This document shows positions 1-64,000 of a stretch of DNA of 64,000 nucleotides, in pieces; the first letter of the stretch is position 1; each line of letters begins with the position of its first letter. A model generated the notes under the pieces. It saw nothing but the letters and a program-made list of their open reading frames with translations. It was not told where the DNA came from and searched no databases. Made by a program: the position numbers and the translations under genes. The stretch spans positions 32,424,501 through 32,488,500 of the forward strand of contig NC_134368.1 in assembly GCF_035582795.1 (NCBI RefSeq). Direction: 5' to 3'. The stretch is from Mycteria americana. Taxonomy: Eukaryota; Chordata; Aves; Ciconiiformes; Ciconiidae.

Positions 1-1287
1 GAGCTCTCTGCAGATAGCCTTCTTGCTGGGTCCTGCAGGAGACCTGAATGTCACCTAGTGACCTCCAGCTCGAAGGAGAAAATAATTCCAGCACTAAAAA
101 ACTACTAGAGTATCTTCGTGTAATAAGGAGGGAGAGATCAAATCCTCACAACCTATTCTTTTAAATATTATGTTTTGAGAACAAAATTAATGCCCCTTTG
201 CATAGTTCTTTTCCCAAGTACTGAAGGAGCAAACACCCCTACTCAGAGGAGATTGCAGACACCATCAGACCAATGCTACATACGTAGGGTCAGCCAGAGC
301 ACTCGGTACTTTCCTTTTCTTACTGTGCCCTCCTCATTACTTGCTTTATCAGAGATTTCTGGTGCACGGCAGTTTGCCTGGTTTCTGCTCCTGTCTCTGC
401 TGTTGGCCTTGTAACTCCTCTGGATGTTTATCTGCATAGGTCCTGGGGGGACGGGATAGCTTCTGTCAGGAGCTGGTGGCCAGGACCACATAGCACTGCT
501 CCACTTCAAACAGGTTTCCTGTGCTGCTTTGTGACTTTTGATTTTCCCAACTGAGTAACTTGGATCGATGGCAAGAGTTCTGCGTTTCATTTAACTTCTA
601 TTTGTAAAGCTGGTATTTTAGTCTTTATACTAACAATCATGTGCCCCTGGTGTAAGGGGATCCCAGCATTCATTAGGTTATGAAGTAATACTGTGATATA
701 ATGATTAAAAACAATGTTTCTGGGTGTGATGAATGCTGCTTCAACCCCTGTGCCTTAAAAATCCCCTCCTGTGAGATGGCTAGGAGAGGGATGGTAGCTA
801 AGGAGTCCTGGTGACTGATAGGCTCCGGTTCCTCTGGGGCAGCCGGTTGGCTTTGTAAGAAGAGGGGTCGTCAAGAATCTGGAGTTGAAACTCTTTGCAG
901 CAGAGGTAGTGCCTGATCAGGCTCCTATTTTTGTTCCTTAGGTGTAGGCCAGGAGAAAATGAAGTTATTAAGAGCTGATTGAAATCCTACAAAGCTGTGC
1001 TCTTTCTTTTGATTTGGAACCTGGTTATCTTGCTAAGGAAGCGTGAGTGTTTTGCCTTTTGTAGTGTCTGGTAGCAGCAACTGTTTCTGTATAGACAGCA
1101 GTGATTCAAGGAGCAGCAAAGAAACTCATAGCATTTAGGAACAAGAATTGTTTATTCATGAGTCCTGCAGTGACAGGGAACAGGGTAAAAATCCCACTCT
1201 AACATGCATGATTTCACTAGTCCTTTGAACCATATTTATTAGATGCTTTGCATTTTAATATCTAGCTGTGGTAATCTTGTTTTCTAG
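1..1287. other. CRACD intron, no further exon seen
   Basis: No convincing exon, RNA gene or repeat is visible. A possible acceptor near 938-942 (TTCCTTAG) is followed by stops in the usable frame. Confidence 0.5.
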
Positions 1288-1356
1288 TCCACTGACACCC
1301 CAGATTTGTTGAGAACAATGAATTTGCCTGGAACAGGACATGAAGTGGAAGAAAAG
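1288..1356 (+). CDS. CRACD: CRACD internal exon (first in window)
   Basis: A 23-codon phase-0 exon preceded by a pyrimidine-rich acceptor ending TTTCTAG and followed by GTAACA. It reads STDTPDLLRTMNLPGTGHEV and then EEK. It joins in frame to the exon at 2653. It is small, so it is less certain than the other exons. The donor is non-consensus at +4 to +6. Confidence 0.6.
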
Positions 1357-4300
1357 GTAACAAAACTTTTACACTCGGTTTGCACCAAGTTAATTTCTAA
1401 TTTTAGTTATTAGTGGCCTGGCAGTCAATTTTTGCTTTAATACACATTTCATTGTTCCACGATCATCCAAGACTTTGTGAATGTTGCGCAGTTTGGGGGC
1501 TAGTAAGTAAGCAATAACTAGGATTGAGAAATCTGTAAGAGTTGATTGCAGGAAACAGCAGAACTCGGTCTCTGCCAGTCTTGCAGCATTCCTGCATTTG
1601 ATGTATTAATCATTGAGCCGTAATTTTCATAAGTATTTCTACTACTTTGTTATGCCTACATGTAATTCAATAAGGGTATGCAAAATGTTGCATCAGCTTT
1701 TAAGTAATTGGTTCCCTAATTAGCATGTGTTTAACTTTGGGAGATTACAGAGCTGTCTTGAAAACAATGTATGTGATTTTCTTTCCCTACAGAAGATGTT
1801 TTCTCCCTTCTTTTTTTTCTGTCTTCGTTTTCCACTTGGATTGTGCCAAATACCAGTCTCAGGATGATAGCTCAGTGACTTACGGGAGAGGCTGATTACA
1901 GGCTCACTCTTACACGTCTAGACATACAGTGCCACTGTATTTATTCATGAGAGGAGTCTCACAAAATCACTTTGTATTTGCACTTTCTGAACCCAAATAT
2001 TTGAAGAGCAAGAGAAAAAAGTATCAGTCAAAGCCAGTATTGTCTTATTTTATTTTTTGCTGTTCTTTGGTGCTAGCTTGGACAACTCCACATGACTGTG
2101 GAGGGAAGGTTTTCAGCAGGCACTGTGCCAGTCTGAGATCCAATACTGCAGTCATCTCCATGCAGAGAGTACAGCTCTGTAGCTGTTCTATCATGATGCT
2201 TAGATAAGTCAATCTGACTTGCTCTTGCCTAAAGTGTAGAATCTAAATTATTTAAAGATGTAGATATTTTTTCCACAGTAAGCAAACTTTAAAATGTCCC
2301 AGTGTTTGATGTTGCTTAAAACTCTGCCCTTCCCATTCCCAACAACTTCTGAGTGGAGCTAAATTGTGAAAAAATTTCGGTTAGAATGGTCTAAGTAATT
2401 TTTAAGTGAAAAGTATAAAAACATGTAGTACTGGAAATAGGAAAATATTAGCTGTAAATATAGCTGTAACTTTCATGTCCAAAGTTCATGATTTGTATAA
2501 TGGAAAAACAGAGTTTGAAATCTTTTCTAATAACTCCTTTGAATTCAAACCTGCAAAGGCTTGTGTGTGTGTGTATTATTTATTTATTTATTTATTTATT
2601 TAAATGGAACAAATAGCTTAATAAGAGCTTCTTGTGTTTGTGATACAAACAGGTCACTCCAGTCAAATCATCTCGGCCAAAAAGACAATTTTCCTGTTCT
2701 GGCACAATTGAAACAATCAATTTGGATGCAGTTCCCCAGGCTCTTGCTCGTCTAGACAACAGTGCAGCTAAACACAAGCTGTCAGTGAAGCCAAAAAAGC
2801 AGAGGGTGTCAAGAAAGCACAAGAGATTAACAAAGGTATTGAATCACTGGTCAAATAGTAAGAGGAGGGGGGTTGCTTTTGAAGCCTGGTACAAAATAAC
2901 TGTAACTGAGTGCACCAGGAGTAGCTATAGACAGAGGACTGTCTTAAGATGTGACGAACACTGTTAGAGATAACTATTGAAAGCTTCTTTGACAGATCTT
3001 GTGTCTTCAGGGCAAAACAAAATGCATGCTGCTTTCATTTTGTCTTGAAATAAGACAGAGACCTAAAGGTGAAACTGGAGAGAAGATGCAAAGAAGTTTT
3101 AATATGGCCAGTTGAGACAAATACTACTTACACCTGAGGTACTTCCACTAGGATTTTACACTGGGAGAGCTTTCTGATTCTAGTTTTTCTAGTAAAAAAA
3201 TTAGGTCATAAAGGTCTGAAGGATATCTGCCACTGTTAATGCTGCTCTGGTATAGGCAATCAGATATTGCAAAATTTGGTTGGGAAAAAGAATAGATTCT
3301 CTAAAACTGGCATGGGTTCTGACAGTGATAATACCACTGTCTTATAAGAAAGAATAGGACTTAAGTAACGCAGCTCTTGCTACAGCTAGAGTGAGTTATC
3401 AAATCCTCACTTTGTACACTTACTGCATGGCTATTTTGTTTTTTATCCTGACATCTTACCAGTGCTTGTAAATGGCACAAGGCTATTCAACTAATACAGG
3501 GTTCAGGAGAGGCCACTGTCCTTTCTTCTGCACCATTGCACTTGCATTTATCACTCTTGCAATGAAGAAATTAAATTTAAACCTCTTGTTTATACAGAAT
3601 GTTTAGCTGGAGCCAAATGATGGCTCAACAAATAATAGCTAGACAGGGCATTAGCTGAGCTGGTTTTCTCAAGGGAAGTGCTGGGAAGCACTCTGCAGGT
3701 GCAGCTCATCTTCAGACCATGTCACTACAGAGACAAGGAGTAAGCTGTGAAGAAGATCGGCATTCAGTTTATTGCAGGTGTTCCACCCACACGCCAGGGC
3801 TGTGGGGCAAGCACGGAGGACCAGCAGTCAGTACGTGCCTCAGTACAGTAGAGTACAGTATTGCTGGGGAGCTCTAGGTTCTCTGTCCATGCATGGTGCC
3901 ACGGTTCCTGCAATAGAACTAGAGTCTCAGCACAGCTAATGGAGGAAGATATCCTGGCTCAGCATTTGTGAAAAGCAACCAAATTGTGTTTCCCCGAGCA
4001 GTGTTCTTTACTGGCTAGCATTGCAGAGCTCTTTTCTCTCGTTGCAGAGCTCAGCAGGCAACAGCTTCTGTCTCTTCAAGTAACAGCTAGATTTGCCATG
4101 AAAGAACTGGCAAAACGATACTCTTAGGCAGGTGCTAATTATTTCATGCTTAAAGGATGGAGTTCTAAGTAGTAGAACAGGCATATGAAACTTGTGCTCT
4201 ATTCCTTGGGCTTCTGTAAATTGGAAATGGCAAGTCTCAATCTGGATTAGCTCATGTACACCAAATGGTGATTCAATATTTAGCATTATACTGTTATCAC

Positions 4301-7300
4301 TGTTGGGATGTTTTCTTTCTTTTAAAGGCTATCGTCCGAATAGGTGAGAGGCATGGGATATATGATGATGTGATCCATAAATTGGGGTGGGTGTGTTGGC
4401 TCTGGATCTAAATCATTGTTTAAAAAAAAAAAACAGGTTGTTTTGCATTTGCAACTGATTGTTTGTTCAGTGTAAAGAATAATGAGCCAATAGGCAATAT
4501 TCGGTAACTCCAAACTTGTCTCCCAATTTTAGGGATCACAAAGTTTAACAATAACAGAATTTGAGCCAGAGGACCTAGAAACGCAGCTGTATGGGAACAG
4601 ATACCCAGGTTATAATGGACACATCATAGCAGACAAGCTAATCCAGAACAGAGATGAGCAGAAACAGCTTCAACTGGCAGAGGAGAAAAGAATTGAAGAT
4701 CACTGGGGGATCTTTGAGGCTGAAAGGATAAGGCAGATTGTAGAAACAGAAGAACAAAGAGAAATGGAAGAACAAAGGTGCCAAGAACTTGAGCAGATGC
4801 AAAAAGAGCAGGAGAGAAGGCGTTGTGAAGAAGAGAGGAGGCAGTATCTCCTTGAAGGACAGACATCTTTGAAAATGGAAGAGCAAACATGCCATAAAGA
4901 GGAGAGAACACTGCTGGAGGCTGAAAAGAGGCAAGAGCTGGATAAGCAGAGACACAAGGAGTTGGAGGAGCAACAGGGACAAGAGCTGGAGGAGCAGAAA
5001 CACCAGGAACAGGAGGAGCAACAGGGACGAGAGCTGGAGAAGCAGAAGCTCCAGGAACAGGAGGAGCAATATAGACGAGAGCTGGAGAAGCAGAAGCTCC
5101 AGGAACAGGAGGAGCAATATAGACGAGAGCTGGAGGAGCAGAAGCGCAAGGAACGGGAGGAGCAACAGAGACAAGAGCTGGAGAAGCAGAAGCTCCAGGA
5201 AGAGAAGGAGCAACAGAGACGAGAGCTGGAGGAGCAGAAGTGCCAGGAACAGGAAGAGCAGAGATGTCAGGAGTTGGAAGAGCAGAAGAGGCAAGAGCTA
5301 GAGGAGCAGAAGCATCAGGAATGGGAAGAGCAGAGGCGCAAGGAGCTGGAGGAGAAACAGAGACGAGAGCTGGAAGAACAGAAGAAGCTAGAGCTGGAAG
5401 AATTAAGGCAACACGCGATTGAAAAACAGTGTCAAGAGGAAGAAGAAAGAAATTGGCTGGAGGAACAAAAAGAACTCAAGGAACAAAAAAAGGAAAAACA
5501 GAGACAAGAGCTAGAAGAGCTTCAAGAAGCTGAAAAAAAGCTGAAGCAGGAGAAAGAAGCTGAGAGCCTCAAACAACAGAAGAAACAGGAGGAACAAAGG
5601 CAGCATTTGAAGGAGAAAGGGGGAAAGACAGAGAAGGAACAACCCCAGCAAGTAATGGATAAGAAAAAGAAACAGGAAGAGCATAAAAAACACAAGCTCA
5701 CAAAACAAATGCACATGGAAAGTGCAGAGGGTGTGCAACAAGATGAACTGAAACAGCAAAAGGAACAAAATGAACAAGAATGGAACAAGCTGGAAGAGCA
5801 GATGGTAGACACAGAAGGACAAAATCTTCAGCAAAACCAACAAGAAAAATCCTTGGAACAGCAACAGGACAAGGATCAGTTGTGTTCTGGAGGGGCTGAT
5901 AGGCATCCGGTAGAGGAGAAGCTTCAAGAAGGATCAAGATGCCAAAAACTCAAAGAGCCAGAAAAAGGGAATAAAACAGCAGAAGAAGTCCTAGCCCAGA
6001 AACTGAAGAGAGAAGTTGAGGCTCAGGAACAAAAGCGAATAGGGGAAGAACTTAGGTGGCAAGAGGTAGATGAAAGACAAACTGCATCCAGACCCTTCAC
6101 ATTTCAAGTGTCTTCTGGAGATAAACAGATCATATTTCAGAAAGTAAACCTGAGTCCAGTCATGCCCATCAAAGGAGCAGGACTCTCTTCTCCATCCATT
6201 AAAGACTGCAGGCCGCCCGCTTCCAGCAAGGGCTCTCATACACTCCCGTCATCTGTGTGTGTACCCCATACAGCTATTCTGGTTACTGGAGCACAGCTGT
6301 GCGGCACAGCAGTTAACCTGAACCAGATAAAGGACACAGCTTGTAAATCGTTACTTGGCTTAACGGAAGAGAGAAAAAATGTGGATATTCCTTCACCAGA
6401 GAAGGCCCAGAAAAAAACCCAGGAGCCCAAGCCCAGCAGCAGTAAAATGAAATATGCACAAGAGACATTGAACAACCAGGCCGTACTAGCTGAGTGGGCT
6501 TCTATCCGCTCCAGGATCCTAAAGAATGCAGAAAACAGCAAATACAATGAGAGAGACCGAGTAAGTGTCTGCAGACACAGTGATGACTGGACACCCCGAG
6601 GACGGGGTGCTCCCCATGGTAACTTGAGGAAAACCCTCTCTGCAAATGCAAAGTTCTCGATAACACCAGCGTGGCAGAAATTTTCAGAAGCTTCAAAACA
6701 CTGTTCAGATGCTGAGAATGTAAGTGCGGCAAAAGGCAAAGAAACAGTGGCTGTAGGAAGAATCACTGGCTCATCCGCTGATTTGAAAGAGGATGTGGCT
6801 TCCACTTTTAAGGATAACTTAGCTGAAAAGGCTAAGGAGAAAATGGAAACCCATAGTGAAATGACAGACAACACAGAAGGCTGTAAATTTGCAAAAGATC
6901 TTCCATCTTTCCTTGTTCCAAGCTTTCCTCATTCTCCGGGTAAAGAATTACCCCAGGCAGAACTTCCCAGTGCCCTGGAAAATCAGCAGAATAACAGCAC
7001 AAAAAAAGCAGATAAACCAGCACCAAATGGAGAAGAAAATATTTCTCCTTTTGGGATAAAGTTACGAAGGACAAACTACTCTTTACGTTTCCATTATGAT
7101 CAACAGGCAGAGCAAAGGAAAAAGAAAAGATACAGTGCAGGAGATAGTTTTGATGGTGTGCCTGACCCACTAGTTACAACAGAAGGTGAGAAAGAATCCT
7201 CTGTTTCTGCTCCACGAGAAAGTACCTCCCCTGGCATGGGGAGAGCGAACGTCCCCGGTATTTTAAAAGACTCAAAAGACTCTTCAGTTACTGTGGTGGA

Positions 7301-10300
7301 GATTTCACAACCAGCAGGCACACCAGTAGTCCTACCAGCCACTGGCCAGAGTGCTTTACCCCCTCATGAGAAACCAGCATGCAAGTCACTGGTGCCTCAG
7401 AAACCTGCTCTAGCTCCAAAGCCCACCAGCCAGACACCACCATCATCTCCTCTCTCTAAAATGAACAGATCAAACCTAGCTGACACGCTAGGGCAGAGGT
7501 TGGTTAAAGCTGAATCGGATGGTGGCTGGAGAAAAGAAGAGAGAGCAAATGCAGCGCACCCCATACCATCCAATGAGTACAAAAATGAAGAGGAAGAAAT
7601 CAGAGAAAAGAAGTCATTTTTCCCATCTATAAGTATTCCATGGAGAGAAAAAAATGACAAAAAGCCTGAGCCATTGAAGAAAGGTATGTATTTTTCAAAA
7701 GTCATTTAGCTATTGTCTGCATTTCCAAAATAAGATACTGGAGGTCCAGGGGAAGACATTTGGTCTTAAGCTAGAATTTTTACCTGGCATGTTATTTGTG
7801 GAGTACCACTACTTTGCTTAGGGTTGTCTGAATGAATGGGACTTCCCATCCCCACAATTTAATTCAGCAACACACAAACTCAGTGTGACCAGTGCGACCT
7901 GCTTAAGAAAGTTAATTTCAAGGAGGTAACTGAAGTGTGTGTGTGTTTTCCTTGGTAGAGATGCTACCTAGTTAGTCAGAGGATGGACTCTGTGTTCCAT
8001 GTGTAATGGTGTTATCAGATCAGAGGGAGTAATTTTTATAATTTACATTATACTGTTTCAATTTTTTTAGGGGAATATTATCTAGCTTAAAGAATATTAA
8101 GATCTAGGTCCCCTTATAGTGCCTATCCCAGGCAAATTCTCTATCTACCCCAATATAGCTGGGCACAGGAGTCTGCATTTCAGAGGCACTCTTCAGTAGT
8201 AGAAGTGATTACAGCAGCCATAGTGGCTCTTCAGAGGAAGGTTGAATGCCCCTGTGTCCTGAAATACTATTCTGTACAAGAGGAAAAATTACCCTTTCAG
8301 TGTAAGGACGCTCAAAAGAACAAGGTAGGAATTCAGCATTTAATTGGGAAACCCCAATTTTTTTCCATTCTTGAACTTTGCAAGCATCAAGATACTTCTA
8401 AAACCGTATCTCAGTGGAACCGATGCTTATTTTTTACAATTTTTTACACTTTTTCCTTTCACTTCCATTTTAAAATAAGGATTTATGGAAACTAGTTGGA
8501 GGCACAGCTGCTGGCCTGGGAGAGCAGGGCCCGGGCCAGCTGAGGGTTTCTGTGCTCACCGAGCTCTGCAGGAGCACCTTTGCACCCCAGTGCTGCTCCC
8601 TGCCACCCACAGCTCTATAAGGGGTGCTAGCCCCAGTTTCATGCAAGGTACAGAAAGTCAAATGCTCAAGTGACGATTTAAAAGAAAACCCAACATTTTT
8701 TAAGAGGGGCAGCATTTATAGGAGTACATAATTTCAGTGCCCTTTATTTGGCTGAAGTTTGGACTTCTTCCCTGAAATATGGCTGGAAAATGAGGGAACT
8801 GCAGTAGGTAGTGGCTCGATCCCTTTCATCAGAGGTGTAAACAATCAATGTATATGTATCACTTTCACTTAAATACGTAGTAAATCAGGCTATAGCTCTA
8901 AGAGTCTGTGGTAGGCTTTCTCACAAAAAAGGATCAATTTGGAGAGGTGCATGAGTGTGTTGAATTAGGTCTTATTCTTGAGGCATAAAAACTGTTTCAG
9001 GATTTGACATGCAGTCCACAAAGGTCTGTGAACGGCATGGCATTCAATGGGCTTACCTCCAGTTTTCACAAGGTAGAGAAGTTGTACTAGTTTGCTTGAG
9101 GCAAGAGATGTGCATTACTTAACCAATTCTTTTCATGTTTTCTTTCAGAAAAGCCAGTCCTCCAGAGCAGGCACTCTTTAGATGGCTCTAAATTGATGGA
9201 AAAAGTTGAAACTTCACAACCCCTTTGGATTACATTAGCGCTGCAAAAGCAGAAGGGATTTCGTGAGCAGCAAGCTACGAGGGAAGAGAGGAGACAAGCC
9301 AGAGAGGCGAAGCAAGCAGAGAAGCTGGCTAAAGAAAATGTAAACAATATTTAGAAACCTGCCCATTAGAAATACTGATACCATAATTGTAACTGTTAGC
9401 TAGTTTTATCATGTGAAAAGGATTTTTTTTTTAATGTTTGGTTTGTAAGATTTCATAAAAGCTAAAATGACAGTGAGTAAAAAGTAGTCTGAAAGTCTGG
9501 AGCTCCCTTTTGCAAAACCGAGACCTCCAGGAGAAAATACTGTGCAATAGTGTGACAATTTTAGTGTAAACTCTGATGCCTGAGTATCAGGTGGTAGTTA
9601 ATGGCAATCATAAGCATGACCACTGCGCAGGTGATAGAACAGAAAAATTGTATGTAACATGGTTCTTTCAAAGCTTGAGTAAATAATACGTTAAGCCTTA
9701 ATGCTTGGGGAATAAAAGCTGGAATACTCATTTATAGGTGAATATAGGTGAGTATTAGTAAGTTTGAATTTATTTTTATCGTAACGTATTATTTGGATAA
9801 AATGTAGATGAGTGAAAGAAATGAACCATCATGTGAAACATCCAAATGCCTAAAGCAGGCACTGAATTCAATTATCACTTCTTTCCTGTTCTCTAAATAG
9901 CTATTTACTCTCAATGGTTTTCCATTAGTAAGAAAAACACTTCTACTTACGGTACAGAAGTGATGCTACACAAGCAGTGATGCTGTATATAGATACCACA
10001 GATGGTAAAAAGGGAGATTTTGTGGATAACTAAGTATATTTTGATGTTGTTATGAGACCCAAATTTCTGATGGACACGTACATAATTACAGACATAGATA
10101 ATTGGCAGAATAAAACAGCAGTGGGTGTGACATTGCCCACAGATGCACACTGTGTTTCAGTACTGTATGTAACAGGTAGGGCTGGCTCAAACTGTTCAAT
10201 ATTTTGACTGAAATTACAACATGACAAATTTAACTTTGTGGTTTTTTTTTTTTTTTTTTACAGTCTTTAATAACTGTTAGTTTTAGAAGTATCAGAGTGT

Positions 10301-13300
10301 TTTGAGTCTTTGCTGAAAAGGGAGGTTAAGGAGATGACAGGTGATGAATGAAAGCATCAAGTGTGACATCTCTTACTTGTAGCCACTACATGACACATTG
10401 TTTCTCATTTAGCAGTTTTCCTTCTCTGTTCTAGGCTGCTGTAAGTAATCAATCAGATAATAAAAGCAGCAGCAGCAAAACAAGCACGCTGCAGAAATCT
10501 ACACCTCAAGAAGGGGAGAAGAAAATTGAGACCGCTGTGTCAAGACTAGAAAGAAGGGAGCAGCTAAAAAAGTCGAACACCCTTCCAACTTCTGTGACAG
10601 GTACAGTGAGAGATTCAGATTTACTCTAGGAATAATGCACTTCAGAAATGGTATTGCATGTTTATGAGAAGGTGAATTAACTATTTTTTTCCCCCTCATA
10701 TATTACCCCTAGAATTACAAATGCATTTGCTTTCAGCACGGAACAACACAACTTGTTCCAGCCTCATGTGCTGGCCATTATGCTGGAAGTACACCATTTT
10801 AACAGGTTTTTACCAGGTCCTCTAGGTTATCAAGGCTGCACTACTGCATTTCCTTAGAATTGCCCTAGTTCAAGTTAAAAAAATTAGTCTGTCTCCCCAA
10901 ACCATATCCAACAGCATTTTTGGAACATGACTAATGCACATTAGAGGGATTTGATCTACTGTAAATTGAAATTGCAGTACTGTTTTGCCTTTAGGTTGGG
11001 GGTTGGCATAGGGGGAATGATACTTAACTTCTACAAAGTGTATTTGAGTAGGAAATGAAGCATATTGTGTTCCCACACCTCCCAGTTTGCCAAGGAGAAA
11101 TGCTCACCCCAGAATATTTGGAATGAGTAGTCTCGTTTCATTCAAAAATGCAAAAACTAATCAATTCAGTTGAAGGTAGCCTGACACTTTGAATTTAGGA
11201 CTTCTCCCTCCCAGTCAAGTATTTCGTATGGAAGGTTGGAACCAGAACCTACTACTTTATCTGTCACTTCAGTTAAGCTGAAACAATTACATATTCGAAA
11301 GGCAGGCACATTAAAATAAATACTTCCCCAAAGGGCATAATATTTGGGGTGGTGTAAGGTGATTGTTGAAATAGAGACTTGCTGAATATTTCTCTAGCCA
11401 ACATGAGTCCTAGGCAAAAGGTTTTGTAGAATAGTACAGACAGGTGTCGAAGAAACCTTTTTACAAGTTGCACAGTAAATAGCGTGGGCTTCTTTAAAAG
11501 TAAATCCACATATCAGTTGAGTCTACTCGGTACCACTCCAAGCCAAGAATTATAGAATGCAACTATTGAAAGCAATGAGGTAATTAATTTATCTGATCTG
11601 TAATAGTAAAGGCTAAAACAGTGCTACTCCTGCGTTACAGACTGTTCCAAGCTGAACAAGCCCCATGCATGCCTGTATTCAGTTGGTTCAGCAGCTGCAT
11701 GTCCACACTGCAGCTGCACGCCAGTGCAGATATCCCTGAGACCTTTACTTGCAACATCTTGGGTTGGACTAGATGATCTTTAAGGTCCCTTCCAACCCAA
11801 ACCATTCAAAGATCTCACATAGGTTGCCCAAAACTTTCATGCTCCCTGTTAGCCTGCTTCCAGTGTCCAGACTGGCTCTGGAGGTGGGCAGCTGGAGGAG
11901 CTTTACAGCATTCCTGTCAACCTGTAACAGAGCTCTACTGCAGCCCTACCCCAAAAGATTCGGTTGTGTGACGTTATGCTGCACACGGTCAGTTCTAGCA
12001 GAAACCAAACTCTAGCACAATAGATGATGCCAAATTAGATCAAAGAAGGGCCAAAACCCAATTATCCTTGGTCAGTCTGTCTGCACTAGAATGAGAGTTT
12101 CAGGAGGAACCACCAATTTTGAGCTACCTAAAGTGAAAGCATAGAACTGTGTTGGCCCTAAAGGAAACAGTGACTGGATTTCCATGTGATTACTGGCTAC
12201 ATTAGGAGTCCGGTAGCCGTTATCAACTACACAAATATACTATATACAAGTATTTGTTTATTATGGATGATGACACTGATTTGGGTTTCCCACAATTAGG
12301 AGAGCATTTAAGGCAGAAGACTAGGCTAGAAAGTGTTTAAAATAAAAGTTTGCTGAGTCCTCCTCTAAGGACATTAAAAAAACACCCAAAACTTGAAGAA
12401 GTTGGTATATTTCAGACTTGCACTTGAGTCTGGTACAACAGGAACTGATAAAAGGGTGTAACCTTTAAAATAGCATAAATTACCATAACCTTTAAAATAA
12501 TTAGCTTTTCAAAGTGTCTGTCTACAGAAATAGCTGCTACTACTGTTCATTTACTTATAGCTAAAAATCCATGATTAAAGATGCACTAAAAAGAAAAATA
12601 AACAATTTTTGCAATCCATGCCATTTTAAAGCTTTTTAAAACATTCAAAACCTGAAAATGAAATGCAACTAAAAGCAATTTGGACTGAATATGAACATTT
12701 AACAAAAAAAGCTTTTTGGCTCATAAAAAATAAAAACATGTAAGGGGGGATTAGTATTTTGTAATTAAGATTTTTAGAGTTACTCCATTGGCTTCAGATA
12801 GGACTCCTTTCTATCCAGGCTGCCTTCAAGGGCATTCACTGTCTCAGAATTAAACAGTCTTCCCACCTGACTTCTACAACACACTTCCACAGTTCTGCTC
12901 TGTAAAGTTGCTTGTTAGAAATCAGTTGCTTATTCCACACATTTTTGTGGTGAAACAGCTGTTATTTTAAAGAAAACATGACAAACAGCTATTGGAGAAA
13001 GCTGGTTCATTTCTTCTTCAGGATAGTCTCATGGGAGTGGTTAATTGAGGCAGAAAACTATAGGACCGCTTTCTTCTCTGCTTATTTAAGAACTCTAATC
13101 TGAAGAGGCAATCTAAATCCTACTGAATACAGTTGGGTTACACATGTTCAGCAGCAGCATTACCAAAGAGAAAAAAAAATTCCAGCTTTACTTCCCATTG
13201 GTTTGCTACATTACAGATGTAATTAAAATAGTTTATGTAAAGAAGACAACTGGCAAATTGGAAATGTTTCCTCTGGATCTCACAGAGACTGACAATTTTG

Positions 13301-13707
13301 TCCCTGTTTTTGTGAGTTACATTACTTGGAGTCACCTCTGAAAAAGGAAACTGAGCTCCTCCTAACTTGATTATTTTGCAAATTCAATAAAAAGTAAGAT
13401 TTAACTAAAAGGGTTGGAAATAAATATGAAGTGTTACATCAGAACATCTTCACAGAAAAGAAGTGAAATCTCTAGAATCCTGCCACAAAGTACAGGGTTC
13501 CACTAATTGTTTTTTTCTCTTCCCCTCCCCACCCCATCAAAAACAGTGGAAATTTCAGATTCTGTTCCATCAACACCACTGGCAAAGGAGGTGGCCAAGA
13601 GATTCTCTACGCCTGATGCTAACCCTGTGTCAACAGAACCAGCCTGGCTTGCATTAGCCAAGAGGAAAGCAAAAGCCTGGAGTGACTGTCCACAGATCAT
13701 AAAGTAA
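1288..13707 (+). CDS. CRACD: CRACD (KIAA1211), capping protein-inhibiting regulator of actin dynamics; 3' six coding exons, 5' end outside window
   Basis: CRACD binds and inhibits actin capping protein in the cytoplasm and so favours actin filament growth. Six plus-strand exons join in frame: 1288-1356, 2653-2835, 4533-7683, 9149-9339, 10435-10600 and 13547-13707, giving 1306 residues and a TAA stop. Family landmarks visible are the basic block ending KPKKQRVSRKHKRLTK in the second exon, a long charged coiled coil in the third, and two short C-terminal motifs of the PLWITLALQKQK and EPAWLALAKRKAKAW type. These Trp-containing motifs and the basic block are shared with the paralogue CRACDL. The human protein is about 1230 residues, so this copy, still lacking its N-terminal exons, is unusually long because of the expanded helix repeat. 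The assignment is supported by AASDH and PPAT following in the conserved order. Exon boundaries are hand-read. Confidence 0.9.
2570..2604. repeat. TTTA microsatellite
   Basis: A short TG tract is followed by several TTTA units, about 50 bp before the CRACD exon at 2653. Confidence 0.8.
2653..2835 (+). CDS. CRACD: CRACD exon with conserved basic block
   Basis: A phase-0 exon of 61 codons, with acceptor ACAAACAG and donor AAAG|GTATTG. It contains SRPKRQFS, an IETINLDAVPQALARLDN stretch and the Lys/Arg-rich end KPKKQRVSRKHKRLTK. This is the best conserved part of the CRACD/CRACDL family. An RPK core, as found in capping-protein-interaction motifs, is present, but the rest of that motif is not clear, so I do not assign it. 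Confidence 0.88.
2836..4532. other. CRACD intron
   Basis: Non-coding. A GC-richer patch lies around 3660-3960. Nothing in it is recognised. Confidence 0.6.
4533..7683 (+). CDS. CRACD: CRACD large central exon, coiled coil plus disordered region
   Basis: A 3151-base exon between a TTTTAG acceptor and an AAAG|GTATGT donor. It begins GSQSLTITEFEPEDLETQLY. From about 4640 to 6080 it encodes an almost uninterrupted Glu/Gln/Lys/Arg helix, including an 8-residue repeat at 4935-5414. From about 6090 to the end it is Ser/Pro-rich and probably disordered, with short ordered-looking patches such as LAEWASIRSRILKNAE and FGIKLRRTNYSLRFHYD. The exon ends in phase 1 and joins to 9149. If the donor is not used, the reading frame stops shortly afterwards at 7707-7709, so splicing is needed to reach the C-terminal motifs. 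Confidence 0.92.
4935..5414 (+). repeat. Coding tandem repeat, about twenty 24-bp (8-residue) units in CRACD
   Basis: Successive units follow the pattern E-L-E-E/K-Q-K-x-Q: ELDKQRHK, ELEEQQGQ, ELEEQKHQ, EQEEQQGR, ELEKQKLQ, EQEEQYRR, ELEKQKLQ and so on, ending near ELEELRQH. Many units alternate as 48-bp pairs, and one 48-bp pair (ELEKQKLQ/EQEEQYRR) occurs twice almost perfectly, which points to recent duplication. The 8-residue spacing does not match a heptad. It would suit a charge-stabilised single helix better than a canonical two-stranded coiled coil. Confidence 0.85.
7684..9148. other. CRACD intron
   Basis: Non-coding, with one GC-rich patch at about 8500-8640. Short open frames there have no splice support. 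Confidence 0.6.
9149..9339 (+). CDS. CRACD: CRACD exon with PLWITLALQKQK motif
   Basis: The exon starts after TTTCTTTCAG and ends AAT|GTAAAC. It completes a split Glu codon and then reads 63 codons, including SQPLWITLALQKQKGFREQQ followed by a charged helix rich in Arg, Glu and Lys. The Trp-Ile-x-x-Ala-x-x-Lys-Gln-Lys type motif is characteristic of the CRACD C-terminal half. Confidence 0.88.
10242..10259. repeat. Poly(T) tract
   Basis: An uninterrupted run of 18 T followed by ACAG. It resembles an acceptor but no coding sequence follows. Confidence 0.9.
10435..10600 (+). CDS. CRACD: CRACD penultimate coding exon
   Basis: The acceptor is CTGTTCTAG and the donor ACAG|GTACAG. It encodes AAVSNQSDNKSSSSKTSTLQ, then a short charged helix SRLERREQLKKSNTLPTSVT. 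It ends in phase 1 and joins to 13547 in frame. Confidence 0.87.
10601..13546. other. CRACD last large intron
   Basis: AT-rich non-coding sequence with one small CR1 3'-end fragment near 11756-11810. No other exon is seen. Confidence 0.6.
11756..11812 (+). mobile_element. CR1 LINE 3'-end fragment
   Basis: The segment GGGTTGGACTAGATGATCTT, followed by the AAGGTCCCTTCCAACCC type end, is the familiar 3' tail of avian CR1 elements in sense orientation. Only about 55 bp is recognisable. The usual terminal ATTCTATG-type microsatellite is reduced to about one unit. Confidence 0.8.
13547..13707 (+). CDS. CRACD: CRACD terminal coding exon
   Basis: After AAAAACAG the exon reads VEISDSVPSTPLAKEVAKRF and, near the end, EPAWLALAKRKAKAWSDCPQ followed by IIK and TAA at 13705-13707. 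The Pro-Ala-Trp-Leu-Ala-Leu-Ala-Lys motif repeats the theme of the exon at 9149. Confidence 0.9.
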
Positions 13708-16570
13708 ACTGTAAAATTACATCTCTGTTGCTGACTATTAATTGCTTTCTTTTTATTTATTCAGCTTTTTACACATCACAAAACTGAAAATGCATGTACT
13801 GAAGGACTGGAAACTGAACTGATTACCATTTTGCTCTAGCTCACTGTAAAGTCTACTAAAGTCATATATTCCATTGCTTTGATAAATAGCTAAATGAGGT
13901 CACAGCAAAAAGTTCAGAGGCAGACTCTTGCAAACATTTAAGAATGCTCAGATACTGGATGTAAATTTTAGCGAGATTCAAGCCCATAAAAAGGGCCAGA
14001 ACTTCAGTTCAGAAGCTCCTTAAATTCTGTGAGTATTCGGTTCTGGAATTTTAGATCTCTACACTTAAGTGGAGATCTCAGAAACTTTTTTCAACACTCC
14101 ATTGTTGAAAATTAAGGCAACATGCATGTTCCCTTCTCTTATTCCTAAATTTTTTTAAGTGTTAAACTGTATGAACTCTCAGTTCTACCTGGTATTTGAA
14201 AGCTTCTTCCCTAATGAAGAACTTGGGAGATATCTTTCCATGTGCAAATGATGAGTAGAAAGATGGTACCATCCAAATGCTGAGGTAATTTCTTTCATCG
14301 TAGGATTAATACACTATGTCTATATTCCCTCACTCTTCCTAGGAAGAAAACAATTCATCCTACTTAACAAAAAAACATTATTTAAACAAAAGTAAAAACG
14401 TTTTCAGAAAGAAGCCAGGGAGTCAGTGTTTCTTCTAGTATTTAAGTGCATCACTGTTAGTGCTTGGCCATATTTAAGATGCACAGAGACAGTGATTGCA
14501 GATTACAACTTTAAATCAACCAAATGGAACTAAAGTAAATAAAACTATTCCTGTGCTCATGTAGCTGTAGAATTAGTCTCAGTAAGTTCCACAGGAGTGA
14601 GACTTGCAGAACTGAAGTTAACTGAGAACTGAAAGCTAAGTCAGTGAGAGTCTCAAGAGTTTTTACTCTGCATTCTTCCTGATTTTACTCCACATGAAAT
14701 TTCAGGTAGTTCAGATAACTTCCTGTACTTTGACCAATACAGCCAGAACACTTCAAAAGAAGTTTACTTACCCCATCTCAGGTATCTGCTGTGGCAATTG
14801 AACACTTTATTACTCCTTGTAACCAAAACAGAAATGTTCACCCCCTCCCTCTTACAAAAAAGGATAAAGTCCATAATGTAATAACAATTTTACTATCCTC
14901 AACATCCCATAGAAATAGCTAGGTCTACATTTTAAAGTCACCCTAGTAAATAAATCTGTAACACACCCAAGTTTGTTTTACAAGGAAGTCTTTAACAAAT
15001 TTGAACGTCTCCTTCTTATAACCATAAGGCTCAAAGGAACCTTTAAGCCTACAACATCATAAAGGGAGACATTTTCATAAGAAGAAGTTGCATCATTACA
15101 GAATGATACCACATATGTTTCATGGAAGTATTTTAGCCAAACTGCTGTATGCAGCATGAGGAGTAGCACTTTATGCAGAAAACAGAATGAAACCTGCCGT
15201 ATCCGCCTGTTCCAAGAACCAAAAAGGGCTTGTCAGCAAAAGTCATTATTGAATATACTATTTCCCACCGAACAGAAAACAACAGTTCAGTATCATGGTT
15301 ACAATAGCACAAACACAATGGACATGCTAGATTGAGTAAATGTGCAGCAGCAAGATGGGGTTTTTTGGGTCTCTTAAGCCATCAGTTTTGCACAGTTTCA
15401 TATTTAAAACCAGAATCTCTAAAGTAACTTTTTACCCTTAATATAAGTATTTAAAATGTTTTATACAGAAATGGGGCAATGCTGCTCTCAAATGCTTGGG
15501 GGAAAAAACCCACTTAACGCCTTCTAAGTCAAATCTCTGCAAGTTTATCTGAAGAAAGAATTGGGCCCATAATTACTTTTGCTCTGCTAGCACCATGAAT
15601 TAGTGCTTCTTAAGTGAAATTTACACTTTTTCTGAGTTTATAAGCCTGCAGTATGTATTTGTAATTACAAGAACTAAACTGCCTGAAATCCATCTTTATG
15701 ATTACTTCCTGGGAGAAGGAGCCAGGCAGAAATATAGAGAAGGTGAAGTAAATCAGGATTAAAGAATTAAAGATACTGGTATTCTGAAAAGCATAGCAAA
15801 ATTAGGTGCTATTGTGCATGACGTAAGGATGCAATTTTCCAATACAATACATTTATAGCACATAGAATAGAGCTTTCATTAAGGATGGTCTTAATCTAAA
15901 GCTTCAAAGCAGAGTTTTTTTTCAACCATAAAGGTATCTAGTGTAATAATGGAAACTGTATTACGTACAGTACTTGGTGGAAACATTTCTAAAGTGTACA
16001 CGTTCAACAGTGACATTTCATGTTAAATTAACAAAAATTTGCACTAAATACCAATGAAGTGAAGTGTTACTTTGCTTTAGCTTTGTTGCAGCCATTTCTG
16101 ATAAAGTGTTGGAAATCTGTAAAAATAAAACCAAAACATTACTACCAAGTTTAAAACAGCAAAAATGTTTTAAGAACAGAACAAACCACTATGTAGTATA
16201 TTGTCTCAATTTTTTGTAACTTATACACACAAAATACCATTTCTTCTGACAAGGTTATATACGATTAACCTCTATGTTCATATAGTAATGTATAAAAACT
16301 ATAAGATGTATAATTGTGGGGTATTTGTTGTGTACTTTTTTAATTTTTCAAATGTTTTAAAGTGCAATTGTTTATTATACTAATGTCATTTTAATTCTTA
16401 TTAAACTATAACCCAGTCAAAATTATCTAAACAATGATGTATGTATTCTGTGTCTCCTTTTGCTAACCATGTAGTTCAGGTTTGCTTTATAAACAGAACT
16501 TTTTACAGTGGTACAAGTGTCTTGCGTATGCATTTCTGCTAACAATAAAATGGAGGAACCAGATGTGATG
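13708..16570 (+). other. CRACD: CRACD 3' UTR (inferred)
   Basis: AT-rich sequence after the stop with no open frame of note. AATAAA signals on the plus strand occur at 14538-14543, 16124-16129 and 16544-16549. The last would give a 3' UTR of about 2.85 kb. The real end is not determined by sequence alone. Confidence 0.45.
16544..16549 (+). terminator. Candidate CRACD poly(A) signal
   Basis: Canonical AATAAA within ACAATAAAATGG. It is the last plus-strand signal before the minus-strand AASDH 3' end. Confidence 0.35.
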
Positions 16571-16816
16571 AAGCAACATAGCCAGTGCAACTTCTACTTT
16601 ACTTTTGAACTCAAGATGTCAGAATTCAAAGTAGATGGCTCATCAGAGAGAGTGAGATAATAGCTTCTACTATAGTTCTTTTAGAAGACACATAATCAGG
16701 AAGATGCTCTCAGTTAACTGTACTTTTGTCACTGCAAATACTTGATTCACATAACTAAGACCACTGGTAATTCCTTTTAAGGCGTTAAAGACAACCAAAA
16801 CCAATTTACATAACCC

Positions 16817-16822
16817 TTTATT
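16817..16822 (-). terminator. Candidate AASDH poly(A) signal
   Basis: TTTATT on the plus strand reads AATAAA on the minus strand, 969 bp beyond the AASDH stop codon. It lies about 270 bp from the last CRACD signal on the other strand. Confidence 0.35.
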
Positions 16823-16989
16823 AATAGTTCTCTGTAAAGACACTGTAGAGAGCATTCATTCAAATCTCTTAAAAATGATTTGACAATGGTTGATTTGAGC
16901 AGTGCACACTTCATCTTGGAACTCATACCGTACCTGTCACTGAAATTTAATAAATATAGGCATGTAAGTATATTCTCCACTTTAGAATA

Positions 16990-17066
16990 GAAGAAGTAAC
17001 TCCTACTGACTTCAACAGAGTTTAAGCATATGCTTGGCTGCATTGAAGCCAAGGAGGGCCTAGGCT
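16990..17066. repeat. Old sauropsid hairpin-type repeat relic
   Basis: Contains CTACTGACTTCAACAG, AGTTTAAGCATATGCTT and a GAAGCCAAGGAGGGCC end. These resemble the widespread amniote repeat with CATTGACTTCAATGGG and GTTAAGCACATGCTTAAGTG cores. The family name is uncertain and the copy is diverged. Confidence 0.4.
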
Positions 17067-17790
17067 CACAAAAGATGAACAAACAGTTTACTGCAGTTAC
17101 TGCAGGTTTTGCAGTTTATACAGGTCAATATATATAGTAAACAGGTCACTACTACCAGGTGTATACAATGCAGGCTGTGTCTTCAGAAATCAAATTAAAA
17201 GTTAGATTCAAAAAAGGACTTGGGTTACCTTGCCACAGCATAGGAACCTCATCAGACTAGACAAACACCAGTCTGTTTGGTGTTTGGAAGAGCCAGGTGC
17301 ATGGAAGAGCCAGGCACAGGCTAGGAAGGAACCTCAGGGCACATGCTAGTCTGGACTCACAGAAAGGAATACATTCCTCCCTCAGGGAGACAAGCATGTT
17401 ATTCCAAGCTGCAGAGTACGGCACCTTACCACAGTCTCTCCCAGTCCTGCAAGTGTTTGAAGCCAAACTACTGACTTTCATTTTCTTACTACACAGGTCA
17501 AAGCACAACATTCAAATCTAAACCATCTGAAACATGTTCTTTCATGAATCAGAGCTGGAAAACGAGGGAGGGACAGTGAAACTTCTGGCTGGGTGCTGAG
17601 CAGCCATCCTCCTTCAATCAGTACAGCAAGTCAACAAACATCACTTTACCTACTCCGGACACTGCCTGGTGCAAAATGCTACCCGAGAAGTCTGCAAAGA
17701 ACACCTCTTGCCTACAGTAAAATAGGCAGGGAGGTAGAGAGCACCTGTGAGCTCTTAATTTACAAACATAAACAATAAGAAGGAAGCAGC

Positions 17791-18198
17791 CTAACATCTT
17801 AGCTGTTCTTTTTTTCCTGTTATATATAAATCTAGGCAATAAACATAATCATTTCTACAGCCAACAACAAGCTTTGTTCCCCATACTACAGGGGAAGAGA
17901 AAACCTCTCCTGGAAGCTTATCTACTCCTTCTGCTGTTCCAGTCTTGGCATTCAGGATCCACACTTTGCCATCTGTAGATACTGCTGCCAAAAGAATTCT
18001 GTTCTTTAAGTCATCAATTTGGAAAACGAATGGCGTTCCATATAAACTTGAAGTGGCTTCAAATTTCCACAGTAAATTACCCTCCATGTTACAACAGTAG
18101 ATAAAGCAATCATGGGAGCCAAAAAATATTTCTTGCTTCGTTAAACTTGAGATGCATGGAGATGAAAACACAGGTCCATCAGTGGAAAACTGCCAAAC
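17791..18198 (-). CDS. AASDH: AASDH terminal coding exon
   Basis: Begins VWQFSTDGPVFSSPCISS and carries the last three propeller repeats (FSSPCI, YGTPFV, FSSPVV). It ends VVGCRNDYVYCLDL plus a short basic tail before TAG at 17793-17791. Confidence 0.92.
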   Translation of the reverse strand, partial: VWQFSTDGPVFSSPCISSLTKQEIFFGSHDCFIYCCNMEGNLLWKFEATSSLYGTPFVFQIDDLKNRILLAAVSTDGKVWILNAKTGTAEGVDKLPGEVFSSPVVWGTKLVVGCRNDYVYCLDLYITGKKEQLRC

Positions 18199-21100
18199 CT
18201 ACAGAAAGAACATAACCACCCATTATCAAAGGTTGTTCTCATTATCAGTTTGACAGCAACTGTAATTTTTTAATAGACTAGTTGTTGACAGGAGAGCATT
18301 TTATTTCAAGAGCATACTAGATTTCAGTGAGGGCTGTTAAATACTTGTCAAATTACAAGTTAAGTTTTACACACAGAGTAAGTGATAAAAGACTCGTAAT
18401 AGATGTGCAAGGGTTACTACCTTCTGTGAGGCCCATGTAAAGATGGCCAACTTGGGAAAAGAATATTCTTGGGCTGTTGTACCACAATTAGTAATGAACT
18501 TCGACAATTCTGTTAAGAAGCCATTCTTTGCCAAAAAGGCAAATATTCCTTTTGTAATACAGATTTCCTCTGCTCATGCTAATGATGTGCAGATCCCTCC
18601 TCAAGAGAGTATCAGTTCTGCAACACTGCTGCAAGCAGGCAGAGAGCAGGGTATGGGCTAACACATATTTTATAATCAGAAAAGGCTTAGGAATTGCTAT
18701 GTATACTGCATCCCAGGCAAATAAACAGAAACAGCATCAGTTGTTTCAACACCAGATACAAACTACATTCATCTCTGAGGAACTAAAAAAAATTTCTCAT
18801 TTAATTCAAGATGAAGGCTAACACACATTTTGCCAAAATTATGATTTGGCATATCTCTGCTATGATGTCAATATTTTTTGATAAATGCATAAACATTCTA
18901 AGAAACCTTTACTTCTAAATAGCCACCACCTTACAGAAGAGATGGCTTTAAACGTGCTTGAAAAAATCCAAAACCAAAACCATACCATTTCATTTGCTGG
19001 CAATACTCTTGACCATTTACTTTGGCTGTAAGCTCTGAACTAGAAATTCTAGTACTGCATCAAGCAACTTGAGAGTCTGCGGTTTTGCCATGAACTGCAT
19101 GGACTACTCTAGGCAAGCAGTTTTCCTACTTTCTCCTCTCTATAACAATAAATAGATACTTCTATTTGGTTCACAAAAGGTATAAGTTAATCATTAAACC
19201 TCAGAAAACAGTATTAATAAAGCATCTTATTCAGGGTTTTATGATGAACATAAAAAACCCAACACCACCACTTTTACCTTTTCTCCAGCATGAGTGTAAC
19301 AATATAAGTTTCCATCCACACACCCAACACAAACGTACTTCTCATTGCAGTGAGGAGAGGAAAAGAGTGGTTTTCCCAGGAAGCTTTTCCAAATCTTATT
19401 CCCCGTCACCTGTAAATGGCAGCATGGAATATCTGATGCTTAACAACTGTAGGAAGCTGCACAAAACAACCCTTCCCTCACAGCTTGACCCAGCCCTTAA
19501 GATTTGGAAAAAAAAAACCAAACCCAAACAAAAAACCCCCGAAACCCAACCAAACAGCAAAGAAAAGCAGGCTTCTCCCATCCAGAATGCATAACAGAAG
19601 CAAAACTACTCTTCAAATCTTATTCCAACAAAATGTTTAGTGTTTTCCCTAGGATACTCAGTACCCCTATTCCACCCCTTCTCTTCCTCCCCCTAGGCAA
19701 AATAATAATGGTAATAGTGTAGTAGTCGTAGCAGCTTTAATAAATGACAGATTCCTTTTTTTATTCCATTCCCAGCTCCTCAGTATGTGACAAGGACCAA
19801 TGACGGAGAGGATATCTTGAAAGCAAGTCATATTGATTATGTCATAAACTATAAATACTGTAGGAAATGCTGCAACCCACAATCTATGATTGTCACAGTA
19901 AGGTCCTAATGTAGCCTGCACATTCCTATTTTTACAAATAATCACTTGGAGTTACAGCTGAGTTTCTCAACTACCTGTTACTCAGGATTACGGAAAAAAA
20001 AAAAAAAAAAAAAAAATCTGTTTTTTCTTAACCACAGCCCACTAGAGCTGCAAAACCATACAACGGTCTTCTAACACTAGATTGGGTATTACTAAGCAAA
20101 CTTGTAGTGGGTGGGAGGTAAAGATCGTTAGGACTGATGCTTTGGGTTATATGAGTACAAAAACATGAATAGCTGCTCCAAGTGACTGTTCCTTTTATCA
20201 GGCAGGACCAGCTGTAAGCCAACAATGCCTCAGAAAACCATCAAGAATGCCATTTCCACAGTGCAGAGAACAGAATAGCAGTCCAAGATTAAGGGGGACA
20301 GCTCTTTAAATGACTATGGGGAGGGAAACAGTAAAAGGAACGACGGGGCTTCTTTTTCTATTCTGTTCTGACTTCAGTAAGTTCTGTGTATTTTTTTTTT
20401 CCTAATCCTACTGTCAAAAGGAGGGAGGGGAAAAAGTAAATCTACAAACATGCTCTCACTCACTAGTTTAAATGATAAGGTAGTATATGGGAATGAGAAG
20501 ACACTGATTCCAACTTTGGCCTACAATCAGCACATAAATTCAAGCAAGTCACTTCAGTTCTCTTTATCACCAGATAGCTTTCTGAAATACAGGAATTATT
20601 ATGGTAACCTTGTGTATAATAATAAGGCCCTCAAGTGAAAAATATCTTATGGTAACATATGATCATCTAGTTCCTTTCATCAGAAAAGTGATCTTAACTT
20701 CAGAAATGCATTTGGGTTTCATTTAAATTTGAGATTGGGATCAAAGACAAGTAAGCAAAGGTACATACTGGGTTTACAGCCAATAATAGTCCTCCTAGTG
20801 TAGCAACATAAAGATGATGTGGAAAAGAACTTAGACAAGGAGATGAAAACACAGCTCCACCTTCGCAATGTAACTTCCATACACATGCCTTTTTCTGTAA
20901 GCACAAGAGAAAAGATAAATAAAAAATTTTTCAATTGGAGTTAAAGCTGTTGGTCTGTTTACAAAGACCTTCGAATGTCAAAGCTTATCAAACACTACAT
21001 TTACTCAGCAAATACTAGTTAAGAAGTGAAGATATAATGTACATTCTATTTTAGCATATGTGTTGCTATTGGCTACTTTCTCTTCCAGTCAATAAAAGAA

Positions 21101-24100
21101 ATTCAGCTAATGAAGAGACAGTGTCTGCCCCTCTTATTTTCCACCTCCCTTCATCTACTCTTTTAGAATGTAAGATTCTCTCTCCACCATTAAGCCATAG
21201 TTTTATTTCTAGCTGGGCACCCTATTCTGAAACACCCACAGAGAATTTAATAACTAAGAAACTTAAGATCTGGTTTCAACCAGGACTAGCAGCACAAGAA
21301 CCACAGCTGAGAACACCACTAAAACTATTTACTATCGCATAATCCTAACCCCAATTCAAGCAGGCCTAGCTATTTCAAAAGTGTCATTGTGGACTCCTGA
21401 GAATACTAACACCAGTGGAGCTTCATCTGGTGTACAATGAATAGGTTTAAGTTGGATATTTATTCTTCTGTACATAAAAGTTAGTCAGTGTTCTTACATA
21501 AATATCCAGAGCATATACATGTTGGTCATGTGATCCTATGTAGACTAGTCCACTGGAAGGGTCTACAACCGCAGAGCTTTTCACTGTATCTTCTGTGACA
21601 AAAGTCCAATGTATTTCTCCATCACTGCTTTGAAGCACATACACTAAGCCATCATAACAACCTGTGTGAAATAAAATGCAACACGGGAAAAAAGGATAAT
21701 GAATATTTGTATTTATGGTGTGATTTATGCCGCTAGCTGCATCACTGCTGAAAAGACAAGATGACTCATGAGGTACACTTTCAAAACATTTTCCAAAGCT
21801 CCTCATCTTCTTTTAGCTCAAAGTCTTTGCTGATAGTTTATACACTCAAAGTGATTGTTCTGCGTGTTCTTTCCAGGTTACATTTAGAATATACTTATTT
21901 CACTGCCCTTCTATCAAATTTTACAGTAACAATATTAGAAGACATGGGAGAGTTGCTGAAAAGGGAGAATGTTTTTTTGGTTACCTCTTTCCCTAATTTT
22001 CTTTTCTGAAAACAAAGATGCTGAAAGAATAAAGTCTGTATGTTTTCTAATGAAAACTGAACTGTAGTTCTAGACAATCCTTCAGTTTTAAAGAAACATT
22101 CAATTTTGTTATCAGAGTAAATAGCAATCAAAATACTAGCAAAAAGATAGTAACATTAGCTTTGCATAAAAAACCTCACCACCTAGACATCTGTGCTGAC
22201 CAGTGATATATACATATTAGCTAAAAAGATAACACTAAGATGAATAATGGCAACTCCGTTGACAAGATATGACAAAACCAAAAAACTATCCAAACGTGTT
22301 CTTTACATTTCCAAAAAGAAGAGTCAAATGAGATAATTAAACTGTGAAAAATAACCTGAGGCACCATGTACTATTTCTACCTCTATCAAATTTTAAAGAC
22401 ATTTTAAGACTGTATCACCTTTCCATACTTAAAAAAAAAAAGTTTAAAGGTCACACCTTAATCAACCACTAAAAAGAAACCATACTCATTGACTATTACT
22501 TAATAAAGCCTTATTAATAAATTGGCATATAATAAACCACAAGTCTGTATGTTAGATGAGTTCCATCACTGGTTATCATGAAACTTAAATTACTTCTTCC
22601 TTCTGTTTCTATTTTACAATAAATTAGTTCTGAAGCAGATATGGAAGGTTACAGATAAGTGTAGATGGAGGGCATTCAGAGGTAAGAAATAAGGTTCTCT
22701 GTCATTCATCTTGTATTTAGCAGAAAAAACAATTTAAAATGAAGGCTAAAACAAAAGACGTACCAACAACAATGAAATTTCCACACTTAGATACGCAAGC
22801 AGAAGATTCAATACGATCTCCAAGGTTCTTCTCCCATTTTATTTCTCCCAAATCTAGATCAATCGCCTGCATTGCATGAGAGTGAGAGCCAACATATACA
22901 GATGCAGATACTTCTTCTTTACATGGTATTATAACCAGTGGTGATGCATCAACACATTTTCTTGTATTTGACTTCCACCTTATGCATAATGCTAACTCTG
23001 CCGTTGTTACATGACTACATTCTGCATGGATCTGATGTACGGAGCAACAGTCGGTTTTAGTTGCCTTGTCCGTAACTGTTAAAATTCTGTTCTCCATTTC
23101 ATACCCTTGCACATGGCTTTTCATTATACTTGGAGTCACTAAATGCAGAAAGGATGGTTGCTGTAGCAGTTCCACTCCTACCTGTACTGTATTATTGGGT
23201 TGCACAAAAGACTTGGTGAAATTCATAGAAAAAAAATGATTTCCTCTGCTTAGCGCAATAAACGAAATTAACCCCGAAGCAACCTCAAGACCTCTTTCAG
23301 ATTTCAGTTTAATATATTTTCCACGGAAGTCCTCTCCACTGTTGCCACTTAATTTTCTTTTCACAACATTGTCGTAATTCATTAATTGGTCTTCATCTGG
23401 AAACAGAATTTTAAGAATATGTCTATAAACCTCTTCAATTGAGCGGCTGAGAATAACTTCAAGGAGTCCAGGCACAGCTTTGCCTACTAGCATCTCAATT
23501 TCATCGTAAAATCGTAGAGCCTTTAAGGAGTCTCCACCACTGTACAGAAATACTGCATCTTTAGAAATTCCGGTGGAATCACCTAGGAGACCCAGAACAG
23601 ACTAGAGAAAAGAAGAAGGAAAGAGGTAACAGTCCATGGGTGTTACACCATGTCACACACATAAAAACTCAAGTTGGGTAAAATGCACCTGAATACCCAG
23701 AAGTCCCACTAAAAATCAACTGAGGAAACTCACTACTGAAAAAAATCATACGAAACATGGTAGTGCCAATAGAAGTAGTGATGGAACAAAAGTTGGGGAG
23801 GAATGGGGAAACAGAGAGATACTAGTCCTGTACTACAAAATGTTTTGCTCAATTCCAATTCTGCAGTCTAAAAAGTTAAAGCAAACTGCGCTGTATTTTT
23901 GTTGGCCGTTTTCAATCTCGATACCATTTATTAATGACAACTTCCCAGATAAAATATTGATGCCTTTCGATAAAATTGATTTAGGTGCTTTATTTTATTA
24001 ATAAAACTTTCATAAACTGGTTATCTTTTACTTCTGAATTATTTAAGTAACCTACTTATCTACCTACTTTTGAAGCTATAACCCCTTCAGTTCATGAAGG

Positions 24101-27100
24101 ATTTTGGATTTGGCATTGTTATTACAACAAACAGCAATTACTATGTCTCCTCTCACTGCACTCCCTGCTTGTTAAGTCTGGGTGTGAAGTCCAAATCCTC
24201 TGGTTTTGGAAGCCGCTTTCTGATGTCCTTAATGGATCTAGGGCACATCCCATCCCTTTGGGTTATCATTTCTATAGCCACCAATATGGTAAGTATCAGC
24301 ACAGGCAAACTGGGTTACTAATTTCACTACATTTACTTGTTCAAGTCCTAGCCACAGCAAATCCCACTTTCGGGTGAAATTTGGAAGTCTATTTTTGAAA
24401 ACAAAAACAAAAACAAAGTAATACTGTTTAGCATGACATTTCAGTACCTTGAAAAACAAGTCTTTAGCACAGAAATTTAGAAACAATATAAACAGACAGT
24501 CCAAGAGACAATTACGCAACTGTGCCATCTATTTAAAAAAAGACTCCTCAATTCATACTTATATTTAGAAATAAGAAACTCTACTAACACAGTAGCTATT
24601 TTGTACAAAGTTTCCACGTCCCAGTTCCTTGTTTCCCTTAGGGATACCTTCTTTGGCATGTGAAGCAGTATTCAAAAAGCTACTGACAGGTTACGTCCTT
24701 CCTATGCTAATTGCTTATACCTCATAGCCTGCAGTTTATCTGATAGAGAAATATGAATGGCTCCCTCTTGGCCACTGCAGAGCAACTATATTAGCTGAAC
24801 AGAAAGAGCTGTACTGCTTAAATCTATAGGCAGCTAGAATATTCTGGTTGCATTAGTCATACTTCTTAAAACTGTTTAATTCCTGACACATGTATAATGA
24901 TCCACTTACAAAGATAAAAAGGCAGCTCAAAATACTACCTTCCATAAATACTGCAATCTTTCCCACAATTCCTCTGCGCCACTCAGCTTACTGTCACGCC
25001 TTCTGGAGTTTAGATGGTTCTGGTAAATCTTGTTCAGTTCAGATATATCAACTTTGCCTTTGTAGAAAATAAAGTACGATTTTTTTTCATTGCTCTTTTA
25101 GCATTTACACTTCCAAAATTTGCTCTGCCCAAATAGTCACTTTATTCTGGTACACACTTCCTTATTCATATTCAACTGCACCTGTGTTTTTTTTACCCAC
25201 TCAATCAACTACACAGAACCCAATAAGGTTTTTGAAAATTGACCCTAGCCTCCCACATAATCCCACCTTCAAGGCCTGACCTTTGCCCAGCTGAAGTCAG
25301 GGTTCTGTTGCAGATGGCAACAGGAACATGTGAGAAAAGAAAGGTACAGTGTTAATACTAAATTGATTTTACCACTACTCTTTGACTCTTGAATGAAACA
25401 TTACCAAGAAAACATAATATGTGCTCATGATTTCCTACGAGGAGTTAGTTATCTAATCTACATGTTGAAAAAGCACGAATCAGGCACTGGATTTTGGTCA
25501 ATAAAAAAATAAAATTAAAAAAAGAATAGAGGCCATTAAAATAAGTGGCAAGGGTACTTAAGAGTTTCATTTACCATGTGATGTTAAAGGCAAAGTTTTA
25601 ATTAGTACAAGCTCATCAGGGACTGCATGAGCTGGTAGATGTTTCTGGAGTTCTTTAAGTGTTTCTCTCTCTTCTAAATCATCTTTGGGCACAACAAACA
25701 GGATAAGTTTTTCCTGTTGATACCAGGTCACTGCACAAGCTTCTACCTGACAAAGATCTTCAGCAGCCTGTAATTAAAAAACATTAGTCTTGCTTTGAAA
25801 TGCAGTTCATCAATAGAGTAAAAGGAATAAGAACCACAACTTTAAAAAGTACCCATTTAAAATTTGTATTTGTCTCACATTCCTACACAACATCCTATGA
25901 AACACCTTCTCTTGTAGCTGAAGTTTGTACTTTTTCACACGAAAATGAACTCGGAGATATACGTGTTATTTGCCTAAATGCCATGAATGGGGTATAATCC
26001 ATGAGTCTGACATTCAGTCTTGTAGAACAATCACTATACAAGCATTGCAGTGCAACGCTTACTATTTTTCAGGTGTTTATACAGTTCTGAATTCTGCTGG
26101 AAGAAACAATACAATAGAACAGATTTCCAAGAACTCAGAACCAAACTCCTCCCTAAATTATGTCACTAGATTTTTGATAATACACCCTCCCAATTTCTTT
26201 TAGACTCCTAAAAGTCATCTGAAAATGAGTAAATACCCATTTCTGATGGTAACAATGTGTTCCTTATCCCTGCTCTTTTATACTGGCATACTCTACCCAC
26301 TAGATGTTATATTACCTGCTGCAAACATTCAATATTAAAACGTTTGCCGTGACGCTTAATCTGATTGTCTTTCCGACCCAAGAAGAACAACTTTGCATTC
26401 TGCACTCTTACAAAATCCCCCGTTTCTCTCATTGTACCCAGGGGTACAGTTATTTCATCATCAAGAAAGCAGATTCGTTCTTCACCACCTACACAAGAAA
26501 AGATCGTGGTCATATATATTAAATGGCTAACTGTAAATGAAAACTATAAAGAGTATTTTATCAAATTCTCCTAAACTCTAACAAGCATTATAAAAAGTAC
26601 TAAAAGATTATCATCAATGTCTAAACTTCTGCAATGTACAAACTGGGCTATGCAGTTAATTCAGTTAATACACAAAAATTACTTCAACTGAGAATGTCAA
26701 AATACAAGCAGGAAAAAAAGCCAATATAATGAAAGTACAGTCTGCAGATAAAATGATGGTAATTTCCTGTTCATCATTCCAACAACCTAAAATACTATCA
26801 GAAGGTTCTCAGCCCAAAGGGAATTTAAAATGCTATATTAATCTGTATATCAGAAGCAGACACCAAGTAAAATAATCAATGTATTATTAAAACTCAATCA
26901 ATTAAGAAAAGTATCTTAGAAGAATAAGAAATATCAAATAACCTATAAATATTTGTCCCTCGCCTTCTAGAACTGCAGAACCGTCGGTATCTCTGACCTC
27001 AACTTTCGTTCCAAGGAGCGGTGATCCCAAAGGTATAGGGAAATCAGTTCTAAATACATTAAAGAGAGAAATAGTAAAAACCTTTCCCTTCTAAACACAA

Positions 27101-30100
27101 AACAACTGTTCTAGAAATGAGAGTCTTTTAAAGGATTGGTTTTAGAGCAAAAGGAGATGCTTGGGGCTTCTCTCCAGAAATGTTTCTTCTTTAAAAACAT
27201 CTCAATTTGTTCAAAATTAAAAACCTCATCAATGTGCACGGGTTTCATTATCATATACCAAAAAACACAGAATGATAGAAAATAAGGCCTGAATGGACCC
27301 TGAAATACCCTGAGAGTTTCAGCCAGTTTTTAAGTCTCCTAGGTTGAAACTCCCTTCAAGCTCAACCAATTTAAACACATGCAACTGCTTTCCAATTCAT
27401 TCTTTCCCTGTGCTACCCAGTTTGAGCTTTTATTCTATTTTATTACTGATGTTGTGGCAACAAGTACAGTTGACTCTTTCAGAAAAGACTGAAATAAAAT
27501 AAATTGTAATTTCAATGTCATGTATCTCTTATAGACTACTTCTATTGAGCTGCAGACCAACTCCTTCCTTTCCATTCATTCTCTAGCCTCTTCAAGCACT
27601 TGCAGAACTTCATTTACTGAATATATTTCTGAGTGGGAGTAGAGAATATTATATTTTCTTCAGTAAAGCAAAATTTAAAAAGCAAAGTAACTTTAAATAA
27701 CTTTGGTAATACATGAAGTTAGGCATGGGTTCCAGTTCAATTTCTATCATAAAGTATCATATTTTAACCTAACAGTTCTTGTTCCAACTCCTGTTATTTA
27801 GGCTGTTGAAACATCTCCTTTTCTCTGATCAGTCAATGAATTTTTTATCTCAAGTCGACCAAAAAGCAGTCAAATTTTGTAAAATGTGTATTTCTGCCAA
27901 GTGAGAATCTTATCCTCCTTTTCCTTCCTCTGGTCAGCTTCAAAATATAACTACTTGACAAATAGGTATGAGAAAGCATCCCAGATATTCAATGGGTATG
28001 CCCTATGCCATGGGTAAGTCCCAAAACAAAGACAACCCCAAAAAAGAGTAGAATTTAACATCACCAAACAAAACCCCAAGATTCATACATATACCATAGA
28101 ACAGCAAAAATAAAAGACAAACACCACCTCATTTGGACATTATTATTAAGAGTACCAGGTTAACATATCGCATCATTTGTCCAAAGCATCCTATTTCGCA
28201 GGACACATCTAACTCAAGTCACACGTATAATTATCATGCCAGGGAATAGTTACACATTTCTGAGAGCAAATGAAACACTGAGCTAACTGGAAGTATCTTT
28301 CACAACCTTGACACTCCTGCAACTCTCTTTATAAAATATAAGGAACAAAAAAATGTCAGTAATGGAGCAAAACCGGTAGAGTGCTAAATGATGAAAAGAA
28401 AGTACTTCTGGAAGTCCAAGTAAAATTACTGTGAGACCCTGGGTGAGCCACTTTGGACAAATTTCTGTCATCCATACTAATCAAGTAATACCAGTGGGAT
28501 CATTTGCTGGATAGTGTATTATCCAATATTAGAAAAAAAACAGTACCTAGTCTCCACTTGATCGATTATTTGCAGAGCTTTAAAAACTGTAGGCAAAAGC
28601 ATGGTAGCAGTAAGAAAACCCGTATATCTACTGATTGCATTTGAAAGTAATCTTTGAGCATTTTCACTTTAAGTAAATCTCAGAAGTAACATTCTGAACT
28701 TGATAGAGCTAAGCTATATCTTTGTTCCAAGGCTATGATTAAGAGTTACAGAGCCCCATTTCTTTACTTTCAGACAGCTGCGTTAGGTTTCTTCTTTTTG
28801 AACATGCAAGATCTCACTAGAAAAGCCTCATGGTGAGCAAGAGTGTGGCTAACTGATGTTACGAGCAAATTGGGTAGGAGCTGTTTGCCTGCAGAAGTGC
28901 AACACTGATTCAATAGTGCCACATATTCAGAGACAGTACACCCCTGACTAGGCTAGTCCAGGTTCAGCATGTGGAATCACAGGCTGGAATGAGGAAGAGG
29001 TCTAGATACAGAAATGACTAAAACAGAGACCATCATAACACATTATGTGAAACTTAACAGGTCTACAAGTACACAGAATTTCAGACTGCAGTTCTGTCGT
29101 TCAAGAATCATTCATCAATAAGTTTTACTTGAGGGGGCTGTATTAGAGCAAGAGAGAATGGATTAGTCTATTTCTACATAAAAACCAAATGTAACTTCTA
29201 CCAGCATGAACACTCATGAGGACTCAGTAGCCCTGGAAACAGGAGACCAAGGTTCTATTTCCAGTGATTTTCATCATTCACATGCCAAGCCATGAAACAG
29301 TGAATTTTCCTACCTAAAATCAGCACTAAAAACCTCTTCAGGAATCTTGTAGCAAGTAGCCCAGCTTGACACTTCAGTAATACCATACAGATTAAAAACA
29401 CTTGTTTTGTTCTCCTTGTGCTTCCAACTTTTCAAGAGATTCAGTACAGGAAATGCTTCGCCACCAAGGGCTAAGACACGAAGTGAAGTATTTGCAGACA
29501 ACACTGTTGATTTAATAATGTGAGCTCCAAACCTTCTGAGAAGTGTTGGTGTTGCCTGAATGATACATATTGGGGGGGAAAAAAAAAAAAAGAGATAAGA
29601 AAAACATCTGTTATATTTTTTCAGTATATGTGTACACCTCTTCCTGGTTTATCATATCCACTACATAGCTATATTGTAGATGTACTTAATCATCTACATA
29701 TAGTAGATGGCATCAACCATCAGATACCAGTATAGATCATGCTCGTGTTTTGTGAGATTTTGTTTCTTATGGGAAGCCTTTATTGAGTACTGTCAGCACC
29801 AATCTATGTTCTTCTGCAGTTTCTTCTTTACTTAGGTGCATTATGGGTTCCCTGTTGTGTCTCAGCTATTACCTAAAGTGTGTGCACATTAGTTCTTATG
29901 TTAATTACTTTGAAACAGAAAGCAGCAAACAGTATTCTCTTGATGTTACTGTTTGAGCTTTTTTCCCTTCATTCCAGCATGTTACAACTGAAATATAACC
30001 TATACATCTGATTAACGAGCATATAGAAAATTTAAAGACCTTTCTGTAACACTAAGAATTCCTAGGATGCCAGATTCTGGGTTGTTCCTGATTTGTCTAA

Positions 30101-33100
30101 ATATAACAGTTTACAAAGATTAGTTTTTCTGAAAGCTATCACATCTCACTCTAAAATGAGCAGGGGAAAAAGAAAAGAAACCAAAAAAAGAGAAAAAACC
30201 TAGCTTCCTTAAATACAACTACTTCTATAAAACTATTGGTGATGTAGAGCCCTTTCACCAAAGGGAAAAACAGCAAATCATTTTAACAGACACACTTCAC
30301 TCTCATTCTTGCCTACTTTTTCTAGTAAGAGGACTGAAAAATTAATGGAATTACTTCTTACCAGGTTATTTTCTTCTAGTAATAGATGAAGACCATCACT
30401 TTTCAACTGCTCATTTTAACTTTAGTGAATTATAGTGAAGAAAAAAAGGGGGGAAAAAATTACTCTTCCCCTCCCTCATAATCACTTTTCAGACTTCTCA
30501 AGTATGCTCAAGCAAGTCAAGAGGGGAAGGGAATTTCTTGCTATAATTTAAGAAACAGCATAAAATTATTCATCATCAGTTAAGCTATAAGGAGAACATT
30601 TTTGTCATTAATTCAGCCGAGAAGCCCTTCCTTCACTGATAAAGACAATGATAAAAAAAATCACAAAATCAAACTTTTCTCAGAAAGACATCTCAAATAC
30701 CGTAATTCACCAGATTTTGCCCTTCTCTATTAACGCTTAACATGCTTAAAAAAAATACGTATCTTAAAAAGTCTTAAAAAACATACTTAAAAAAACTTGC
30801 TAATAGAGATTAATATCTCTGAAATTTTTTTCTAAAAGCAAGTGAGCTAAACTGATCAAGAAACTTGTATATGATAGGAAAATCTACACCATCGAGGTTT
30901 TTAGCAATCGTAATAAATAGAAATAAGAGCAGAGAATAAAGTTACAAAATATTTGTAACTAGTGGATTTTTTCTGCTGCGGAATCTTCAGCTAACTACTC
31001 ACTAATCTTAAACTTACACCCTACAATCTCAACTACCACCATTCCTCCAAAAGAAAAGGAAATCTCAGCATTTCTATGAATGTAGCAAGGAATATACTTT
31101 GGAATTACAACATTAATGACAAAGCAAGGCTTAGGGGTTGATTTATCACAATTAATAGACTAATCAGACCATATGCGTTTTGTTCAAAGTCCGTTACAAG
31201 CGAGATGCCTTTCTAGTGACTCTTCCCTCCACACCCTGATTTAAGTTTCTATACTCAATTAATAGTTTTAATAAATACCTCGTTACACTACAAGGCAAGG
31301 GCTAGGCTTATTCGGCTATGCTGGATGCTCATAACTTCAAGTAAATTTTCCAAAAATGAACTTTATTGAAATTGAGATCATATAGGAGGTGATCTATTCC
31401 AAGATGTGAGGGGCACATGAAGCCTCATATAAGCAGGTGGCCTGAAAACAGGAAGTGTTGCTGTGGAATCAATTATTCTCTTGCTCTCATTATTGTAAAA
31501 ATGACAAACATTTTACCACCCTATAAATGGCACTGGTTTAGTTGTATTTTTAGCACAGAGACTACCATTAAAACTTAAAAGTTGTTTATGTTGAAAGGCT
31601 CTAAGATCAAGGCCATTAAAAAGTGCTAAAAATGTCTATAACAGGTTACTCCGTTATCAGATTCTTTGGAACTAACTGCTTAATTAACAGAATAATTTAA
31701 CTAATTCTTAAGAATTAACGGTTTCTTAAGATGAATGTTGGTTTTATCTTCAGTTCATTGTTTTCTGTCACAAAATGTTTGAGGCTTCGATCAAATGGTA
31801 ATTTTCCGAACAGCTAACACTTTACAGCAAAAAGGATAGCATGAGCTATGCCTTCAAAGAAGAACACTCCTGCTCTATTATTATTAGCGTCTAGACTGAT
31901 GACAAAGTAGTACACATTAGCAAAGGTGAGAAGCAAGACACTGAATTAGGTGTTGCTTACCTGCAACACTGTCACATGGTGATGGTGAAAGAGAGCAGCA
32001 GACAGCTCCACAGGCATCATTTTAATAGTGTTTGGTACTACAAGAATAGAGGCTCCGCTTGTCAGAGCAATGAACAATTCAACCACAGATGGGTCAAATG
32101 TTAGAGGAGAAGCCAGGAATAGCACATCATTCTGTGTGATCTCAAATATGGATCTAAAATAAGAAAGCTAGGAATTACAAACCTGATGCGCATTGTTAAA
32201 AAAAATTCCAAACTGGAAAAGCAGCATGAAAGAAATGCGCTTTAGCAAAGCTAAGGTCTTAAGGGCTACTCTGAATATATAGGGATATGCAGGCCAGGCA
32301 ATTTGAGCAAGAGCTCCTGTATCAAGACTGTAACTACTGATTAAACTAATGAGATCCTTTGCAAAGATATCCACCACATTACACACCAATACAGTACGCT
32401 GAATGGTATTTTCCATAATAGATTCTTTTAGAAAGAACTAAATGAAACAGAAAGAAACCCAGGTAGCCTAAAGAGGAATTATGACTTTAAAACTACAGAA
32501 CACACTAAATATAACTGTCAACAAATAATTAACTTCATTACCTATTTCTTTTAAGCCGCAAGCCAGAATCCAATACTTACAGCAACAGCACATTATTTGA
32601 AGTACACCCCTCAAAAATTCAGGTAAAGCACCATTTAAACATTAAAAATAACATTTAGAGAAACAAAATTTTATCTGATGCTATTTTGAAAAAACAGAAA
32701 CAAATGCAAAGAAACCTGAAAAGGCAGGGAAGGAGGATGAAGCGAAGCAGTGTTAGTAAAAACCCAATCTATGCTCCTCTGAAGTATTTAAAAGAGTCCC
32801 TAAATGGCAAATTTGTAAAAGCATTTAAAAGGAAAACTGGAAGCCACACTTACTTAAGATGCTGAATATTTGGCACTATACATTTATGAGGCACTCTGAC
32901 TATTTTGGGGATCCCTGTAGTTCCTGATGTATGCAAGACGTATGCTAAAGAGTATTTCTGGCCAACATCCATATATCCTCCTTCTGATGTTTTTACTTCG
33001 GTTTGATCTGGGCAAATGCTATATCCTGGCTGTGAGTTACCCATAGCTTTGAAAGGTTCATATTTACTTTTCACATCATCTACTTGTGAATTTAAATCAG

Positions 33101-36100
33101 CGTTGCTTGAGCTCATTTGGAAGAGAGTTAAACCAATATGTTCTATTGTGGAAGAACTGCAGTAAGACCAACCAACATGGGACATTCGGAATTTCTGTAA
33201 AAGAAAATAAATAATTTAAACAGCGGAACTCAGGACGCACTGTTATTGTTCTACTGTATGCAATGAAAAATGAAACAGTGTTTCATACAAATAAAGCTGT
33301 GATTTTTTCATCCCTCTACTTTTGGAGGACACACATCAGAGAGCTTTCAGCTCATGTATTTTTATATATTAAATATGAGTGAACACAGACCTTACAAATG
33401 AGAAATAAATAATTCTCTGAGCAAATAATGAAAAGAAAGGGAAAACATACAAAAGAATTCTGCAGAAGACAAAGAACTCTGAATTATAACTAGATGGTCC
33501 AATCTTGTCTATTCCCTTTGCAATGAGTGAGGGTATGAGATTTGGGAGGAGTTGGACAAAGGGAAACCAAAGTATTAAATGCAGGAGTTATTTCCAACTA
33601 TTGCAAAGATTTCCAGCTCTCAGCCTTGACATATGGAGAAACAAGCCTGGAAAAGCCTTTCAATGCAAGTGCCCAACAAGCTTGCCTGGACAATACTGTA
33701 ATAGGAAAGTAGGCAATTTTTTTGAAGAGGAGGAGAAGCAGTTTGTACGTCTAATTTTAAAGATGTTCTTTTCTGAATGAGAAAGAGAACCTCTTGACAT
33801 GAAGAAACAACTCAGCCCCATCCAAGCTTATTAAAACAGAATACAGTCTGAATAGCTACACATTTCTAAACTGCCCTTTAATGCTTCCTGTAGAAGCCTG
33901 AAAACTTACATTTATTTTGTCATTCTCAACAAGAATATACTGAAGATTGCTTTTCTTCATGAAGTAAGTGGATAACACTGGTGGTGCATCTGGATCAACA
34001 GGAGAATAGGCAGCTGGAACCTGAAGGATTCTAACAAGACAAAAATGTTTTAAACTTATTTAAAAAAATTTTTTTAAAATCCTCTTAAATTTCACTAACA
34101 TTACTTTTATAGTTGTCAGAGCCAGAAAATGTAGTCACATGACTTTTAAAGATTTTGTTGGACATAAAGTATGATGAAAATTATAATTAGTGTTGCCCTT
34201 TGGTATTTTACAGCGAGGAAAAAGATTAAAGCTAGATGAAAACATTCAGCATTATTTCTGGCCAAGCAGGCTGGTGATGATAAAGGTATCACTGACATCA
34301 ACAGCCCACATTTTAAAAGCTTCTGCTATTGACTATGAACAGAAATATAAGCTTTCCATTTATACATGTACAACGTGTAAAAATATTAAAAAAACACCAA
34401 AAGTCTGCATACTGAAAACACTTTCTGTTCTCACTAGTCTAAAGAATCCAGCATAAGAGAATCTGAGCACGTACTGGAGTTTGTTCCGTAATAAACAGAG
34501 GAACACGAAGTATCATTCTGCTCTCATTCACTGCGCTTTACATTGCAGTGCTTCCTCAACAGTTGTTCACTCCAATCCCCCCCTCTAGTGGCTCCATTTG
34601 ATAAAGACAAGCACTTGAATTTATTAACGCCACAAAAAGCCAAGATTAAGTGGCAACTAAAACATGAACGGTTCCCATAAATCTTCACATTTCTTCTAAG
34701 GCTGCATTCCCACGCACAATTAGTTATATTTCCTCTTTGTGCAAGTGATTTATCACTGCAGTAATGACAAGATCCAGAACAAAGACTTGGAAACTGCAGC
34801 ATTCTGCGTACTCGAACAGCCACTGGTATCAGTAAGCACCTAAGCCTACCCTGCATCATACACAGCAGTTAAATACTCAGCAACGATAGCTGTAAGAATC
34901 AAAATGCCCCAGTAGTTCCCAGTCACACAGCAAAAGAACCCAGTGTTGCTGCTCATTTCATTGGGACGTAGGATAAATCAGGTTGGAAGGGACCTCAGGA
35001 TGCCTAGTCCAACCTCCTGCTCAAGCAAGCCCAGCTGTGACACCAGTCCAGGTTGTTCAGGACTTTATCCAGTCAGGTCTTGAAAACCTCCAGGGATGGT
35101 GCCTGCACAACGTCTCTGGGCAACCCGCTCCACTGCTGGACTGGGGGAAAAGTGTTTCCAGATCAGCGAGAAAGTTCCTCAGCGCTTCTGGAAGGTTTAT
35201 GATTACAGGGCTTGCTCACACACTTCACTGAAATCTTTTTAGTCAACTGTGATACATCTTCTTGCACTATTATGTATTTTAGGTGTGGTGTGGCAATAGG
35301 AAAATACTGACACAGATCATCCCCCTAAGAAGCACAACCACTGCTGTATACATCAGCTGAAGAAAATAAACTTGCGATGCTGGGATTCTATATTACATCA
35401 TAAATGCAATGGATATAAAAGATATGGACATAAAGGACACAAACATTAGAATTCATCAGTAGAAGCAGGATTTTTTAAATTGCTGAATGAACATGAGTGT
35501 TGAGATCACAAACATTTCAATTTCTTAGCCATTAAATAATCAATGCCACTTTAGTGCTGCATTGCTTATTACTTTTTTCTACAATATTTGTAATGGAACT
35601 GTAACTGTATACTCAATTAGCTTAAAGCATGAAATTTGTTTTCAATGCATTTTTTTTTGCTAGCAAGACAAGAATACATTAAAAAACCTGCATACTCATT
35701 TTATTGTTAGATCACCTCCATTTTTAAACACACACAACACAGATACTAGTGATTAATTTTTTCTATTTCTATAAATATGCTTAATCATACGCTTTTTAAA
35801 AAATGGATACAGTTACACACACTTCAGATCAATGACCTGAAGCTTCAAAAAAACTTTAGCAGTGGCTTTTCAAAAGATTATAATACTGCCATCTTTCTTC
35901 TTAAAGATGCAAGACGCCAGTGCCTCTTGACTGCATTACTATGGTATTACTGCATTTTTGTTGTTATTAAAAACATAAACAAACTGAAAATCTGCTTTAA
36001 TAGAGATGACCCTTAAAAAAACAACACAGAATGCAAGCATTCAAACCATTACCCTAAGATCCAAGATGGTAAGTTTATTCCTGGATAGCAGTAAAGGCCT

Positions 36101-36282
36101 ATTTCACATTTTCCTTGCTGATCACAGTGCTTTCGAAGGAAAGCTGTTAATTCCATGGCAAGCTTAACCACCGTCGCATATGTGTAGAAAGTTGGAGGTT
36201 TGTCATTGCATTCATCAAACCAAACTGCTTTTCTATCAGAGTACAGGCTAGCTGCCTGATTCACCATTTCCTGAAGAGTCAT
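17791..36282 (-). CDS. AASDH: AASDH, beta-alanine-activating enzyme (acyl-CoA synthetase family member 4), complete coding region
   Basis: AASDH adenylates a small acid (beta-alanine in vertebrates) and loads it on its own carrier domain; its downstream role is unsettled. Fourteen minus-strand exons join in frame: 36282-36053, 34030-33910, 33194-32854, 32153-31961, 29555-29314, 27049-26943, 26488-26316, 25767-25575, 25057-24939, 23601-22764, 21661-21498, 20894-20769, 19409-19278 and 18198-17791. They give 1128 residues; human has about 1098. Visible motifs are the ATP loop TSGTTGIPK (206-214), YGITE (352-356), TGD (434-436), GRKDNQIK (449-456), catalytic Lys535 in HGKVD, pantetheine Ser598 in SGGDSL, and seven beta-propeller (PQQ-type) repeats from about residue 790 to the end. 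All catalytic residues are present, so the enzyme should be active. It is convergent with CRACD and same-strand with PPAT. Confidence 0.95.
19278..19409 (-). CDS. AASDH: AASDH coding exon 13 (propeller repeat)
   Basis: Exactly 44 codons, one repeat: VTGNKIWKSFLGKPLFSSPH to YCYTHAGEK. Acceptor TTTACAG, donor AAG|GTAAAA. Confidence 0.92.
19994..20016. repeat. Poly(A) tract in AASDH intron
   Basis: A run of 23 A with no recognisable retroelement body beside it. Confidence 0.9.
20530..20620 (+). mobile_element. MIR-like (CORE-SINE) relic
   Basis: CAAGCAAGTCACTTCAGTTC, then a CTTTATCA...AATACAGGAATTATTATGGTA run. This follows the order of the MIR core (GGCAAGTCACTTAACCTCTC ... AAAATGGGAATAATA). 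It is old and diverged, in an AASDH intron. Confidence 0.4.
20769..20894 (-). CDS. AASDH: AASDH coding exon 12 (propeller repeat)
   Basis: Exactly 42 codons, one propeller repeat: KKACVWKLHCEGGAVFSSPC to LLLAVNP. Acceptor TGCTTACAG, donor CCA|GTATGT. Confidence 0.92.
21498..21661 (-). CDS. AASDH: AASDH coding exon 11 (propeller repeat)
   Basis: Encodes CYDGLVYVLQSSDGEIHW and VKSSAVVDPSSGLVYIGSHD, ending HVYALDIY. Acceptor TTTCACACAG, donor TAT|GTAAGA. Confidence 0.92.
22764..23601 (-). CDS. AASDH: AASDH coding exon 10 (carrier domain and start of propeller)
   Basis: An 838-bp exon. It begins SVLGLLGDSTG and contains YSGGDSLKALRF with the phosphopantetheine Ser598. A variable linker follows, then the first propeller repeat VYVGSHSHAMQAIDLDLGEI, ending IVVG at a GTACGT donor. 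Confidence 0.93.
24939..25057 (-). CDS. AASDH: AASDH coding exon 9 (catalytic lysine)
   Basis: Completes the split Gly of HGKVDISELN. Its Lys (residue 535) is the A10 lysine that catalyses adenylation. The rest, ending ERLQYLWK, is the linker into the carrier domain. Confidence 0.92.
25575..25767 (-). CDS. AASDH: AASDH coding exon 8
   Basis: Encodes the C-terminal sub-domain of the adenylation fold: AAEDLCQVEACAVTWYQQEK, KLILFVVPKDD and HLPAHAVPDELVLIKTLPL. Acceptor AATTACAG, donor CATG|GTAAAT. Confidence 0.92.
26316..26488 (-). CDS. AASDH: AASDH coding exon 7 (A7/A8 motifs)
   Basis: Encodes RETGDFVRVQN and FFLGRKDNQIKRHGKRFN. The Asp of TGD binds the ribose of ATP, and the GRKDNQIK hinge separates the two sub-domains. 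Acceptor TTGTGTAG, donor CAG|GTAATA. Confidence 0.93.
26943..27049 (-). CDS. AASDH: AASDH coding exon 6
   Basis: Acceptor ATTTAG, donor ATAG|GTTATT. It encodes TDFPIPLGSPLLGTKVEVRD and GEGQIFIG, the stretch leading to the A6/A7 region. Confidence 0.9.
27050..29313. other. AASDH intron
   Basis: AT-rich non-coding sequence. No exon or repeat is recognised. Confidence 0.55.
29314..29555 (-). CDS. AASDH: AASDH coding exon 5 (A5 motif)
   Basis: Acceptor ATCATTCAG, donor TTTTAG|GTAGGA. It contains LRVLALGGEAFPVLN and NLYGITEVSSWATCYKI, the A5 motif of the adenylate-forming family. Confidence 0.93.
29556..31960. other. AASDH intron
   Basis: AT-rich non-coding sequence with a short poly(A) run after 29578. 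Nothing else is recognised. Confidence 0.55.
31961..32153 (-). CDS. AASDH: AASDH coding exon 4
   Basis: Acceptor TTATTTTAG, donor TTGCAG|GTAAGC. It encodes FLASPLTFDPSVVELFIAL, an A4-type substrate-pocket region, and ends in a His-rich HHHHVTVLQ. Confidence 0.92.
32854..33194 (-). CDS. AASDH: AASDH coding exon 3 (ATP-binding loop)
   Basis: Begins KFRMSHVGWSY and ends VPNIQHL. It contains LAYVLHTSGTTGIPKIV, the phosphate-binding A3 loop that grips ATP. The donor is TTAA|GTAAGT. Confidence 0.93.
33910..34030 (-). CDS. AASDH: AASDH coding exon 2
   Basis: The acceptor is CTTGTTAG and the donor AAAT|GTAAGT. It encodes ILQVPAAYSPVDPDAPP, the typical A2-type segment of adenylating enzymes, and ends QYILVENDKIN. 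Confidence 0.9.
34031..36052. other. AASDH first coding intron with CR1 insertion
   Basis: Non-coding apart from the CR1 fragment at 34979-35190. Confidence 0.55.
34979..35190 (-). mobile_element. CR1 LINE fragment, 5'-truncated
   Basis: AGGTTGGAAGGGACCTCAGG, CTAGTCCAACCTCCTGCTCA, then GGTCTTGAAAACCTCCAGGG and CTCTGGGCAACCCGCTCCA. In this order it is the reverse complement of the avian CR1 3' end. The element is inserted in the minus orientation, the same direction as AASDH. Confidence 0.88.
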
Positions 36283-36306
36283 CTCTGCTGCATGTCTTCA
36301 ATCCTC
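36053..36306 (-). CDS. AASDH: AASDH first coding exon
   Basis: The ATG is at 36282-36280 (context GCAGAGATGA, G at -3). It reads MTLQEMVNQAASLYSDRKAV onward to PGINLPSWILG, the usual start of an AMP-binding domain. The minus-strand acceptor TTTCAG places the exon start at 36306, so 24 bp of 5' UTR are included and a non-coding first exon must lie further upstream, in the CpG island. The donor is GG|GTAATG. Confidence 0.9.
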
Positions 36307-36739
36307 CTGAAAGATTAACAAATTAGACTGCATTGTCACCTCCTAATTATTAATATTTTAGTCAAATTATATAAGCACACAAAACACTACCAAGTAGGAA
36401 GAAAGACACTTGGCAGAAAACACACAGCTTCACCACACCTTATATTGCAAGAGTGTAAAGCTTAATACTTTTATCGTTTACCATGGATCTCGTCCTAGGG
36501 CCCAGGATACAGTAATTCAGTAAGATTTCATTGCACAGAGGTAGTTTGTTCCTCACCGTTACACCTTTATTTTTAAAGCTGGGCACAAGTGAATTATTAA
36601 CTTTATCAACACAACAAATCATTTTCTCTTTAATAGAACTGTGAAATATGAATCTCTTCTTTGCAACAGAAAACCCAAGGCGTCGATTGCCAAGGCTTTT
36701 AGGGTACTGCTCGTGCTGGTGCACGTCTCTGCCCAACGG

Positions 36740-37880
36740 GGCCCTCCCGTCACGCCCGTACCGGATGACGGAGCCGCGGACCGGAAGGCTCCGGGCTAAG
36801 GCCCCCTCTCGCCTCCGCCGCGCCAGGGTCAGGACTCCGCAGCGGTCCCGAGCGAGGACAGGCGGCTCCTCCACACCCCGCCACGCTCAAAGCCCCCCGT
36901 TTCCACACACGGCCTGGCCGCTCCCGGGGCGGGCGGCTGCGCCACGAGCACCGCGGGACCTCTGCGGGACAGACGCCATCAGCGCGGCCCCGCCGACCGC
37001 TGCCGCTACCCCCAGTGGCCGGGGCTCGGGGCAACGGCCACGCCGCGCGATCCCCCACCTGAGGCAGCGCCGAGCAGCACCTCCCAGCGCCCTCCGTCGC
37101 CACCTAGCAACGGAAGGTCAACGCTCCTGATTGGCGGGGCAGTGTTAGTCGTGCCCGACTCTGCAGTAACGCGCGCTCTCATTGGCCGATGGCCGTCGCG
37201 CTCTTTGGGCATCCACAAGCTGAGCCCGGTCCGCCAGCGGCCTGCGTGGGGCGGCGCCATTTTTTCCTGAGGGTGAGAGGAATTGCGAGTGCACCAGAGC
37301 CCTGCCAGCCCTCCGGTAACTCTTCTTCGGACGTGAGGAAGAGGCTAAACAAACGCAGGGAGCCGAGGTGAAGGGCGAAGTTCCCCCTCCTCCACTCACA
37401 ATTCACTCGTCTCTCTCCCCGCGTCCCCCCGCCTCCCCCCCCCAGGAGGTGGTACGGGCCTTCCTGCCGGTGCTCTCGCCGTTGGGCCGGGGCAAGTACG
37501 TAACTTCCGGGGGGACGGGGTGGGCCAGCCGTTGCCGCGGCCCTTGCCGCGCGGGCGGGTGATAGCGCTTCGCTCCTCGGCCGAGCTGCGGCGGCGGGGA
37601 GCGGGGCCTGGGGCAGCCCCTGCCGGGCTGCCGGCGGGGCGGCCGGGGCGTGCTTCCCCCTCGGCTGGGTTTCAGAGGCGCCAGCGGGGAGCGAGGGCGA
37701 GGGGCGCGGGAGCCGGCAGCGGTAATGCGGTGTGGGCTGCGAGCGGGGGTGGGTGATTGGATAGCGACGCGAAGCGATTTGCTCCAGCTTCGAGGGCGCT
37801 TCCAAGGTGGCTTTATTAAGGAAACCTTGGAGCGTAGTGCCGGCGAGCGCAGTGAAGGGAGAGAGAGCGAGCGAGCACAC
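36740..37880 (-). promoter_or_regulatory. CpG island, AASDH promoter (possibly bidirectional)
   Basis: About 1.1 kb of very GC- and CpG-rich sequence directly upstream of the AASDH first coding exon. ATTGG at 37130-37134 and at 37181-37185 are CCAAT boxes in minus orientation. A GC box (GGCGGGGC) adjoins the first. The segment 37096-37111 (GTCGCC, 4 bp, AGCAAC) resembles an RFX X-box with a long spacer. No TATA box is obvious. Open frames in the island are compositional. Confidence 0.75.
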
Positions 37881-40378
37881 CAGTTCATAACCATTTTTAA
37901 TATTACGCATGGGAGAAGTTAGACATTAGCTTTCTACTGTTTTGTCACATTTTGCAAATGATAATTTGGCACAGTTGCACATCGGTAATACAGCAGAAAC
38001 AGTTTCACAGTACAACATTGAAATAATACAAACAGCGACACCTAAAACCAGAGGGGTTTTTCTCCCTCGACATACTCATTGCATGTGTGTGTCCGCTGTA
38101 TGTGATTAAAAAAGGCCTGGCAACCTGAAGCTTAAATCCAGCTGTCGGAGAATAAGATGACACTTGAAAAGCATCTCCCCTTTAACTTCAGGTTTTGAAA
38201 AATATGTGCTAAGATGAGGCATGTAGTGTGTCTAAAAATTACAGTGCTTACAGTGGCTGACCTTGTAATTTCACGTGCATAACATGGAGGGAAAGAAGGC
38301 ATTAGGACTTACTTTACTGAAATCAGGATTATGCCACCTAATGTTCAAATCACATTTAAGCAATTGTTACCAGAGTTCAAAAATACCAGTTTTGTTGAAA
38401 ACATGTTAAAAGAGTATTTGCACAAGTTTCACGTACAGTCTGATCTATAGACAAATTCAGGTAAGTCAACAGACTTCTGCTTGCAACCATGTTAAACTGC
38501 GCACCTAAGTTTTTATCTCGAGTAGAAAGGGCTCCTCACACGTATCTATAACCTAAGAGCTTGACTTACCCCTTCTTTTAAAAATGATTGCTTTTTTGAG
38601 GGCAGGAAAGGAGAAAGGTGAAAAACATTAATGACAGTTTTTCTGTTTTCTCACACTCCTCCCTGGTTAATCTGGAAGAGGGGGTGCTCAGAGTGACTCC
38701 ACCCTGTTCTTTTTTTGCTCAATTTACTGTCCAGGTGAATTGTTATGGTTCTGTTTAAAAAACCAAACAAATTTGCTAATTAGACAGAAGAGATCCACAT
38801 ACATCCCCCCATATGCAGATCTGGGCTTTGGTGAAGAGCACAAAGTAAGAGAGCCCAATGCTCTTGAAAATCTAGATTCTCCCATAGGCTTGACTGCAAG
38901 TAGCTTCCGATTCCTCAGCACGAGGCACAGTCTTGACTTCATTAAATGTATTTACATGCTTTCTTGAATTGGGACTTTTGTTTTGTGATTGTCTATCAGG
39001 CACAATTGCTACAAATCCCACGCAAGAAAGCTCCCTTTTGAATTTAATCACCAGTGCTGTAATACTCAACTATGTGGAAGATGATGGGGAAGGAAGAAGC
39101 TCTTAAACTTTTCTATTTATTTTTTTGTAACAGTATCACAAACAATTATAAGGCCAAAACACACAATATTAAATAGAAAATCTAAAATTAAGTTGCTGGT
39201 ATTCAGTGAAAAAACCTGAGGTATACAAAATATTTTTACAATTGTGCGTAAATTTGCAATAGTTTTCAAAAGGTGCTTTTCCATTTTCAGCTAGTGGTTC
39301 ATTGACCCAGTGATCTTCATGTATACAAGTAACTGTAATTGTGACCAATTAAAAAATACAATGTATTCAATAGCTAATGGTTCTTCAGAACTTTTTTTTT
39401 AAAAAAACATTACATTTATTGTAACAGCAGTAATGTAGCAAAATAAGACTATACCCAGAACAACTCATACTCTTCAGCTGATATATTGTATTTACTGTTA
39501 AGAATGAAAAGTTACTATTTTTCAGTTTACTTTGGACGTTGACATATGAAAAGCACACTGAGCATTAGTCAGACTTCAGAAATTGTCAGGACTTATCCTG
39601 GAGAAAACAAGATGTAAAACAGAAAAAAAAAATGGCAGTGCCAAGTATTCTTTCTCCTTCCACATCCTGTTGGCAGCTGATAAAAGCACACAAAGATAAT
39701 GTAATTACAGTGGACTTCAAAAAAAGATTTTTACAGTTATAAAACTAGAGAGCTTTTGGCTGAGCATTTCCCTGAGTCTTCATTTTTTAAAATCATATGC
39801 TAGACATTACGTTCATAGAACCTGTTACAAAGGGCTTGATTAATAAAGGCTGTTCAGCTATATATGCAAAAGTTAGGTACTTCTATTCTTAAAAAGCCTA
39901 AGGAAGAACTGCTGAGGAAGCAATTTGATTCTTCACAATCTGGTATTTTTCCTAAGGAGAAAAGCAAACTTCACATACTTTTGCATTAAGGCTTTGATAA
40001 TTTGAAATTACACCACACAATTCGTGATCTGTACTTTGTGAACAAGTCTAACAGGGATATCTTCCGGGGCAAGACCAAAACAAAAAACTCTGGGACCACT
40101 ACATAATTAAAAATACTTTGGTTTTTATAATATTTTATGAGGAAATAGAAGGCACAACTGTGCATCAAAACTATATGATTTTGTATTTTAATCTGCTTCC
40201 ATTGTTTTCATCAGCACATCGGACTTTCTGTAAGTCTGTACGGTAAAGATGTATTTTAGTAACAGTAATTGTAATAAGCTTTCTGTATCACCTAAATATA
40301 AGACGACTATTAGCAAGAAGGCATCTTTGAAAAAGGTACATTCAGCAAGAGATGAACTGGTGTCCATCCACTAAAAAT
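37881..40378. other. Between AASDH promoter and PPAT stop: PPAT 3' UTR and spacer (inferred)
   Basis: AT-rich with no convincing exon. Minus-strand AATAAA signals are at 39415-39420 and 39116-39121, which would give PPAT a 3' UTR of about 1.0-1.3 kb. Confidence 0.45.
39415..39420 (-). terminator. Candidate PPAT poly(A) signal
   Basis: TTTATT on plus, AATAAA on minus, 959 bp beyond the stop codon. A second candidate is at 39116-39121. Confidence 0.35.
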
Positions 40379-40554
40379 TCACCATTCTAGCTCTACGGGG
40401 TACTCTCCAGTGAGGCACGCTGTGCAATGACCAATCTTTCCAACACGCGATTTCTGGGTTTTAAGGCTGTTCTCATTCTCTTGTCTTGCTTTGATGCTTT
40501 CTTGCACGGATGATACCAGCCCTTCCACAGAAAGATAGACAACACTGTCTGCTC
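40379..40554 (-). CDS. PPAT: PPAT exon 11, C terminus
   Basis: [20 protein letters not shown], ending [17 protein letters not shown] and a TGA at 40381-40379. HCTAC supplies the last two Fe-S cysteines. Confidence 0.95.
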
Positions 40555-43500
40555 CTAGAGGAAATAAAGAATTCATCAGTTAAAGCTGCGATATTGTACC
40601 AAATGCAATGCTCTTTGGAAATGCAGTCTTGTCATTGTATGGAGGTGGATCACCTTTCCTAAAGAGAATGGATATGAAAAATTATCAGACCATAATAAGC
40701 CTTGCCCTTCTCAAATTCTTTGTGCAGGGAGCAAACTCACTGAAATCTAAACAGAAGGTTCTGAGTTGGGAACAAATATGTCACACATACTGCAAAAATA
40801 GAAACAAAGTCCAGAGTGTGTATTAAGACTCCCTAAGCTCCCTATAGTTTCCCAGAGTTACCCTGTAGCTCGGGTCTGGAAGCAGATGCATGCACGGCTG
40901 GTGCTTCCCAAACTGCGCACCTAGGACTACAAACCCTTATTGGGACTTGGAGGAGGGGAAGACCATCACGTTAAAAAAAATTCAGTATGCAGTTCATGCA
41001 AGTGTTCTAGCAGTAGGAAAGTTTGATAGCCTTTTCACATCATTAGTTTTGTATTGTTTGCACTTACTATTTTGTGAATAATACTTAAAAATGAGATCCT
41101 ACCAACTTGAAATATTTCAACATCCCTTCACAATAATTTTGGGGAAAATAATTCATTGCAATATTAGGCAGTGAGAGTAAGCATTTAACACAGGAAATCT
41201 GAGTTTACAGTTTCCTAACTGTAACCACAGCTATGTTCTTAAACCATTTCTTAAAATATTTTGCAGCACAATAGGCCATATATAGCAGAGCTCCTCACTC
41301 ACAAGCCTTCACATGACTTCTGTTGCTGATATCCTGATGGAGAGCACGTTACTTGCCACATCACAAGCGACATAAGCTGTTGGTTCTTCTTTTGTTCTGC
41401 TGCAAACATGACTCATTCTAGAGATTTGAGATGTATTTAACATTCTTTGATTAGTTTCAAATGTCATTTCTTTCAAAGTGAAATATATAATGCAGTTAAA
41501 GTTATTTACATAAATTTAAATTTGTAGAAAAATCAGTGGGTGTTTACAAATTCTGAACATATTTTTATGAATATCTCATGAAAGTGAAACTACACTAGCT
41601 TTTCATTACAGGACAGATTTTCACCACATATTTTCTTCCTGGTATCTTGCCTACAGTAGCTCCTTGTTGTAAAGACTTTCCCAGAAGGAGCTCTAAGTAT
41701 TGGAAAGCTGTGTTGTCACACCTTATTTGTAACTTATGATTATGCAATTAATCTAATGCCTTCTATTGTTTGGAGAAATATAATTCACTAACTGTGTTAA
41801 AAAAAAGTGTGTAACTAAATTGGTTTGATCCGTAGGGTACTCACAATGCAGAAATTTAGTGTATCAACCTTATGATTTTTTAGTCAGTTTTGCCACTGTT
41901 GCCTTGATGTGTTGTCCTTTATTTTGATGTAGACAATAAAACACTTACAGGTAAAATCTCTCTCTCAAAAAAAAGAAAAGAAAAAGAAAAAGTAGCATTT
42001 ACCTATATAGTTTGCAAGATCATGAAATTCAGGTCTGTTGGCAATGAGTTCTTCTTTAGTTGGGATGTTTATTCCCATGTAACAAGGAAATCTTATGGGA
42101 GGTGAAGCCACACGGATGTGCACCTGAATAAAAATACAGTTTCAAAACAGAACGCTATAAGGTAAAGGTCAGCAGATCATAACACAATAGCAAAGTCCCA
42201 GTTCTGCAAAATAATAATGAAGAACAGAACACAGCACTACACAGAAGTCACAGAAGGGTTAAAAGTAAGATAAAGTTTTTTCAGATGCCAACACAGCAGG
42301 AGAGAGAAAGACAGTTTTATAATTTATTTTTACAATATTTCCCAACGTTATTAAAAGGTTCCATCCTGATTTTGCTTTCCTTCTCTGGTGTTCAATCCTT
42401 GATGCACATGTTTCAGTTTACAAAGTCAAATATTATACAGAACATTTTTTCTCCAGTGACAGACTTGCACATTCTGTTTCAATTAAAAAGTCTTAATCAA
42501 TTAAAAATTTTGCACTCTGGTGACTTAAGGCATGTGCCTGTTTGTACTGTGGTTGTACTTAATGCAGTACCACAAGTCACACAAAGGTCAGGAATACCGC
42601 ACTGATACTTGATTTTCTGATCTTAACTAATCTGTTTTCCATTCTCTCTTTGCCAGATACTGCTTTATAAATGGAGACCTGTTCCTCCCCCCTTAATGTC
42701 CCAAAAATTACAGTCATACAAAAGAAACTTTTCAACCTGTCTTCACAATAAACGTGCACTAGCCATTGTTTTTTGCCCATTTGCTCTTTTACGTAAGGAA
42801 ACAATGTATAGTACAAATGAAGACAAACCCCTGTGCTTTACCCTCCCATCAATCTTCTATTTACAACTGTATTGTACTGACTGAAAAGTAACTTACCTCT
42901 TTGGCTCCTGATTCTCTCAGTAGTTTTATTATGGGTGAAATGGTATTGCCCCTCACAATTGAATCATCAATGATAACAACTCGCTTGCCTTTAAAATTAT
43001 CAGACAGAACACCAAACTTCTTTGCAACGCCAAGTTGTCGTAACCTCATATTTGGCTGGATAAACGTTCTTCCTACGTATCGGTTTTTACAGAGTACTTC
43101 AACATACGGTAGTCCGCACTGTAAACAGGAGACAATTAAACAGAATTAATATCTATAAAACTGGTTATTTTCACTTACTGTTTTCTAAAGCAACCTTAGG
43201 ACTTAGTATGACTTCACAGTAACCAAAGAACTTTGAAATACCTTAATATAGTGGAATAACAACAGAAAAAACAAGTGCAGATGACTCAATAGGAGTACCC
43301 AGCATACTCAAGATATAAAGCTTTACCACTACAAAACTCTTAATGGCCTGTACCATAATACCCCATTACAAAAAGAGGTATGTGTAAATATGTTTGGGAA
43401 AAAAAAAGGCAAGTTAATATATACCTTTTGAGCGTAACCAAGAGCTGCTGGGGTTGCAGACTCTGGAACGGTGCTGACCAGGTCTGCTTCCACGGGTGCT

Positions 43501-46500
43501 TCAATAGCAAGCTGCTGCCCGCATCTTCTCCTGACTGAATACACCATCTGACCTAAGAACAGCAAGAAGTGTTTTTCCTGGTATGCACAATTCAGATTTC
43601 CTCTCAGTTTGCTGTACAAAATTCTGTGGCAAGTTGCAGGCATAGAAGTCAGTGAGAAAAGCTCCAGAACTAATCTAGGACATTTTTTGTTTCCTTCCAT
43701 AATGTCATATTCTTACATTCACATTCATATCACTACACAGAGAATTAAAATCCAGTTTGTCCTAATCAGGTAACTAAAGGTCCTGTGGATGTTACAAAAT
43801 CCATTTACAGGAGGAAAGAAATAGAAATTATGCCTGCCTGCTCATAACGTGCATGTTCTATTTTTAGGCTGGTTTCTCCAGCAGACAAAATTTGTGCAAT
43901 CCTGCTGTCTGCCTCTGCCCGCTTATTCAGTTGGCAAAATTCACCCCAAATTTAGTAAGGGGATAAGAGGCCTCAGAAGCTTTTAAGGTCCTAAAAAATT
44001 TGCAACATGAGAGGGAACTGGAGGTATTGTGATGAGATGAGGCACAGCAAAGGGTACAGCAGCAGTACTAAGGATTGTAAAAGTGAGGATATCGAAGGGT
44101 AAGAGGATCATGAAAAAAAGGGATGTGGGTTGAAACTGGCTTTATAAAGGTGGGGAACTGTATAGGATCAACAGATGGCATGGTCGTAGAAAGCAAAGAT
44201 GAGCTTGTTTGTTACGTATGAGAGTCCTGGCTACTATCTTATCACTGAGACAATTTTTGAGGGCTTCTACTGAAATAATAATAAAAGCATTAGACTGGCA
44301 ACCCCAAGTACTTACATAATACATAGATTTACAAGTTATATCAAAAGCATCTTCCTGAAATAACCCTTTCTTGAAAAGAAAACACCAAGATAAAGTTGTT
44401 TTGCAGATCCTGTTTCATAACTCTAATTTTTATAAAGTTTTCCAAGAACCAATAAAGTTCCTTTCTTAAGTCTCTCACTTTTAAGGGATATTTTCTCTAC
44501 CTCAATCATGTTTGTGGCTCTTTTCATCCCTTCCACAGGACTATGGCAACCCTTCCAGGCTGCCTCAGCAGGCAGCCTGGCTGAGGCCATATGCACAGCC
44601 AGGAACAGGAAGGTGATGTTACATGTTCCTCCTGATGAGTTTCATGTCCTCAAGGACTGTGCCAACCCATTCTGTCCCAGCCCTGCTCTGCAAGCTCACA
44701 TTCAGTGGTACCCTATTATGGCTCCAGATCCTTTCCAGAGTCATTGTTCTCAAGGATAACATCTCCCACTATTTAGGGAGAAGCTTGGTACGTTCCATCT
44801 TCTTACCTTCAAAAATACTGTCTGGTCTTGCAAAATAAACATATTCAAAGATGCAGAATGCTGACGGATCTCCTTCAGGTCTTGGTACAACATCCAGTGT
44901 CTGGACATCATATCTGGATATTTTCACAATCTCTCCAGGAAGGACTTCACGATAGTACCTTGAAAGAGAAATACATAGCATTTAGAAATGTCCTGAACCT
45001 GGATGATAGTTTTGAAATATAAACAAGATTCAACTGACAGGAAAAAATGCTTTTGAACATCCTAACACAACAATTTGCTTCTATCTTAGGATTTGACCTG
45101 GAGTGTTTTAAGACCAACATGCTAAGACAAACGACCCTTACTAAAACAGTCTGAATTAATACCCAAAAGCAGTAAATTAATACTTAGTACCAGAGAATTA
45201 TGGTATTCTTCCTATATGTGAGACATACAGTACTTGGTCTAGTAGAGGCTTAACTGATATTAAATATATTATAATATTTTAGTCCTGGATCAATACTAGA
45301 GGACTTTTCTATGAAACCTAATAAACATTATAATGCAATATAAAAAACATAATCAAGAATAAAGATGGTAGCCAAATAAATCCTGCCCCACAAGCCAATC
45401 TCTAGAGAAATATCTGTCTAGTGGTGACAGGCAGCTACCCCCGAATGACATAAAGCTGATTGGAAATGTACATTCCAATTCACATATCTGAAGAAATATA
45501 CAATAGTACTAGGTTTATTATGTTACAATGTTTAACGTTATTAAACATTTTTCTAGATCCTTTAGTGAGTCCTCAGGTGGCTAGTCTAACAATTTCAATC
45601 TAAATCTATCTCAAAATATTGAAATATTCTGGAGATAAAATCAGAGGTGAGCAAATCTGTGATTATTTGCTGGTCAGATACTAGCATTAGCAGGCAGCAG
45701 CACAGGCTACAGCAGAAGTTTAGACAAAATTGTTTTTTTAAAAACCCACAGGCTTCAGCTGATGGTCCTACATGGTAAGCTTCTCTTAACAGAGATTTTG
45801 AAGAAGTTTCAGAAAATGGTTACACTTATCCATATGTAGCAAAAATTGTCTCAAGAAAGCCCCTGTTACCAACAGGTAATAGTTCCTACAGAGACAGGGT
45901 AGGAGTTACAGCAAAAGAACACAGAACACCACCTACAATAAAACACTGCGGAATGGAATAAAAGATGTCTAAAGGGCAGTCATGTTGCTTCCTGATTTTG
46001 CTTTACATTTCTTTTTATTCAGTAGTTGTATTCTTAATGCAATTTTTCACAATTTTTTATTTGAAGAGGATCCAACTTTACTTATTAGTCTAGTCCTCAA
46101 ATACACATTTATAAAGTCTGATTAGGAAATTAAATATGCTTCCTCATAATCTTTCTTACTTTAATTATGTTCTAGTTCACAACTGCCTTCCACTCCAAAC
46201 TTCTAAAGATCAATTTGTGGTCTCCCAAAGAGCTTCTTACCCTTCTCTTTTTTTTTGTCCAGAGAAAGTATCACACCTTTCTTTTCAGAGTATCTGAGCT
46301 AGAGAGGTAACGTGAATGTCATCTCATGTTTTGGCTCTGATGGGTGTTTACATGCATGGAAATAGTTTCAGGTGCCCATCATTTTTTTCAAACAAGGAGA
46401 CTGGCTCATCAGACAGCATATGCTACAGCTCAGGTTAGTCCAGCCTATGAGCTACCAATGTAACCTTTCTATAGTTGAAGAATTATTTTGTAATACAACG

Positions 46501-49500
46501 ATTCTGCTGCAAACGAGTCTAAAATTAAAAAGTTATATGGATAACCAGGTTTAATGAAACAAGTAAGAGGCATTTACTTTACAACAGTAAAGTAGTCTTT
46601 ACTGTTACTTTGTGAACATGTAATTCTTCTTTTACATTAATCTGTTCAAGAAAATAAACTGGCAAAAAACAGGACTGGCAAAAAAAACCCCCTCCAAACA
46701 GCCCAATAAACTAATCCTTGATGTCTTTCATGTTGTTATAGATTATGATATTTGGCAATTTGAGGTTTAATATTTAATTGCTGCCTGAGGAGAGCTTTCA
46801 GATAAAGTGAGAATCAGGGCACTTACTCTGCACCGATAGACAAAAAGCTACAGGATTCAGAAGAGACTACCCATCCTTCTGTTTCACTGTTGTCTTTTCC
46901 TGAAACGAAAGATTTCAGTTAAGAGTCCACAATTCTTGTTACCATTACCCCCCCACAATTGCATTTCTACTGCAGAATCTGGCTTGCTATGCTTTAGGTT
47001 GCCAAGTACACAATTAAAGACTGTTGTAATTTCTAACTAAAAGGTATAGCATTCCAAAGTTGCTCTAATATTATTTAAAAAAAAAAAAAAAGTAAACTTC
47101 ATAAACCTGTTCTAGGCAGAAGTGGAAGTAACGGCATTATATTCACACTTCATGAAGAGAGACAATTCAGATAACTACCTTTGTTATCTCTGCACTATTT
47201 CAAACTTTTCCAATTCTAGTTCAGTTACTCTAGATATACATAATTACTTTTGTTCACACAAGAAACTCCTTACTTTTCCTGTGCTAAATGTCTTGATAGA
47301 TAGATCCTTTTGATTACAATGGATGCTGGATTGAACTCCAATAAGGAGAGTTTTCAGAGACAGGCACAGGAAAGATCGAATTGTGTAACATAGGGTACAA
47401 ATGTTTGTATGCTTTAAAAAAATCTTGATAATTTTTCTTGTGGTTAAAATTACCAAATTTTGTGACGATATGGAAGCATTTACTACTTTGCCTTTGAATT
47501 ATTTTCTTTTTATACAAATGAACAGATTTTAATCTCACTTCATGGAAAATGTTGATTTGCAGGCTAAATAGGAACACAAAGAATTTTTCCCATAAACTGA
47601 TTGTATAGCGTTCCATTACTGTACTACCTGTGACTGGGAGTGCTTGGAATTTAGAAATACATTGCCAGTAATCCAGCACTTTTCAGCCACCTTACTACAA
47701 GAGAAAGGAAGAAACCAGAATTGTGTCTGGACTGGACATAGTCCTGAGCAACTGGCTCTAGGTGGCCCTGCTTCAGCAGGGGATTTGGACCAGCTGAAAC
47801 CTCCAGAGGTCCCTTTCAACCTCAACCCTTCTGTGATTCTGTTCATCCCCGCTTTCCTGTTTAGGTGATGAGATGTTAATTAAAATTTCACAAATATTCT
47901 ATTACAGTTGGGCTGCCTAATTCTGACAGGGTCATCAGGTGACTAGGATTCCCTTTTGCTGGGAACAGAAAATAGGTTTGCAGACTTCCTACAAATTATT
48001 TTTTCCTTACCAACATTTTTTTTTGTTTTGAATTTTCAAAACTGACTTTTGCATCACATATTCCTACTTACACCTCAGTAAGTGTAGCTTTAATTACTTA
48101 TATATCTGTGATTCAGGCACAAACTATATATATACATATATGTATATGTGCATGTGTATGTATATGAATATATATGTATGGTTTACCTTTTCCATTCATG
48201 TCCCCTACTGGAATAAGGCGACCAATGCAGAGTGGGCGATTCCCATACGGATCACGTACTGCATAGATTATGTCCTTATGCATAATTAGCAATGAATATG
48301 AAGTTGGAGTTTCATTCATTAAATTTTTTATTCTGAAATGAGACATAGGTGAACATAATTGTGTGTCACACAAACAGCTGTGTGCATTTACAGCTGCATA
48401 TCATGCTGAGATTAGATTGCCATTCTTGATTCTGAAACCCATCCTCCTCACCTTGCTACCCAGTCAGCTGTATCGTCATTTTCTAGAGGAGGTGTGAAAG
48501 CCAGCAGCTGTGTGATCAGTTCACTGTCAGAACTGGTTGACAGTCCTACACCATGCCGCATAAGCTTTTAAGACACAAAACAAAAGTGTTACCAACATTA
48601 AGAAAAAATCCCACATAACACTGCTCAGATTTTAATCTAACACCACCTTTGTGCAATGAACAAATGTTTTAAAACGTATCAGTGCTCCAGGTGATCAGAT
48701 CATAATAATGTCAAATTTCTTCCAACAAACCAAATATGTAAAAAGAGCTGGTACAATCACCTATGCCTGGTACTACATTTCTCCCTTTGCATCTCATTCC
48801 TTTGCTCCACATGCAACCAAAATTAGTATCACCAATATTCGGGGCATAAATTCATGTTTCAGCCATTTAATCAGCTTTGTGCTTCTGCTTGCTCTAGGAA
48901 GAGAGGTAAAATATACAAGGGAAAATATGAAATTACCTATAGCAGATATGGAAAGAGATATCAAGGCAGAATGGTGGTTTGGGTACAAAGCAACAACAAC
49001 AAAAGAAAGGTGTGAAAGGAAGCAGAGTGGGATTAAAAAACTGAAATCCCACAACTTAAAGTTTGCTAGACCTGGTCAGTCAAATTGTTCTGTCTTGGCG
49101 TATTTATGCTTCTAAGGGAGAAGAAAATCTGCAGTCTTTCTAGCCAACTATTACAACCCATTCAATGCTGTATGCATAACAGTTCCTAATTTTTATCTTT
49201 AGAAATCATTTTACATTTCACGTAACTCCGACTCTCCACTCTACATCTACATTTCCTCACCACTGTTTTTTTTCTCCCATCCATTCATACACTTCTGGCT
49301 CTGATTAAAGATGGGCTAGGTTTCTTTGGGCATGCCACACATTTGCCTCACTTCAATGCAAGAGTATGTCCTCTCGCTTTTGGATGGAACATATCATGGA
49401 AGAGATTTCACAACGAAACATCTGCTAAACTTTAATTTGGTTCTTTAACACATACCCTTCTAGCCAAACACACTGTAAAATTTGGCATTTGTTGGTTTAT

Positions 49501-52500
49501 GTCCTGACAGTGCTTATGATTAATTTTGCAAGCCAGAAATACAAACAAAGACAATATTCCAAATGAGACATTTCATATTACAACGCATAAGCATATGATT
49601 TGCTCCTTCTGTCAGCCACCACAAAGCGGCAGAGCTTCAAGCCAAGCTACCTTTTGTTATGGCTGTGTTAGTTTTCTCACTTGATCAATAAGAATGTGAC
49701 CATCAGTCTAGAGGATTGGTGAATTATCCCCTGTGACAATTACAAATGCCTCCCCTCCCCAGGATTTTTTTCCCCTGAAATGATCTATTTTGATTATGGG
49801 GTTCTTTCACTACCCCAAGCAGTTTGGTATTAAGGAAAAGCCGTAGCAAACTTATTGCTCGTTGCTGCCTCGTACTCAGGGAGAAACGATGCCGGAGCCT
49901 CTCAAAGGAGATACTAACCTTCCTCCTGAGTCGTACAGCGTTTGTTAGCTCCCCGTTGTGTGCCACAGCGATCTTCCCATGAAGAGTCTCTACGACAAAA
50001 GGCTGGCAGTTCTGCAGCTCAGAAATTCCCGAGGTGGAGTACCTCGTGTGCCCAATACCGAGGTTTGAAACGTACAGCTTCTTCAGGCTGTCTGCATTGA
50101 AGACATGATTTATAAGACCCATTCCCTTCGGGAGAAAAAGAAAAAAATGTTGTTTGGTTTTGCTTTCCTGGCAATTTTCTCATTTCTCCTTGTGTTTGTT
50201 TTTGGTACAGCATTAATGCAAGCAACTTTAAGAGAAAGGCAAATAACCTCAAAGACATGGGGAAGAAAGAAGGGGAGTAGGTGTCACAGTGATATATCAG
50301 ATCCCATTACTCCTGTTTTTAAATAAAGCAATATACATTTTTGTGCTGAGGATTTTCATGGAACAATCTATTCTCTGACTAAAAATGCATCTTCTGAAAA
50401 ACACTACCAAACTGTTGTGTGGTTTAAAAACACCAGAAAAAAGACTGCCAGAAGACAGGCAAAGAAGAAAAAAGTTGCAAGAAGGAATTCTATGTAAAGA
50501 ATACCTTTTACAAGTTAGCAGTATATTGGATTTACTTTTATAATGGGTCCATAGTAATGTTTATTAGATTCCACTGTCATTCTTGCCAATGTCAGAAGCA
50601 AAGCTTTTTTCAAGAGGTTTTATTGTTTACTTAAAACAAACTTTTCATATAGCCAGGTTGCCTTCTATCTAAAGCAGAAATGCATCAAAACGTTTTAGTC
50701 AGCTGTCAAGAGCTTCTTTTGGCAACAAGCGCTATGTGGAGACAATTTAGCAGCAGGAATAGTCTGAAAAAACTGCACAGAGAGTAGAAATTAAGACTGG
50801 ATTCCAGGTCCTTCTACAAACTCCTGCTTCTGCCGCTGCCTGTAGAACATCCTTCTACACTTGGTTTCCTTATCACACTTAGTAATTGTGATATACACAA
50901 TAGCACACATGATAACACTCCTCTAGGACCCTCAAAGATACACGGGAGAGGTCTGAAGCTGTGAATGGTTCATAACCTGTGCTGTAGGTACAACGACAAG
51001 AGAGTGGGATGGGACAGGAAGGACAGAAATTGGTTGAACTGTTTTCAGAGCTCAACCAAAAGAGCTTAAAGAAAGCTCAGCTTTAGGGTATTTTGTGCTG
51101 TGACTCAGAATACCTAGAGGCTGTGGCTGCACATGTGGTTTTAGGATACTTACTATCATGTTAAAAAGTTACTGCCTCGAACTGTCAAACTGGTATAAGA
51201 TTGCTTTAATTGTTCAGCAAACTCTATGCCAGATCAATTATCATCTGTTTTCTCACAGATGACATAAAGGTGGTCTAGAGTCTATGTCATGTGCTTATAT
51301 ATGTACAGAAATGCAACCATGCACTTTTATTTTACTTAGGCCAACTTTATCCTAACAGGAGATCTGGCAGTTCACAGGTCCAGTATTAATGGATGTGACC
51401 GTGTTAAGCATTGCAATAGCTTAAACAAGCAATATTGCTTTAAAACAGATTTGGTTACACAAGTACATAATCTTTTAATTGCAGTTTGAAATATTTCCCT
51501 GATTTAGATTGCACTAGTGTGGGATGGCAAATGTGAATTACACCAGTATAAAAAGTTCCCAATTAAGACAATCATATGTCTGTATTATACAAGGCCTGGT
51601 ACATGCCAGAACATGATAATGGTCTGATGAATAGCTACTTTAATGTATTTTTCTGCATATTCAAGTGTGAAACAATCAAAGTCTTTCTCCTACTGACATT
51701 GCTATGTCTATACAAGAGACTTAAGTTTTTCCACATCCTGAGCTAATAGAGCTATGACAGTAATGTTTTGTTATACAAATCTAGCTGAAAGGCTCCGACA
51801 GACAAATCTGGATGAGTCTTTCTGGGAGAGTTTAAAACAAAGGATTAATAGCCTTTGTCAAGGGCTATTAATCTGTGGTCAAAGGCTGGTAACAATCAGA
51901 AGGGAACACATACCCATGCCTTTGGTGTTCCAGTTCATATTCTAATACATGTATTGCCTTAAACTGTTGACAAAGGTGAGTTTGCACGGAAACATTGGGT
52001 AGTAAATCAATGCAGTGAGAAGCAGACACCTTTTCTATCCTGTTGTCTGCTATGAAGAACAGTCAACCGGAGCTCGCAGGACAAATGGATACAGTAGCAT
52101 CTCAGCTACTGACATTTTTATGGACTAGTTTACAAGTCAGAGTCCTGAATATACTTTCACCAGTGTAACAGACCCAAATGTTTGTTACATTAGCACCACT
52201 TCCAGGATTAAACAAGTCATATAAATGGTACTCCACAGGCTCTTTATTACACTGTGGTTATTACGGACTTTAAAAGTGCTGTAGCTGAGAAACATATTTC
52301 AAGGATAAAAGAAACCATCACATGCTCTGCAACTCTTAAAATATCAAAGCTGATATGATGAGATAGTAAATTAAATTCTCAGCATTACAGCTAAGTATTG
52401 CAGCTCAATAACATGGAAACACTACAATTTATGGTATCACCTGCTGGAAGTTCATTCTGACAAACTCTTTTTACTACAGGATATATACAGCAGCCCACAG

Positions 52501-53678
52501 TAAAGGAAGCTGGAATTCCTGTAAACCTTAAGGAAAGCTGAAACCCAAGCAGGAGCAGGAATGTAGAACAGATAACACAGTGCTGAAGTTGAGAAAAGCT
52601 GCATTTAAAAGTGTGTGCATGTGTGTGTGTGAATCAGGCTGTAAGTAACAGATAGGAGGCGGGAAATGCCTGAAGGGGCGACAAACATGATGCTTGATGA
52701 GACAAGATTTTGCATGAGGCATTGAGCAGTCATGCATAGATATACATGCTGCTGCAGCAAAGCAGTTCTTACTCTTGGACTCATTTGAACAGCTTAATTA
52801 ATCTTCCTCAGAAACCTCTGAACATGAAGACAAACTGCTTTCTGATTGCGGTCAGAGAACACACATCAAGAACTGCCCCGTGGTTATTTTGCTGATGTAG
52901 TTTTATTTCCTGCTCTTCCTTATTTCCTCCCTTCCTGCTCTTTATTTCTCTGCTCTTCCAGGATGGAATAGGCGGATGATTTTTTTTTTTTTCTTGATCA
53001 CTATTCAATACAGCATGAGCAGAAATATCCCCAGAGCACACAGGTATTCTCCTGGCAAAATACTTTTGAGGCTATGGCCATTTTATGTCTTTTAACATCC
53101 CCTGGGATTCTCTCAGCTCAAGAAAGACTGCATGATCTACTCAGGCATCCATTCAATCTTTTATTCTGTTTATTTTTACCTATGGGTAAAGTAGCTACCA
53201 TTTCCTTGAGTCTCACCAATGCAAGAATTAGTCATCCATTTGCTTGTGCATAGCCTGTAACTGTATTTCTTTTCTCTTGATCTCAAGTCGCATCAGTCCT
53301 CCAGAGTTAACACCCTAGGTGTGGGGTGACTTTGGTAAGTAATTTTTGTGACATCAGTAGCCTGGTCTGGATGCTTCTGTGTGTCTGCCACTGTGTGCAT
53401 GGATACACCCAGCAGGATAACGTTGGCGTATTTCTTTCAAACATGCGCTTAAGACAGAAGTTGCACAAATAACAGAATTAGACACTATCACTGACAAAAC
53501 CAAAACAGTCCATCAAAATGTTACTTTCCCTCTAATTATTCTGTTTCCTAGCTGAAACAAACTTTCATGCATCTCAGTTCGCCATCCACAAAACATTAAT
53601 TTACATTTTACCTTGTGCACTTTGAATGCCTGGGACGACTCTCCATCACTTGTCACAATTCCAGCACTCTCCTGGCCC
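40379..53678 (-). CDS. PPAT: PPAT, amidophosphoribosyltransferase (exons 2-11; exon 1 not in window)
   Basis: PPAT catalyses the first committed step of purine synthesis, turning PRPP and glutamine into phosphoribosylamine in the cytosol. Ten minus-strand exons join in frame: 53678-53612, 50125-49919, 48564-48452, 48332-48187, 46899-46827, 44958-44807, 43552-43425, 43118-42897, 42123-42003 and 40554-40379. They give 467 residues plus stop. Vertebrate PPAT is about 510-517 residues, so about 43 are missing, as expected for one exon with the propeptide and catalytic N-terminal Cys. Visible are glutamine-pocket motifs [11 protein letters not shown] and HNGELTN, PRPP loop [13 protein letters not shown], and the cysteines expected for the 4Fe-4S cluster ([22 protein letters not shown]). 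The frame is intact throughout. Confidence 0.95.
40555..42002. other. PPAT intron 10
   Basis: Non-coding. No exon or repeat is recognised. Confidence 0.6.
42003..42123 (-). CDS. PPAT: PPAT exon 10
   Basis: [20 protein letters not shown] and [19 protein letters not shown]. The Cys in RFPCYMGI matches a conserved Fe-S ligand position. Acceptor TATTCAG, donor ATAG|GTAAAT. Confidence 0.95.
42897..43118 (-). CDS. PPAT: PPAT exon 9 (PRPP loop)
   Basis: 74 codons. [19 protein letters not shown], then [19 protein letters not shown], the PRPP-binding loop, ending RESGAKE. Acceptor GTTTACAG, donor GAG|GTAAGT. Confidence 0.96.
43425..43552 (-). CDS. PPAT: PPAT exon 8
   Basis: [40 protein letters not shown] and QK, the start of the phosphoribosyltransferase domain. 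Acceptor GTTCTTAG, donor AAAG|GTATAT. Confidence 0.94.
44555..44580. repeat. Perfect 10-bp inverted repeat in PPAT intron 7
   Basis: CCAGGCTGCC, 6-base loop TCAGCA, GGCAGCCTGG. It is a strong GC-rich hairpin on either strand. It lies about 230 bp from the exon 7 donor. Confidence 0.8.
44807..44958 (-). CDS. PPAT: PPAT exon 7
   Basis: [20 protein letters not shown] and [18 protein letters not shown]. The Cys in AFCIFEYVY is one of the conserved Fe-S ligands. Acceptor TTTCAAG, donor GAAG|GTAAGA. Confidence 0.94.
44959..46826. other. PPAT intron 6
   Basis: AT-rich non-coding sequence. Nothing is recognised. Confidence 0.6.
46827..46899 (-). CDS. PPAT: PPAT exon 6
   Basis: [20 protein letters not shown], then IGAE split across the donor AGA|GTAAGT. 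It joins to [11 protein letters not shown] in the next exon. Confidence 0.93.
47725..47848 (+). mobile_element. CR1 LINE 3'-end fragment
   Basis: GAGCAACTGGCTCTAGGTGG, CCCTGCTTCAGCAGGGGATT and CCTCCAGAGGTCCCTTTCAA, ending TTCTGTGATTCTG: the sense-orientation CR1 3' end with its terminal 8-bp repeat. It is antisense to PPAT. Confidence 0.87.
48126..48180. repeat. TA/TG/CA microsatellite next to PPAT exon 5 donor
   Basis: An almost alternating pyrimidine-purine tract (TATATACATATATGTATATG and similar) ending about 6 bp from the GT of the exon 5 donor. Confidence 0.8.
48187..48332 (-). CDS. PPAT: PPAT exon 5
   Basis: [20 protein letters not shown], then [20 protein letters not shown]. Acceptor ATTTCAG, donor AAAAG|GTAAAC. 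A TA/TG microsatellite begins less than 10 bp past the donor. Confidence 0.94.
48452..48564 (-). CDS. PPAT: PPAT exon 4
   Basis: Begins [20 protein letters not shown] and ends DDTADWVAR. Acceptor TAAAAG, donor CAAG|GTGAGG. Confidence 0.93.
48565..49918. other. PPAT intron 3
   Basis: Non-coding. The open frames on both strands at about 48700-49115 have no splice or motif support. Confidence 0.6.
49919..50125 (-). CDS. PPAT: PPAT exon 3
   Basis: 69 codons. It begins [19 protein letters not shown] and contains [11 protein letters not shown] and [19 protein letters not shown], the glutamine-binding residues of the class II amidotransferase domain. Donor AAG|GTTAGT. Confidence 0.95.
50126..53611. 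other. PPAT intron 2
   Basis: Non-coding, with a short TG tract near 52610-52632, a T-run near 52979-52992, and the hairpin at 51843-51873. No exon is seen. Confidence 0.6.
51843..51873. repeat. 11-bp inverted repeat in PPAT intron 2
   Basis: GATTAATAGCC, 9-base loop TTTGTCAAG, GGCTATTAATC: a perfect stem. Neither arm resembles a known element. Confidence 0.75.
53612..53678 (-). CDS. PPAT: PPAT exon 2
   Basis: Acceptor TGTCCATAG, donor CACAAG|GTAAAA. Its first base completes an Arg codon split with the missing exon 1, then it reads [20 protein letters not shown] and HK, the glutaminase-domain segment after the N-terminal strand. Confidence 0.93.
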
Positions 53679-55560
53679 CTATGGACAAAATACGATTAAT
53701 ATAAAGCACTGAAATTCTTAGAATGAAATGCTTTAACATACAATGGATTGGTGGTTTTTCATCTGTTCTTTACAACATAAAATTTTAATGTAAGCTTATT
53801 TGTTGTTTCATTTTACAGGCTTGTAATCAAAACTGGTTTCTTGCCCATGTTATGCTTTATTTCAAAACAGTAACATAAGGTTTGTGCCTAAGCCCACTGA
53901 ATTCAGTGGGAATCTTTCCACTAATAAGCACTGGCTTAGGCTCTTACTGGAGTCCTCTTTCAGTGTGGGCATAAAATAACGGCAGATGCTTAATCTGAAA
54001 AGCCACTTTGCAGTGATAGTCTAGGCTCTAGTAGTAGGCTCTATAGCACTACTCTATTTCTGCTTTGGTTTGGGGAGGGGTGTTAAGAAACTGATGTTTT
54101 TTGCCTAAGGGAATGCATTGTCTCTTCCACTGATCACCTATGCAGAAGCTTTTGCATTCTTGCACTTAAGCAGTCAAGCTAGCATTTACACCTCTAAAAG
54201 GTATATGGACCCTCTGATAAAAGTGTTTGAGCACATAAAACTAGTATCGGGCATCACAGCTTCTGAACTCAAGCAAAACAAGCCTGGTGTACAGCATCAC
54301 TGCAAATGGAAATACTTCTCTTACAGCAGATCAACCTAGGGCTGGCAGGTGTGCTTTGTTGAGCAGAAGAGCTGTATCAGCTGAAATGACAGTTTTCCCT
54401 AGCCTGCTCCCTGTTCTCCCCAGGCCTGTCGCCACGCTCGGACATGCCCAGCACACGGGCAGGTTCCCTGACGCTGCCCTGCCAGAAGCAGGCAGAATAC
54501 TGCACAGCTGCCCAAGGTTTATAATTCAGTCCTTATCCATTGAAGAGGTATGTTTTGCAGACTGGATTTTTTGTGGGTAACAGTGCAGGCCACTCGATCT
54601 TCCTTTAAAAGGCTTCCTGGAATAAGGCAGAGTGTTGCCTCTAACAAAACTGCCGCCATATACCCACCACGCCTGTAACACTCACAGGGACTTTGGTGGA
54701 CTGGTAAACTCCCGTCCATATATATAATAATAATGGCTGAAAAGCAAAGATGTTTTTCTTAAAAAAGGAAACACTTAGAAAATTTTTAGAATATTAGAAG
54801 AAGATGCTATTTGCACATTAGACTGGTTTAACTCAACTGAAGTCACTGGAATTATTTAGTATAAGCAACAATAAAACTGGGGACAAAAAAATCTACAGAA
54901 TGGATGCTAATCTACAACTGACCATGCTCATTACAAATTTTCTCCAATTCCTAAAATCCCTTTATTGGTCACTAGCCCCAGCTGCATGTAAAGCAAAATC
55001 GTAAAGAACACTTGCTTACAGAAAACCAAACCAACAAACTTCACACGTATCTGAACGAATTTACCCTGTTATTGACACAGATGATTCTCAAGAGAAAAAT
55101 CAGAGATGAGGATATTCCTAAATGCATTTATTTTAACTTGGGAAGATGTCCCATCTATAAACACAAAGAATGGTAGTAAAACCCGAGGGCTGATAGACTG
55201 CACCCAGCAACTTTAAATTGAAATGTTAATATTACAGGCAATTTCCATTTAAGTACTGACGCTGTCCCTTTAAACATCAACCAAATCAATAGCCAGAAAG
55301 AGCAAAGCACACATCCTCAAGGAAAGGCCTTTCAAGCCGTTGGGCGACACATTTTATGTAGTGCTGATGAACGAAAAGGAAGCTCAACTTCACTGCCACA
55401 AAGCTTACACCATTTTACCAATTTAGTGAGATTTTTAAGTATGCAAGCTTTTTATTAAAGCATCGCTATAACCAAGGACTGTTAGAGTTAAAAATGCGTA
55501 TACGTGACCACCGATTCAAAACCAAACACCACACGGAGAAGCAAATGCAAAGCGGGATGA
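53679..55560. other. Upstream of PPAT exon 2 (PPAT intron 1) before the SANT-gene CpG island
   Basis: Holds the hairpin repeat at 53886-53941 and a short related relic near 54825-54860 (CAACTGAAGTCACTGGAATT). No PPAT exon 1 is found. Confidence 0.55.
53886..53941. repeat. Hairpin-type ancient repeat with nested palindrome
   Basis: Outer arms GCCTAAGCC (53886-53894) and GGCTTAGGC (53933-53941) enclose an 18-bp perfect palindrome CCCACTGAATTCAGTGGG (53893-53910). The layout matches the old sauropsid hairpin repeat that reads AAGCCCATTGAAGTCAATGG ... CCATTGACTTCAATGGGCTT. The family name is uncertain. Confidence 0.55.
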
Positions 55561-55579
55561 CCCTCTCCCATTCCTCCCG

Positions 55580-55900
55580 TGTCAACGCCCGCAGCTTCAC
55601 CCCAGCACAGGGCGGGCGCACGGACGGGGCACGCGTCTGGCGCTTCGTGCGCCTCTTTTTTGTCTGTAAAGGAACAGGACGGGGCGACTCTCTTTTTTTT
55701 TTTTTCCCTCCCTCGTTACCACCACGGTGCTCGTACTGGAGCCCTTTTTCACAAGAAGGGTTAAACCGAGCCCATCCAGGCGCTGCCGGGCTGCTTCCCC
55801 GCCCGGCTGAAGGCCGCCTGCCTCGCCTCGCCTCGCCGCCCCCGGCACGGCTCCCGCCCGAGCTGCTGCACTCGCCCGCCTCTAATGCCGAGCCTGCTTA
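55580..55900 (+). promoter_or_regulatory. CpG island upstream of the SANT-like gene
   Basis: About 320 bp rich in CG dinucleotides, in otherwise AT-rich DNA, ending about 150 bp before the ATG at 56056. It includes a T-run near 55690-55705. This is the likely promoter or 5' UTR of the gene at 56056. No TATA box is evident. Confidence 0.65.
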
Positions 55901-56055
55901 TTTGGCAGTTTCTCAAGTTACTCCCCTCAGGCAGCTTGAGCCAGTAAAACTAGATCCTCTCCTCTCGGCGGAGCTTACTGACAACCAGCCGTCTGGTTTC
56001 CTAGGAAACAAAATCTTGGCTAGAAATAGTGAATCATTTCCAGGTCACTTTCAAC

Positions 56056-56443
56056 ATGGAGAGTGGAGCAGGGAAGCATTGGACTGAGGAGGAGGTTAAA
56101 GCCTTGCTAAGCGTCTGGTCAGAAAAAAATATCAGAAAGCAACTCCACGGCACCCTGAGGAATAAGGGAATATTTATCTACATTGCTAAAAGGTTGCAGG
56201 AGTTAGGAGTTTGCAGGGATTGGAAACAGTGCCGTGCAAAGTATAAAAATCTGAAGTATGAATACAGAACGGTTAAATATGCCCACAACTCTGGGGATGT
56301 CACTAAAACCATGAAGTTTTTCCATGATCTGGATGCCATATTGCGCTATGAGCCTGTCACACAATTAGCAGCAGAAGAAAACGGCAGGTGTTCTGCAACT
56401 GAGACGCAGCTGAACACAAGCCCCACAACAGAGAGCACGCAAG
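56056..56443 (+). CDS. SANT-like gene exon 1 (DNA-binding domain)
   Basis: Encodes residues 1-129, the entire trihelix-like domain in a single exon, as is usual for domains spread by retroposition or transposon capture. Donor CAAG|GTAAAA. If unspliced, the frame continues for about 21 residues and stops at 56509-56511. Confidence 0.85.
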
Positions 56444-59400
56444 GTAAAAAACTGTTTTTGCTTCTATTCTCTCTTTGCTTAAAAACCAAAGGGAACAAAC
56501 CCGAAGCCTGAGTTTGCTCGAGCCGAAGCGGAGGTTGCGCAGCCCCAACAGCGCTGTTAGAACTGACTTGATGCGCTCCTCGCGCAGGGGAATAAAATGT
56601 TAGCACCCACCAGTGTCGAAGTCTGTAAATACAGCGTAATTCTAGCAAAATTATGCTAACTGCTTGTATTGCAGCCTCGGTGAGTACTCGCTGGCGTCAA
56701 GGCTCCTGCACTGGATTGAAATGTTAAATTAAGAAAAGCTGTTTTCTTTCCCTTTGACATTCGTTTGCAGTACTTTGGAAGCAGGTTTCGTAGAGCTCCA
56801 ATTCAGATGTAAAAATAAAGACAGACAAAAGTAAAGGTTGAAACTGTCATGATTTTTAAAAAATCGTTATCTGTGATACAAGTGAAATTCAGGATTTTTA
56901 TTCTTATTTCTCTGTAACAGAAAATTTAGGTATGATGACTAAAGGTAAATTAAATTATTTTGTAAGCAATTCAACTTAAGTCTTTGAGAAACAGGGGATG
57001 TTTAATAACTCCTCATTAAAAATTGTAACGTAGTGAGGAAAGTAAAAATCATGTTTATCAGACTATTTTGAGGCAAACCAGATGAATACAACTGCTTTTA
57101 TTCTGAAGGGGTTTTTACCAAATTATTTGTATCTCTCGTTTTATTCAACCCTCTCTACATATGCATTTAAGCTGTGCTTAACATTTCATTAGGGTCAATC
57201 TGCTATTTGACATCACTCAAATCTCCTTGTCACAGCCTAAATGTCACTGAAGCGTAAGCCCCAATAATAGTTATACGTACCAAAATAAGATGGCTAAAAA
57301 GAGAAATGCAAAGCTTAGCTGTTTGTTCCCTCACTATGTGGCCATTTACGTTAATTAAGATTGTGAATCTTTTTTAAGAAAACAAAAAACTCAACATTAG
57401 TATCAGGGGAGATTGCCAAAGGCACAGAAAGGAGCTGGACATCTAGCTTGCCCTTGTACCTTCCACCTCTCCCTCTACAATGCTGTTTTACAAGTCTGAG
57501 GAAAAGAAATTGCCTTTTTTCTTGTCATTGTTTACCTTAACAAAAAGCTTGACCTTAGTTTGTCACCACTAGCAGAAAGCTTCTAATTTGTCAAAGTCAC
57601 TTTAAATTAAAACAGCATTTTAATTTTATAGCATTTAAAATTTTATAATATTTTAACATGTGCTTTCTGCACTGTGTATTGCAATCCATTTTTATTTTTA
57701 AACTTGCAGAACTGAGGCTAATAGAAGCTGTTACACTTCTGAGGACTACATGAAACTAAGATAGTGTCCTTCACCTGAGGATCTGCCCTTAGATTACTCT
57801 CTGTGTTTTGATGTAGTTTGCACCATCAATCCTAATTCTCATCTGCCTTAGACCTCTAGCAAGTTTAGATCGGAAAAGGTTAATTTCAGTTGTGAATCCC
57901 AAACTAGAATATAAAAGAAAAATTACCCCTGGGTGAGACACACCTCATTTTGAAGCATTAGGACAGTCCGGTTTTAAAGGCAATATAATTAAGTATCTCT
58001 CTTGAATGCACAAGCATTTCTGTTACTCCCTCAAAGAAAAAAACCAAACAAGTTTTATGGATAAACAGAAATTAAATGCAACTAGCTGTAATAATGCAGC
58101 ACTAATGGTAAGAATTTAAATGCAAAGATTCCCACAGCAACCATAATTCAGCCGCAAAGAAAACACACCAAGATAGAAACGCGTCCTGCAGCTATGCAGA
58201 ATGCATACATCCATAATAAGGGGCAGAGAGAACAGCTGTGAGAACATCAACTTTCTTCATTTAAGAATACAAGCCAAGCAAGTAACACCGTACTAGAGGC
58301 GACTGCAGCCCGAGCTGCAATGTCTGCTCAGGGGAGGCTGCCCAGCTCAGTACTTTGAAGGGCACTTGTAAGGCTAAAATGGCATCTCTGGCTCTGCAGC
58401 TGATGCTCACAAGTTCTGTTGCAGGGGCAGATCTGACGGTGTGACCCCCACAGAAGGAAACGCGATTCCCCGCACAGGCGAAGGCAGCCCACTGCCCCTG
58501 CCCCTGCCCCAGCAGTGAACCTGGCTGGTCCCCAAGGCCTGCGGGAGGAAGGGGACGGCTTTAACGTGGGCATCATCCTCCCTAAGGCAAACGGACCAAA
58601 GCACAGCTGCCTCCCTGCAGGCCCCCTCCTGGGCTTCTCCCTTTCAACCACAAGAGTGTTACAGGAGAGGAGGGGAAAATGGTCCCTCCCCTCTTTAAAG
58701 AGGCCGAGAAGCCTCATTTTGACAGAGCTGGAGGAACCGAGGATGCCTAGGCTTGTGACCTGGGTAGCAACGACAAAATACTATCAACAGACTCAAACCT
58801 GTGCCAAGTAATACCGTCCAGTGTGCATGCCTTACTTATTTTAAGAACCTAGTAGCTATACAAATTTGTTTTGCTTGAAAAGCATGATGAGGGACAGGGC
58901 ATGCTCCCAAAGAAATTACTGTATTTTTACCATTCTGCTTAGCCTCAGTCTAAATATTTATATCCATCCTTAATGTAAAGCTGCAAAGCACGTCTTTGTG
59001 TTTGATTTCCTTGATTATCTCAGCTACTGGGAGATTGCTGGGGAGGGGGAGGAAGGAACAAAAAAAGAGACTACTTTTATGGGACTGAATGGTATTTCTA
59101 TAGTGTTTTCCTGAGTTTTTCTTCATATCTTGTAAAATCAGTTTTCTTTTGAAAGTGTAATTGAAGAAATTAATACTGAAAATCACCATCAAATCTAAGA
59201 GAGAGGTGTCTCGGGACAAACTTGGTAGCAACACACATACCAATTCCCAGCTCGTTCATGGAAAGATGACACTTTTTGCATAAGCACATACAGCAGTGCA
59301 AGCCAGAGATGTTCATGTTGTCCTCCCAAAATACATGTTTTCGGAGGAATTGTAGATTAACTAATCATTTAAAAAGATACAACTTAACATGTTCACTTCT

Positions 59401-62400
59401 CTCAAAATTTAGTTTGTGTATTATCCCAGTAATCAACAACCAAGAAAATCCATGCAGAGTGATGGTGCACTGTGAAAAGTGGTATCATTCATTAGAGTTC
59501 ATGACCTTCCCATTTTGTTAATCAGTTTTGATTGTTTCAAGTTAAATCAAGTATTAATAAATCAAGTACATTATTTGCAAAAGTAAAGCTCACCTAGTAA
59601 TTCATATTAAGTTACTTACACTCTTTTATATTTCTCTCTTTATGCTTAAATATTAACGCACTGGCTGCTTTCCTTGCCTTTCACTTTACCACAGCAAATG
59701 CAGAAAAATTATCAAGTCTGAGCAGAAATGCATCAGCAATGACAGTCCTATCATATGTACAAAACTCAGACAGCTACTAGAAATGCAAAAAGATCCTTCA
59801 GAACTGCCGACTTGAAAATGCCACTTATACATAGTTTTCCATGTCTGGACATGGAAACATGTCATTGACAAGTATTTTATTTATGCATTTTTTTAATAAG
59901 TATGCAATACTGTTATTGAGTAACTTCTGCTCATCAGAGGCTTTTTTTCCCCCCCATCAAATATTCTAATATCTTTTTGTGTTAACTGTTCTTACTTACT
60001 TAAAATAAGAAATTGTTTCTTTTTAATATTACAATGTAATTAAACTTGCTCATCCTAGTACCCATGGCACACTCGGCAGCCTTCCAAGAGAGAATTTATT
60101 TCCCCTTTCCATAGTTTGCTTTGCAGCTCTTAAGCAGCTGAAACGCCGGTCCTGGCGCTAGAGGTGGAGGCATGAGCATGAGCGCACCTTTCCCTCCGTC
60201 AGCCCGGCCGCAGGGGGTAGCAGCTCCTGGCAGAGAGGCAAGGCAGACAGCTGGGAGCAGTCAGAGATCAGGCCACTGCATCTATGAGGTCATTCTGAGC
60301 CTTGCTGAAAGTCAGGAGGATTTAGGATAATGTTTGCAAATGAATCCAAACGCAGTTTTCAGTTTCACCTGCGTCAGGGATACCAGGTTGCATCCTAACT
60401 GCACCTCGTTACTGTTCCTTGTGATGAAGTACTGCAGCACCTTTGAGCAGGTAGCTTTGATCTGTGTGACCTGCCTGGCTGGAGCTGACAGTAGCTCACT
60501 CCCCGGACAGTGAATCAACATTTCAATCCTCCTGCCAACATGGTACGTTGAATACAGCGTATTACCATGGACCAACTTAAAAGTCTGTCCTCTGTGAAAA
60601 TTAAACTGATTCAGAACCTGACTTACATATGCTGCTTTCCAAACTTACATAGCAATTGCTATAATATTGCTCTTTAAACAAATGTAGGAATGCTATACTG
60701 TAGAAAGCTAGACTGAATCCTGTCAGCTACAAATACGTCTGTTCTCTAATCACAATATTTTTCCGCTTTCCCTGTGCCATTAATGAATTCCATGGATTCC
60801 CAGGACTCTTTGCAGAACACTCTTGTTTTCTTCATACTCTTCTCTAAATACTCTTCTTGGAATTTCTTTTTTTGTTATATAAATGGATTTGTGGTTATCT
60901 GGATCCATGTGCAAAGTCCACTTTTATTTGTATGTCTCTTATTTTCATTATCTATTTTCAAACTATACTTCTCATGTGCTGTCTGCCCCAAATACTGAGT
61001 CACAGAAAAGCATTCAAGTCACTAGAATCAAGTCGGTTTCTACAAGAATTTTAAAATACATTTCAAAGAGGCTTCATATATAAGATATAAAATAATTTAA
61101 TTTGCCTCCTATAACTCATGTCCCCATATGGGGACAGGCCAAATGAATTTTAAATTAAACCTAAATACAAATTAAGTGTGGAGATTACAAAGTTATTAAT
61201 CTTCTCATTGTGTATGGACATTTTCACTTAAACTCATTTAAGCTAATTTAGTCCATACCTATTTTTCATCTAAAAACTTTTTCCTTCCCAGGTGAAATAT
61301 CAGTTTCTTTAGAAGATGATGAGGATGCTCCAGGAGATCCACTACTTTTTATGTCACATGTCAGACCAGTTCAACTAGGTATAGTATGATGGCGCAGAGA
61401 GATCAAAAACTAAAAAGCAGCATGGCTGTCAGAGCACTTTCTGATAGCTTGAATACGCCGTCATTCTGTTTCTGATCAACACAGCTTCAAAATAGCCACA
61501 CTTTTGGACCATCTCCTTCCCAGTTTTAGCACTTGGCAGTCTCATGCATCACTAAATACTCACCACTGTATATGATGTAACTCCTGCATGACCACCGTTC
61601 ACACTCAAAACACATCCCATGCTATAGCTTAATCGTATTAACCACACTAACCACATTAATTTTGTTAAATGCTAGTGGAAAGTATGCCAAATGGTAGTGT
61701 GTGATACCTATGTCAACTTGGGGATTTTCTCCAACTCACGTAATTTCTGCTTAAAGCAGCATGAGTGATGGCCTGAGCCAGGAGAGATAGACAGAGGTCA
61801 GACCTGTCCTACTGAGCAATTCAGATTTGCAGTGGTCTGCAAAGCAGCTGTATCCTCTCTCCAAGCAAGGGGTAGTCAGCAATGCTTTAGTCCAACCAAT
61901 CATACAACAACTCATCTGGAAACCATCCTACTGTAGTAGTTTTGCTCAGGAAAGTCATTACAGAGCAAAGGCACAAATGTGGCAAGCCAGAAAGAGGGAG
62001 AAAATCCTAGGTGTGAGCCCCTTCTAGGGGCTGCTAAAGGGAAGGGAGAAACCTGAACACATTTTAGGCAGAATTAGGCAACCAATGAGCTGATTCCTTG
62101 CCTGGATGAACAGCAGCACTGTCCTGAATTTCCTACATGCTCTTTCCATTTTTTACATACCCTCTATGCCTAGCATACATCCCAGTCCAGCTACAACAAC
62201 TTTCACTACAGAATCTCCAAGGTGCCATATTCAGGGAGAAAACAAGGCCCCAGCTAAACCTACAGGTTTTATGTTACACACTACACCCCTCTTGCCTGGC
62301 ATAACAATAAATTAGGGAAGAGACAAGAATCTCACGTGGAATTATATGCACATACATATAAACAAAACTTTTCTTGCAGTAGCTGAATCAAATTTTACAG

Positions 62401-63446
62401 GAATATGTCTGTGTTATTCAGTGCTTTTGCAACACACTGCCAAGCAGATTCATTTGGCCTGCTAAAAGATCTTCAGTTCTGAGAAAGTTGCTTGCTACAA
62501 AGCCAGCAAAATAAATTCAATTGCATGAGCTCTCAAGTATGTACTGACACTAAAATGTCTTCCCTAGTGCCTCTCTTAGTCTTTAGATTTCAGCCACTAT
62601 TTCAGACACCACTGAAAGAAAAATGTTGAGCCCTTTGTATCTATATTGCTTAATATTTTGGTTTCATTTCAGCAGATTTCTCACTTTGAGGAAGGTTAGA
62701 AAAAAATGGCTTAAACACATCTTTCAGATCAAAAAAGAATGTATATCCTGTCTTAACAATTTTTTTTAAAAACAAATTAGAGCTAAAATACATTTGAGAC
62801 ATAAGGAAAATTTTCACAGTGACCATAACAACTGTGTTTCAAAGCGGTGCTTGTGGGTAAGATATTTTGAATCACAATGTTTTTTAAAGGGAATGAGGAA
62901 CAAACAAAGCCACCGTTTTCCACTCTGCATACAGCAGAATGAATGAGCAATGCACTGAGTCACTAGAACTCATTTGAACTAATATCCACAACCAAAAGTG
63001 AGCTCAGATGCAAATGAACTTAGTAGTGAGAAATACTGGTCTACACAAGAACTAAAGAAACCTTATCCCTCCCAGATTGCCCCATACTCTATGGCTTTGA
63101 CTGGGAAGTGCAGGGAGCACCCTCTGCATCCTTCTTCCTCTTTTCTTCCGCTGTGCCTTTTCTCTCTGGCCTCTGTGGCACTCTCGAAAAATGAACCACT
63201 CTGGAAATACAGATAGTTGAAATACTGCTGGTAATCCTGAGCAGAGACTACATCAAGCCTATCTGATGTTGGCAGTTGTCAACTGTGGCAATTCCTATGG
63301 TTGCATTCACCTGTAAACAAGCATTTTCTTTCACTCCCTCAGGAAGAAATGAAGAAAACATAATTGATATGTCACCTGAAAATTACCCTCCTCAACAACG
63401 TATCAGTGAGCTGGCTGCTGCAGAGGTCCGATTAACACAGGACTGA
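56056..63446 (+). CDS. Unnamed Myb/SANT-like (trihelix) domain protein, 192 residues, three exons, antisense to PPAT
   Basis: Not recognised as a named gene. Exons 56056-56443, 61292-61378 and 63343-63446 join in frame (both junctions split a Gly codon after G) and end at TGA 63444-63446. The ATG has A at -3 and G at +4, and an in-frame TAG lies upstream at 56002. Residues 8-98 form a Myb_DNA-bind_4 type domain: HWTEEEVKALLSVWSEK, IAKRLQELG, then DWKQCRAKYKNLKYEYRTVK and MKFFHDLDAILR, with Trp9, Trp21 and Trp56 and a basic third helix. This class occurs in ZSCAN20/29, MSANTD proteins and transposon-derived genes. The tail has a Thr/Ser-rich linker, an acidic patch SLEDDEDAPGDPLLF and an Ala/Glu helix ISELAAAEVRL. 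Inferred: nuclear DNA binder, perhaps with an acidic interaction surface. There is no nuclease or zinc finger. Confidence 0.8.
56444..61291. other. SANT-like gene intron 1
   Basis: Mostly AT-rich. GC-richer islets lie near 58430-58640 and 60140-60250, with short open frames but no supported exon and no CR1. Confidence 0.55.
61292..61378 (+). CDS. SANT-like gene exon 2 (acidic segment)
   Basis: 29 codons after a strong acceptor (TTTTTCCTTCCCAG), reading EISVSLEDDEDAPGDPLLFM and SHVRPVQL. Donor CTAG|GTATAG. Without splicing, a TGA follows within three codons. Confidence 0.75.
61379..63342. other. SANT-like gene intron 2
   Basis: AT-rich. No exon or repeat is recognised. Confidence 0.55.
63343..63446 (+). 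CDS. SANT-like gene exon 3 (C terminus)
   Basis: Acceptor TTTCTTTCACTCCCTCAG. It reads RNEENIIDMSPENYPPQQRI, then SELAAAEVRLTQD and TGA. Confidence 0.75.
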
Positions 63447-64000
63447 CAGGGAAAAAATTAGTATCTGTTAGTACAGCTTTTTCACAACTAGAATGAATTA
63501 CAGAGACTAGCAAAGAATGCCTCTATCTAGGACAAGTTTGTCCCCAGACAGGTTATTATACACAAGTATGCCCCACTGAAGCTGTATGTGCAAGCAAAGG
63601 TCAGATATTTTTGCCATCACACAAAGCTCTGTGACTATAAAGTATCCAACCCCTGTAACCTGGCTTGCCCTTTTAGAATAAGATACTTGCAAAGGCATTT
63701 ATCACTTCAGTATGATTGCAAAAAACTGTGTCAGTTACTGTGCACTTTCATATTTGCTCTCTTTGATAAGCACTGGAATTGTGGGGTTTTTTAAATAGTT
63801 ATTTTTGCAAAGATTTAGAAAATGCATGAGAAACCACTTTCCAAACTAATTTGATAATCAAAATTAAGTCTTAAAGGAAATTCGTAACTAGAAACAAGGA
63901 AACATTAAAAAACTGCAAACTGCAAGAGATCATATTTCAGTGTTTTAAGTAATTGCATGGCATCCTTTACCTCCTAATATTAAAAAATAAAGTTGAAGAC
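63447..64000 (+). other. SANT-like gene 3' UTR (inferred)
   Basis: AT-rich with no open frame of interest, running to the AATAAA near the window edge. Confidence 0.5.
63986..63991 (+). terminator. Candidate poly(A) signal of the SANT-like gene
   Basis: Canonical AATAAA, 540 bp after the stop codon. The cleavage site would fall at or just past the window end. Confidence 0.45.

Follow-up and report, generated by a model that had tools for sequence, protein, structure and literature searches.

Trihelix proteins, in which the third helix reads DNA, are covered in Pfam by Myb_DNA-bind_4 (PF13837), a family that includes vertebrate proteins of the MSANTD1/MSANTD2 type and plant trihelix/GT proteins. 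The nearest published parallel that we found to the locus described here is the history of ZSCAN20, ZSCAN20-like and UTF1. In the excerpt of that study that we used (PMC3706607), opossum ZSCAN20-like carries a second SANT domain, ZSCAN20 and ZSCAN20-like are inferred to be tandem duplicates, and eutherian UTF1 is derived from ZSCAN20-like. Repeated SANT domains and tandem duplication are also seen at the present locus, a likeness by description that extends as far as this excerpt. However, ZSCAN20 and ZSCAN29 have a SCAN domain, while the contig carrying the exons studied here has none: a genome search with the SCAN profile (PF02023) gave two matches, on contigs C27 and C1, and none on contig C4. 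A gene of the ZSCAN20/29 type was rejected on this ground, as far as the SCAN search goes. Among the open-licence papers of PubMed Central, none was found to describe a trihelix gene in a PPAT intron.

The window, that is, the whole stretch of 64,000 nucleotides that was analysed (C4:32424501-32488500, in a searched genome of 1.35 Gb and 279 contigs), had been predicted to contain a SANT/trihelix gene of three exons. The predicted gene is probably real. Our overall explanation, to which we give a probability of roughly 0.6, is that PPAT intron 1 hosts an antisense coding unit built of three trihelix exons, old and in tandem, called units A, B and C below, of which A is exon 1 of the predicted gene. 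The features are as follows, all on the scale of the window, which is continued past its end where needed; splice scores are in bits.

53612..53678, minus strand: PPAT exon 2 (acceptor from the sequence; the low end is the end of the tblastn match)
53679..64000, minus strand: portion of PPAT intron 1 that falls in the window, with the rest reaching to about 88042 and including units B and C
about 55401..56200, no strand: CpG island, candidate promoter of the plus-strand unit (GC 0.52-0.62, CpG observed/expected 0.63-1.0, in 400-bp windows)
56005..56055, plus strand: open codons directly 5' of the ATG, like the same place in unit C
56056..56443, plus strand: exon 1 (unit A), with a complete Myb/SANT-like trihelix domain and a phase-1 donor
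61292..61378, plus strand: predicted exon 2, 87 nt, phase 1-1, acidic (SLEDDEDAPGD); acceptor 8.6, donor -0.3
63343..63446, plus strand: predicted exon 3, terminal, carries the stop codon; acceptor 7.4
63986..63991, plus strand: poly(A) signal AATAAA; a second one starts at 64008, past the end of the window
about 64733 or 64787 to 65170, plus strand: unit B, trihelix exon, open through the domain
75615 to 76016, plus strand: unit C, trihelix exon, open through the domain

Position within the PPAT gene

With the human PPAT and PAICS proteins as mapping queries, PPAT exon 2 through the last exon were placed on the minus strand from 53683 to 40382, and PPAT exon 1 at about 88170, which is about 24 kb past the end of the window. 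PAICS lies on the plus strand, where 89720 marks the first of its exons to be detected. The donor of PPAT exon 1 reads GTAAGG and the acceptor of exon 2 reads CATAG; by these splice sites, intron 1 spans about 53679-88042, or approximately 34.4 kb. A CpG island at PPAT exon 1 (87201-89800) is common to PPAT and PAICS. The same head-to-head arrangement is given for human PPAT and PAICS in the excerpt of PMC4695129 that we used.

The mapping confirmed that the trihelix coding exon lies intact, antisense and upstream of PPAT exon 2. The original prediction had located the gene between PPAT and PAICS, which is wrong: because PPAT exon 1 faces PAICS head to head, some 24 kb past the end of the window, the trihelix gene is, with near certainty, nested antisense in PPAT intron 1. 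Neither an RNA family (Rfam) nor a tRNA (ARAGORN) was detected in the window.

The trihelix domain and its three copies

The protein predicted from unit A matches PF13837 at residues 7-95, covering profile positions 2-89 of 89 (E 2.3e-18; 66.8 bits against a gathering cut-off of 27), so the Myb/SANT-like domain is complete, as had been claimed. Exon 1 is therefore well supported as a domain-bearing exon and not a chance frame, and we are highly confident that it is coding. Judged by the sequence definition of PF13837, unit A is a known kind of gene. Its sole matches in the PDB were those to the trihelix domain of Arabidopsis GT-1 (2ebi and 2jmw; residues 7-89, E 0.003-0.007), a weak likeness, to a plant protein and by sequence alone.

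A tblastn search placed two additional trihelix exons, B and C, on the same strand and in the same intron as A, with matches at 32489301-32489612 and 32500171-32500473 on the scale of the contig. Like the described PF13837 proteins, all three units carry the domain above the cut-off, with 78.4 bits for B and 72.7 bits for C. Within the domain, identity is 56.7% over 104 codons between A and B, 50.5% over 97 between A and C and 60.8% over 97 between B and C, and it is unevenly spread. In the segment aligned with helix 3, the three pairs agree at 15/18, 17/18 and 16/18 positions, compared with 42/73, 30/73 and 43/73 elsewhere (one-sided Fisher tests 0.036, 2.6e-5 and 0.014, for a segment picked by the analyst). 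This near identity suggests that A, B and C probably recognise similar DNA sites. The product of the unit is quite likely to be a DNA-binding regulator, going by its domain.

Between A and B, the method of NG86 gave a dN of 0.327 and a dS of 1.526, and YN00 gave 0.381 and 0.988, respectively. For A-C and B-C, dS by NG86 was not computable, which we read as saturation. Differences by codon position (first/second/third) numbered 37/19/50 for A-B, 37/23/61 for A-C and 34/23/53 for B-C. Silent sites near saturation together with a retained protein indicate that the three units are old, constrained duplicates, and the duplications are probably older than birds. The suggestion that the gene might be lineage-specific is unlikely, considering the age of these duplicates.

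A profile search of the genome for PF13837 returned at least eight matches, three of which were A, B and C. With the 192-residue product of the predicted gene as the query, there were at least nine matches, namely its own three exons, B, C, one unit each on C5 and C1, and two with E above 0.1. The relatives in this genome differ clearly from the three units: among the matches listed, the closest were those on C5 (34% identical to A) and C1 (31%). These two (C5:27978306 and C1:156877911) are other trihelix genes in GC-rich contexts that resemble first exons. Two further units, at C4:11488463 and on C19, we take to be MSANTD1 and MSANTD2. In a tree of seven trihelix units of this genome, A, B and C were placed together with support of 87/96, although no inner branch reached the starred support level and several branches were long.

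The predicted gene and a proposed wider unit

The predicted gene could be reproduced as drawn. Splicing of its exons 56056-56443, 61292-61378 and 63343-63446, with both junctions in phase 1, keeps the frame and gives 579 nt, encoding 192 amino acids and a stop codon. The start context (AACATGG) and the upstream in-frame stop (TAG at 56002-56004) were found as described, the gene's own CpG island covers the start of exon 1, and it is the sole island found in PPAT intron 1 besides the one at PPAT exon 1. The poly(A) signals also stand where expected.

Exons 2 and 3 were weighed by counting similar candidates in control sequence, with the thresholds set post hoc at the observed values. Splice scores came from a scoring matrix with which five PAICS exons gave acceptors of 3.8-9.3 and donors of 1.5-8.8. 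Exon 2 has a strong acceptor and a weak donor; open phase 1-1 exons whose two splice sites score no lower were counted once in the span of A (8.2 kb, plus strand) and once across about 126 kb of control strand segments. Terminal exons like exon 3 occurred once in the same span and five times in the controls, so that about 0.3 would be expected in the span by chance. On these counts, the support for exon 2 is moderate, and that for exon 3 is weak. Codon and residue composition tests were given no weight, because they failed to tell even A, B and C, which are certain trihelix exons, from open control stretches. The residue ranks of these three were 0.27-0.33; exon 2, exon 3 and a candidate at 71407-71493 fell in the top 2-4%, but so did an arbitrary frame at 60203. 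In addition, the training set of one run (896 codons) included four stops, meaning that some pieces were out of frame, and the control pool of the other was neighbouring DNA that may contain real exons.

The in-frame TAG at 56002-56004 also closes a possible splice acceptor (TTTCCTAG). The similarity between A and C, moreover, continues 5' of the ATG (EIVNHFQV in A, EAQNHFKV in C; local score 27); among 13784 overlapping open control stretches of the intron, 16 reach this score or exceed it. Both observations suggest that the reported ATG may not be the ancestral start and that A itself may have descended from an internal exon. The stretch 56005..56055 is accordingly listed as a candidate, either for an extension of exon 1 or for the relic of an internal exon.

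Regarding the whole gene, the exons and frame of the prediction are present in the sequence, while its completeness is doubtful. B and C share the strand and intron of A, and what was predicted is probably just the beginning of a larger unit with three trihelix exons, or one of its isoforms. Every candidate splice site of B (three acceptors and one donor) and of C (one of each) is in phase 1, like the donor of exon 1. There is no CpG island at B or at C in the island scan, the open frame of B has no methionine 5' of the domain, and the 0.7 kb leading up to B contained no first-exon candidate at the threshold used. Based on these signals, we lean slightly towards A, B and C forming one transcription unit. 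This reading is weakened by the low scores of the exon 2 donor, the B acceptors (-0.7, 0.7 and 3.2), the C acceptor (3.2) and the C donor (0.8), by the finding of nothing resembling exon 2 or exon 3 near B and C, and by the possibility that the shared phases were simply inherited from one duplicated exon. It is further weakened by C, the frame of which has an ATG ahead of the candidate acceptor, in poor context (TGTATGT), and before which there is one first-exon candidate (75069-75156). C could thus have its own start.

The last point leads to the strongest alternative, namely that the intron holds three separate small tandem trihelix genes with their own starts, the three-exon gene being complete as drawn. 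The three exons join cleanly, the poly(A) signals then stand 0.7 kb before B, and C has its first-exon candidate. However, the features missing at B (in-frame methionine, island and nearby first exon) tell against a separate gene there, and exon 3 alone is within chance, so we consider this arrangement the less likely one.

Harbinger transposases are accompanied by Myb/SANT-like proteins, and the three units could on this basis derive from a mobile element, Harbinger-like or of another type, whose duplicated gene for a Myb-like protein is now decaying, with exon 1 as a relic and exons 2 and 3 arising by chance. The composition score of exon 1, which is not special, would agree with this. In contrast, A, B and C are all open through the domain with change biased to third positions, and no long inverted repeat was found in the interval 53000-64000 (the best arms are imperfect, 25-27 nt and 70-76% complementary). 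The many dispersed copies of a PIF/Harbinger-like family were not seen either; the small number of genomic matches given above, with three of the PF13837 matches being A, B and C themselves, argues against an active transposon family. That the units are such decaying pieces is accordingly improbable. The gene may still be a small domesticated regulator, or descend from a Harbinger-type element. A role of the trihelix exons as alternative 5' exons for PAICS is more improbable than decay. PAICS is on the same strand, and its matches start at 89720, some 13.7 kb past C, but it has its own CpG island with PPAT (87201-89800) and we know of no fused trihelix-PAICS protein.

If a single three-trihelix unit is present, its transcription would start at the CpG island of A, and splicing would continue from A to B and C, which the compatible 1-1 phases of the exons allow, so that the protein would have as many as three trihelix domains. 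The poly(A) signals near 63986-64008 would terminate a short isoform made of A and exons 2 and 3 (192 amino acids); we regard the chance that this short form is used as even. The product would presumably be a nuclear regulator of the trihelix/MSANTD kind that binds DNA in a sequence-specific manner; its one to three domains would share a DNA specificity, and its acidic linkers or tail would contact partners. Antisense transcription may in addition interfere with PPAT. It can be tentatively speculated that a single old three-trihelix factor reads clustered copies of one motif, is transcribed against PPAT, and may adjust purine synthesis, acting in cis or in trans.

The trihelix unit is thus real, probably old, and oddly placed. 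If it is real in other sauropsids as well, an old DNA-binding gene, or a cluster of three, lies antisense in the intron of a much-studied purine gene, and would offer a defined case for timing loss or retention in mammals and for asking whether antisense transcription affects PPAT. It also serves as a warning: a neat model of three exons may be a piece of a larger unit.

Further exon candidates and neighbouring features

A scan for plus-strand phase-1 exons from A to PPAT exon 1 gave two internal and nine terminal candidates. The reverse-strand control gave no internal and 20 terminal ones, so that terminal candidates are not enriched (20 vs 9). One open stretch of 87 nt, the same length as exon 2, lies between B and C at 71407-71493 (C4:32495907-32495993; phase 1-1), and ends in IKKETIEI, which we take to resemble a SUMO site. 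A terminal candidate after C, at 78624-78844 (C4:32503124-32503344), has 72 codons and a stop, and is charged and helical-looking. Both are protein-like by eye, and the composition of the latter is ordinary. A Pfam search of three tail or candidate exons, including these two, gave no match, and 78624-78844 had no clear relative in the genome, its one weak match (E 1.2) having a stop inside. The two stretches are regarded as leads only.

Elsewhere in the window, a CpG island with GC up to 0.75 occupies 36601-38000 and is, judging from gene order, presumably the promoter of AASDH. At 4927-5401, there is a tandem repeat of 48-bp and 144-bp units, strongly purine-rich on the plus strand, with an AT skew of 0.68 in 5001-6000. 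The repeat is open in one frame over 4927-5395, reading as an EEQ/ELE-rich coiled coil, and is probably an exon of the neighbouring gene, which we assume from gene order to be CRACD.
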